DNA from: Acidobacteriota bacterium
GTDB lineage: Bacteria > Acidobacteriota > Blastocatellia > RBC074
Reading direction: 5' to 3'
DNA: 44,170 bases
Assembly: GCA_016196035.1 (NCBI GenBank)
Contig: JACPYM010000058.1
Coordinates: 1-44,170, forward strand
Shown: in pieces, positions 1 to 44,170 of the stretch
Numbering within the stretch: position 1 is the stretch's first letter
Layout: the number at the start of each line of letters is the position of its first letter
The notes under the pieces: generated by a model
Told to the model about the DNA's origin: nothing
What the model saw: the letters and a program-made list of their open reading frames with translations, nothing else
The model's database searches: none
Position numbers and translations under genes: made by a program

Positions 1-10
1 GAGGCGCGGC

Positions 11-208
11 GGATATTAGCCGGTGGTGAAAACACCGGAGGCTTGTCGTTATTGCCTTTGCGCCCCGGCAGGGGCGCGGGACGAGACATGACCGGCAGTG
101 GATTTCGTGACCTGACGCTACGTCCGGCACCCCTGCCGGGGCGCAATGTTATGCCACTCGTTCCCGGTGGTTTCACCACCGGCTAATATCCACGGCCCTT
201 TCAGGGCC
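11..208. repeat. Nested long inverted repeats (two-level hairpin)
   Basis: An outer inverted repeat pairs 11-38 with 164-191 (28 bp, one mismatch). Inside it a second one pairs 58-83 with 121-146 (26 bp, two mismatches), leaving a 37-base centre. A small separate hairpin follows at 194-208 (GGCCC, five-base loop, GGGCC). No coding sequence was recognised in 1-498. The outer arms carry GGTGGTGAAA/TTTCACCACC and the inner ones CCCCGGCAGGGG, so the two levels are unrelated in sequence, as if one element had inserted into another. Function is unknown; it may be a palindromic mobile element or transcript end structure. Confidence 0.85.
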
Positions 209-368
209 AAAAGCAAAGACCGCTAAATCCGGAAAATGTGGGTAATGACAAGGCCAATGGCTTCCCCTCTTTGCAATATTGGTCAGAGCAAATCACGCAC
301 GCTGGTTCATGGGGCGACGCTCCATTCGTTTAGATCGGTTTGCAATTGAACGTAGGGCCAGCGTGGTG

Positions 369-464
369 GGGGCGGTACCGCGCGCGTCAGCAAGCGGTGC
401 GTCAATGCTGGCGGATTACGGCACATCCAAGGTCTCCGCTTGCTGACGCGCGCGGTACTGCCCC
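369..464. repeat. Palindromic element, family A copy 1
   Basis: Arms 369-397 and 436-464 are 29 bp with a single G:T pair, around a 38-base loop. The arm core (GTACCGCGCGCGTCAGCAAG) recurs at 11861-11949 and 22955-23038. The loop is recognisably similar to that of the 22955 copy, so these are dispersed copies of one small element of about 85-95 bp. It lies just downstream of the minus-strand gene ending at 499 and could also act as its transcript terminator, although no T-run follows. Confidence 0.9.
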
Positions 465-498
465 GGAGCGCCGCCCCTATACCGATCTGACATCCGAG

Positions 499-999
499 CT
501 AGGGGCAACCCACGCCGTGTTGCACCAGGCTGCCATCCGGGCAACGCTTCAACCCATCTTCCCCCTCAGCCTCTCCCTCACCGCCATCCGCCGGCGCGGC
601 AACACCCGCAGCGACTGCCGGCAGTTCGTATTGCCAGCCACCAAAAATGCCGAGTTGATAGAGATGCGTCCTGACCAGGGTTTGCAGCGGGCCGCGCCAC
701 GGATCTTCACGTTGGTGCGGCGTCAGGCGTTGCACGGCGGTGAAGTAAGGCGCGACATCGGCTTCCAGCGGCGGCGTGGGTTGCTCAACCTCATTCGCGC
801 CGTTGTGTGTTTTCAAGCCAGCCAGCAACTCGATTTGTCGAAGGTGCGTTTCGATCAACTGCACCAGCGCGATGTTGAACTCCGGCGTGAAGGCACGGCG
901 CGCGCGGAACTTGCGCACCGTTTCATTGTACGCCCACAAGTAATTGCCAATCGTTGGGGCATCGAATCCCACAAACATGGCTTGGTTTGGTAAGGCCAT
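499..999 (-). CDS. Hypothetical protein, third gene of sigma-kinase operon
   Basis: The product has 166 residues and no family that I recognise. It has no signal peptide or membrane segment. The N-terminal two thirds is a helix-rich region with many Leu, Glu and Arg residues (about 20-60). A low-complexity acidic stretch follows near 138-150, rich in Gly and Glu, and the protein ends in two Cys-Pro pairs (CPDGSLVQHGVGCP, 153-166). The start at 999 is set by a clear AAGGAG nine bases upstream. The gene lies only 21 bases after the stop of the large kinase gene on the same strand, so the two are very probably co-transcribed. It may be an accessory or substrate of the kinase, which is inference from position alone. 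Confidence 0.75.
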   Translation of the reverse strand: MALPNQAMFVGFDAPTIGNYLWAYNETVRKFRARRAFTPEFNIALVQLIETHLRQIELLAGLKTHNGANEVEQPTPPLEADVAPYFTAVQRLTPHQREDPWRGPLQTLVRTHLYQLGIFGGWQYELPAVAAGVAAPADGGEGEAEGEDGLKRCPDGSLVQHGVGCP

Positions 1000-1020
1000 C
1001 GAAAGTCTCCTTTTTGTTGT

Positions 1021-4000
1021 TTAACGGAAGTTATCAATCGCCCAAAGGGAGATTGCGTGAGACTGCTTGCTGAAAAAAATGGCGCGCGCGTCGGGCGACC
1101 AGACGAGTCCCGTCAGGTAAAGGTAAGGGTCGGCGCTGCTCAAATGTTTGGTCGCCCGACCCGTCGCCAACGCGACCGACCACAACTCGTCGTGCTGGTT
1201 GCGGCGCGCGACAAACGCCGCCTGTGCGCCGGCGGGCGCAAGCTGCACGCTGTTGGTATAGACCGCCGCCAATGCCGCGCGGGTTTCCGTGCGGCCTGTC
1301 GCGGCGTTCAACTGCAACAAAGCGCCATCCCGGACCAAGCCGCCGCGCGGCGCAAACGCGACGACAAGAAACTGCTGGCCGTCGCGCGACCAGCCGAGCG
1401 GCGCCAGCCGTTGGTCTGTTTCCCAGAGGACGCGCGTTTGTCCGGCTTCAACCACGACCAATTGATAGTGTGTGACGCCTTCGCTGAAGCCCCGCGCCAG
1501 CACCATGATTTGCTCTTTCACCGGCGACCACAGCGGGCAGAATAGCCCCACCGCCGGGTCGCGATTGTCCGTCAGCGCCTGTGTCTGCGTGCCGTCGCGC
1601 CGCACCGTCCAGAGGTTGCGCGCGCCGCGCCCGCCTGCCGTATAGGCCAGACGTTCCCCGTCCGGCGACCAACTGAAATTCGCCGCGTAATTCCAGCCGA
1701 AATGCGTATCCACGTAACCGCCGATGTAAAGCCCGGCAGGCACGATGACTCGTTCGCCCTGGCCGTCAGCGCCGACGACACCCAGGGCATAGCCGTCGCC
1801 TTGCGCGCGCAAAAAAGCCACCCAAGCGCCGCGCGGCGACCAGCGCGGATCGAAGCCTTGCGCGGCGAGGCGCACCGGTTGGGCATTGGCTTGCGCCGCC
1901 GTGTGCCAGAGCGAAAGGCTCAGCAGATTGGCCAGCTCTTCGGTTTGTTGATAAGCCAGCGCCTGGCCGGCGGGCGCGAGCGTGGGGCTGAAATCCAGCG
2001 CGCGGCTCACGGTCAGATGCGTTTCGGCGCGCGTGGCGAGTTCGAGCCGGAACAGATCGGCTTCGCCATTCTCGCCGCGATAGAACACGCGGCCAGCGGC
2101 AGAAACAAAGGCTGGCGTCAGGTGTTCATGCCCAAAGGTCAATTGCGTCGGCGTGCGATCATCCAGATAAGCCACGCAAATTTGCCGGACGCCGTTGCGG
2201 TTGGAACTGTAAACCACGCGCTGTCCATCGGGCAGCCAGTGCGGATGATCATTGTCGCTGGCTTCGTGCGTAAGTTGCCGCGGCGCGCCGCTGCCCACAG
2301 GTCTGGCCCAAATCTGACCGTCGGCGGCATAGGTCACCCATTGCTCGTCAAAGGACAGATCAATCTGGTTAATCAGGCAGCCGGGCATTTCCAACAATTG
2401 CTGCTGCGCGCCCGAACGCACATCCAACGCATGGATGCCGCATTCGGCGTAGTAGTAAAGGCGCGGCGCAACGCGCGACCAGCGCAACAAAAGCAGGAAG
2501 GGGGTGTTCAATTCGGCTATCCGCGCGCTCGCGCCGCCCTGCGCCGCCACACGCCGCACTTCGCTCAGGCCGTTGTGCTGCACCACATAAGCGAGTTCCC
2601 GTCCGTCCGGCGACCAGACGTGCGAATCCTCCCGTCCGGCGTCATGGGTGAGATTGAGGGCTGCGCCGTCCGGCAACGCGCGCACAAACAAATCACGCTG
2701 GCCAGCCTCGTTGTGGGTATACGACAGCAACCGCTCATCCGGCGCAACGCGCGCTTCAACTCCAGTCTCTTCCGGCTCTGTCTTCCAATCGGCAATCGAA
2801 GTAGGAACCAATTGCGCCAGGTCAGCGGCAGGCGCCGCGCCGCGCCGTTGCATCACCACATATCCTGCCAGCGTCAATAACAACGCCAAGCCGGCCCACA
2901 ACGGCCAGCGCCAGCCGCGCCACCAAGGCTCACCCGCCAGCCGCGCGCTGAATTGCGCTTCTTCCGCCACGCCGCGCAACGCCGCCGCCAACTCATCCGC
3001 CGTTTGCAAGCGCTGTTCACGATCTTTGCGCAATACACTCGTCACCAATCGTTGCAACGGTGCGGGCATCGAATCCGGCAACGCGGGCGCTCCCGCCTCC
3101 AAAATCGCCGCCAGCGTTTCGGTCGCTGTCGCGCGGTGAAAGGGCGTGCGCCCGGTCAGCATTTCGTAAAGCACGACGCCCAGGCTGAAGACATCGGTGC
3201 GCGCATCCACACTGCCACCACGCGCCTGTTCGGGCGACATATAGCGAATCGTGCCCAGCAAGGCGCCCGCCGCCGTGTGGGATTGTGGCCCTCTTTGGAA
3301 AATGCCGATGGCGGATGGCGGATTGTCTTCGTCGTGCGTGTCGTCCTGCGCTGAATCAAGCGCAGCGCCGGTCAGTTTCGCCAAGCCGAAATCCAACACT
3401 TTGACGAAGCCGTCATGCCGCAACATCACATTCTCGGGCTTGATGTCGCGATGCACGATGCCGGCGGCGTGCGCGGCGGCGAGTGCCGTGGCGATTTGTT
3501 GGGCGATGTTGAGCGCCTCATTGACGGGCAGCGGGCGGCTTGCAGAAAGCTGGGCGTTCAAGTGCGCGCGCAGGGTCTGGCCGTCTACGAACTCGTTGAC
3601 GATGAAATAGGAGCCTTCGTGCTGCCCCGTGTCATAGAGCGTGACGATGTTGGGATGGTTGAGCGCGGTGGTGGCGCGGGCTTCCTGCTCGAAACGCCGC
3701 ACGCGCCCTGGTTGTTGGCTGAATTGCGGCGGCAAGAGTTTTAACGCGACCTGCCGGTGCAAGCGCGTGTCTTCAGCCAGGAAGACCTGGCCCATGCCGC
3801 CGACGCCGAGCACGGAGAGCAGTTGGTATTGGCCGATGGTGCTGCCCAAACGCGCGTTCAACGCAGCTTGCCCCGCGCCGCTGAGCAAGGGTGGTTCAAA
3901 CGCCGGTTGCGACAGAAAGCTGCCCGCTTCATTGCGCGCGGCCAGCAGCGATTCGACTTCGCAGCGCACCGCTTCTTCACCAGCGCAAACACGCGCTAGG

Positions 4001-4083
4001 TACGCGGCACGCTCAGTCTCAGGCAGGTCGAGCGCGTCGTAATACAGCGCTTCGATGCGCGGCCATTGCGCGGCATCAGGCAT
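1021..4083 (-). CDS. Ser/Thr protein kinase with C-terminal TolB-like propeller
   Basis: This 1020-residue protein is a PknB-type transmembrane kinase. Visible elements are the Gly-rich loop GVGGMGQV (93-100), VALK with catalytic Lys115, HRDIKPEN (211-218), DFG (231-233) and SPE in place of APE (283-285), so the catalytic set is complete. One hydrophobic segment at about 393-411 crosses the membrane. The remaining 600 residues contain repeated S-P-D-G-x-x-L/V units typical of TolB/WD40-like beta-propellers and should lie in the periplasm as a sensor. An acidic insertion (about 241-272) sits between DFG and the activation segment. I chose the start at 4083 because it overlaps the sigma factor stop by eight bases, a translational coupling arrangement; an in-frame start at 4191 would run deep into that gene. 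Kinase plus ECF sigma pairs are common in acidobacteria and planctomycetes. Confidence 0.93.
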   Translation of the reverse strand: MPDAAQWPRIEALYYDALDLPETERAAYLARVCAGEEAVRCEVESLLAARNEAGSFLSQPAFEPPLLSGAGQAALNARLGSTIGQYQLLSVLGVGGMGQVFLAEDTRLHRQVALKLLPPQFSQQPGRVRRFEQEARATTALNHPNIVTLYDTGQHEGSYFIVNEFVDGQTLRAHLNAQLSASRPLPVNEALNIAQQIATALAAAHAAGIVHRDIKPENVMLRHDGFVKVLDFGLAKLTGAALDSAQDDTHDEDNPPSAIGIFQRGPQSHTAAGALLGTIRYMSPEQARGGSVDARTDVFSLGVVLYEMLTGRTPFHRATATETLAAILEAGAPALPDSMPAPLQRLVTSVLRKDREQRLQTADELAAALRGVAEEAQFSARLAGEPWWRGWRWPLWAGLALLLTLAGYVVMQRRGAAPAADLAQLVPTSIADWKTEPEETGVEARVAPDERLLSYTHNEAGQRDLFVRALPDGAALNLTHDAGREDSHVWSPDGRELAYVVQHNGLSEVRRVAAQGGASARIAELNTPFLLLLRWSRVAPRLYYYAECGIHALDVRSGAQQQLLEMPGCLINQIDLSFDEQWVTYAADGQIWARPVGSGAPRQLTHEASDNDHPHWLPDGQRVVYSSNRNGVRQICVAYLDDRTPTQLTFGHEHLTPAFVSAAGRVFYRGENGEADLFRLELATRAETHLTVSRALDFSPTLAPAGQALAYQQTEELANLLSLSLWHTAAQANAQPVRLAAQGFDPRWSPRGAWVAFLRAQGDGYALGVVGADGQGERVIVPAGLYIGGYVDTHFGWNYAANFSWSPDGERLAYTAGGRGARNLWTVRRDGTQTQALTDNRDPAVGLFCPLWSPVKEQIMVLARGFSEGVTHYQLVVVEAGQTRVLWETDQRLAPLGWSRDGQQFLVVAFAPRGGLVRDGALLQLNAATGRTETRAALAAVYTNSVQLAPAGAQAAFVARRNQHDELWSVALATGRATKHLSSADPYLYLTGLVWSPDARAIFFSKQSHAISLWAIDNFR

Positions 4084-4660
4084 GGCTGGCTCCCTTGCGC
4101 AATTCGCGGTACAGCCAGGTCTGGGCGAAATCCCAATCACGCGCGACCGTGCGCGGCGAGACGCGCAAGACTTCCGCCGTCTCGTCGGCATTCAACCCGG
4201 CGAAAAAGCGCAACTCGACGACGCGGCTTTTGCGGGCGTCAAAGGCAGCCAGTGCATTCAAGGCATCATCCAGCGCCAGCAAGTCGGGGCGCTGTTGTCC
4301 GATCACGTCGGCGGCTTCGCTCAAGGAAACGTGCAGGCCCTGGCGTTTCTGGTACTGCCGTTTGCGCGCCTCGTCCACCAGGATTTGACGCATCAGCGTG
4401 GCGGCCATGCCGAAAAAATGCGCGCGGTTTTGCCAATTGGAATTTTGCCAGTCAATCAATTTCAACCAGGCTTCGTTGACGAGCGCGGTGGTTTGCAACA
4501 GCGCATCGGGCGGACGTTTGTGCAGGTAATGATGCGCCAGGCGGCGCAATTCGCCGTCCACCAGCGGGGCCAGTTGCTCCAGCGCCGACTGATCGCCCTG
4601 GCCCCAGGCCAGCAACAGTTGTGAGACGCGATGCGGTGAGGTCGTCTGTTCGGCAGTCAT
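4076..4660 (-). CDS. ECF-like RNA polymerase sigma factor (TIGR02999 type)
   Basis: The 194-residue product has the sigma region 2 signature around 53-100 (LLQTTALVNEAWLKL, then HFFGMAATLMRQILVDEARK) and a region 4 helix-turn-helix around 158-183 (DETAEVLRVSPRTVARDW). This wording is characteristic of the Sigma70_ECF/TIGR02999 group known from acidobacteria and planctomycetes, which is usually encoded beside Ser/Thr kinases. Start 4660 is supported by AAGGAAGG upstream; the open frame extends further but without a better ribosome site. The stop overlaps the kinase start. No anti-sigma factor gene is adjacent, so control by the kinase, by phosphorylation, is the likely mode (inference). Confidence 0.93.
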   Translation of the reverse strand: MTAEQTTSPHRVSQLLLAWGQGDQSALEQLAPLVDGELRRLAHHYLHKRPPDALLQTTALVNEAWLKLIDWQNSNWQNRAHFFGMAATLMRQILVDEARKRQYQKRQGLHVSLSEAADVIGQQRPDLLALDDALNALAAFDARKSRVVELRFFAGLNADETAEVLRVSPRTVARDWDFAQTWLYRELRKGASHA

Positions 4661-5148
4661 AATCGCCTTCCTTATTTTACCAAGACCGCGCGTGGGACGC
4701 GCGCAGACTTGGACGTGTGCTTGGGGACTGAAAAAAAGTGCGCCGGGCATGGCAGCTTGCGCCGACATTTCCCGTTTTACTTGAATGGAAGCGATGAAGA
4801 AATCGTTTCTGCTCGGGGAGCGAAGCGCCGCTGGTTTCGTCGCTGGTGGGCGTTTCGTTTTCCCAAGCGGAGCGGCTTTTGGGGCCGTCCTACTTGCCCT
4901 TATTCGCTGAAGTAACTTGAACAACTTGATTCGCTGGCCTGTGCGAACGGCACCGATTGTAGCGTCACCCGGCCAGCAATACAACGGCCCCCGCTGCCAG
5001 CCTGCACGAATTTTATAGGCTGACGGCGAGAGAGCGCCACAGCAAAGTCCTATCCGGTTGCATTCGCGGACACCCAAGGTGTCCTGACAGACAGGCACGC
5101 GCCAGCACGACTGGCCGCCTGTTTCACGATGCTTACAACGGAGGAACT
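4661..5148. promoter_or_regulatory. Divergent intergenic region with GGACACC palindrome
   Basis: This 488-base gap separates the minus-strand sigma operon from the plus-strand outer-membrane gene, so promoters for both should lie here. A perfect small palindrome, GGACACC-caa-GGTGTCC, occupies 5068-5084, 65 bases before the plus-strand start; it could be an operator or a short hairpin. A weak hairpin with ccaag/cttgg ends spans 4680-4712 next to the sigma start. An open frame at 4709-4915 uses a TTG start, has no homology that I recognise and no good ribosome site, so I do not call it. No clear -35/-10 pair could be assigned. Confidence 0.4.
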
Positions 5149-5640
5149 ATGTTCAAACAGATTTTGTCATTTGTACTCAGCGCCTGTTGCGCTGGTTTGC
5201 TGTCCACAGCCGTGACCGCGCAAGGCAACAGTTACGGTTATTTGCTGGCCGGGCCGGGCGGCACGGCGCCCAATGGCGGCGGGGCGACGCTGCAAATTGC
5301 GGGCGGCGGCGAAGGCGTTTTCAAAAACGGCGCGGGTTTCGGCGCGGAACTCGGTTACCTGTTGCCCTTTGAAGCACCCGGCAGCGGGCTGGGCACGTTC
5401 GCGCTGAACGGCTCCTATCACTTTCTCAAAGCGGGCGGCAAGACGGTGCCGTTCGTCACGGGCGGGTACAGCGGCTTTTTCCGCAGCGGGTATCTCAACG
5501 GCGTCAATTTCGGCGTAGGCGCCAATTACTGGTTCAAAGAACGCACGGGCTTACGCGTCGAATTCCGCGACAACATCGCGGTGGGCAATGGCGATGCCGT
5601 GCATTTTTTGAACGTGCGGGCGGGTGTGACCTTCCGCTAA
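5149..5640 (+). CDS. Small outer-membrane beta-barrel protein
   Basis: The 163-residue product starts with a signal peptide (residues 1-25, cleavage after TAVTAQ). The rest alternates Gly-rich turns with amphipathic strands, for example GFGAELGYLLPF, LGTFALNGSYHFL and GVGANYWFKERTGLRVEF, and ends in a strand with a terminal aromatic (GVTFR). This is the look of an eight-strand OMP_b-brl/OmpA-like barrel. GGAGG seven bases upstream fixes the start. The ligand or role cannot be told. It heads a run of three exported proteins and is followed at once by a strong hairpin. Confidence 0.75.
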   Translation: MFKQILSFVLSACCAGLLSTAVTAQGNSYGYLLAGPGGTAPNGGGATLQIAGGGEGVFKNGAGFGAELGYLLPFEAPGSGLGTFALNGSYHFLKAGGKTVPFVTGGYSGFFRSGYLNGVNFGVGANYWFKERTGLRVEFRDNIAVGNGDAVHFLNVRAGVTFR

Positions 5641-5651
5641 CACCATCATTG

Positions 5652-5689
5652 CTGCCAGCGTGGCTGCTCTCAAGCAGCCACGCTGGCAG
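5652..5689 (+). terminator. Perfect 17-bp hairpin after barrel gene
   Basis: Arms 5652-5668 and 5673-5689 are perfectly complementary (CTGCCAGCGTGGCTGCT on the left) with a four-base loop ctca. It starts 12 bases after the stop codon. There is no T-run, so it may be a transcript-stabilising or factor-assisted terminator structure. Confidence 0.7.
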
Positions 5690-5729
5690 TGCACAGCTAA
5701 CAACTGCATCGTAAAAAAGGAGAGCCACA

Positions 5730-6566
5730 ATGCAAACCAAACGGCAATGGTTTATTTCCGCAACGCTGACGCTGCTGTTGACACTCTTCAGCGCGGCCAC
5801 TTCCAACTTCATGCGCGTCCACGCCCAAGACGATGTCTTTGGCCGCCGCGCGCCACGTTGCACGCTGGGCACGGCCAGCGGCACCTATGGCTACCACATG
5901 GAAGGCCAGATCATTGGCGCTGGCCCCTTCCTAGTCAACGGATTGTTCACGCACCGGCCTGACGGCACGATGGATGCCGAAGTGCAACTCGTCGTCGGTC
6001 CGCAAAGTTTCCCCGCCTCAGGTACCGGCGGCACCTGGAAGATCAATGACGATTGCACCGGCACGGGCAAATTCACCGTGGCGGCGCTCAATCTCGAAGT
6101 CACCTATAACTTCATTGCCACTGACGGCGGCGACCAAATTGACTTGCTCAACACCAATCCCGGCGTCCTCTTGCAAGGTGTAGGCCGCCGTATCGCCAAA
6201 GCGGGCAAAGCGCCGAGTTGCAACAATGGCACCATCATCGGCAGCTATGGCTATCGCCTGGGTGGCAGCCTCCCCAATGTCCCGGCCTTCATCATTGCTG
6301 GCACGTTCACGCACTCAGTAGACAACAACTACAAGGGCGTTTGGAGCGGCACAGATACCTTCAATGCGATGGGGCAATTCATTCCACGCATCAACAACGG
6401 TATCTACACGCTCAACAGCAATTGTCGGGGCACGGGCTTTTATACCGACAACCTCGGCAACCAAATCAACTACGTCTTTACCGTCGTGAATGGCGGCGAC
6501 ACGCTCTTCATTCAGGGGAATGAACCGGGCATCGCCGCTTCCGGCGTGGCGCAACGCATCAAGTAA
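5730..6566 (+). CDS. Exported protein with two tandem copies of a ~110-residue domain
   Basis: This 278-residue protein has a signal peptide (about 1-32, ending VHAQ) and two homologous halves, about 44-153 and 163-277. Each half begins with a Cys and a GTYGY/GSYGY motif, contains a GTFTH or GLFTH strand, then a second Cys in C-x-GTG, and closes with a GV(G/A)xRI ending. The pattern suggests a small beta-barrel or lipocalin-like fold with one disulphide per domain. I know similar domains in acidobacterial secreted proteins but cannot name a function. AAGGAG precedes the start. Same strand and spacing as the barrel gene upstream, with a hairpin between. Confidence 0.8.
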   Translation: MQTKRQWFISATLTLLLTLFSAATSNFMRVHAQDDVFGRRAPRCTLGTASGTYGYHMEGQIIGAGPFLVNGLFTHRPDGTMDAEVQLVVGPQSFPASGTGGTWKINDDCTGTGKFTVAALNLEVTYNFIATDGGDQIDLLNTNPGVLLQGVGRRIAKAGKAPSCNNGTIIGSYGYRLGGSLPNVPAFIIAGTFTHSVDNNYKGVWSGTDTFNAMGQFIPRINNGIYTLNSNCRGTGFYTDNLGNQINYVFTVVNGGDTLFIQGNEPGIAASGVAQRIK

Positions 6567-6714
6567 TCATACTGGCTGACACACACGCGGCAGCGAGCAA
6601 GACATGGGCGTGGTAGAAAAGGTGAACGGCAAACTCGCTGTCATACAGCGTGAGGCGCAACTTCCCCACAATCGCGCCTCACCACCAACCTCATCTCAAA
6701 AAGGAGCAAACATC

Positions 6715-7317
6715 ATGAAACCCAAGCTGATGAAACCAACCTACTGGCTCGCGGCAGTCTGCACGCTGTTGCTCGCTGGACAAGCCCGGCTGCCCATGCC
6801 GACGGCGCACGCGCAATTCGGCCCGCAGCGTGGCAACAGTTCTTTCGATCAGGTCTCGGCGCGCGGGCAAGGCATCGCCACGGCGGCGGACACCTTTTCT
6901 GTAGACGCTGAATTCACGTTTAGCGGCGGGCGCTATGGCGGCGTATTTGGCTCGCTCATGTTACCGGTTAAATCCACGGCGCGGCTGCTGGCGCAAAATC
7001 CGCCGGCTGCCGATGGCACGATCAACGCCATCACTTCGCATGTCATCGAGATCAAAGGCCAGAGCAACGAAAACGGCCAGTGTGAACCCGGCGAAGATTG
7101 CCTGTTAACGCTCGACCGCGCCGCGTTGATTCCGACCGCGACGCCCGGCTTGATGAAGCTGCGTTCGGTGCTCGCCGTTTCGGATGGGCATGGCCGCTTT
7201 GAAAAAGCCTGCGGCAAGATTGACGCCACCGACGGCGATGGCGAAATCAATTTCGCCGCCACGCCGCCGACCGTACACTGGTCATTCAGCGGCGGACACA
7301 TCGGCGAATGCCGCTAG
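6715..7317 (+). CDS. Exported protein of unknown function
   Basis: The 200-residue product has a typical signal peptide (KPTYWLAAVCTLLLAGQARL, cleavage probably after AHAQ near residue 34). The mature part is mostly beta, with a Cys pair in CEPGEDC and two further Cys near the end (EKACGKID and HIGECR), so two disulphides are possible. An open frame extends upstream to 6604, but AAAAAGGAG eight bases before 6715 and the signal peptide fix the start. It follows the two-domain exported protein by 148 bases and resembles it in composition, so all three may form one export-related cluster. Confidence 0.75.
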   Translation: MKPKLMKPTYWLAAVCTLLLAGQARLPMPTAHAQFGPQRGNSSFDQVSARGQGIATAADTFSVDAEFTFSGGRYGGVFGSLMLPVKSTARLLAQNPPAADGTINAITSHVIEIKGQSNENGQCEPGEDCLLTLDRAALIPTATPGLMKLRSVLAVSDGHGRFEKACGKIDATDGDGEINFAATPPTVHWSFSGGHIGECR

Positions 7318-7511
7318 CTCGGCTTGCGCTTGCGGCTGCGGCTCAGTGCCGCGCGCGGTACTGATTCGGCGTGCGTTCCCGCAACAGCAATGGCAAACCG
7401 CTCTCGTCAAAATTCAGAACGAGTTACATCGTTCTCGGCCAAGGCGCCTGGCGTTGTGTGGCTCAACCCTGCAATACCGGGCGCTTGAAACAACTGGACA
7501 AAGAACACTGT
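7318..7511. other. Gap with degenerate family A arm
   Basis: This 194-base gap contains no recognised gene. At about 7349-7364 it carries GCCGCGCGCGGTACTG, which matches the right arm end of the family A palindromic element (copies at 369, 11861 and 22955) but has no left partner. The region looks like a scar where an FAD oxidase gene lost its front part and an element decayed. Confidence 0.45.
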
Positions 7512-7820
7512 ATGAGCGAATTGACAATCACCACGCTGACGCCGTTCACCGCGCGGCAACCGCAATGGGAGGTGGACATCATCAGCCAGTGGCAGGACGC
7601 TGGTGACGATGAAAAGAATCGCGGTTGGGCGCGCAATTTCTGGCGGCAGCTTGAACCATACACGCGCGGCGCTTACCTGAATCACTTCGATGTGGATGAC
7701 GGCGCGGCGCGTGTGCGGCTCGCATACGGACAGAATTACGAACGGCTGGCCGCGCTCAAGCGCAAATACGATCCGGCGAATTTGTTCCGGTTGAATAACA
7801 ACATCGCGCCTGCAAGGTAA
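7512..7820 (+). pseudogene. C-terminal remnant of an FAD-linked (berberine bridge type) oxidase
   Basis: The 102 codons encode only the end of the berberine-bridge (BBE) domain. From about residue 10 on the sequence follows the family closely: QWEVDIISQWQDAGDD, ARNFWRQLEPY, GAYLNHFD, then YGQNYERLAALKRKYDPANL and FRLNNNIAP. The roughly 400-residue FAD-binding part and substrate domain are missing, and only 194 bases separate it from the gene upstream, so this is a deletion and not a single frameshift. No Shine-Dalgarno site precedes the ATG. It is most likely dead, although a short protein could still be made. Confidence 0.8.
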
Positions 7821-7900
7821 GGCGCCGAACTTGCAGTCAGGCTTTTTGCGGCCTGGCAAAACCCAAACAACCCAGCAGTACCTCAACGAAAGGAACCACA

Positions 7901-8197
7901 ATGAAATTCATGGTTACGTGGCAAATACACCAAGGAAAAATACAGGAAGCATACTCGCTCTTTTTCCCCATGACCCCTGAGCAGGATGCGGCGGACAGGG
8001 GCAGCCAAGTCAAACAGATTGGCCGCTGGCATGACGTAGTGCGCGGTCGTGGGGTGACCATCTGTGAATCCGACAGCGCCGAGGCGGTGGCGAACTGGTG
8101 CCTCAACTGGAGTGGCCTGCTGGATTTGGATCTGTCGGTGGTTTTGGATGACAACGAGACGCGCGCGCTGGGCAAAGCACGCGCGAAGAGTTCTTAG
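7901..8197 (+). CDS. DUF3303 family small protein
   Basis: The 98-residue product begins MKFMVTWQIH and contains VKQIGRWHDVVRGRGVTI, AVANWCLNWSGLLDL and a closing VVLDDNET. This is the layout of DUF3303, a small ferredoxin-like (dimeric alpha/beta barrel type) family of unknown role. It has no signal peptide, so it should be cytoplasmic. AAAGGAA lies eight bases upstream of the start. The length matches the usual 90-100 residues of the family. Confidence 0.8.
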   Translation: MKFMVTWQIHQGKIQEAYSLFFPMTPEQDAADRGSQVKQIGRWHDVVRGRGVTICESDSAEAVANWCLNWSGLLDLDLSVVLDDNETRALGKARAKSS

Positions 8198-8222
8198 CGC
8201 ATACCACCAAAATTACTTGGAG

Positions 8223-8333
8223 GGTGCTGGTGCGGGGCATAAGGCGGGTTATTAACCCGCCCTACGCCTCGCACCAACACCTTGCATTGCCAGCCTTCAC
8301 CAACGTTTCAGGCGCGGCGGTCTAACGCCTGAA
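8223..8333. repeat. Two adjacent hairpins between DUF3303 and propeller genes
   Basis: The first hairpin spans about 8223-8281. Its inner 8 bp (GGCGGGTT, 8243-8250, with AACCCGCC, 8254-8261) are perfect, and its outer arms (GGTGCTGGTGCG with CGCACCAACACC) are near perfect. The second pairs TTCAGGCG at 8307-8314 with CGCCTGAA at 8326-8333. Either could end the upstream transcript. Confidence 0.75.
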
Positions 8334-8405
8334 GTGCCATCAATCCCAATTTGCAGCGTCTTTCCGCGAGCCACATTCCGCTCGCTTAACCGGAGGTGTA
8401 TTCAA

Positions 8406-11294
8406 ATGCAAAGCCACGCAACCCATCTACGCAGAATTCTTTCCTGCGGCGTGCTGGCGCTCGGCCTATGGATGAGCGCCGCCGCACAAACACCAACCAT
8501 TCCACTCGGCAGTTACACCGCCGTCATCGCGCAAGACATGCGCGTCGGCAACCTGACGTTTCCGGGCGGCGAATATCAACTGACTTTGCTCGAAGGCGGC
8601 AAGTATCAGTTGGGCCGCAACAACTTCATCACTTTGTCAGGCACCTATACCGTCAGCGGCAATCTGGTGAAATTCGCCAGCCCCGCGACGATGGACACGT
8701 GCAGCGGCGAGGGCATGTATCAATTCACCATCACGGGCAATCGCCTGACGCTGACCGCCGCCACCACGCGCGTGGACAGTTGCGTCGAACGCTTAGTGGG
8801 CCTGACCGGCGCGGCCTTTTTCAAAGACGATCCGGCCAACAAGGATTGGAAAGGCATTGGCCCCACGGGTGGTCAGTTCAATGCAGTCATCATCCACGAC
8901 GGGAAAATTTATGCGGGCGGCGGCGGCAGCAACAGCTTCCTCGGTTCGACCGGCGGCGGCGTGTTCATCTCGGCGGACAACGGACAAACCTGGCGAGCGA
9001 CGCGCGGGATTCGCGCGGACACGGTCTTTGATCTGGCTGGGTTCAATAACGTGCTCTACGCCGGATGCAGCGGCGGCGCCTTGTATTTTTCGACCGATGG
9101 CGGTGAGAACTGGGAACGTCCGCTGCTGGGCATCGCGGTGACGGCGCTGGTGCATGACTTTTATGAATACAACGGCAGGTTGTATGTCGCGACGGTCGGC
9201 GACGGCGTCTGGCGCTTGGGCGACAGTCCGTACAAGTGGGAGAAGCTCGGCACCACGGGGCTGACCAATCAAAACATCTGGGCGCTCGCCGGGAGCGGCA
9301 ATAACTTTTATGCGGCGGGCAATGGCGGCGTCTATCTCTCGACCGACGGCGGCGCAACGTGGACGCTGCGCAACAACGGAATGACCTTTTCGGTGATTCA
9401 GGCACTGGCGCTTGACGGCGGAAAAATTTATGCCGGTACCCAGCAAGGCACTGCCGCGCAGAATGAAGTCTGGATGTCGGAAGACAACGCGCTGAACTGG
9501 AAGAAGCTAGGCAACGGCATCGCGGCGGATTTCCCAACGGGCTTTTCCAATCGCATTTACGAAATGGCGGTCGCGGGCGGCAAGCTCTTCGCTGTGGGAA
9601 CGACCGGCGTGATTATGTTTGACGGCACGAAATGGAGCACCGTTTTTCAGGGCACCAACATCACCAGCTTCTTTTCCATCGCCGCCAGCGGCAACACGCT
9701 CTTTGCCGGTTCGTGGTATCACGGCATCGCGCGTTCGACTGACGGCGGCGCGACCTGGGCTTTCGCCAACAATGGCCTGAACAGCCGCCAGGTGGGCGGA
9801 ATCTACCGGGCCAACGGCGTCATCTATGCGGGCACGACACGCGGCGTGATGATCTCGTGCGACGAAGGCCAGACCTGGACGCAAACGACCGCACCCATCG
9901 TCGAGTGTTATTCGATCCTGCCCTTCGACGGAAAAGTGTTCGCAGGTTTTGCGGGCGGCGTTGCTTACACCGCCGATCAAGGCCAAACCTGGACGGTGAT
10001 TCCAGCCAGCAGCGGCATCGGTGGCGGGTTCGTCTTCCGGTTGCTCAACATTGGTAACGCGCTTTACGCCGGCATCAACAATGCCACGACGGGCGGGGTT
10101 TTTCGCACCATGGACGGCGGGCAAACCTGGACGGCGCTCAACAACGGGCTGACCAGCCGCAACGTCTTCGATCTGGCGGCGACGAGCACGGCGCTCTTTG
10201 CCTCCACGACAGGTGCAGGCGTCTTCCGTTCGACCGATGGCGGACAAAACTGGGTCGCGGTGAACAATGGTTTGCCCAGCCTCACGATTGTCGGCTTGGC
10301 CGCCGTCAAAGATACGGTCGTTGCCGCAGTCATCGGCAATACGCTGTATCGCTCTACCGACAACGGCCAGACCTGGCGGCAGCCCGAAGGCGGCGCAATG
10401 CCCACGGGCACGGGCTGGCTGATTGATGCGGCGGGCGGCAATTTTTACGCCTCGAATTTCTCAGCCTCCGGCGCGCTGCGTTCAACCGACGAAGGCCGCA
10501 CTTGGCAATACGTCAACGCGGGCTTCGACGCGCGCTGGGGCATCCGCTGGTTCGCCGACGGCGGCACGCTTTACGCCGGCACGCCCAACGGTGTTTACGT
10601 CAGCAACGGCCTGGTCAATCGCGCCGCCACGGTCAGCGCCGCCAGCTTCACCCCGCGCATTGCCGACAAAAGCATCGTCGCCGCCTTTGGCCGCGACCTC
10701 GCCACACGCGACGCCAGCGCCACCAGCTTGCCGCTGCCCACCAATCTGGGCGGCACGACGGTCAAAGTGCGCGACAGCAACGGCGTCGAACGCCTCGCGC
10801 CGCTTTTCGCCGTCGCTGCCGAGCAAGTCAATTATCAAGTCCCCGCTGGCACCGCCGCCGGCACGGCCAGCGTCATCATCACGAATGCCAACGGCATCAG
10901 CGCAACGGGTGAATTCAACATCGCGGCCACCGCGCCCGCCCTCTTCGCCCTCACTGCCAACGGCGCTGGCCCAGCGGCGGCGATTGATGCGCTGACAGGC
11001 GCGGCGGCCCCCTTCAACGCGACGCAAGCTAATGGACAGCCCAACATCCTCGCCGTCTTCGGCACCGGCCTCGGCGCGGATGCCACCGACCTGGATGGCA
11101 ACGTCAACGCCGGCGTGACAGCAACCATCGGCGGGCGCGCGGCCACCGTGCTGTATGCCGGACGCGGGCCGGGCATCACGGGCGTGAATCAATTCAACCT
11201 GACGTTGCCGGCAGGCTTGGCCGCAGGCACGCACACGCTGGTCATCACGCGCGGCGGGGTGGCGAGCAACAGCGTCACACTTGCCATCAGGTAA
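8406..11294 (+). CDS. Exported Asp-box (BNR) propeller protein with TIGR03437 C-terminus
   Basis: This 962-residue protein has a signal peptide (1-28), then a lipocalin-like domain (about 34-135). About ten Asp-box units follow over 150-730, each of the form S-T-D-x-G-x-T/N-W (for example STDGGATWTL, STDGGQNWVA), which fold as beta-propellers of the sialidase/HCF136/Vps10 kind. The last 225 residues (736-962) are a TIGR03437-type domain (AASFTPRIADKSIVAAFGRD, VNYQVPAGTAAG, ILAVFGTGLG), found at the C-terminus of many Solibacter surface proteins. GGAGGT upstream of 8406 decides the start over an earlier in-frame one at 8334. No sialidase catalytic residues are evident, so binding or a structural surface role is more likely than enzyme activity. 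Confidence 0.88.
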   Translation: MQSHATHLRRILSCGVLALGLWMSAAAQTPTIPLGSYTAVIAQDMRVGNLTFPGGEYQLTLLEGGKYQLGRNNFITLSGTYTVSGNLVKFASPATMDTCSGEGMYQFTITGNRLTLTAATTRVDSCVERLVGLTGAAFFKDDPANKDWKGIGPTGGQFNAVIIHDGKIYAGGGGSNSFLGSTGGGVFISADNGQTWRATRGIRADTVFDLAGFNNVLYAGCSGGALYFSTDGGENWERPLLGIAVTALVHDFYEYNGRLYVATVGDGVWRLGDSPYKWEKLGTTGLTNQNIWALAGSGNNFYAAGNGGVYLSTDGGATWTLRNNGMTFSVIQALALDGGKIYAGTQQGTAAQNEVWMSEDNALNWKKLGNGIAADFPTGFSNRIYEMAVAGGKLFAVGTTGVIMFDGTKWSTVFQGTNITSFFSIAASGNTLFAGSWYHGIARSTDGGATWAFANNGLNSRQVGGIYRANGVIYAGTTRGVMISCDEGQTWTQTTAPIVECYSILPFDGKVFAGFAGGVAYTADQGQTWTVIPASSGIGGGFVFRLLNIGNALYAGINNATTGGVFRTMDGGQTWTALNNGLTSRNVFDLAATSTALFASTTGAGVFRSTDGGQNWVAVNNGLPSLTIVGLAAVKDTVVAAVIGNTLYRSTDNGQTWRQPEGGAMPTGTGWLIDAAGGNFYASNFSASGALRSTDEGRTWQYVNAGFDARWGIRWFADGGTLYAGTPNGVYVSNGLVNRAATVSAASFTPRIADKSIVAAFGRDLATRDASATSLPLPTNLGGTTVKVRDSNGVERLAPLFAVAAEQVNYQVPAGTAAGTASVIITNANGISATGEFNIAATAPALFALTANGAGPAAAIDALTGAAAPFNATQANGQPNILAVFGTGLGADATDLDGNVNAGVTATIGGRAATVLYAGRGPGITGVNQFNLTLPAGLAAGTHTLVITRGGVASNSVTLAIR

Positions 11295-11303
11295 CGAGTA
11301 ATG

Positions 11304-11379
11304 GCGTCGCGCGCGTAGCGCAACCCGCCGTAACTGCGACACCACGCAACCTCGGCGGGTTGCGCTACGCGCGCGACGC
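11304..11379. repeat. Perfect 27-bp inverted repeat
   Basis: Arms 11304-11330 and 11353-11379 are perfectly complementary around a 22-base loop. The arms carry CGCGCGCGTAGCGCAACCCG. It starts nine bases after the stop of the propeller gene and ends 30 bases before the SnoaL-like start. It is not a copy of family A, though both contain a CGCGCGCGT core. Confidence 0.92.
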
Positions 11380-11409
11380 AGTTCATCAACCACAATTTTT
11401 GGACGAACA

Positions 11410-11823
11410 ATGAAAACGAGCCATGAAACCATCGCACGCCGTTACCGCGCCGAAGTCTGTCACGGCAAGCTGGCCGTCGCCGACGAGATTTTTGATCCCG
11501 CCGTGCAAGCACACGTCAGCGATTCACTCACGCCGCCCGTCGCCCCCGGCGTAGCGGCTATCAAAGCAGTGGTGACGATGTACAGCGCCGCCTTCCCCGA
11601 CACGCAATACACGATTGAAGACATCGTCGTGGGCGAAACCAAAGCCGCCGTGCGCTGGTCGGCGCGCGGTACGCACACGGGCGCGCTCGGCGAACTCGCG
11701 CCAACCGGCAAGCAGGTGAGCGTGACCGGCATGGATGTTTATCACTTCCGCGACGGCAAGATCGTTGACGTGTGGGTGAGTTGGGACGCGCTGGGTTGTT
11801 TGAAACAACTCGGCGTCGCCTGA
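11410..11823 (+). CDS. SnoaL-like polyketide cyclase family protein (ester cyclase type)
   Basis: The 137-residue product matches the SnoaL-like branch of the NTF2 fold: an N-terminal helical part, then ARGTHTGALGELAPTGKQV and a strand pair MDVYHFRDGKIVDVWVSWD, ending LKQLGV. It lacks a signal peptide. Members of this family bind small hydrophobic substrates or catalyse ring closure, but most environmental copies are uncharacterised. The ribosome site is weak (GGAC). It is a paralogue of the gene at 11973, from which it is separated by a family A palindrome. Confidence 0.85.
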   Translation: MKTSHETIARRYRAEVCHGKLAVADEIFDPAVQAHVSDSLTPPVAPGVAAIKAVVTMYSAAFPDTQYTIEDIVVGETKAAVRWSARGTHTGALGELAPTGKQVSVTGMDVYHFRDGKIVDVWVSWDALGCLKQLGVA

Positions 11824-11860
11824 ACAACCAAGCACGGCTTTTCTTCAAACACGAAGCGAG

Positions 11861-11949
11861 ACGGTACCGCGCGCGTCAGTCAGCGGTGCTTGCGCAATTG
11901 AACCAGCGTGCAACGACGCCCCGCCGCTGGCTGACGCGCGCGGTACCGT
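11861..11949. repeat. Palindromic element, family A copy 2
   Basis: Arms 11861-11886 and 11924-11949 are 26 bp with one G:T pair and a 37-base loop. The arm core is GGTACCGCGCGCGTCAGTCA, differing at few positions from the copies at 369 and 22955. It separates two paralogous SnoaL-like genes. Confidence 0.9.
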
Positions 11950-11972
11950 CCAACCATCACAGGAGCAAAAAG

Positions 11973-12386
11973 ATGAACAATCAGAACAGCAAAGAATTGG
12001 GCCACCGCTACATTGAAGTGATCTGGAACCAGGCTGAACTCAACCGGCTCGACGAATTCACCGCGCCCGACATCGTGCGCCACGATCCGGCCAGCGGCGT
12101 CCAGCGCGGCTTTGCCGCATACAGCGCCGTCGTACAAGCGCTGCACACAGCCTTTCACCCCATGCACTTCGTCATCAACTGGCACGTCGGCGAGGGTGCC
12201 GCGGCGGCCCATCACTGGACGGTGACGGGCACACACGTTGGCGAATTCAACGGCATCGCGCCCACCGGCAAGCAATTCACGCTGGATGGCGTCAGCATTT
12301 ACCGCTTCGCCAACGGCAAACTGGTCGAAGAGCGCACGGTGGGGGATGCGCTGAGCTTGCTGAAGCAATTGGGCGTCGCCATCTGA
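11973..12386 (+). CDS. SnoaL-like polyketide cyclase family protein (paralogue)
   Basis: The 137-residue product shares the SnoaL-like plan with its neighbour: HRYIEVIWNQAELNRLDEF, then VTGTHVGEFNGIAPTGKQF and VSIYRFANGKLVEERTVGD, ending LLKQLGVAI. It is likely cytoplasmic and of unknown substrate. AGGAGC seven bases upstream of 11973 fixes the start; the longer open frame from 11772 runs back through the palindrome and the upstream gene and is rejected. Equal length and order suggest a tandem duplication. Confidence 0.85.
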   Translation: MNNQNSKELGHRYIEVIWNQAELNRLDEFTAPDIVRHDPASGVQRGFAAYSAVVQALHTAFHPMHFVINWHVGEGAAAAHHWTVTGTHVGEFNGIAPTGKQFTLDGVSIYRFANGKLVEERTVGDALSLLKQLGVAI

Positions 12387-12477
12387 ACACAGCGCGCCCG
12401 GCAGCCTGGCCTTTCAGCACATTTGATCAGCAACTTCTACGTCAACGTCAATCTTGCAAAATCAAAAGGAGCAGCTT

Positions 12478-15400
12478 ATGCGTTTTTTGAAACTCTTCCG
12501 CCGCACGGCCAGGCTGTATCTGGCGTTGTTCATCTGTCTGGCTTGTTTGACCGGCTTCAGCGCCAGCGCCGGCCAGCGTTGGGCGCAGCTTTGGCAGCGG
12601 CTTGCGCCGGATTATACCGCGCGGCTTGGCAGAGCGCCGGCACGTGTCTTCAACGTCATTACCGTCAATACAACGGCGGATGAGAACGGCGCGAACAGCG
12701 CCGCGTGTTCGTTGCGCGAAGCCATCACCGCAGCCAATACAAACGCTGTGTTTGGCGGTTGTCCGGCGGGCGCGGCGGGATTGGATGTGATCGAGTTCAA
12801 TCTCGGCACGGGCACGCCGGTCATCACGTTGAGCGGCGGCGCGCCAACGATTACACAAGCGGTGACGATTGACGGGGCGACGGGCGGGGCAACGCGTGTA
12901 ATGTTGGACGGCGTGACCAACAGCGGCAATGGGCTGGATTTGCAAACCGGCGGTTGCACGATCCGCGGCCTGGTCATCAAGCGGTTTTTGTTTGGCATCC
13001 GCATTTTCAACGGCAGCGGCGGCCATACGATTCAGAACTGTTTCATTGGCACGAACGAAAACGGCGACAGCATTGTGAACGCGGGCAATGGCGCGTCGGG
13101 CATCGTCATCGTCAACACACCGAACAACCTGATTGGCGGCGACACGCCGGGTGCGGGCAATGTGCTGGCGGCCAACGGGAATTTCGGCCTTGATCTTCAG
13201 GGTTCCCCCGGCAATACGGTGCAAGGCAATCGCATCGGCACCGATGTGAACGGCGCGCTGGATTTCGGCAATGTGTTTGGCGGCGTCAATGTGAGCGGCG
13301 CGGCGAACAACCTCATCGGCGGCGCCAGCCTGGGCGCGCGCAACATCATTGCGGGCAATGGCGGCAATGGCGTCTCGCTGAGCAATGCCGGCAACTCGCG
13401 CGTGCAAGGCAACTACATCGGCCTCACGGCGGCGGGCACGGCGGCGCTGCTCAACAATCAATTCGGCGTTTTTGTCAGCGCCTCGAATGGCGCGCTCATC
13501 GGCGGCACAGCACGCGGCGAAGGCAATGTCATTTCGGGCAACGGCAATGGCGCTGCTGGCGGCGACGGCATTTCGCTGCAATCCAGCGGTGTGACGGTGC
13601 AAGGCAATCTCATCGGTTTGAATGCGGCGGGCACAGCGAAAGTGCCGAACGTCAGTGATGGCATCGGCCTCAGCGACGCCACCAACAGCCTAATTGGCGG
13701 CACTACGGCGGGCGCAGGCAACATCATCGCGGGCAATAACGGCAGCGGCGTCGCCATTCGCAGCACCGGCAGCGGCGCGGGCAACAACGTGGTGCAGGGG
13801 AATCTCATCGGCACAAACAGCGCCGGCGACGCCAATTTGGGCAATGCCAGTCACGGCGTTTTTCTGACGGGTCAATTCAGCGGCAGCGCCAACAGCAATG
13901 CCATCGGCGGCACGGCGGCGGGCGCGGGCAACGTCATCGCCTTCAACGGCGGCGCGGGCGTGGGACTGAGCACGGCTTCAACGCGCAATGCGATTCAGGG
14001 CAATTCAATTTTCAGCAATGTGCGGCGCGGCATTACGCTCGACTTCAACAACTTTCCCGCCAACGATCCGGGCGATGGCGACACGGGCGCGAACAACCGG
14101 CAGAACTTTCCGGCGCTGACGCAGGCGGCGATTAGCAATGGCAATGTCGCTGTGCAAGGCACGTTCAACAGCACGGCGAATGCAACGTTCCGGCTGGAAT
14201 TCTTCGACAGCCCGGCGCGCCATTCGACGGGCTATGGCGAAGGGAAAACTTTTCTAGGCTTCATCAACGTCACAACTGACGCCAGCGGCAATACCGCCTT
14301 CAACGTCATCTTGCCCATCAGCGCCACAGCCAACCACTTCCTGACTGCGACGGCGACGGATGCGAACGGCAATACGTCGGAGTTCTCGCTCAGCCTGGCC
14401 CCGCCCAACGTGACGCCGCAAACGGTGGCGGCCATTCCCTACAATTCGCCGACGCGCCGCACCATAGCGCAAGTCAGTGATTTCGAGACGGCGGCGGGAA
14501 ACCTGACGCTGGCACTCAGCAACGTGCCCGCCGGGATGACGGTGAGCGGATTGCAGCACGATGGAAATGGATTCATCAGCGCGCTGCTCAACGCCGCCTG
14601 CAATCTGGCGGGCAGCACGCAAAGCTTTAACCTCAACGTGACCGATGCCGACAACAACGCCACCAGCGGCGTTGTCACGGTTGGGTTGCAACCGCTGCCG
14701 ACCATTCAATTCACCAACAACAATCCAACCAGCCAAACCGTCTGCGTTGGTCAGCAGGCGCTCTTCGGCCCGATCAATGTGACGTTCAGCGGCGGCGCAC
14801 CGGTGGCCGTCAACTTCCGCTGGCGCAAAGTCGGTCAGTCGAATCCTGTCTCAACCGCCTCCCAGCTTTTCTTCCCCAACGCCACGGCTGCGGATGCAGG
14901 CGATTACCTGGTGGAATGGGCAACCGAATGCAACCCCAGCAACTATCAATTTTTGGAGCAAGTCTCCCTGACAGTACATCAGCCCACGGCGGCCACGGCG
15001 CTCGACAATGGCACCGTCATCGAAGGCGCAGCGGCCAGCTTCACGACCACGGCCTCAGGCAGCGGCCCGTTCGGCTTTGTTTGGAAGAAAGGCGCGGTGG
15101 TGCTTTCAAGCAACGAGCATTTGCAGATCAATTCGACCGCGATGCAAAGCACGTTGTTGATCGGCCAGACTGTCACAGGCGACAGTGATACCTACAGCGT
15201 CACTGTCACCGGCGCCTGCGGCGCGGTAACACAAAGCGCCGCACTGACGGTGAACCCCACCTGCGTTGGGCTGACGCTCGCGCCGTTCACCTTGCCTAGC
15301 GGCGTGCTCGGTTATGCCTACAACCAAACGCTGACGGCCAGCGGCGGCGTACCGCCGTATTCGTTCAGCATTTCAGACGGCGCCTTGCCGCCGGGTTTAG

Positions 15401-18400
15401 CGCTCAACGCCAACGGCACACTGAGCGGCGCGCCCACGCAGGTCGGCAACTTCGTGTTCAATGTGGAAGCCAGCGCGGGCGCGTGCACAGGCAGCGCGGG
15501 TTACACGCTCAGCGTCGGCCAACTCAATCTGGCGGCGACGGGCGGCGAGGGTTATGTGGATTTGAACTGGACGCAGGCAGGCTACAGTTCATTGATGGGT
15601 TTCAAGCTGTATCGCGCCACAGTCAGCGGCGGGTCGTATGCGCTGGCGCAAAGCCTGGCGGCCAATGCCAGCACGTTCCGCGATACGGGAGTGACGCCCA
15701 ACACGGCGTACTTTTATAAGCTGACCGTGCTCGACAGCAACGGCGAATCGAGCTTTTCCAATCCCGCCGCCGCCACACCCGTGGCCGGTGAACCGCCAGT
15801 CATCACGCATACGCCGCCCGCCGCGCCTGCGGCGCCGGGCGTGCCCATTCCCATCCTGGCGACGGTGACGGACAACGTCGGCGTGCAAAGCGTCAAGCTG
15901 TTTTTCCGCACGCTTGGCGCGGCCAGTTACACCGAGCGTGCCATGCTCACCGGCGGCAACAATCTTTATGAGACAGGGATTCAGGGCAGCGAATTCGTCG
16001 TGCCCGGCGTGGAGTATTACCTCGAAGCGCGCGACCAGAGCAACGTCACGCAAGCGGGCCAGCCCAACGATCCGTACCGGCTGACGCTCGCAGATCGCCC
16101 ATATCTGACGCAACTCAACCCGGCGAATGGCCCGGCGGCGGGCGGCACAAGCGTCACGCTCACGGGGCACAACTTCAAAGCGAACGCGGTCGTGCGCTTT
16201 GATAGCGCGCTGGCGACGATCACCAACCAGAGCGCGACGCAGCTTGTTTGCATCACGCCGCCGCATTTCCCCGCCGCCGTGGATGTGCGCGTGACCAATC
16301 CCGACGGCGCGAGCGATGTGTTGACGCGCGGCTTCATCTATCAGGGCGCACAAGCCGCGCTCAGTTTGCCCACGACCACCGGGCCGCAAGGCGTCAACGT
16401 GCAAATTCCCATCAATGCCGCCAACGTGCAGGGGCTGACGGCAGCCGACGTGCGCGTCACCTCTAACAGCGTGGTCTTGAGCGCCGTCAACGTCAGTCCG
16501 GGCACGCTCACGCCGAATTGGGGCATGCAAACGAATCTCAACACCCCGGGCGAAGTGCGGCTGGCGCTGGCGAGCACCACCGGGCCAATCAGCGGTTCGG
16601 GTTCAGTGGCGGTGATCGAATTTCAAGTGCTGGGCGCGCCGGGCGCGGTGACGCCGCTGACACTGAGTTCAGTCTTGCTCAACGGCGGCGCGATTGCGGC
16701 CACGCTCACGGCGGGGCAATTCACGGTGGCGCCGGTTTACTCGATCTCCGGCACGGTCAGTCATTGGAACAACACGTTGGGCGGCTTGGGCAATGTGACG
16801 CTGGCGCTCGCGGGCAGCGGCAATTACACAGCCAGCAGTCAGGCGAATGGCGCATTCGCGTTGAGCAACGTGCTGGGCGGCAGCTACACACTGACGCCAA
16901 GTAAGACCGATCAAACCAGCGGCATTTCGGCCTTTGATGCGGCGTTGGTGCTGCAACATTCGGCGGGCTTGATCACGCTGACGGGCGCGGCGTTGACGGC
17001 GGCGGATGTGGATCGCAGCGGCGGCGTGAATGCGCAGGATGCGTTTTACATCCTGCAACAAACGGTCGGCTTGATCGGCCTGCCCTTCCCCGGCGCGGGC
17101 GTGGCTTGGTTATTCAACCCAGTCACGCGCAGCTATAACAATCTCAGCGCCGATCAGACCAATCAAAATTTCACCGGCATGCTGCTCGGCGATGTCAACG
17201 GCAGCTTCACGACAGGCAACGCGCCGCACACACTCGCCACGCTCAGTTTGCCGGAAGTCAGCGTGCCGGCAGGCGCAGAGTTTCCCATGCTGCTCAGCCT
17301 GGGCTTGACGCAAGGCCAGGTGCTGGGCGCGGATTTGCAACTCACCTATGACCCAACGGTCGTCAGCGTGCTGGCCGTCGAGAATGGCAGTTTGATCAGC
17401 GATTGGCTGCGCGCGGTGAATCTCAACACGCCCGGCTTGCTGCGAGTGGCGCTCGCGGGCAGTCGCGGCGTAGCGGGCAGCGGTGAGCTATTGCGGCTGC
17501 GGTTGCGCGCGACGGGTGGCGTGGGCCGTTCGAGCACTTTCACCTTCACGCAAGGACGGCTCAATGAAGGCGGCATCGGAACTACGCTCACAGCAGGCCG
17601 CGTGACGATTCGCGCCCGGCCCGCGCCCGCCGATTTCGATCTGGATGGCAAGACCGATTTGACCGTGTGGCGCGGCGCGACCGGCGCCTGGTTCACGGCG
17701 CGGGACGGCAACAGCAGTTTGCCGCCCATCGTTTGGGGCAGCAGCCGCGAGCCTTACAACGATGTGATCGCACCGGGCGATTATGACGGCGACGGCCAGG
17801 CTGACGTAGCCATTTGGCGTCCGCTCGATGGCGGTTGGTACATCATCAATTCGTCCACCGGCGCATTTAGTCAGCGCGCCTGGGGGCAACGCGGCGATGT
17901 GCCTGTGCCCGGTGATTATGACGGCGACGGCCAGACCGATCCGGCCGTCTGGCGGCCCTCAGACAACAACTGGTACATCCTGAAAAGCTCGGACGGGCAA
18001 TTCACCGTGCAAGCCTGGGGCAGTCCCAACGCGCCGTACAACGATGTCGCCGTGCCCGCCGATTATGACGGCGATGGCAAGACCGACCTCGCCGTCTTCC
18101 GGCGGCAAACCGGCGTCTGGTACGTGCGCAAGAGTTCGGATGGACAAATCATTGTGCAGCCTTGGGGCCTCGGTACGGATGCGCCCGTGCCCGGCGATTA
18201 CGATGGCGATGGGCGCGCCGATCTCGCCGTCTGGCGCGGCGGCGAAGGCAATTGGTATGTGCGCAAGAGCAGTGACGGCCAATTCCAAGTCACTCAATGG
18301 GGCAGCGGCGCGCTCGAAGATGTGCCCGTACCGGGCGATTATGACGGCGATGGCCGCGCGGATGTGGCCGTCTTCCGGCGCAGCAACGGCACTTGGTACA

Positions 18401-18492
18401 TTCAACCCAGCAACACCAGTGCGGCCATCGTGAAACCGTGGGGCTTGGGCACCGATATGCCTGTGCCTGGACACTTGGCCGGACGCAATTGA
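12478..18492 (+). CDS. Giant exported protein: CSLREA, beta-helix, Ig-like, FN3, TIG, cohesin-dockerin-cohesin, FG-GAP
   Basis: This 2004-residue protein has an N-terminal signal segment (about 10-31). In order I see: a CSLREA motif (about 60-90); a right-handed beta-helix with repeated N-L-I-G-G and AGN-V/I-I-A-x-N units (about 95-540); Ig-like domains (about 740-925); a He_PIG unit (about 926-1010); fibronectin type III (about 1015-1104); IPT/TIG (about 1207-1290); a cohesin-like domain (about 1293-1420); a carboxypeptidase-regulatory-like domain (about 1421-1478); dockerin-type repeats (about 1479-1535) with one intact calcium loop, ADVDRSGGVNAQD; a second cohesin-like domain (about 1586-1711); and six FG-GAP/VCBS units with DxDxDG loops (about 1716-2000). 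AAAAGGAG upstream of 12478 fixes the start. It is a calcium-binding cell-surface or secreted protein, perhaps for polysaccharide binding. No sorting signal is evident at its C-terminus. Confidence 0.88.
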   Translation: MRFLKLFRRTARLYLALFICLACLTGFSASAGQRWAQLWQRLAPDYTARLGRAPARVFNVITVNTTADENGANSAACSLREAITAANTNAVFGGCPAGAAGLDVIEFNLGTGTPVITLSGGAPTITQAVTIDGATGGATRVMLDGVTNSGNGLDLQTGGCTIRGLVIKRFLFGIRIFNGSGGHTIQNCFIGTNENGDSIVNAGNGASGIVIVNTPNNLIGGDTPGAGNVLAANGNFGLDLQGSPGNTVQGNRIGTDVNGALDFGNVFGGVNVSGAANNLIGGASLGARNIIAGNGGNGVSLSNAGNSRVQGNYIGLTAAGTAALLNNQFGVFVSASNGALIGGTARGEGNVISGNGNGAAGGDGISLQSSGVTVQGNLIGLNAAGTAKVPNVSDGIGLSDATNSLIGGTTAGAGNIIAGNNGSGVAIRSTGSGAGNNVVQGNLIGTNSAGDANLGNASHGVFLTGQFSGSANSNAIGGTAAGAGNVIAFNGGAGVGLSTASTRNAIQGNSIFSNVRRGITLDFNNFPANDPGDGDTGANNRQNFPALTQAAISNGNVAVQGTFNSTANATFRLEFFDSPARHSTGYGEGKTFLGFINVTTDASGNTAFNVILPISATANHFLTATATDANGNTSEFSLSLAPPNVTPQTVAAIPYNSPTRRTIAQVSDFETAAGNLTLALSNVPAGMTVSGLQHDGNGFISALLNAACNLAGSTQSFNLNVTDADNNATSGVVTVGLQPLPTIQFTNNNPTSQTVCVGQQALFGPINVTFSGGAPVAVNFRWRKVGQSNPVSTASQLFFPNATAADAGDYLVEWATECNPSNYQFLEQVSLTVHQPTAATALDNGTVIEGAAASFTTTASGSGPFGFVWKKGAVVLSSNEHLQINSTAMQSTLLIGQTVTGDSDTYSVTVTGACGAVTQSAALTVNPTCVGLTLAPFTLPSGVLGYAYNQTLTASGGVPPYSFSISDGALPPGLALNANGTLSGAPTQVGNFVFNVEASAGACTGSAGYTLSVGQLNLAATGGEGYVDLNWTQAGYSSLMGFKLYRATVSGGSYALAQSLAANASTFRDTGVTPNTAYFYKLTVLDSNGESSFSNPAAATPVAGEPPVITHTPPAAPAAPGVPIPILATVTDNVGVQSVKLFFRTLGAASYTERAMLTGGNNLYETGIQGSEFVVPGVEYYLEARDQSNVTQAGQPNDPYRLTLADRPYLTQLNPANGPAAGGTSVTLTGHNFKANAVVRFDSALATITNQSATQLVCITPPHFPAAVDVRVTNPDGASDVLTRGFIYQGAQAALSLPTTTGPQGVNVQIPINAANVQGLTAADVRVTSNSVVLSAVNVSPGTLTPNWGMQTNLNTPGEVRLALASTTGPISGSGSVAVIEFQVLGAPGAVTPLTLSSVLLNGGAIAATLTAGQFTVAPVYSISGTVSHWNNTLGGLGNVTLALAGSGNYTASSQANGAFALSNVLGGSYTLTPSKTDQTSGISAFDAALVLQHSAGLITLTGAALTAADVDRSGGVNAQDAFYILQQTVGLIGLPFPGAGVAWLFNPVTRSYNNLSADQTNQNFTGMLLGDVNGSFTTGNAPHTLATLSLPEVSVPAGAEFPMLLSLGLTQGQVLGADLQLTYDPTVVSVLAVENGSLISDWLRAVNLNTPGLLRVALAGSRGVAGSGELLRLRLRATGGVGRSSTFTFTQGRLNEGGIGTTLTAGRVTIRARPAPADFDLDGKTDLTVWRGATGAWFTARDGNSSLPPIVWGSSREPYNDVIAPGDYDGDGQADVAIWRPLDGGWYIINSSTGAFSQRAWGQRGDVPVPGDYDGDGQTDPAVWRPSDNNWYILKSSDGQFTVQAWGSPNAPYNDVAVPADYDGDGKTDLAVFRRQTGVWYVRKSSDGQIIVQPWGLGTDAPVPGDYDGDGRADLAVWRGGEGNWYVRKSSDGQFQVTQWGSGALEDVPVPGDYDGDGRADVAVFRRSNGTWYIQPSNTSAAIVKPWGLGTDMPVPGHLAGRN

Positions 18493-18753
18493 GCTAGGTC
18501 GGGCAGGTTTGTTGGTGCGGCGCGCAGCCCACAGCGCCCCCAACGACAAATCTGCCCGTGTTCCTCAATCTGTTTGGTTCCCGCTTGTTTTGCCCGCAAC
18601 TATTCCCTGTCCGACAAGCGCGCAACGCCTGCCTGCGCAGCCTTTTTCCTGCCTCTGCGTTGCTTGCTTGTGCGCTCTCGCTGCCTCACATAGGATGTGC
18701 GCACAATTCCAACCGGCATTTCGTTGTGATAACAATCATCAGGAGGGCAAAGA
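18493..18753. repeat. Gap with 59-base hairpin
   Basis: An inverted repeat spans 18500-18558: CGGGCAG with CTGCCCG, continued by TTTGT with ACAAA across a G:T pair. It begins seven bases after the giant gene. The remainder up to 18753 holds no convincing gene; an open frame from 18558 overlaps the next gene and has no recognisable content. Confidence 0.65.
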
Positions 18754-19536
18754 ATGCACAACCCGGCACACGGGCGCGCGACCATACTGTGGGGCGGCAT
18801 GTTGGCGGCGGCACTTGTCTGGCTGAGTGGTTACGCCTGGGCGGGGCGTGCCATTGCGCAGCAGGGCGTGTGGCTGCCGCCGCCTAAAAATACTGACGCC
18901 GTCAAAACGCTGGTCGTCACGGGCGGCCACGATCACGACGCCGATTTTTACACCGTTTTTGCCGATGCCCGCATCCGCGCCACTGTTGACCCGCACCCGG
19001 CGGCCTTGCGCAACGACATTCGCAAACGCGCCGACGTGCTGGTGCTGTACGACTATGTCAAAGAACCGCTGGAAGCGCCGCGCCGCCAGCACCTGCTGGC
19101 CTTTGCGGAAAGCGGCAAAGGCATCGTCATCTTGCACCACGCAATTTGCAGTCATACGGACTGGCCCGCCTGGTACGAAACCATCGCGGGCGGGCGCTGG
19201 CTGTTTGAACCCACCAACGGCTTGCCCGCCACGACGTATCAACACGACGAAGAGATGGACGTGAAGATCGCCGGCAATCACCCCATCACGCGCGGCCTGC
19301 GCGACTTTCGCATTCACGACGAAACGTACAAGGGCCTCTGGATTTCGCCCCAGGTCAAACCCCTGTTGACGACCACGCATCCGCGCAGCGACAAGACGAT
19401 TGCGTGGATCAGTCCGTATGAAAAGTCGCGTGTTGTCTACATTCAATTGGGGCACGACCGGCAGGCGAATTTGAATCCGCATTATCAAACGCTGGTGCGG
19501 CAGGCGATTTTGTGGGCGGCGGGGCGGTTGAAATAA
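18754..19536 (+). CDS. ThuA-like domain protein, membrane-anchored or exported
   Basis: The 260-residue product has an N-terminal hydrophobic segment (about 11-36) and then a ThuA-like domain: TLVVTGGHDHD near residue 50, RADVLVLYDY, GKGIVILHHAICSH, HPITRGLRDFRIHDETYKGLW and YIQLGHD. ThuA-like proteins have a class I glutamine-amidotransferase-like fold and are linked to trehalose and other sugar use; the exact reaction is mostly unknown. GGAGG ten bases upstream supports the start. It opens a neighbourhood with PhyH, Gfo/Idh/MocA and sugar isomerase-like genes, partners that often go together in carbohydrate catabolism. Confidence 0.88.
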   Translation: MHNPAHGRATILWGGMLAAALVWLSGYAWAGRAIAQQGVWLPPPKNTDAVKTLVVTGGHDHDADFYTVFADARIRATVDPHPAALRNDIRKRADVLVLYDYVKEPLEAPRRQHLLAFAESGKGIVILHHAICSHTDWPAWYETIAGGRWLFEPTNGLPATTYQHDEEMDVKIAGNHPITRGLRDFRIHDETYKGLWISPQVKPLLTTTHPRSDKTIAWISPYEKSRVVYIQLGHDRQANLNPHYQTLVRQAILWAAGRLK

Positions 19537-19546
19537 CTATTCTTTC

Positions 19547-19781
19547 CCACGAAGACACGCGCAGGAACACAAAGCGTATTTGGCTATGCAGTAGAAACAA
19601 TGCCATCAGTTTTCTGACTCATGGCTCCTGATTCCTGATTCCTGGTCAGTAAAATTCGCCGTATTTTCTTAACCAGGGGTCAGGAATCAGGAGTCAGGAA
19701 TCAGAACCAATGATGCCGATTGGCCGAACGACTGTCGCGCTTATCCCTACCTGCTTTGTGCTCCTGCGCGTGTCTTCGTGG
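19547..19781. repeat. Nested palindromes: outer CACGAAGACAC type, inner TCCTGAT heptamer type
   Basis: Outer arms 19547-19575 and 19753-19781 are 29 bp with one mismatch (CCACGAAGACACGCGCAGGA at the left). Inside, arms 19612-19646 and 19672-19706 form an imperfect 35-bp stem whose strands are built of 7-bp units (TCCTGAT repeated on the left, AGGAATC/AGGAGTC on the right). The centre holds AAAATtcgccgtATTTT (19651-19667), a small hairpin core that recurs at 28541 and 35811. The outer right arm ends 18 bases before the permease start. Confidence 0.88.
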
Positions 19782-19799
19782 AAAACAATTTAGGAATCT

Positions 19800-20870
19800 A
19801 TGTCTGAAGCATTCACTACAACTGGCCTGCTGATGGCCGCCACCACCTCCGTCACCAACGTCTTCAAAGACATCGCGGGCAAGAAGGTCGTAGACCAGCA
19901 CGAACTGGTCGCCTCGACCTTCTGGATTCGCTTCTTCGCCGCTGTCGTCTTTGCTGGGGCGCTGTTGGTGCGCATCGCGATGTACGGGCCGCCCGCCGTG
20001 AAACCTGATCCCAGCCCATTGTTTGGCGTGGCGGGTTGGTTCATCGCGCCGCTGCCGACCTACTTCGTTTACCTGCTGATTGAGGTGTCCTTGATCGTCT
20101 GTTCGACGCTGCTGTTCTTTCGCGCCATGCAGGTGTCGCCAATTTCGCTGTGCATGCCATACGTATCGTTCACGCCGGTGTTTTTGCTCTTCACCGGACG
20201 GCTCATCAACCACGAGACGATCTCGCAGGCGGCGATGGTGGGCGTGTTGCTGATCTTCATCGGTTCGATGGTGATGCATCGCGCATTGTGGGCGAACGGC
20301 TGGCTCGAACCGGTCAAGGCGATTTATCGTGAACGCGGCTGCCTTTACATGCTCATCGCCGGGTTCATCATGGCGATCACCAATCCGATTGATAAAAAGC
20401 TGGTGACGATGACCGATGCTTTTACGCAAGGCTGCGGCTTTGGCGTAGGCATGGCGCTTTTCTTCGGTCTGCTAGCACTGGCGCGGCGGGCGGATATTGG
20501 ACACGTGATTCGCGCCATGCCAAGTTGGTGCATGATTGCGGGCACGGGCGAAGCGATTGCGCTGCTCTTTCAATTGATGTCGCACAACTACATTCAAGTG
20601 GTCATCACGATCAGCATCAAACGCGCGGGTATCATCTTAACTGTGCTGCTGGGCTGGTTGATTTTCAAAGAGAAAGACATCGGCGATAAGCTGATTGCCG
20701 CTTCGGTGATGCTCGCCGGGGTGTTGATTATTTATTTGAAGCTGGATGTGATGGCGAGCTTGGGTTTGGCTGGCGTGGCATTACTGGCGCTGGCGCTGGC
20801 GCTGTATTTAACACGCAACTCGGCGGCGAACGCCACGACCAAAGCGATACGGGGAGCGTCAGCGACCTGA
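19800..20870 (+). CDS. EamA/DMT-type permease
   Basis: The 356-residue product is strongly hydrophobic, with about ten predicted membrane helices, in two halves as in the drug/metabolite transporter superfamily (EamA-like). The first half contains TLLFFRAMQVSPISLCMPYV, the second HNYIQVVITISIKRAGIILT and a final helix GLAGVALLALALALYLT. The substrate cannot be told; sugar or metabolite transport would fit the neighbours. A weak AGGAA precedes the ATG. Unusually, the last codons and the stop (RGASAT-stop) lie inside the left arm of a 25-bp palindrome, so the C-terminal tail appears to have been supplied by the element. Confidence 0.85.
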   Translation: MSEAFTTTGLLMAATTSVTNVFKDIAGKKVVDQHELVASTFWIRFFAAVVFAGALLVRIAMYGPPAVKPDPSPLFGVAGWFIAPLPTYFVYLLIEVSLIVCSTLLFFRAMQVSPISLCMPYVSFTPVFLLFTGRLINHETISQAAMVGVLLIFIGSMVMHRALWANGWLEPVKAIYRERGCLYMLIAGFIMAITNPIDKKLVTMTDAFTQGCGFGVGMALFFGLLALARRADIGHVIRAMPSWCMIAGTGEAIALLFQLMSHNYIQVVITISIKRAGIILTVLLGWLIFKEKDIGDKLIAASVMLAGVLIIYLKLDVMASLGLAGVALLALALALYLTRNSAANATTKAIRGASAT

Positions 20871-20969
20871 GCCTGGGCCAGCAGTTGGTTTGGCCGAGGT
20901 TGAGGCCAAAGCACTACAACAACATCAATCCGTCAATGACCAAAGCTCAGGTCGCTGACGCTCCCCGTA
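20848..20969. repeat. Perfect 25-bp palindrome overlapping the permease 3' end
   Basis: Arms 20848-20872 and 20945-20969 are perfectly complementary (TACGGGGAGCGTCAGCGACC at the left). The left arm contains the permease stop codon at 20868-20870. A smaller inner hairpin TTTGGCC/GGCCAAA lies in the loop. The arm resembles family A (TAC, then GCGTCAGC), and both right arms end GTACTG, so this may be a distant relative. Confidence 0.92.
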
Positions 20970-21008
20970 CTGTAACAATGTGCTGACACGCATTTCTTCA
21001 TCACGACA

Positions 21009-21926
21009 ATGACGGCAACGCAATTTAGTTTTGACGATGAACCGGGCCTGCATGCGCCCGACTTGTATGATTATGCGGCTCTGGCTGAAGGCATTGACGG
21101 GCTGGACGCCATTGATGACGTCCAGGTCGCGCGCTACCACGCGCAAGGCGTAATCGCGGTGCATAACGCCTTCACAGCGCAACAAGTGCAAGACGCGCTG
21201 GACGGGTTGACCGATCTGATCGCGGGCAAGGTACCCGAATTTACCAACATCCAATTTCGCGGCGACGTGCGCGACCGCCTGGATCAATTGACCGTCGAAG
21301 AGCGCATCAACGCTGTGCGGCGCTTGCTTTACTTTGCTGAATACGACGCGCGGCTGCTTGCTATCGCGCAGCATCCGGCCTTGCTGGCGGCGGTCGAAAA
21401 GCTGCTGAACGCGCCGCCTGTTCTTTTTCAGAGCATGGCGCTCGTCAAACCGCCGCGCGGACGCGAAAAACCTTGGCATCAGGATCACGCCTATTTTGAA
21501 TTGCCGCTCGACGCGCGCGTCGTCGGCGTCTGGATCGCGCTGGACGAAGCAGGGATTGAGAACAGCTGCATGCGCTTTCTGCCGGGCTGGCATCGGCAGA
21601 TTGGGAGCCAAGGTAGCGAGGAAGCCTCCGCACCACGCGAAGTCATAACAAGCGATGGCTTACGCCCGCTGTGGCCGCATTACCTGCTGCGCGATTTACA
21701 GATTTGTGATCGTGAGATGGCGGGGCCGAAAGCACACCGCATTGCTGCACCGTTACAGCCGGGCGGGCTGGTGCTGTTCGACAGCTACATCCCGCACGGC
21801 ACGCCGAGCAATCTCACGGCGCAACGGCGGCGCGCCTTGCAGTTTCATTACACGGTGGCAGAGGTGCCAAAGATTACGGCGGAAGAGCGGGTGGCGCTGT
21901 GGCTGGGGGAAGATGGTTCTTGCTAA
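21009..21926 (+). CDS. Phytanoyl-CoA dioxygenase (PhyH) family protein
   Basis: The 305-residue product is a non-haem iron, 2-oxoglutarate-dependent oxygenase of the PhyH family. The iron ligands are visible: His157 and Asp159 in KPWHQDHAYF and His263 in DSYIPHGTPSN, followed by the 2-oxoglutarate-binding Arg near 274 in AQRRRALQFHY. Length is usual. Such enzymes hydroxylate varied small molecules; the substrate here is unknown. There is no clear Shine-Dalgarno site before the ATG. The gene lies just after a palindrome and before a sugar isomerase-like gene. Confidence 0.9.
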   Translation: MTATQFSFDDEPGLHAPDLYDYAALAEGIDGLDAIDDVQVARYHAQGVIAVHNAFTAQQVQDALDGLTDLIAGKVPEFTNIQFRGDVRDRLDQLTVEERINAVRRLLYFAEYDARLLAIAQHPALLAAVEKLLNAPPVLFQSMALVKPPRGREKPWHQDHAYFELPLDARVVGVWIALDEAGIENSCMRFLPGWHRQIGSQGSEEASAPREVITSDGLRPLWPHYLLRDLQICDREMAGPKAHRIAAPLQPGGLVLFDSYIPHGTPSNLTAQRRRALQFHYTVAEVPKITAEERVALWLGEDGSC

Positions 21927-21967
21927 ATCGAAGCTGACGCGCTCAGGTCTCATCACGTGAACCGGCA

Positions 21968-22075
21968 ACAGGTGTTTAGAGTTCCGCCTTTAGGCGGTGG
22001 TGGCGCGGAGCGCCTTAGTTGACGCGCCTGCGGCGCGCCGACCGCCTAAAGGCGAAAACTCTAAACGCCTGCTGT
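21968..22075. repeat. Palindrome of the GAGTTC-GCCTTTAGGC family
   Basis: The ends pair as ACAGGtGTTTAGAGTT with AACTCTAAACgCCTGcTGT, followed inwards by CGCCTTTAGGCGGT (21984-21997) with ACCGCCTAAAGGCG (22041-22054). The left side, with AGAGTTC and GCCTTTAGGC, is similar to sequences at 31230 and 40964, so it seems to be a dispersed family. The loop is rich in GCGC. Confidence 0.8.
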
Positions 22076-22134
22076 CTACGCTTACCTTTTCTACTGAAGT
22101 TCTAAACTCGGTTGTTTCGATTTGGGAGCAAACC

Positions 22135-22947
22135 ATGCAACTCAAACTCGTCAAAAGCACCTGGGGCATGACCGGCACGCTCGCCGAAAATTTGCGCCGC
22201 ATCGCCGACGCCGGATACGCCGCCGTTGAAATGCAGTTGCCGCCGGATGAACTGCTGCCGGAGTTTCGCCGCCTGCTGCAAGAAACCAAGCTCGCATACG
22301 TCGCGATGGTCATCACGCTGACCGACGATCATCTGCCCGAATTCAAAGCCAAGGTTGAAAAGGTGCGCGCGTTTGAACCACTGCAACTGACGGTGCACGC
22401 GGGCAAGGATTGGTGGCCGTGGGAAACGCAACGCGCCTTCTTTGCTAAGGCCTTGGAGGTCGAGCGGCAAACCGGCCTGATCATCAATCACGAGACGCAT
22501 CGCGGGCGGCCTATGTTTACGCCCGCAGCAACGGCGCGGCTGTTGCGCGAATTCCCTGAGTTGCACATCAATGCGGACTTCAGCCATTTCTGCAACGTGT
22601 GCGAGAGCTTGCTGGAAGACCAAACCGCAGACATGGCCTTGTGCATTGCGCGTTCCCGCCATTTGCACGGGCGCGTAGGCCACGAAGAAGGGCCACAGGT
22701 CAACGATCCGCGCGCGCCGGAATGGGCGCAGCAATTGGCGGCGCACGAAACGTGGTGGGCCGAGATCATTCGCGCGCGACTGCGGGCGGGCGCGGCGCAT
22801 TTCACCTTCAATCCCGAATTCGGGCCGCCGAATTACATGCCGACATTGCCTTACACCGCTCAACCAGTCAGCGATTTGTGGGACGTGTGCGCGTGGATGA
22901 CGGAACGCTTTGGACAGCTTTATCAGGAAGTAACAAAGCCTGCGTAA
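22135..22947 (+). CDS. Sugar phosphate isomerase/epimerase-like TIM barrel
   Basis: The 270-residue product belongs to the xylose isomerase-like TIM-barrel group (AP_endonuc_2 type). Typical metal-site strands are visible: INHETHRGR, HINADFSHF, SRHLHGRVGHEEGPQVND and FNPEFGPPNY. Length is normal for the group and there is no signal peptide. The substrate is unknown; such enzymes act on keto- or inosose-type sugars. GGGAGC upstream of 22135 sets the start and excludes the longer frame from 21997, which crosses the palindrome. It follows the PhyH gene and may be transcribed with it. Confidence 0.88.
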   Translation: MQLKLVKSTWGMTGTLAENLRRIADAGYAAVEMQLPPDELLPEFRRLLQETKLAYVAMVITLTDDHLPEFKAKVEKVRAFEPLQLTVHAGKDWWPWETQRAFFAKALEVERQTGLIINHETHRGRPMFTPAATARLLREFPELHINADFSHFCNVCESLLEDQTADMALCIARSRHLHGRVGHEEGPQVNDPRAPEWAQQLAAHETWWAEIIRARLRAGAAHFTFNPEFGPPNYMPTLPYTAQPVSDLWDVCAWMTERFGQLYQEVTKPA

Positions 22948-22954
22948 TGATGCT

Positions 22955-23038
22955 GTACCGCGCGCGTGAGCAAGCGGGTCATCAACGTTGCCGTAATCGA
23001 ACGACAGCCAAAGCGCCGCTTGCTCACGCGCGCGGTAC
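22955..23038. repeat. Palindromic element, family A copy 3
   Basis: Arms 22955-22977 and 23016-23038 are a perfect 23 bp around a 38-base loop. The arm reads GTACCGCGCGCGTGAGCAAG at the left. The loop aligns with that of copy 1 (both have TCAA, then a G-TG-CG stretch and later CA-CCAA). It begins seven bases after the isomerase stop codon region. The rest of the gap (23039-23289) includes a short direct repeat of TTATCCCT near 23060-23080 and nothing else that I recognise. Confidence 0.9.
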
Positions 23039-23289
23039 TGTTCCAGCGCCACCTGTCTTTTATCCCTCGCCCCTTATCCCTTGTTACTGACATCACACCT
23101 TCGCTGTGTTATGCGTCGCTGTGCGATTAGGTGCGTCGGCCTATCTTCACGCCGTCAAATGAACCAACGGCTTCAACAACTAAATCAGACGTGATGGCCC
23201 GGCTTTGCTGGGACAGATTCTTCAGGCGCGCGGTCATTGCGGGAGCCACAACCCAAAACGCTTTCGACAAATTCGAGGAGGAATGAGTG

Positions 23290-24060
23290 ATGAAAACCAA
23301 ACTGTTGTTCTTGGTTACGAGCCTAGCCCTGTTGCTGGGTCTGGTCAGTCCGCTGACGGCCACGACGGTGAAGCGCAAGAATTTCAATGAACTGGTGCAG
23401 GAGGCCGAATTGGTCGCCATCGGCCGCATCATCAACGTGCAAGCCTTTCCGACCGCTGACAAACAATACGTCTACACCTACGTGACGGTGAATGAGTTGG
23501 ATATTCTGAAAGGCAGCTTTGAGGAGTCGCAGCTCACCTTGCGGATGGATGGCGGTGACACGGGCGACGGGCGGCGGTTGGTAATTCCAGGCGTGCCGAA
23601 ATTCCAGTTCGGCGAACAGGTGGTCATCTTTTTGAAAGGCAATGGCCAGGCGATTTGCCCGTTCGTCGGCTGGGAGCAAGGGCTGTTGCGCATTGAGAAG
23701 GATCAGAAATCAGGCGAGTCGCTCGTCAAATCCAGCCGCGGCCAACGCATTCATGGCATCAAGAGCGGCGCGTTCCTACTGGACGCGGGCGAACAAAAAG
23801 GCCAACAACAGGACGGCGTTTATCTAGTAGACGCGCCGGGCGGCAACAGTGCCGGCCAAGCCGACAATGGCGGGACGCAGCCCTTGCAGGCGTTGACCGC
23901 CGCCGAACAGCAAGACGATCTGTCGCTGACGGAATTGCGGCAGCAAGTGCACGCGGTGTTGCTCAAAGGCGGTAATCAGCGCAGCGTCGCCGCCAAGGTG
24001 AAGAGCGCCGAAATCACGTTTGAAACGCCCGCGCAACGCTCGGCCCGCCGCAAAAACTAA
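23290..24060 (+). CDS. Exported protein of unknown function, partner of matrixin protease
   Basis: The 256-residue product has a clear signal peptide (1-25). A beta-rich domain follows (about 30-150) with the pattern ELVQEAELVAIGRIINV, VTVNELDILKG, IPGVPKFQFGEQVVIFLKG. I have seen this pattern in exported proteins encoded next to matrixin-type proteases, but no function is known. The C-terminal part is Gln- and Gly-rich and then basic. AGGAGG seven bases before 23290 favours this ATG over the GTG one codon earlier. The metalloprotease gene follows after 75 bases on the same strand. Confidence 0.75.
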   Translation: MKTKLLFLVTSLALLLGLVSPLTATTVKRKNFNELVQEAELVAIGRIINVQAFPTADKQYVYTYVTVNELDILKGSFEESQLTLRMDGGDTGDGRRLVIPGVPKFQFGEQVVIFLKGNGQAICPFVGWEQGLLRIEKDQKSGESLVKSSRGQRIHGIKSGAFLLDAGEQKGQQQDGVYLVDAPGGNSAGQADNGGTQPLQALTAAEQQDDLSLTELRQQVHAVLLKGGNQRSVAAKVKSAEITFETPAQRSARRKN

Positions 24061-24135
24061 GGCCGCCGCGCACCCCACAACCAAGTCAACGCGAACAAAC
24101 GAAAGAGACGAAAACTGACGAGTATTGGAGGAACT

Positions 24136-25212
24136 ATGAAATTCAAGCTGACACGCAAGACAATTTTCGGGCTACTCATTGCCGCAGCCTTCACCATTGG
24201 CCTGGCCTTGCCCGCGCAAATCAGCCAAGCCTATGTTTACCTGACCTGCGATGACGGCACCGACCCTATCACCTGGAGCGAAGAGTGCGACGATTGCGCG
24301 CGCATGCATGTCAACACGGTCTCGTTCCCCGCCGGCAATCCGTTCACGACCGAAGTGAATGCCGCGATGGACACCTGGAATGCGGTGGAGCGTTCCAACT
24401 TCACCTTTATCAAATTGCTCGACACCAACGGCACATACGGCCACAACGATGTCAACGAAGTCGTCTTCGACGAGATTGACGGCCCGGGCGACACGCTGGC
24501 CGTGACACACACCTGGTACAACCTCTGCTATCCGTTTGACGATGCCGACATCAAAGAGGCGGATGTGATCTTCGATGTGGATGAAAATTGGTATACGTCG
24601 GCGTTTAGTTATACGTCGCCGAACATTCACTTCCGCACCGTCGCCGTGCACGAGTTCGGTCACGCGCTGGGCTTGAAACACGAAGACGACGTGCTCGACA
24701 CGATGAATTCGTTTTACCCGAATGGCGGCCCGCTCTCGTACAGCAAACTGATGATCCCGACCGCCGACGCGCGGCAAGGGCTGCGCTTCCTCTACCCGCA
24801 AGGCGGCACCGCCAAACCCGATCTGGTCGCCTTGAATTACAAACGCACGGGCGCGGGGTCGAGCGCGCTGGTCAGCGGGCCTGCGGGCGCGGCGGATGGC
24901 ACGAACGTGACGATTGAAAGCACATTCCAAAACATCGGCAGCGCCGCGTCAGGCAATTTCAACATCGGGTTTTATCTCTCGACCAACAACTACATCACGA
25001 CCTTTGACACGTTGCTGGGCACCAACGTCGGCGCGCACGTTTCGGCGGGCGGCACGGTGACCTTCTCACGCACCTTGCACATTCCCGCCGGCACTCCGCC
25101 GGGCGTGTATTACCTGGGCGTGTTGCTGGACAAAGACAATAACGTGGACGAATGGGACAACAGCGCGGCCAACAACGGGCTGGCTCAACCGCGCACGATC
25201 ACGATCTATTGA
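24136..25212 (+). CDS. Secreted matrixin-type metalloprotease with CARDB domain
   Basis: The 358-residue product has a signal peptide (about 1-33) and an M10-type catalytic domain with the zinc-binding motif HEFGHALGLKH (172-182), matching HExxHxxGxxH of metzincins. The catalytic domain ends with the usual helix and FLYP near 215-220. Residues about 232-355 form a CARDB-like adhesion domain (KPDLVALNYK, FQNIGSAASGNFNIGFYLST, GVYYLGVLLDKDNNVDEWD). Two Cys pairs occur in the pro-region (LTCDDG, EECDDCA). GGAGG precedes the start. It is expected to act outside the cell on proteins, possibly with the exported protein upstream. Confidence 0.9.
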   Translation: MKFKLTRKTIFGLLIAAAFTIGLALPAQISQAYVYLTCDDGTDPITWSEECDDCARMHVNTVSFPAGNPFTTEVNAAMDTWNAVERSNFTFIKLLDTNGTYGHNDVNEVVFDEIDGPGDTLAVTHTWYNLCYPFDDADIKEADVIFDVDENWYTSAFSYTSPNIHFRTVAVHEFGHALGLKHEDDVLDTMNSFYPNGGPLSYSKLMIPTADARQGLRFLYPQGGTAKPDLVALNYKRTGAGSSALVSGPAGAADGTNVTIESTFQNIGSAASGNFNIGFYLSTNNYITTFDTLLGTNVGAHVSAGGTVTFSRTLHIPAGTPPGVYYLGVLLDKDNNVDEWDNSAANNGLAQPRTITIY

Positions 25213-25238
25213 TTGTGACAGTTGATGCGGTACACTGC

Positions 25239-25272
25239 GTGGCCGAGGGGATCAAGCGATCCTCTCGGCCAC
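25239..25272 (+). terminator. 15-bp hairpin after matrixin gene
   Basis: Arms GTGGCCGAGGGGATC (25239-25253) and GATCCTCTCGGCCAC (25258-25272) pair with one G:T and a four-base loop aagc, 26 bases after the stop. It lies on the 3' side of the protease gene and a T-rich stretch (cttcttctgg) follows, so a terminator role is plausible. Confidence 0.7.
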
Positions 25273-25298
25273 ACGCTTCTTCTGGCTCATTACAACCT

Positions 25299-25406
25299 GG
25301 TTACCACAGAGGCACAGAGGCATAGAGAGAAAGAGAAGCTGCACGACACCTACGTGAATGCCCTTCTTGCTTTCTCTCTGTGACTCAGTGCCTCTGTGGC
25401 AAAACC
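25299..25406. repeat. Palindrome with CACAGAGG tandem arms
   Basis: The left arm (from 25299) holds ACCACAGAGGCACAGAGGCA, an 8-bp tandem pattern, then AGAGAGAAAG. The right arm (to 25406) reads CTTTCTCTCTGTGACTCAGTG and then CCTCTGTGG. The stem is about 40 bp with several bulges. From memory, similar CCACAGAGGCACAGAG palindromes occur in intergenic regions of unrelated bacteria; I cannot check that here. Its right arm ends 14 bases before the oxidoreductase start. Confidence 0.85.
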
Positions 25407-25420
25407 CTCTTCAACCAAAA

Positions 25421-26542
25421 ATGACACGTGAACGACTGCGCGCCGCCTTTGTCGGTTGCGGCGGCATCGCCGAACATTACTTGAGTGTGTACCGCGATCT
25501 CGCCGGTGTCAGTGTGGTGACCTGCATTGATCCCGATTTGAAGCGGGCCGCGCACGCGGCAGCACTGGCGACAAATGCCGAGCAAGCTAAACTGCAACCA
25601 CGTACCACTGCCGATTTCAACGACGCACTGGCCGCCGATGTTGATGTCGTCGTCATCAACACCCCCAACCATTTGCATCGCGATCAAGCCGTGGCGGCGC
25701 TGGCGGCGGGCAAACACCTGCTGTTGCAAAAACCTGTGGCAACATCGTTGGCAGATGCCGTCGTGATTGCTGAAGCCGCTGCGCAAGCCGCACGACGCGG
25801 CGTCATCAGCGGGCTGTATCTCAGCTATTTCGATCAGCCCCTGATGCACGACCTGCGCGCAATGAATGAACAAGGCTGGTTTGGCGACATCGCGCATCTT
25901 TACGCGCGCCTGATGCATCGCGGCGGCTTGGCGGTCGCGCGGCAATTGCAACGCGGTGAAACCAATTGGCGGGCGTCGCTGGCGCAAACGGGCGGCGGTT
26001 GTTTTATCCAGTTGGCCGTGCATTATGTGCACCTCTTTCGCTGGTTGCTGGATTCGCCCATCGTGCGCGTCGCGGCGATGACCAAAAACCTGCACTGCCC
26101 CGGCATCGAAGGCGAAGACCTCGCCTGCGCGATTCTAGAATTTGGCAACGGCGCGCTGGCGACCTTGGATATGGCCTGGAACACGGCGGGCGAACAGCTT
26201 GCAGTGCACGGCACGCGCGGCACGGCTGAATACCTGGGCAATCAAACGCTGATTCTCGATTCGGATGCGGGCGCGTTCAACGGTAATGTCATCAAGTATG
26301 CCGCCAACAGCGCCAGCCAAGCGCCTGGCGCTCCCGGCGCGGCTGTCACGCAGCAAACCTTAACGATCACCGCGCCCTTGCTGGGCGAGGTGCATAATCC
26401 GTTCAACCAGCATCGGCTCTTTTTGGAGGCCGTGTGCGCTGGCCGCCCCGCGCCGGTTTCCATTGCCTCTGGCGTCGAAGATTTGCGCGTCGTGCACGCC
26501 GTTTATGAAGCGGCGCGCACGGGACAAGCCGTCAAGTTATAA
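25421..26542 (+). CDS. Gfo/Idh/MocA family oxidoreductase
   Basis: The 373-residue product has an N-terminal Rossmann fold (AAFVGCGGIAEHY, GxGxxA at 12-17, acidic D37/D39 for the cofactor ribose) and the C-terminal alpha/beta domain typical of Gfo/Idh/MocA proteins. Members oxidise or reduce sugars and cyclitols with NAD(P). The conserved EKP motif reads QKP here (103-105), so the usual Glu is missing; the Lys is kept. I chose 25421 because the longer frame from 25358 begins inside a palindrome arm. There is no clear ribosome site. It is followed by an isomerase-like and an amidohydrolase gene on the same strand. Confidence 0.88.
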   Translation: MTRERLRAAFVGCGGIAEHYLSVYRDLAGVSVVTCIDPDLKRAAHAAALATNAEQAKLQPRTTADFNDALAADVDVVVINTPNHLHRDQAVAALAAGKHLLLQKPVATSLADAVVIAEAAAQAARRGVISGLYLSYFDQPLMHDLRAMNEQGWFGDIAHLYARLMHRGGLAVARQLQRGETNWRASLAQTGGGCFIQLAVHYVHLFRWLLDSPIVRVAAMTKNLHCPGIEGEDLACAILEFGNGALATLDMAWNTAGEQLAVHGTRGTAEYLGNQTLILDSDAGAFNGNVIKYAANSASQAPGAPGAAVTQQTLTITAPLLGEVHNPFNQHRLFLEAVCAGRPAPVSIASGVEDLRVVHAVYEAARTGQAVKL

Positions 26543-26582
26543 ACGCAGCGAAAGGAAACGAGTCGCTGCCGGTTGGCGAAGC

Positions 26583-26685
26583 CTTTGGAGTGCGCGCGGC
26601 ACAGGCCGCCGCTTTGGTATGCCCTTCATTTCGTAAACGCCAAAGGACTACCAAAGCGGCGGCCTGTGCCGCACGCACTCCAAAG
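26583..26685. repeat. 37-bp inverted repeat with one mismatch
   Basis: Arms 26583-26619 and 26649-26685 pair over 37 bp with one mismatch, around a 29-base loop. The left arm starts CTTTGGAGTGCGCGCGGCAC. This is the longest near-perfect stem in the window. It sits between the oxidoreductase stop (26542) and the isomerase-like start (26723), within what would otherwise look like one operon. Confidence 0.93.
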
Positions 26686-26722
26686 ACGCGACACGTCAAA
26701 CACAAACTTCACGATCACTGTT

Positions 26723-27562
26723 ATGAAAGAACTAGGCATCGTCGCCGATGAAATCAGCCGTGACTTTCGCGCCGCCGCGCGCGTCGGCATGCAAGCGGGT
26801 TTGCGCCGCTACGAAATCCGTTTCTTGCAATCGGGCCGCGCGCCGCTGTGCGATGCCGCAGAGCTTGGCGAGATCGAACGCATCTGCGCGGGCGAAGGGC
26901 TGACACTGACCGCGCTCTCGCCGGGCTTGTTCAAATGGACGGACACGCCGGAAAAGTTTCGACACGAAATGGCCGAGGTTTTTCCGCGCGCGGTCGAATG
27001 GGCGCAGCGCTGGAAGCTGCCAGCCCTGATCGTCTTCGGTTTTCAGAAACCGGGCGCGACGGAGGCGAACGCGGACACGGTCATTGCCGAAGCACCGCCG
27101 CTGTGGGTGTTGGATTGTTTGGCCGAAGCGGCGGCACGGGCAAGCGCAGCCAACCTCAAACTGTTGATTGAACCGGAGCCAGTTTGCTTTGCCGATTCGG
27201 CAGCAGCAGCGGCACGAATGATTCGCGCAGTTGATTCGCCCGCGCTCGGCATCAACTACGACCCGTGCAACGATGCGTGGAGGTGGCGGCGCGATCCGCT
27301 GGCTGAGTTTGCCGAGGCGGCACCGTTCATCGCCAATGTCCACATCAAAGACCAGCTTGCTGCGCCGCGTGGCAGCGGCCTGCCTACCTGGGTCGTGCCG
27401 GGCGGCGGGATGCTGGATTGGCGCGGTCATTTGCGGGCAGTGAAAGAAAGCGGCTACGGCGGGCCGCTTTCGCTGGAGCCGCATATCAACGGCGAGCTGG
27501 AAACAATTCGACAATGCAAAGCGGCAGTGGAAACTTATCTGACGGAGCTTGAATGGCAATGA
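26723..27562 (+). CDS. Sugar phosphate isomerase/epimerase-like TIM barrel
   Basis: The 279-residue product is a xylose isomerase-like TIM barrel. It begins ELGIVADEISRDF, and later strands carry the expected metal ligands: LKLLIEPEPVCF, LGINYDPCNDAW, ANVHIKDQ and LSLEPHING. It is cytoplasmic and of ordinary length for the group. The sequence is clearly different from the isomerase-like protein at 22135, so they probably have different substrates. There is no good Shine-Dalgarno site before the ATG, and the longer frame from 26573 would cross the palindrome. Its stop overlaps the next gene by ten bases, which indicates translational coupling. Confidence 0.87.
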   Translation: MKELGIVADEISRDFRAAARVGMQAGLRRYEIRFLQSGRAPLCDAAELGEIERICAGEGLTLTALSPGLFKWTDTPEKFRHEMAEVFPRAVEWAQRWKLPALIVFGFQKPGATEANADTVIAEAPPLWVLDCLAEAAARASAANLKLLIEPEPVCFADSAAAAARMIRAVDSPALGINYDPCNDAWRWRRDPLAEFAEAAPFIANVHIKDQLAAPRGSGLPTWVVPGGGMLDWRGHLRAVKESGYGGPLSLEPHINGELETIRQCKAAVETYLTELEWQ

Positions 27563-28473
27563 ACTCTCACACGCTTTCACGACGCGCGTTCGTTACAGCA
27601 ACAACGGCAACCGCCTGTGCGCACTTGCTGCCAAATCCGCGCGCGGCAGAACCGCTGGCAGAAGCATTGATAGACATTCACCAGCACACGCATTACTGGG
27701 GCCGCGACGACACGGGGCTGGTGATGCATCAGCAGGCCCTGGGCGCGACCAAAACTGTCTTGCTGCCGGGCGGGACATACGATGGGTTGGAAGGGTATAT
27801 CTACAGCAACGAATCGTGCATGGCGCTGGTCAAACGCTACCCCGACAAGTTCGTGACGTTCGCCAACGAAACGACGCAAGCGCCGGATGCCCGCGCGACG
27901 ATTGAGAAATACTTGAAGCAAGGCGCCATCGGCATCGGCGAACAGAAGTTCCGCGTCGAGAGTGATTCGGTGTATTCGCAGCGCATGGCCGAACTGGCGC
28001 AGGAATACAACGTGCCGATTCTGCTGCATTTTCAGTACGGCAAATTCAACACGAACTTCGCGCGCTTTGAGCAGATGCTCAAAAAGTTCCTCAAGGTCAA
28101 TTTCATCGGCCACGCGCAATCGGTCTGGGGCAACGTTGATCTCAACCACGATCAGTCAGTGCTTTATCCAACCGGCAAAGTCACGCAAGGTGGTTTGACC
28201 GACCGCTGGTTGCGCGACTATCCGAATTTCTTTGCCGATCTCTCAGCAGGTTCGGGGTTGAATTCGGTCACGCGTGACGAAGAACACGCGCGCGGTTTTT
28301 TTGCGCGCCATCAAAACAAACTGCTCTATGGCAGCGACTGCCAAGACATTGATACGAAGGTGAAAGAGTGTTGCGGCATCCGCATGATCGAAGCCATTCA
28401 CCGGCTGGCAAGTCCGGCAGTCGCGCGCAAGTTGCTGTACGAAAATGCGCGGCGCGTCTTGAAGATCAACTAA
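27553..28473 (+). CDS. Amidohydrolase family protein with Tat signal
   Basis: The 306-residue product starts with a twin-arginine signal (LSRRAFVTAT, residues 8-17, then an Ala-rich stretch) and continues as an amidohydrolase-2-type TIM barrel: DIHQHTHYWG (41-50) with the H-x-H metal pair, LLHFQYG, FIGHAQSVWG and KLLYGSDCQD near the end. It likely hydrolyses or decarboxylates a small cyclic or sugar-derived substrate in the periplasm. GGAG lies five bases before 27553; a second ATG six bases later is also possible. The gene overlaps the isomerase-like gene, so the two products probably serve one pathway. Confidence 0.87.
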   Translation: MAMNSHTLSRRAFVTATTATACAHLLPNPRAAEPLAEALIDIHQHTHYWGRDDTGLVMHQQALGATKTVLLPGGTYDGLEGYIYSNESCMALVKRYPDKFVTFANETTQAPDARATIEKYLKQGAIGIGEQKFRVESDSVYSQRMAELAQEYNVPILLHFQYGKFNTNFARFEQMLKKFLKVNFIGHAQSVWGNVDLNHDQSVLYPTGKVTQGGLTDRWLRDYPNFFADLSAGSGLNSVTRDEEHARGFFARHQNKLLYGSDCQDIDTKVKECCGIRMIEAIHRLASPAVARKLLYENARRVLKIN

Positions 28474-28504
28474 CGAATCACCTGAAAGTGGCATGTTCAA
28501 GGCG

Positions 28505-28596
28505 CTGATGCCTGACCGCTGGTGCCTGACTCCTGACGAGCAAAACTCGTCGCATTTTCTGGTTTCAGGGGCCAGGCACCAGGGGTCAGGCATCAG
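28505..28596. repeat. Palindrome with 7-bp periodic arms and AAAA-CG-ATTTT core
   Basis: Arms 28505-28536 and 28565-28596 are 32 bp with three mismatches. They show 7-bp periodicity (TGCCTGA and CTCCTGA on the left; GGGTCAG and GCATCAG on the right). A small perfect hairpin GACGAG/CTCGTC (28535-28551) lies at the centre, followed by CGCATTTTC. The core resembles those at 19651 and 35811. It separates the amidohydrolase and ceramidase-like genes. Confidence 0.88.
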
Positions 28597-28651
28597 GGAA
28601 GCTGGTTGCAACTCACGTTGTCCAACGCTTTTCTCTCGCAAAGGAACCTCT

Positions 28652-30019
28652 ATGAAAAGAATCTTCCTCGTCACCCTCGTGCTGTTGTGCGGGGCGCTTA
28701 CGGCTGCCGCCAAACCGCTAAAAGCCGGGCTGGCCCGCGCCGTCATTACGCCCGAACAACCGACCTGGCTGTCGGGGTATGCCGCACGCAACAAACCGTC
28801 GGAAGGCAAGCTGCACGACCTCTGGGTCAAGGCGCTGGCGCTAGAAGACGAACGCGGCAACCGCGTCGTACTCGTCACCAGCGACATCCTCGGCTTTTCG
28901 CGCGAGGTCGCCGCGACCATTGCCGGGCGCGCGCAACAGCAATTCGGGTTGCGCCGCGAACAGTTGATGCTCAACTCGTCGCACACGCACACCGCACCCA
29001 TCGTGCGTTCCAATTTGATCGGTGCGTATGACCTCGACGCCGAACAAACCGCGCGCGTCGCTGCGTTTGCGGAACGGTTGCAAGATCAAGCCGTGCGCGT
29101 CATCGGCGCGGCGTTGCAAGACCTGGCCCCGGCCAAAATTTCGTTCGGGCACGGCGTGGGCGGCTTCGCCAGGAACCGCCGCCAACGCGCCGCCGATGGC
29201 AGCATCCGCATCGGCGTCAACGAGGCTGGCCCCGTAGACCATGACGTGCCCGTGCTGCTGATCGAATCTGAAGACGGCAAAACACGCGGCATTGTCTTCG
29301 GCTACGCCTGCCACAACACGACGCTGACGGGCGAGCATTACACTATCAGCGGCGATTATGCGGGCTTCGCGCAATTGGCTATCGAAGCCGAACATCCCGG
29401 CGCGACGGCCATGTTCGTGATGGGTTGCGGCGCCGACATCAATCCGTACCCGCGCAGCAAGCTCGAAAACGCCCAGGCTCACGGCACAGCATTGGCTGCC
29501 GTTGTCACGCAAGTTTTGCAAAGCAGCCGCCTGAACATCAGCGGCACATTCAAGACCGCGTTTGAACGCATCGCCCTGCCCTTCGGCCCGTTGCCCACGC
29601 GCGAAGAATTCACGGCACGGTTGAATGACAAAGATGTCTTCAAACAACGCCACGCCAAACGCATGCTCGAACGCTATGCGCGCGACGGGAAGCTGGCGGG
29701 CGACTATCCCTACACGATCCAGGTCTTCCAACTCGGCAAAGACTTCACGCTGATTGGGTTGGCGGGCGAAGTCGTAACCGATTATGTGTTGCGGCTCAAA
29801 CGCGAATTGGGCGCGCGCGGCTTGTGGGTCGCGGGTTATACCAACGAAGTCATGGCTTACATCCCGTCGGCGCGGATGTTCAGCGAGGGCGGGTATGAAG
29901 TGGTGGATTCGATGATCTACTACGATCAGCCGGCTTCCTGGTCGCCAGCATTGGAAGAGAAGATCATCGGCAAAACACGTGAATTGGCGCGGCGGGTGGG
30001 ACGGAAATCAACGAGATGA
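28652..30019 (+). CDS. Neutral/alkaline ceramidase N-terminal domain-like exported protein
   Basis: The 455-residue product has a signal peptide (1-20) and the fold signature of the neutral ceramidase N-terminal domain: GLARAVITPEQP, LWVKALALED, metal-ligand motif NSSHTHTAP and GYACHNTTLTG. However, the segment that carries the nucleophilic Ser in true ceramidases (GDxSPN) reads GCGADINPYPR here, so ceramide hydrolysis is doubtful. Shorter, Ser-less members like this are frequent in planctomycetes and acidobacteria near sugar-degrading genes. Length is shorter than full ceramidases because the C-terminal Ig-like domain is missing. AAAGGAA upstream of 28652 fixes the start. Confidence 0.82.
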   Translation: MKRIFLVTLVLLCGALTAAAKPLKAGLARAVITPEQPTWLSGYAARNKPSEGKLHDLWVKALALEDERGNRVVLVTSDILGFSREVAATIAGRAQQQFGLRREQLMLNSSHTHTAPIVRSNLIGAYDLDAEQTARVAAFAERLQDQAVRVIGAALQDLAPAKISFGHGVGGFARNRRQRAADGSIRIGVNEAGPVDHDVPVLLIESEDGKTRGIVFGYACHNTTLTGEHYTISGDYAGFAQLAIEAEHPGATAMFVMGCGADINPYPRSKLENAQAHGTALAAVVTQVLQSSRLNISGTFKTAFERIALPFGPLPTREEFTARLNDKDVFKQRHAKRMLERYARDGKLAGDYPYTIQVFQLGKDFTLIGLAGEVVTDYVLRLKRELGARGLWVAGYTNEVMAYIPSARMFSEGGYEVVDSMIYYDQPASWSPALEEKIIGKTRELARRVGRKSTR

Positions 30020-30146
30020 ATCTGGGTACGCACCGCTTCCAGCGTGCAAGCGTGGCAGCAAACAAAAACGTGCTGAAGGGTTATACGTCAGCCTGAATTG
30101 GTCTGACGCCACACCTGCACGCTGGAAGCGGTGCGTACCCAGGTTC
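30018..30146. repeat. 31-bp palindrome between convergent genes
   Basis: Arms 30018-30048 and 30116-30146 pair over 31 bp with one G:T. The left arm begins within the stop codon of the plus-strand gene, and the right arm overlaps the stop codon of the minus-strand gene (30145-30147) by two bases. The whole gap is therefore one element, and it could end transcripts from both sides. The arm includes GGTACGCACCGCTTCCAGCG. Confidence 0.9.
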
Positions 30147-31170
30147 AACGCCTCAGCCAGCGTTCGAGAAACGCATACGCTTGTGCTCTTTGTTCGTCGG
30201 GAAATGAATGCGCTGCGTCGGGATAAACCGCCTGCAACCGTCCACCAACTCGAAACACCTTTTCATAGACTGGCTGTGCCGCCGCCACACAATCGCGCAC
30301 GCCGTTCACCTCAAAATTCGCATCCCGCAACGGCGCATTGATGAATAGCGGACGCGGGGCCAGCGCCGCCAACACGTCCGGAAAATCAAACGGCATAAGC
30401 GCCGAGTCTTTGCCGAACTGTTCCGCGATGCGCGGCATATAGCGCACCCCGCTCCAGCCCGTCAAATCGCCGCCGTAGTACTTGCCAAACGAAGTGAAGC
30501 CGCAACTCGTCACGATGGCTTTGAGGCGTTCGTCAAACGCCGCGACAAACAGCGCATTGTGTCCGCCGAGCGAATGCCCGATGACGCCGAGGCGTTGGGC
30601 ATTCACTTGCGGCAGGGATTGCAAGAGGTCTACGGCGCGCATGTGGTTGACGATGCCTTTCATGGTGCAACTGGCGTAACCGTGTTGATAAGGGTCAAAG
30701 CTGTTTTCACCGAGATACGGATAATCTGGGGCGAGGCAGACGAAGCCGCGTTCGGCCAGTTCTTGGGCGTAATGCAATTCGGGATTGCCGCCGAGGCCCG
30801 CCGGTTCGGCTTTGCCGATTTTGACGGTTTGATGCAGGCAGAGCATGGCGGGCGCGTGGCGCTTCGGGCGTTTGGGCACGAGCAAATAGGCGGGTACCCA
30901 ATCGCCCGGCTCGCTCAAGTAGCAAATCTTGGTGCGGGTGAAGGCGGACAGGTCTTCGCGTTCGAGGGTCTCCATCTCAACGGCCTGTTTGGCACGCGGC
31001 GGCAATGCGCCCATCACGCGTTGCATGGCGGCGAGTGTGGCGGCGCGGGCTTGCTGCCATTCGGCGCGGTTATGCGGAGCGCGAGCTTGAGCAGGAAGGA
31101 AGAATGCGGCTGCCAATGAACGCAGCAACGCGCGGCGATTGAGCGTCGGGAGTCCGATTCGATTGCGCAT
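30145..31170 (-). CDS. Exported alpha/beta hydrolase (dienelactone hydrolase/acetyl esterase-like)
   Basis: The 341-residue product has an N-terminal export signal of twin-arginine style (NRRALLRSLAAAFFLP, 11-26). The catalytic triad is visible: Ser200 in GHSLGGH, Asp283 in APLRDANF and His321 in DAAHSFP, with the oxyanion region LCLHQT. This arrangement fits the abhydrolase/acetyl xylan esterase-like group acting on ester bonds of carbohydrates. I chose the start at 31170, 63 bases inside the longest frame, since it directly precedes the signal and the longer one runs into a palindrome. It is convergent with the ceramidase-like gene. Confidence 0.85.
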   Translation of the reverse strand: MRNRIGLPTLNRRALLRSLAAAFFLPAQARAPHNRAEWQQARAATLAAMQRVMGALPPRAKQAVEMETLEREDLSAFTRTKICYLSEPGDWVPAYLLVPKRPKRHAPAMLCLHQTVKIGKAEPAGLGGNPELHYAQELAERGFVCLAPDYPYLGENSFDPYQHGYASCTMKGIVNHMRAVDLLQSLPQVNAQRLGVIGHSLGGHNALFVAAFDERLKAIVTSCGFTSFGKYYGGDLTGWSGVRYMPRIAEQFGKDSALMPFDFPDVLAALAPRPLFINAPLRDANFEVNGVRDCVAAAQPVYEKVFRVGGRLQAVYPDAAHSFPDEQRAQAYAFLERWLRR

Positions 31171-31221
31171 AGCAGCGCGAAGTATAGAGGCTTTTTTTAA
31201 CCGGCGTGAGGGCGTGCAAAA

Positions 31222-31311
31222 GCAAAAGAGCATGGAGTTCAGCCTACAGGCTGCCGGAGCGCACTAGGGGCGCGCCAGACAAGCTAAAGTTTGAACTCCA
31301 TGCTCTTTTGC
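31222..31311. repeat. 20-bp palindrome of the GAGTTC-GCCT-AGGCT family
   Basis: Arms 31222-31241 and 31292-31311 are a perfect 20 bp (GCAAAAGAGCATGGAGTTCA). Beyond the left arm the sequence GCCTACAGGCTGCCGG matches the pattern at 40974-40990 closely. Read on the minus strand, the stem ends in CTCTTTTGCTTTT, so it may also act as terminator for the DUF1501 gene, which stops at 31338. Confidence 0.85.
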
Positions 31312-31337
31312 GAAGCATCAACGTTGGCCGCTTTACG

Positions 31338-32699
31338 TTAGGCCAGGAAGCCTAAGTCTTGCTGGCCGAAATTGGCGAGTTCAGGGAACAAGCCGGTCAA
31401 TTGTGCGGTTGGTGCCCCGAACCATTTCGCCAGGGTCGCGCCGTATTGCGCCAGCGAGGTCGAGGGCAACAGTACGCCGCGATTGTCGGCAAACGCATTC
31501 GGGTCATACGCCGAATCGGCCTGATTCAGCAGCGGGAACTTGCCGTAAACCTGACCGCCCAGCACTGCGCCGCCGAGTGCCAGATAGTGGCTGCCCCAGC
31601 CGTGATCGGTGCCGGTGCCGCTGGGTTGCAAGCTGCGCCCGAAATCCGACAGCGTAAACGCCGTGACCTGATTGGCGATGCCCATCTCGACGGTCGCGTC
31701 ATAAAACGCCTTCAACGCCTGGCTGACCTGTTGCAGCAACACCCATTGCTGGTAATCCTGCCCGCTGTGCGTGTCGAAGCCGCCCAGCCCGCAGAAAAAG
31801 ACCTGCCGCCCGACCCCGGTTTGCGCGCGCAAACTGATGTAACGGGCGATGTCTTTTAACTGATTGCCAAGTTGGCTGCTGGGGAATACGGTCGTCAATC
31901 CGCCGTTGTTGCCGATGCCTTTGAGCAGGCCGTTGAGCGCCCAGGTATCGCTCATGATTTTGTCCGCCGCCGCGACGAGGCGATTGCTGTTATTGAGCGT
32001 GACCAGTTGCTTTTGCGCCGTAGCGCGGGCGTCGGTCGCAGCCAAGGGCCAGCCGCCGCTCATCGCGTATTGGCTCAGATCGTTGCCGGGTTGCAAACTC
32101 GTGCCCGACACGACCTGGCCGTTGCAAAACAGCGCCGCGCCATTAAATGAGATCGAAGCCGGAAAGGTTGAGTTCGCATTGTTCGCCTGCACCAAATCAC
32201 AGATACGTCCGCCCCAGCCAGTATTCGCCGCCAAGCCCGCCTGCATTTGCACGACTTGATCGGAATGCGAAAACAGTTGCGTCGGCAGCGGCACCGCGTT
32301 TTGCTGATACTGCTGCTGTGTCGTCGGCTGGCTCAAGGTGCCCGTGTTGGCGACCACCGCCAGCTTGCCTTGCTGAAACAATTGCTGTAGCTCGACCATG
32401 CCGTAATTGAACGCGTACTGCCCGCCATTCGTGGTCGTGATCGGCAACAGGTGATTGCCGGTCAACGCCAGGCCGCCGCGTTTGGCTTGGTACACCGGGT
32501 ATTCGCTGGCCGACATGGGAATGACCATGTTGTGGCCGTCGTTGCCGCCGAATAGGAATAGGCAGACCAGCGCTTTGTAATCCTGTGCCTGCGCGGCGGC
32601 GGCCTGTTCGAATTGACCGAGCGCGGCGACCATGCCCGCACTCAGGCCCGTGCTCGCCGTGAGTTTGAGAAAATTGCGTCGGGATAAATCTTGTTTCAT
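31338..32699 (-). CDS. DUF1501 family protein, Tat-exported
   Basis: The 453-residue product begins with a twin-arginine signal (SRRNFLKLTA, 6-15). It carries the DUF1501 hallmarks LFLFGGNDGHNMVIP, FSHSDQVVQMQ, GGFDTHSGQDY, TLSDFGRSLQPSG and DHGWGSHYLALGG. DUF1501 proteins are related to the alkaline phosphatase/sulfatase superfamily and are nearly always encoded beside DUF1800 proteins; the activity is not established. AGAGGTG upstream supports the start. The gene follows the DUF1800 gene by about 107 bases, with a palindrome in between, so they form an operon with an internal hairpin. Confidence 0.93.
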   Translation of the reverse strand: MKQDLSRRNFLKLTASTGLSAGMVAALGQFEQAAAAQAQDYKALVCLFLFGGNDGHNMVIPMSASEYPVYQAKRGGLALTGNHLLPITTTNGGQYAFNYGMVELQQLFQQGKLAVVANTGTLSQPTTQQQYQQNAVPLPTQLFSHSDQVVQMQAGLAANTGWGGRICDLVQANNANSTFPASISFNGAALFCNGQVVSGTSLQPGNDLSQYAMSGGWPLAATDARATAQKQLVTLNNSNRLVAAADKIMSDTWALNGLLKGIGNNGGLTTVFPSSQLGNQLKDIARYISLRAQTGVGRQVFFCGLGGFDTHSGQDYQQWVLLQQVSQALKAFYDATVEMGIANQVTAFTLSDFGRSLQPSGTGTDHGWGSHYLALGGAVLGGQVYGKFPLLNQADSAYDPNAFADNRGVLLPSTSLAQYGATLAKWFGAPTAQLTGLFPELANFGQQDLGFLA

Positions 32700-32723
32700 T
32701 GTTTGTTCACCTCTTTTTGTCAG

Positions 32724-32801
32724 TGGTCAGTGGTCAGTGGCTAGTGGTCAGTGCGGGCAACCGCCACACGACTGACCACTAGCCACTGACCACTGACCAC
32801 T
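32724..32801. repeat. Perfect 30-bp palindrome with GTCAGTG heptamer arms
   Basis: Arms 32724-32753 and 32772-32801 are a perfect 30 bp around an 18-base loop. Each arm consists of 7-bp units (GTCAGTG repeated, with one GCTAGTG variant). It lies between the DUF1800 stop (32807) and the DUF1501 start (32699) and could reduce transcription or protect the upstream message. Heptamer repeats of this wording are reminiscent of the short tandem repeats known in cyanobacteria (from memory). Confidence 0.92.
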
Positions 32802-32806
32802 TCTCT

Positions 32807-35293
32807 TTACCGAATCACCAAATACTCGCTCGACATCGCCGTCAGATAGAGCACGGTCAGGGCGCGGTGTTTGGCATCGGCCCCAGCGGTTTGCGACGTT
32901 TGCAACGCGGTTTGCAGCGTTTGGCGCATGCCGGGCGACATACGGCCATAGAGCAGCAAGGTGTCTACCGCATTGATGCAGGCCGTGTGATTGCCGCCCA
33001 GCGCAAACAGCCAGGACAAATCCCAGATGCCGGTGCTGTAGTAGTTCATAAAGCCCCACAGGAAGTTGCCGCTGTTGACCGTCTCGCCCGGCCCGTGAAT
33101 CTGGAATTCGGGGCCGTTGAGCGGCGGCGACTGTTTCGGGATGCGATAGAGCGCCGAGTAATGACCGAAGACCGACGGGGCATTGAGAATGCTCTCGCCC
33201 ATTTCGTCATAAACGTAGGCGTAGAGGCTCGGCGTAATCGTGCCGCCCAACGCGCGCATCAGCGCGATGTGCGTTTGCACGGGCGTGCGCAAGCGTCCGA
33301 AATCATTCGGCGGCGCGTCATTGCGCGCGTCCTGATCCATCAAAATGGCGCGGATGACGGCGGCCAGGTCGCCGCGCACGCCAAGGCCGTTGTTGTTGAA
33401 GACATTCACAACGCGCGTGACATACGCTGCTGACGGATTGCTCGTCACCAGCGCGTGAATCAGGCGGGTGCAGATGAATGGCCCGACGTTCGGGTGATTG
33501 AAGATCGTGTCAATCACGTCGTCCAGGTCTTTCTGGATGGTCTGATTCGCGGGCAGCGTCGTGCCCAGGAAGGTTTTTGAGTTGGTGTCGTGATAAGACG
33601 GCAGCGGATACAGCGGCCCCGGGTAGTAGTTCGGGTTCGGATAGGTCGGCGGTGTGCCGCTGCGGTTGAACGTCCAGCCGGTCAAGGCCAGCGCCAATTG
33701 CCGCACGTCGGTTTGGTTATAGGTCGGAATCGGTTTGTTGGCGGCGTCCAGCATCTGCGAACCGTCCGGATTGAGCTTGTACAGGCCGATGCTGAACAAC
33801 TGCATCAATTCGCGCGCGTAATTTTCATTCGCGCCGCTCGCACCAAGCGGTTTGGTGCTGTTGACCATGTCCAGGAAATTGCCCATCGAAGCGTCGAGCG
33901 TGATTTCCTTGAGCAGGTTCTTGTAATTGCCAAAGGCGTGCTTGCTCAAAATCTGCTGCCAGGGGATGAGCATGTTCGGGTAATAGTTCTTGTTGCGCGA
34001 AATCGTGATGACTTCGCTGAGCGCGTAAATCACCCGCTGCCGCAACTGATCCTGCCCGTTGAGGAAGTGCAGGTAAAACTGATCGGTCATCTCGGTCGCC
34101 GTCGAGTTGATGCCATTCGGATAGACTGACTCGGGCGCGAGGAACTGCTCGTCCAGATATTGATTGATACCGACCTGCTTGACGTATGTCATCAACGCCG
34201 ACGTCGGCCCAAAGGTCGCCTGATCCAGAAAGCGTCCGACAGCCAATGTTTGCGCATCGGGCGTCGGCGCGGGCGCGGGCGAGGGCGAGGGGGAAGGTGA
34301 TGGACTTGGCGAAGGTGAAAGCACAGGACTCGGCGATGGTGATGGTGATGGCATCGGTGACGGCATCGGCGTTGGCGTGGGTGATGGCGGCGGCCCCAAT
34401 ACTACGGTCACAGTGGCCGTGGCTTGCCGCTCTGTATTGGCAGCCGCAGCCGCGCGAATCGTCACCGGCCCGGCAGGCACGGCATTCGGCGCAGTGTACA
34501 AACCGTTCGCTGAAATCGTGCCATTGACGCTGCCGCCCACCACGCCCCAATACACTTGGGTCGTTGGCGCGCCTGTGACGGTGGCGGTGAATTGCTGTTT
34601 GGCATACGTCGCCACCGTGGCTGTCGCGGGCGCAACTGTAATGACAATGCCTTGCCCGAATTCGACCAGTCGCGAACTCGAAGCAGCCGCCCCAGGATTC
34701 GTCACCGTGACGTAGCCGCTGCCCGATTGCAGCACATTGCTGGTGGCTTTTAACTGGCCCGCCGAAACATAGGTCGTCGGCAAGGCCACCCCGCCCAACT
34801 TGACGACCGCGCCGTTATAAAACGTATTGTTATTGCTATAGAGATCGAAGGTCGTATTGCCCAGCGGCACTTTGCTCGGTGACCACCAGTTAAACACCGC
34901 GACCGGATATACCACCGTCACCGCGCCGCTGCCCGAAACATTGGGATCGGCCACGCTCACGGCTTTGACCGTCACCGGATTGCCGGGCGGCAAGGCGGCG
35001 GGGGCTTTGTAATTCCCCGCCGCATCAATCGTCCCGACCGAGGCATTGCCGTTGGGGATGTTATTGACGCACCAGGTCACCGCCGTATTCGCCGCGCCGC
35101 TGACCGTCGCTTTGAATTGTTTGGTTGTGTTGAAAGGTAAGATCACTGTGACCGGATCCACCGTCACCGTCACTGCCAGGGGTGCTGCTGAAAAAGTCGT
35201 CGCATGAGCTGACGAGTTGGTTTGCACCAGGCAGAGACAGACCAGTACAAACAGCCCTGCGGCTGTCGCACGCCACCTGTTATTGAGACGCAT
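32807..35293 (-). CDS. Exported DUF1800 protein with Ig-like domains and Pro/Ser linker
   Basis: The 828-residue product has a signal peptide (about 1-30). Two Ig-like (Big-type) domains follow (about 40-135 and 190-300), then a low-complexity linker of Pro, Ser and Ala repeats (about 303-355), then a DUF1800 domain to the C-terminus (about 360-828): FLDQATFGPTSALM, YLDEQFLAPES, LRQRVIYALSEV, ENYARELMQLFSIG, RQLALALTGWTF and FICTRLIHALVTSNP. The role of DUF1800 is unknown; it pairs with DUF1501 and is thought to act in the envelope. The start at 35293 matches the signal peptide and an AAGAAG site; a longer frame to 35452 has no signal. Confidence 0.92.
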   Translation of the reverse strand: MRLNNRWRATAAGLFVLVCLCLVQTNSSAHATTFSAAPLAVTVTVDPVTVILPFNTTKQFKATVSGAANTAVTWCVNNIPNGNASVGTIDAAGNYKAPAALPPGNPVTVKAVSVADPNVSGSGAVTVVYPVAVFNWWSPSKVPLGNTTFDLYSNNNTFYNGAVVKLGGVALPTTYVSAGQLKATSNVLQSGSGYVTVTNPGAAASSSRLVEFGQGIVITVAPATATVATYAKQQFTATVTGAPTTQVYWGVVGGSVNGTISANGLYTAPNAVPAGPVTIRAAAAANTERQATATVTVVLGPPPSPTPTPMPSPMPSPSPSPSPVLSPSPSPSPSPSPSPAPAPTPDAQTLAVGRFLDQATFGPTSALMTYVKQVGINQYLDEQFLAPESVYPNGINSTATEMTDQFYLHFLNGQDQLRQRVIYALSEVITISRNKNYYPNMLIPWQQILSKHAFGNYKNLLKEITLDASMGNFLDMVNSTKPLGASGANENYARELMQLFSIGLYKLNPDGSQMLDAANKPIPTYNQTDVRQLALALTGWTFNRSGTPPTYPNPNYYPGPLYPLPSYHDTNSKTFLGTTLPANQTIQKDLDDVIDTIFNHPNVGPFICTRLIHALVTSNPSAAYVTRVVNVFNNNGLGVRGDLAAVIRAILMDQDARNDAPPNDFGRLRTPVQTHIALMRALGGTITPSLYAYVYDEMGESILNAPSVFGHYSALYRIPKQSPPLNGPEFQIHGPGETVNSGNFLWGFMNYYSTGIWDLSWLFALGGNHTACINAVDTLLLYGRMSPGMRQTLQTALQTSQTAGADAKHRALTVLYLTAMSSEYLVIR

Positions 35294-35787
35294 AGCTTCT
35301 TTTTCCTTAAATCTGTTTGGCCCTAAATTAGTTTTGGGATTTTGTGGGGTACGCAAACACAGCGTTTGCGCGCTAGCGTGTGCATGACCCGTCCGCCAGG
35401 CATGGTTAGGGTGAATCCCAGTCCATGCGACGTGCGCATGACACGAAAACAATTAACGGACTAACACGTGGGAGAGAGAGGAGTGCTGCGCTTTTGGGGA
35501 ACGGCGGCGACTTTCGGCATTTGACCGCCAGGGCATCGGGCAGCAGGGGCATCTACGGTTTCGCCGCTAAACGATGGGCGGCGGGGATGCATATTGGTGA
35601 GAGAAAAAACTTTTTCAGGGAATCTTGTTTGGGGCGCTTGCAGCTACCAACCGCACAGGTAAATCCTGGCACTGCGAATACCGTATCGCAGCCTGTCAGT
35701 TGGCAGCGGGCTGCCGCAAAGAAATTGACGGGGAAGCGGAGGGAGGCTGAATTCAAAGCCGCCAACAAGAGCACTTGAGCGGCTTAA
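35294..35787. promoter_or_regulatory. Divergent intergenic region, left part
   Basis: This stretch upstream of the minus-strand DUF1800 gene must carry its promoter, and perhaps that of the plus-strand surface protein. Open frames here (35425-35778 plus, 35553-35774 minus) have no recognisable content or ribosome sites. A possible imperfect inverted repeat near 35335-35460 (tgtgcatgac with catgcgacgtgcgcatgaca) is weak. Nothing else was recognised. Confidence 0.3.
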
Positions 35788-36122
35788 CTGATTCCTGATT
35801 CCCGCTAGCTGGAAAATCAGCCGGCATTTTCCAACTATAGATTTCAAGATAATGCTTTTCCGTAGCAAGCCCGCGAAGGCGGGCGACAGCATAAAGCCCA
35901 GGGCGTTAGCCCTGGGTGGCGACAGGGTGAGCAGTAAGCCCGTGAAATGGGCGACAGACCAGTCTCTGCCGCCCGTTTCACGGGCTTACTGCTCATGCAA
36001 CCGGCACCAGGGTTGCGGCTGCGCCTTCACCCTGGGATCTATGCTGGCCACCCGCTGCGCGGGTTCAATTCGGAAATTCTTTTTCTTGAAATCTATAGCA
36101 GGAATCAGGAGTCAGGAATCAG
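35788..36122. repeat. Compound repeat: heptamer palindrome interrupted by REP-like hairpins
   Basis: The outer pair is CTGATTCCTGATTCC (35788-35802) with GGAATC/AGGAGTC units at 36101-36122. Next comes a core hairpin GGAAAAT...ATTTTCC (35811-35832), then a perfect 14-bp pair CTATAGATTTCAAG (35835-35848) with CTTGAAATCTATAG (36085-36098). Inside are at least four small hairpins: GCCCGC/GCGGGC (35869-35884), CCCAGGGC/GCCCTGGG (35897-35916), a perfect 19-bp stem (35929-35947 with 35976-35994) and CCAGGGT/ACCCTGG (36007-36035). Three of them are followed by GCGACAG, which suggests related REP-like units that inserted into an older palindrome. Confidence 0.85.
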
Positions 36123-36331
36123 TGTAATGTCTTTGGCGGGTGTTTTGAGGACTTTGCAAAAGCCCTGCTGGCAGCCTGCGGTACGGTCGAATAACTTTGG
36201 CATATCCGGACCGCCGACATATACTGCCGCGCGCCGACCTCACCGCGCGCACAGCAAGGCAGTCTTCCCCCAGGTTCCAGTTTGGAACGGAATCAAAATT
36301 CAGCGCCATGATCAGCGAGAGGATTTATCCG

Positions 36332-39300
36332 ATGAAACTCCGAAATCAATTTTCTTCCAAGTCAGTTCTCACCAGCCGCGCACAGTTGCACGTTGTTCAA
36401 TTCGGCGCGCTCGTCTGCGTCAATTTGCTCTTGTTCAGCGGGCTGAGTTTCATTGGCAATGCGCGTGGCTTCAGCGCGCCGTTTCAAACGCCAGCGGCGT
36501 TCAGTTCCCTGTCCGCCGCCAGTTTTGAAACTAACCTCACGCCCGAAGGCATCGCCGCCGGTTTTGGCAGCAATCTCGCACCGAGTACCGCATCGGCCAC
36601 CACCACGCCGCTGCCGACCACGCTCAACACGATTTCGGTGACGGTCAACGGTGTCAACGCGGGGTTGTTCTTTGTCTCATCAGGCCAGATCAACTATTTG
36701 ATCCCGGCGGGCACGGCGGCGGGTGAAGCAACCGTCAATGTCTTGCGTAGCGGCGTCATCACGCACACCGGCAAAGTGACCATCGTCAGCGCCGCACCCG
36801 CCATCTTCACCGCCAACTCCAACGGCACAGGCGTCCCCGCCGCCATCGTCTTGCGTGTGGCGACGAACGGCGCGCAAACCACCGAAACCATCGCCCAACT
36901 GGTCAGCAATCGCTGGCAAACCAAAGCCATCAACCTGGGGCCGACGGGCGAGCGCGTCTTTCTGATTTTGTTTCTCTGCGGCATTCGCGGCTTGCCTAAC
37001 AGCGATGGCAACAGCGGCAACGGCGTGGCCGAGAATGTGCGCGTGTTGATCGGTGGCATCGAACAGACACCGATATTCGCCAACAAACAGGGCGGCCTCG
37101 TGGGTGTAGATCAGATCAACGTCGAAATCCCGCGCGAATTGCTGGGGCGCGGCAAAATCAAAACCGCAGTGATTGGCGGCGGACTCTCTTCGCTCGAAGT
37201 CGAAATCGAAATCGCGGGCGCGACGGGCACGAACCCGCCGACCGTGACGAGTTTCGCGCCCACGCTCGCCACCGCAAGCGAAACACTCAACATCAACGGC
37301 GTCGGCTTTTCGACGGTGGCCGCGAACAACCTGGTGCGCGTCAATGGGCTGGAAACCTCGGTCGAATCGGCTGCGGCCACGCAATTGATCGTGCGTGTGC
37401 CTTACGGCGCGGAAGCCGGCCGCGTCATCGTGCGCACGACAACCGGCGAGGGTTCGAGCAACAGCGATGTCAGCGTGCGCACGACCATCAGCGGTCTCAC
37501 CACCGACACGAATGGAAATCCGCTGCCCGGCGTCGAAGTCAGCTATGGCGCATTCAAAACCACGACGCGCAATGACGGCACCTATCTGTTGCGCGATGTG
37601 CCCGCCGGTTTCGGCACGCTCAAAATTGACCCGTCAAAATTGTCACTGACCCCGGCGATGCAACCCTACAGCAAAATCGCCACGGCCACCGCCAACCGCG
37701 ACAACCTGCAAACCACCACCGCGCTGCAAACCGTCTCTGGCGAAGCCGCTTCGATTCAAACGCAAGGCAGCGGCGCGGCTGAAGAAGGCGACTTCACGCA
37801 ACACCGCCTGCTCGCGCCCAACGGCACGATCACGACCGGCAATGTGACATTCAGTTTTGACGACAACACGGTCGGCACCTTTCCCGCCGGTGTCACCGAT
37901 GGCCGCATTTACCTGACGGTGCTCACCAACAGCCGCACGCCGACGCCGCTGCCCGCCGGGATTTTCAGTTCGACCATTGCGCAACTTTCACCCATCGGCG
38001 TCAAACTCGCGCCGGGCGGCAAGCTGACGTTTCCCAACACCGACGGCTTGGCGGCGAATGCACAGGCGCGGCTTTACAAACTGGATCAAACCGCTGGCAG
38101 CCCGACGCTGGGCCAGTTCGTTGACGTAGGCGTCGCCACCGTTTCCGCCGACGGCCAGCGCGTCGAAACCGGCGCGAATGCGATCACCGAAACCAGCATC
38201 TATTTCGCCGCGCTCGCGCGTCCGCTGACCACCGTCACGGGCCGCGTGGTAGACAGCGATAACACAACGCCCGTGCGCCGCGCGCTGGTCACTTTGCGCG
38301 GGCAACAAACGTTCACGGATGGCAACGGCAGCTTTACGCTGCGCAACATTCCCGTCCCGGCCAATAACCTGCTGAACATCGAAGCCAGTTTCGTGCGACC
38401 AACTGGCCGTACCGACAGCGTGACGCGCAACAACATCGCCGTCGGCGCGAACGGGCTGACGCACATCACGCCCGACTTGGTGCTGCCTTCGCCAACGACG
38501 CAACCCAATCGTCCGCCGTCATTGATCGCGCCGACGCTGCTGACCGCTACCGAAGGCCAGACGCGCAACATCCCGCTGGTGGTGAGCGATCCTGATTCCG
38601 ATCAACCCGTGCAACTGGTTCTGACCAGCCCCAACTTCGTCACGCTGGTGCTCATTCAAAACATCGCCAACATACGCATCGCCCCGCCCGCAGGCTCGGC
38701 GGGAACGTATCCGCTGACCTTGAAGGCCACCGATAACCAGAACGCCGTCACGACGCTGAACGCCTCGCTCACCGTCACGGGCAATCGCGCGCCTGTGCTA
38801 TCCGTGCCGCTGGCGCAAACGGCCAGCGTTGGACAGCAACTCGCCTTCAACGTTTCGGCGTCAGACCCGGATGCGGATCAGACAGTAACGCTGATGGCAA
38901 CCAGTCTGCCCAGCGGCGCAAGCTTCGTGCAGACGAGCGCGACGACCGGGCGCTTTACCTGGACGCCCACCGCCAATCAAACCGGCCTGGCGACCGCGAC
39001 CTTCACGGCCACCGACAACGGCAGCCCAGTCATGACCGACCGCAAGTCAGTGGCGATCAACGTCGGCGGCGCAATTACGCAATGGGCGCAAACGGCGGGG
39101 CCAGAGGGCGCGGTGATCAGAGTTTTGTTGGTCAGCGGCAACAATTTCTTTGCCGGCACCGATGGCGGCGTCTTCCGTTCGGCCAATGATGGAGCCAGTT
39201 GGACGCCCGCCAACAACGGCTTGGCTGGCCAGTTCGTCTCAGCACTGACGACCAACGGGACGGCGTTGTTTGCGGGCACCTACGGAACCAGTCTGCTGGG

Positions 39301-40801
39301 CGGCGCTGGTATTTTCCGTTCGACCGACAACGGAGCGAATTGGACGCCCGCCAGTAACGGGTTGAGCACGCCGAATGTTTTCGCTTTGGGCGCGAGCGGC
39401 ACTACGGTGTTTGCGGGTCTGGTGTCCGGCGGGATTGCTCGCACCACCGACAACGGCGCGAATTGGGCCGCCACCGGCGCGGGGTTGAGCCAACAACTCG
39501 TCTACGCTTTTGCCGCGCTTGGCTCCAACGTCTTCGCGGGCACGCTGACAGGCGGCGTCTTCCGTTCAACTGACAATGGCACGAATTGGACAGCCGTCAA
39601 CACAGGGTTGACCTTTCCCTCGATTTCATCCTTCGCCGTCATCAACACGACGCTTTTTGCGGGCACCAATGGCGGCGGGGTTTTCCGTTCGACCGACAAT
39701 GGCGCGAACTGGACGGCGGTCAATGCGGGTTTGGGCATTCAGGCCATTTCCTCATTGGCCGTGAGCGGGACGACGCTCTATGCCGGATCGCAGGTGGGCG
39801 GCGTCTTCCGTTCGACCGACAACGGCGCGAATTGGTCGGCGGTCAACAACGGCCTGGCGAATCAGTTCATCAATGCGCTGGCCGCGCGCGGCACAGCCGT
39901 GGTCGCGGGCGCGAACAGCGGGGCTTTGCGCAGTGCCGATAGCGGCGCGAATTGGGCCGCCGCCAACACGGGCCTCAGCGGGCAATTCATTTTTGCGCTG
40001 GCCGTCAACGGCGCGAATCTGTTCGCCAGCACCTATAGCGGCGTCTTCCGCACGACGAACAACGGCGCGGCCTGGACGCTGGTCAACAACGGGCTGGGCA
40101 ATCGCATCATTCTGTCGTTGCTGGTGACGGGCACGACGCTCTATGCCGGCAGCGAAGGCGATGGCGTCTTCCGCACGACCGACAACGGCGCGAATTGGAC
40201 GCCCGCCAACAATGGCTTGCTGGATCGCGCGATTACGGGCTTGGCGATGAGCGGCAATACGTTATTCGCCGCGACGGCGGGCAGCGGGATTTATCGTTCG
40301 ACCGACAACGGCGCTACGTGGACGGGAGCGAATACAGGTTTGGGCAGCTTGAATATCCTGTCCATCGTCGCCAGCGGTAGTACGGTCTTTGTCGGCACCG
40401 ATCAAGCGGGCGTCTTCCGCTCCACCGACGGCGGCAACAATTGGGCGGCGGTGAATACGGGCCTCTCCAGCCTCACGGCCTATTCGCTGGGACTGAACGG
40501 CACGACGCTCTTTGTCGGCACCCCCACCGGCCTCTTCCGCAGCAGCGACAACGGCGCGACCTGGACGGCGGCCAACACCGGCCTCACCGGCGTGCTGGTG
40601 TCATCCTTTGCCGCCAGCGGTCAGAACCTGTTCGTCGGTTCAGCCTTTGGCGGCGTCTTCCGCTCAATCAATAACGGCGGACTCTGGACGCCTTTCAACG
40701 AAGGTCTCCCTAACCTCTTTGTCAAAGCCCTCGTCGTCAGCGGCAACAGCCTGGCGGCAGGCAATATCGGCAGTTCGGTGTTCACCCGGCCGTTGCCGTA
40801 A
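36332..40801 (+). CDS. Large exported surface protein: TIGR03437-like, TIG, Cna-like, Ig-like and 13 Asp-box repeats
   Basis: The 1489-residue product has a signal segment (about 25-48). A TIGR03437-like domain follows near the N-terminus (about 55-290; GQINYLIPAGTAAGEATVNV), an unusual position, since it is normally C-terminal. Then come an IPT/TIG domain (about 300-385), carboxypeptidase-regulatory-like domains (about 388-430 and 625-690), two Ig/cadherin-like domains (about 730-905) and thirteen repeats of about 41 residues (about 935-1475). Each repeat has an F-R-S-T-D-N-G-A-N-W Asp box, so they should form beta-propellers. The repeat section is also a DNA tandem repeat of about 123 bp (39150-40770). 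GAGAGGA upstream of 36332 sets the start. It has a related architecture to the protein at 8406, and likely acts on the cell surface. Confidence 0.87.
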   Translation: MKLRNQFSSKSVLTSRAQLHVVQFGALVCVNLLLFSGLSFIGNARGFSAPFQTPAAFSSLSAASFETNLTPEGIAAGFGSNLAPSTASATTTPLPTTLNTISVTVNGVNAGLFFVSSGQINYLIPAGTAAGEATVNVLRSGVITHTGKVTIVSAAPAIFTANSNGTGVPAAIVLRVATNGAQTTETIAQLVSNRWQTKAINLGPTGERVFLILFLCGIRGLPNSDGNSGNGVAENVRVLIGGIEQTPIFANKQGGLVGVDQINVEIPRELLGRGKIKTAVIGGGLSSLEVEIEIAGATGTNPPTVTSFAPTLATASETLNINGVGFSTVAANNLVRVNGLETSVESAAATQLIVRVPYGAEAGRVIVRTTTGEGSSNSDVSVRTTISGLTTDTNGNPLPGVEVSYGAFKTTTRNDGTYLLRDVPAGFGTLKIDPSKLSLTPAMQPYSKIATATANRDNLQTTTALQTVSGEAASIQTQGSGAAEEGDFTQHRLLAPNGTITTGNVTFSFDDNTVGTFPAGVTDGRIYLTVLTNSRTPTPLPAGIFSSTIAQLSPIGVKLAPGGKLTFPNTDGLAANAQARLYKLDQTAGSPTLGQFVDVGVATVSADGQRVETGANAITETSIYFAALARPLTTVTGRVVDSDNTTPVRRALVTLRGQQTFTDGNGSFTLRNIPVPANNLLNIEASFVRPTGRTDSVTRNNIAVGANGLTHITPDLVLPSPTTQPNRPPSLIAPTLLTATEGQTRNIPLVVSDPDSDQPVQLVLTSPNFVTLVLIQNIANIRIAPPAGSAGTYPLTLKATDNQNAVTTLNASLTVTGNRAPVLSVPLAQTASVGQQLAFNVSASDPDADQTVTLMATSLPSGASFVQTSATTGRFTWTPTANQTGLATATFTATDNGSPVMTDRKSVAINVGGAITQWAQTAGPEGAVIRVLLVSGNNFFAGTDGGVFRSANDGASWTPANNGLAGQFVSALTTNGTALFAGTYGTSLLGGAGIFRSTDNGANWTPASNGLSTPNVFALGASGTTVFAGLVSGGIARTTDNGANWAATGAGLSQQLVYAFAALGSNVFAGTLTGGVFRSTDNGTNWTAVNTGLTFPSISSFAVINTTLFAGTNGGGVFRSTDNGANWTAVNAGLGIQAISSLAVSGTTLYAGSQVGGVFRSTDNGANWSAVNNGLANQFINALAARGTAVVAGANSGALRSADSGANWAAANTGLSGQFIFALAVNGANLFASTYSGVFRTTNNGAAWTLVNNGLGNRIILSLLVTGTTLYAGSEGDGVFRTTDNGANWTPANNGLLDRAITGLAMSGNTLFAATAGSGIYRSTDNGATWTGANTGLGSLNILSIVASGSTVFVGTDQAGVFRSTDGGNNWAAVNTGLSSLTAYSLGLNGTTLFVGTPTGLFRSSDNGATWTAANTGLTGVLVSSFAASGQNLFVGSAFGGVFRSINNGGLWTPFNEGLPNLFVKALVVSGNSLAAGNIGSSVFTRPLP

Positions 40802-41045
40802 CGAAGTACCTCGCGGGAAAAGAACTTTGGCAAAACCACGGGGGACACGGGGGACACGGGGGACACGGGGACAGCGAAACAGCGAAAAGGTACGTAAACA
40901 TTGAGCAACGCACGTCGTCCGATGCTTGCTCTCCCCCGCGCTCCCCGTGGTTTTCTTTTTCTTGATGGAGTTCGGCCTTTAGGCTACCGGGCGCGTGGCG
41001 TTGGTTTGTCTGCTGATTCATCCGGCAGTCCGGCATAAAGGGACT
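40802..41045. repeat. Gap between convergent genes: 9-bp tandem palindrome and solo family arm
   Basis: A tandem of the 9-mer ACGGGGGAC (three copies plus a partial one, from 40838) forms the left arm of an imperfect palindrome. AAAACCACGGGG (40832-40843) pairs with CCCCGTGGTTTT (40943-40954), with CGGGGGA against TCCCCCG further in. The right arm leads into TTTTCTTTTTCTT, a good T-run for the plus-strand gene. At 40964-40990 lies TGGAGTTCGGCCTTTAGGCT followed by ACCGG, matching the left side of the 31222 element but with no right arm. Confidence 0.75.
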
Positions 41046-42458
41046 TCAATTCTTGGCTAAATCCCGAAAGGGTTTGCTCCCTGTCGCCAGGATCACCCCC
41101 TGCTCATTGCGCAGTTCGTAACTGATGTTGCCTGTGGTATCGCCAGCCGGCGCTAGAAACGGCAACCGGCCTTGCTTGGTCGTCATGATCGCCTGTTTGG
41201 TATCGGACGTGCTGGCGGTGTGAATCGTCATGGCGATCATCCCCAAAGGCTCACGCGCCAGAATCTCGAATTCGATGGTGACATTCTCGGCGGTTTCCGC
41301 CACCTGGCGCACGATCACTTTGACATCCCCCGGCTGAACCGGGTCTTTTTTCGCGTCGGGGGCTGGCTCCGTTTCGGCGGGCGGATTGCCATCCTCGACT
41401 TTGCCGGTCGGATAGTTGGCCGTTTGAAGCACGCTCTTTTCGCCGGGCCGGGGCGGTCGTGGACGGCCGTCGTCTTCCTCAACTTGCTCGACGGGCACAT
41501 CGCCGGGTTGACCGATTGGATTCGGCGCGAGATTGCGCGGCGAGCGATTTTCGGCAATGACCTGTTGCCGCCCGCCTGACCCAAAAGCGCCATTCTGCGT
41601 CAACAACGGCGCGCCTTGTTCGTCGAGAATGGTCAGCAAATAGCTCTTGCCGCTGCCCTGGAGCGGAAATACCTGCTCTTGTCCCGGAGCGATTTCGATC
41701 TGCATCGCGGGTTGCGGGCGTTCCTGCTCGCCATCGCTGAGCGCCCATTTGACCGTGCCGCGAAACCGATAGCGGTTGTTGCGATTTTGCAGCGTCACCA
41801 GCAATTGACCGTCTTTGGCCTCGATGACGCCTTGCAGCATCGGCGGGGCAAATTCCTTGAAATCGTCGAGTTCGATTTCATCCTGATGTTTTTGTGTGGA
41901 AGCGGCGCCTGAAGTCTTGGCTGGCGGTGGAGCAATCAACTGTGCGGCGTCAGGCTCACGCAGCGGATCGCCGCTAATCAGATAATCTGTCCGAGGCGTC
42001 CCGCCGGCCTTTTTGCTGGCGACAGGAGTTGTCGCACGACTGGTTTCACCGCCTTTGCGTTCGCGCGGATTGGCGCGTTCGGTGAGCGCGTGTCCGCTCG
42101 CCCCCAGGGCTGCGCCGGGCGCTTCGTAGCGAAAAACGGTGTATTCGGAAATTAACTTGGCGAGCACGAGTTTGCGCCCGAATTCCGTGGCTTGTTGCGT
42201 GCTGGCAAATTGACCGCCGACGCGCACGCGGTAAAAGACGCCTTTGCCGCTCACTTCGCCTATCAACCAATACGCATGCAGGCCGCGCTCGCGCAACCCG
42301 CCGGTCAAAGCTTCGGCTTCGGCTCGCGTTTGCACCGCCGCCACCTGCACAGCGAATCCATTCTGCGCCTGCACACCGACTGCGACGCCAGCCCAGAGCG
42401 CCAAAGATAGACACAACCAGAGAGTTCGCACCAAAGCCATCATCACATTCTCACTCAT
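41046..42458 (-). CDS. SPOR-domain exported protein
   Basis: The 470-residue product has a signal peptide (about 8-32, ending VQAQ) and a SPOR domain right after it (about 34-110): GFAVQVAAVQTRAEAEAL, GVFYRVRVGGQF and ATEFGRKL. SPOR domains bind septal peptidoglycan lacking stem peptides, so a role in the cell envelope or division is likely. The rest has a Ser/Ala/Pro-rich linker, an Ig-like beta domain (about 205-300), a disordered acidic Pro-rich stretch (about 310-375) and a second beta domain (about 378-470). The start is uncertain among ATG codons at 42458, 42443 and 42440, since no strong ribosome site precedes any. Confidence 0.85.
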   Translation of the reverse strand: MSENVMMALVRTLWLCLSLALWAGVAVGVQAQNGFAVQVAAVQTRAEAEALTGGLRERGLHAYWLIGEVSGKGVFYRVRVGGQFASTQQATEFGRKLVLAKLISEYTVFRYEAPGAALGASGHALTERANPRERKGGETSRATTPVASKKAGGTPRTDYLISGDPLREPDAAQLIAPPPAKTSGAASTQKHQDEIELDDFKEFAPPMLQGVIEAKDGQLLVTLQNRNNRYRFRGTVKWALSDGEQERPQPAMQIEIAPGQEQVFPLQGSGKSYLLTILDEQGAPLLTQNGAFGSGGRQQVIAENRSPRNLAPNPIGQPGDVPVEQVEEDDGRPRPPRPGEKSVLQTANYPTGKVEDGNPPAETEPAPDAKKDPVQPGDVKVIVRQVAETAENVTIEFEILAREPLGMIAMTIHTASTSDTKQAIMTTKQGRLPFLAPAGDTTGNISYELRNEQGVILATGSKPFRDLAKN

Positions 42459-42975
42459 CTTTTCACACGGGCCACATGGGTCACACGGGCCTTTGGTCAG
42501 CTATGAAAATAGCAGCACTGATAAATTCAAACTTAACCGAACCACGGCGCGCGGGATGCGAGGACTTGCCGGGTTCGCAGACCAGCTTGGCTAACCCAGT
42601 TTGGCTAACCCAGTTTGGCCAACCCAGTTTGGCCAACTTAGCCCCAACGTGGTCAAGGTCGGGCCAGGATTATGGCGGCACTGTTTTGTGCGCGCACCTA
42701 CCTTGCTACTTCAACCGTTGAGAATTGCCTGGCGCACGGGTGAGAGTGACGCAAGGATCTGTGTGTAGAAATGAGCTATGGGGCCTTGTCGTTACGGGTT
42801 TCGGATCAAGCAGGGATGCTGTTTCGGGGTGCAGCGTGAACGCAAAATTAAAGGGCAAAGCGTCTCAGCCACGAGCGGCACTATAGCAAACTCAGCGCGG
42901 CTTGCCTACCAGGATTTCCTGCGCAGGAATGCGAATAAGAGATGTCTGGTCAAAGCTTTCGTCCATGAACGCGAA
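42459..42975. repeat. Gap with 9-bp and 14-bp tandem repeats
   Basis: Just upstream of the SPOR gene, about 42464-42491, a 9-bp unit is repeated three times (CACACGGGC, CACATGGGT, CACACGGGC). At 42587-42642 there are four copies of a 14-mer, TTGGCTAACCCAGT, the last two with the palindromic TTGGCCAA, and the last copy diverged at its end. A palindrome TTCCTGCGCAGGAA sits at 42916-42929. Two open frames in this region (42476-42721 and 42778-43053) have no recognisable features, and I do not call them. Confidence 0.8.
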
Positions 42976-43015
42976 AGCCGCTCTGGGAACGCCGGGTTGG
43001 CATTGCAGAGCGGCT
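42976..43015 (-). terminator. 10-bp hairpin after rhodanese gene
   Basis: AGCCGCTCTG (42976-42985) pairs perfectly with CAGAGCGGCT (43006-43015), with a 20-base loop. It lies 25 bases beyond the stop codon of the minus-strand rhodanese gene. There is no T-run, so the terminator assignment is tentative. Confidence 0.5.
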
Positions 43016-43039
43016 CAATACGTTGGTCATCAAAAAAGA

Positions 43040-43657
43040 CTACGATTTCTTAGGCGCAGGTTTCGCGTCAGGTTTGGCCGCCGGTTTGGTTGGCGCCGCC
43101 GGAGCCGGAGCCGCCGGAGCAGGTGTGGCAGGCGGAGCCTTGACCATCTCGTTGCCAGCCGCTTCCCAAGCCATGTTGCCGCCCAGTAAGGCTCCCGCGT
43201 TCGTGAAGCCAGCTTTTTGCAAGAGCAGCGCCGCACGGGCGCTCGTGTGTTCGGACGGTCAGCTACAGTACGCAATAATGCGTTTGTCTTTGGGCAAATC
43301 TTTGAAATCGCCCTGTTCTAACCGCGACAACCCATGCTCAAGCGCGCCTTTGACGTGGGCAGCTTTATAAGCGTCAGGGCCGCGCACATCAATGATGATC
43401 GCTTTGCCGCTGTCAATAGCAGCTTTGGCTTCCGCCACTGGCACGCGCGGAATCGAATCTTCAGGGTTTTGCGCGGGGGCCGCCGCCGCCGCCGCCGCAG
43501 GCGCACTTTGAACTGCGCCATTCGCCGCTGGCAACGGACTGGCCACAGGCACCGTTCCGGGGGGTGACACAGCCGCTGTTGGTTGCTGGCAGGCCGTGCC
43601 CAACCCAGCCAGCAACGCCAAAAGTGCGCTGCGCGTTAGGAGGTTGAGTTTATCCAT
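43040..43657 (-). CDS. Rhodanese-domain lipoprotein, probable selenoprotein (Sec at residue 133)
   Basis: The gene reads as one 205-residue protein if the in-frame TGA at 43259-43261 is decoded as selenocysteine. Residues 1-23 form an export signal ending in Cys (AGLGTAC), probably a lipoprotein. An Ala/Pro-rich linker follows, then a rhodanese domain: IPRVPVAEAKAAID, AIIIDVRGPDAYKAAHVKGA, and the active loop AYCS-Sec-PSEHTSARAAL, followed by LLQKAGFTNAGALLGGNMAW. Downstream of the TGA the frame continues with normal family sequence to a TAG at 43040-43042, plus a Lys/Ala/Pro tail. In related rhodaneses the loop is C-x-C-P-x-E, so Sec replaces the second Cys. A hairpin of SECIS geometry lies at 43227-43243. 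Start 43657 has GAGGAA nine bases upstream; 43666 is an alternative. Otherwise the gene would be broken by a nonsense mutation. Confidence 0.82.
43227..43243 (-). promoter_or_regulatory. Candidate bacterial SECIS stem-loop
   Basis: On the minus strand, AGCGCC and GGCGCT form a perfect 6-bp stem closing a 5-base loop CGTGC. The loop begins 21 bases after the TGA and has a G as its second base. Bacterial SECIS elements are described as having an apical loop roughly 16-37 bases after UGA with a G among the first two loop bases, so this one fits. The stem is short, and the sequence also encodes conserved rhodanese residues. Confidence 0.6.
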
Positions 43658-44012
43658 AAGGTTCATTTCCTCAGCGTGATCCGCTCAGTAAAACTTGCGG
43701 GGTTCAGCGTTTGTTGGTTGTGCTGCGCTTTGCCTTGAACCGGTTCGCAGCCAGATGAGTGCTTGCACTGTTTGACCAATGCCAGCCGTAGTGTACACGA
43801 AGCCTTTAACAGCGACAATCCTGCGCCTGCCTCTCGTTAATCTTTGCGTTTGATTTTTGGCCCTCCCTTAGCGATGATGGCATGCCTGTGCCACTTCCCC
43901 CGCTTGTCCCGTTTGAAATGCTCGTGGTGCTCGGCTCCACCCTAACCCGTTCACATTTCATTGCACCGTTGCTTACCGGTAATGCCGTTAGCTTGTTATT
44001 TTGTATCCGAAC
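43658..44012. promoter_or_regulatory. Divergent intergenic region
   Basis: This 355-base gap lies between the minus-strand rhodanese gene and the plus-strand exported protein and should contain both promoters. I see a short palindrome GTGTACAC near 43793 and no long inverted repeat, unlike most gaps in this window. No clear promoter boxes could be assigned. Confidence 0.35.
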
Positions 44013-44170
44013 GTGTTGAAGAAGCTTTCAAAATTTATTCTCTGCTGTTTGTTGCTCATTCTCTTTTCCACTTGCGCCTGGAAGGCCGTTGACGCCGTGG
44101 CCGAATCCACTTCCGCCACGCCTGCGTCGCAGGAAAACCCTGCCGCCACACTGCCCGCGCCGCCCAAACC
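44013..44170 (+). CDS. Exported protein, N-terminal part only (runs off window)
   Basis: An open frame starts at GTG (44013), directly followed by a TTG, and stays open to the window end. The first residues, LKKLSKFILCCLLLILFSTC, are a strong signal sequence that may end in a lipoprotein Cys. An Ala/Ser/Thr/Pro-rich region follows. There is no ATG in frame after an upstream stop (43989-43991) and no clear ribosome site, so the exact start is uncertain. No function can be given from 52 codons. Confidence 0.6.
   Translation, partial: MLKKLSKFILCCLLLILFSTCAWKAVDAVAESTSATPASQENPAATLPAPPK

Follow-up and report, generated by a model that had tools for sequence, protein, structure and literature searches.

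Described rhodanese selenoproteins and the studied locus

Rhodanese selenoproteins with a Cys-x-Sec (CxU) motif are already in print, as rhodanese-like form 3 in the excerpted part of a 2026 review, whose table gives the family one line and one example accession (PMC13188914), and as form 2 of COG0607 in the excerpted part of another paper (PMC9312934). The same review excerpt lists other rhodanese selenoproteins, namely forms 1, 2, and 4 (motifs UxxS, UxxG, and UxxG, respectively) and TsoB, NF045694 (PMC13188914). Here we describe a minus-strand gene at positions 43040 to 43657 of a 44,170-nt stretch of DNA from an Acidobacteriota bacterium (the whole stretch analyzed, hereafter "the window"), which very likely encodes an exported selenocysteine (Sec) rhodanese lipoprotein. 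The best NCBIfam match of its product is NF041203 (rhodanese_LYCAU, "rhodanese-related (seleno)protein"), a model also matched by all 12 aligned orthologues, and the two share the Cys-x-Sec motif in the same place.

A single in-frame TGA in the rhodanese active loop

The gene, delimited from its frame and a Pfam match, encodes 205 residues with a predicted Sec at residue 133 and a TAG stop. Its frame, read from 43657 to 43040, contains a single in-frame TGA (43259 to 43261, minus strand), which is codon 133 of 205 and lies in the context IIAYCS-TGA-PSEHTSARAA, at position 3 of the active loop Tyr-Cys-Ser-TGA-Pro-Ser-Glu; on the basis of frame and homologue alignment we read it as Sec. Past the TGA, 72 further codons lead to the TAG (43042 to 43040), and the Pfam Rhodanese match (PF00581) covers residues 75 to 166 (E, 6.8e-15; 55.8 bits versus a gathering cutoff of 22.2, with codon 133 read as Cys) and therefore spans the TGA. 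An earlier reading made from the sequence alone (the sequence-only reading) had described one TGA in the active loop, followed by rhodanese sequence and a normal stop, and this description holds in both parts. Loop residue 1 is Cys131 (codon at 43265 to 43267, minus strand), the putative persulfide-bearing nucleophile by homologue alignment; of the 141 TGA-bearing domains, counted with duplicates, 140 have Cys at this position and the remaining one has Sec. The window protein thus has the Cys-x-Sec motif in its active loop, as YCS-TGA.

The start at 43657 is backed by the starts of orthologues and by a Shine-Dalgarno-like GAGGAA, read by eye, 9 nt 5′ of the ATG (43667 to 43672, minus strand). 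A promoter and terminator scan found no promoter-like sites and terminators at chance level; upstream context is cut here, the window ending 504 bases beyond the outermost ATG (43666, three codons upstream of the chosen start). Among plasmid records, none resembled the gene at the DNA level. From the outermost ATG the frame is open for 135 amino acids up to the TGA, which the standard bacterial code reads as a stop, and both facts would suit a pseudogene, or a short protein ending at residue 132, produced by a nonsense mutation or an assembly error; against that reading stand the homologues.

Selenocysteine and cysteine exchange at codon 133

Across 150 distinct homologous genes (identical open frames and rows under 69 to 70 bits dropped), codon 133 reads TGA 124 times, encodes Cys 25 times, and encodes Gly once. 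Ser, Trp, Arg, and Leu codons occur in none of the 150, and the lone Gly gene comes from a genome in which neither selA nor selB gave a hit. One criterion for recognizing selenoproteins is that the in-frame UGA falls at a position held by Cys or Sec in related proteins, and this is what we find. When duplicates are included, all fetched loci yield 176 domains (141 TGA, 30 Cys, 3 Gly, 1 Ser, and 1 gap), in which the Ser, the gap, one Cys, and two Gly belong to low-scoring rows of other rhodaneses. The comparison with homologues that the sequence-only reading had proposed therefore returns Sec or Cys and hardly anything else, and its argument that a random nonsense mutation would rarely strike this codon gains weight from the TGA shared by 124 of 150 genes.

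Sequence past the TGA is also conserved in relatives, another check that the earlier reading had named. Downstream of the TGA, dN is below dS in close pairs (for example, L031/L034, with dN of 0 and dS of 0.31 over 16 codons). In the 14 usable pairs of 17, which are mutually nonindependent and cover a stretch of only 16 codons, dS is lower after the TGA than before it, as expected with an overlapping RNA element; the pairs left out were L065/L077 and L067/L077, in which the "before" segment is corrupted, probably by an indel, and L095/L102, in which dS is saturated. Because both the TGA and the downstream sequence are conserved, we rejected a pseudogene or an assembly error, whose probability we regard as vanishingly small.

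Within the family-level group of the window (11 genomes), 9 of 12 aligned genes carry TGA and 3 carry Cys, so that TGA recurs in 8 of the 11 other aligned genes, including one (L029) from the same genus; one family member (G005) has selA and selB, and no orthologue was found in it. A scan of the phylum with a profile of the group matched 64 of 396 sampled genomes at an E value of 1e-18. Scanning named genomes with peptide patterns that left out the Sec position gave 96 relatives, and the best 80 of these 96, drawn from Acidobacteriota, Chloroflexota, one Poribacteria, and one "bacterium" record, comprise 78 TGA and 2 Cys genes, the nearest being Acidobacteria and Blastocatellia records (L086 to L093). 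Overall, the TGA genes come from Acidobacteriota and Chloroflexota, with a single record from Poribacteria.

A tree of 152 domains (124 TGA, 27 Cys, and 1 other), built from few columns and with many forks unresolved, calls for at least 18 Sec/Cys changes. On it the window gene groups with the Cys genes L030 and L032 (SH-aLRT, 95), so that the two residues interchange even between close relatives. The C-x-C-P-x-E subfamily that the earlier reading had named does exist, represented by L030, L032, and L037.

Two further loci are worth recording here. A Chloroflexi member of this rhodanese family (L154, 4938 to 5849, plus strand) has two in-frame TGAs, as Tyr-TGA-Thr-TGA, with the hairpin described below likewise behind them; both of its active-site thiols could be Sec, although this is one record and a sequencing error is possible. 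The Cys copy L063 (genome G096) keeps most of the stem of this hairpin, with C in place of U in the loop, and looks as if a Sec gene had turned Cys. Its gene also stands in the Pyrinomonas methylaliphatogenes K22 record (L108), and it carries a lipoprotein signal.

Selenocysteine machinery in the source genome and its relatives

Encoding tRNA-Sec, SelA, SelB, and SelD is a second criterion for a selenoprotein, and the source genome (9.59 Mb in 139 contigs, 96.9% complete) encodes all four, so that the search for sel genes suggested in the sequence-only reading came out positive. The tRNA-Sec gene scored 66.9 bits versus a cutoff of 47 and is called SeC with anticodon TCA by ARAGORN, and the protein genes scored 363.7 bits (selB; cutoff, 242.25), 582.2 bits (selA; cutoff, 267.9), and 362.1 bits (selD, L024; cutoff, 125). 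A second hit over the tRNA-Sec cutoff in this genome (L002) is a tRNA-Ser by ARAGORN. Among 14 control genomes, curated cutoffs were passed by 5 for tRNA-Sec, 2 for selB, 1 for selA, and 2 for selD, and the tRNA model is therefore the least specific of the four. The selD gene of the source genome has an in-frame TGA of its own, in NCAG-TGA-ASKL, which we take to be the usual Sec/Cys site of SelD.

The machinery accompanies TGA across genomes. We found selB over its cutoff in 66 of 73 genomes searched and read the Sec column in 68 of the 73, leaving out G029, G108, G314, and G317, which are represented by lower-scoring rows, and G005, whose rhodaneses are all distant; further low-scoring rows of genomes already read, some of them with TGA, were also left out of the counts. 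Of 50 TGA-bearing genomes, 46 have selB over the cutoff and the other four have selA; these four (G001, G003, G007, and G065) are in 480, 1240, 1200, and 370 contigs, respectively, and their missing selB likely reflects gaps in fragmented assemblies. The genomes with neither selA nor selB carry Cys (G199 and G237) or Gly (G070) at the Sec column. In fifteen genomes that have selB, the genes read are all Cys copies, and the machinery therefore does not force Sec; at least two of these genomes (G095 and G268) hold a further row with a TGA.

The presence of this machinery also bears on whether a changed genetic code or a suppressor tRNA might have the TGA translated as Trp or Cys instead. Cys is indeed the alternative residue in homologues, as this explanation would have it, but the source genome encodes tRNA-Sec, SelA, SelB, and SelD, and in a relative (L033) TGA serves as the terminator of a homologous gene. 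The third argument against it comes from the RNA behind the codon.

A candidate SECIS hairpin at a fixed place behind the UGA

Assigned from conservation and covariation, a candidate SECIS hairpin, AGCGCC-CGUGC-GGCGCU (43227 to 43243, minus strand), follows the UGA, with a 6-bp stem, a 5-nt loop that begins C-G-U and starts after 21 nt from the UGA, and a hairpin energy of −9.5 kcal/mol. The bacterial SECIS model of Zhang and Gladyshev, as excerpted from the review, has a loop of 3 to 9 nt with G in its first two bases, a stem of 4 to 16 bp, a spacing of 16 to 37 nt, and an energy of −7.5 or lower, and the window hairpin lies within all four constraints listed there (PMC13188914). In loop, stem, and spacing, 122 of the 124 TGA genes have a hairpin that fits this model at any place, as do 10 of the 25 Cys genes; when the loop must lie at +20 to +22, the counts become 120 and 1, respectively; a hairpin energy of −7.5 or lower is reached in 79 of 124 TGA genes versus 0 of 25 Cys genes. 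The energy of the 45-nt fold alone shows no clear difference between classes, with 113 of 124 TGA and 21 of 25 Cys genes at the published limit. In comparison with the bacterial SECIS consensus, the GCC-NGU of the window family is unusually constant: an alanine at codon +7 is spelled GCC in 121 of 123 TGA genes, as compared with 723 of the 2315 alanines in the rest of these genes, and the form NGT stands at codon +8 in 114 of the 124 TGA genes versus 3 of the 25 Cys genes.

Covariation was examined in 55 distinct sequences (the window and 54 TGA genes, each at least 6 bases apart), in which 86.4% of cells pair and five of the six pairs have changed on both sides. Two-sided changes occur in 23 cells, versus a mean of 6.8 in shuffled sets (0 of 500 shuffles as high) and 2 to 7 in slid controls; on the measure of further pair types, 28 of 500 shuffles did equally well. 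Pair 21:33, both of whose bases are at third codon positions, occurs as C-G in 34 of the 55 sequences and as U-A in 14, and a tree-aware test of it gave five agreeing versus zero opposing pairs (P = 0.0625, above 0.05), a result that is suggestive only. Relative to synonymous resampling, folding energy has a mean z of −0.48 in TGA genes and +0.61 in Cys genes; the window z is just −0.66, and energy alone would therefore have missed the element. Rfam at gathering score gave no match in the window, and around the gene only weak matches to unrelated families.

The comparison thus shows a putative SECIS hairpin directly behind the UGA that is conserved and covarying, and its fixed place goes with TGA, as 24 of the 25 Cys genes lack the hairpin at that place. 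Given this tie, the TGA stop in L033, and the Sec machinery, we rejected a changed genetic code, and recoding as any residue other than Sec is highly improbable. SelA, SelB, SelD, tRNA-Sec, and the hairpin would together recode UGA 133, and insertion of Sec there is, as judged from sequence comparison, almost certain. What the sequence-only reading had called a probable selenoprotein is hence supported by machinery, TGA/Cys homologues, and a covarying hairpin together, and of the four findings that it had named as refuting, the three looked for here did not turn up.

Export signal and rhodanese fold

The protein begins with a hydrophobic stretch and a lipobox-type Cys (LAGLGTAC-QQP; Cys23, codon at 43589 to 43591, minus strand), predicted to be the lipidated first residue of the mature protein. 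This Cys, residue 26 in the orthologue alignment when counted from the ATG three codons upstream, is shared by all 12 aligned orthologues. The textbook lipobox is L-[AS]-[GA]-C, from which the GTAC of the window box departs. A signal peptide with a lipobox Cys, the mark of a bacterial lipoprotein, is nevertheless apparent by prediction, and in the window group the predicted lipid anchor is accompanied by an Ala/Pro-rich spacer. A home-made pattern found a lipoprotein-type signal in 65 of 124 distinct TGA genes and 7 of 28 Cys genes, counts that miss likely lipoproteins (e.g., L098, L116, and L125) and may include wrong ones.

The rhodanese domain (residues 75 to 166; 43160 to 43435, minus strand) is defined by PF00581, an AlphaFold2 model, and rhodaneses in the PDB. 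The model, computed from 53 sequences of the window and the loci, reaches block-mean pLDDT values of 95 to 98 over residues 71 to 170 of the 208-residue version. A structure search with it returned 3tp9 as the best match (Z, 17.3; root mean square deviation, 1.6 Å over 105 residues) and GlpE, 1gmx, with a Z of 15.5. The search confirms a rhodanese fold for the predicted structure and adds nothing on function.

Gene neighborhood and possible role

Using a home-made frame caller, we surveyed the neighborhood of 81 loci, the window and the best 80 of 96 named relatives. The commonest neighbor is a long protein, an M3-type peptidase by eye, at 18 of 81 loci (17 upstream, 1 downstream), which names no substrate; a metal-transporting P-type ATPase, also named by eye, lies upstream in 6 of 81. 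Nothing decisive emerges, and the gene neighborhood points to no function. Elsewhere in the window are a 1534-residue frame with BNR repeats, IPT/TIG, and carboxypeptidase-regulatory domains (36197 to 40801, plus strand) and a 470-residue protein with a SPOR domain (41046 to 42458, minus strand). In one relative (L201), the Sec rhodanese domain appears to be fused behind a DedA-like membrane domain (Pfam VTT_dom plus Rhodanese), and L195 and L191 look alike by eye.

Our best guess is that the protein is an extracytoplasmic Cys-x-Sec persulfide or thiol reductase, a predicted role that rests on motif chemistry. After export by the signal peptide and lipidation at Cys23, Cys131, the usual rhodanese nucleophile, would accept sulfane sulfur or react with an oxidized thiol; Sec133, two residues on in the loop, would attack the Cys131 adduct to give a Cys131-Sec133 selenenylsulfide with release of sulfide or thiol; and an exported or envelope thiol partner would then reduce the pair. 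The enzyme would in this way act as an envelope persulfide/thiol reductase rather than as a plain sulfurtransferase. We consider the Cys-x-Sec redox-pair mechanism quite possible, if somewhat short of probable.

The main rival is peroxide-linked work, in which a thiol peroxidase or peroxiredoxin-recycling enzyme would attack with Sec133 and resolve with Cys131, with no persulfide role. Sec often serves peroxide chemistry, and a peroxiredoxin-like gene precedes the rhodanese gene on its strand, at a distance of 11 to 68 bp, in 10 of the best 80 of 96 named loci (L093, L115, L117, L119, L127, L137, L142, L145, L147, and L162), with an AhpC-TSA domain in both of the copies tested (L093 and L117) and an apparent signal peptide on that of L093. 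The link is, however, unseen in the other 70 named loci, which include L086 to L092 of the window group, some of these having little upstream sequence, and in the rhodanese fold the nucleophile stands where Cys131 is, a place taken by Cys131 and not by Sec133. We rate this alternative as rather unlikely.

The other rival is an ordinary sulfur or selenium transferase, in which a persulfide or selenopersulfide on Cys131 would be passed to an acceptor while Sec133 only tunes the loop. The Pfam rhodanese match would suit such an enzyme, as would the sulfurtransferases among the structure matches (for example, GlpE of E. coli, 1gmx), but position 133 is almost wholly Sec or Cys, which speaks for a chemical role, and we give this reading the same low credence as the peroxide-linked one. 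Returning to the reductase, we advance only tentatively, and as a doubtful generalization, that widespread extracytoplasmic, often lipid-anchored Sec rhodaneses of Acidobacteriota and Chloroflexota, which the curated model covers poorly, reduce envelope persulfides or thiols through a Cys-Sec pair, some of them with a peroxiredoxin partner. If true, selenium would be part of a surface sulfur-redox defense.

Comparison with known systems

Relative to NF041203, the window protein shares the Cys-x-Sec motif but scores only 72.7 bits versus the curated cutoff of 115, and we therefore class it as a lipid-anchored variant. None of the 53 members of alignment A4, which for the most part contain just the domain, reaches an E value of 2e-33, which is about the NF041203 cutoff. 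The model exceeds its cutoff in 1 of 396 sampled phylum genomes, and the L173 gene, a TGA copy, passes it at 118.5 bits; the wider family counted here thus includes NF041203-type proteins, which are a few of its TGA genes. The same family-level genomes also hold a second CxU/CxC rhodanese group, comprising L041, L043, and L044 (TGA) and L042 (Cys). Its members score close to or over the NF041203 cutoff (114.6, 119.1, 103.5, and 99.1 bits for L041, L042, L043, and L044, respectively), and L041, L043, and L044 have no lipobox by our home-made pattern, whereas the window group is predicted to be lipid anchored.

Forms 1, 2, and 4 and TsoB, as listed in the review excerpt, likewise have a rhodanese domain with Sec, but by the motifs given there their Sec starts the motif (UxxS or UxxG) or is doubled (UxxxxU) and is not second to a Cys (PMC13188914); the TsoB model NF045694 matches the window protein at just 12.5 bits. 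Single-domain rhodaneses of the Cys type (GlpE, PspE, YgaP, BH2092 [3nhv], and Alr3790 [3ilm]) resemble the window protein in fold and sequence, and BH2092, the sole such alignment read at the Sec position, has Gly there.

The sequence-only reading had held that an exported, lipid-anchored selenium rhodanese would be unusual, a claim that stands only in part. CxU rhodanese selenoproteins are already catalogued in the excerpted sources (PMC13188914, PMC9312934), and a lipoprotein-type signal by our home-made pattern is found in 65 of the 124 distinct TGA genes. A search of an open-access library gave no description of the lipid-anchored form. The CxU family is much broader than printed, reaching 64 of 396 sampled phylum genomes and 124 distinct TGA genes, and those outside model coverage would likely be annotated as truncated proteins or pseudogenes. 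With its near-constant SECIS and at least 18 Sec/Cys changes, the set is good material on what Sec adds to a rhodanese. The finding is real and of a known kind, and what is new is the breadth of these relatives of the printed CxU rhodaneses and their predicted location in the envelope.
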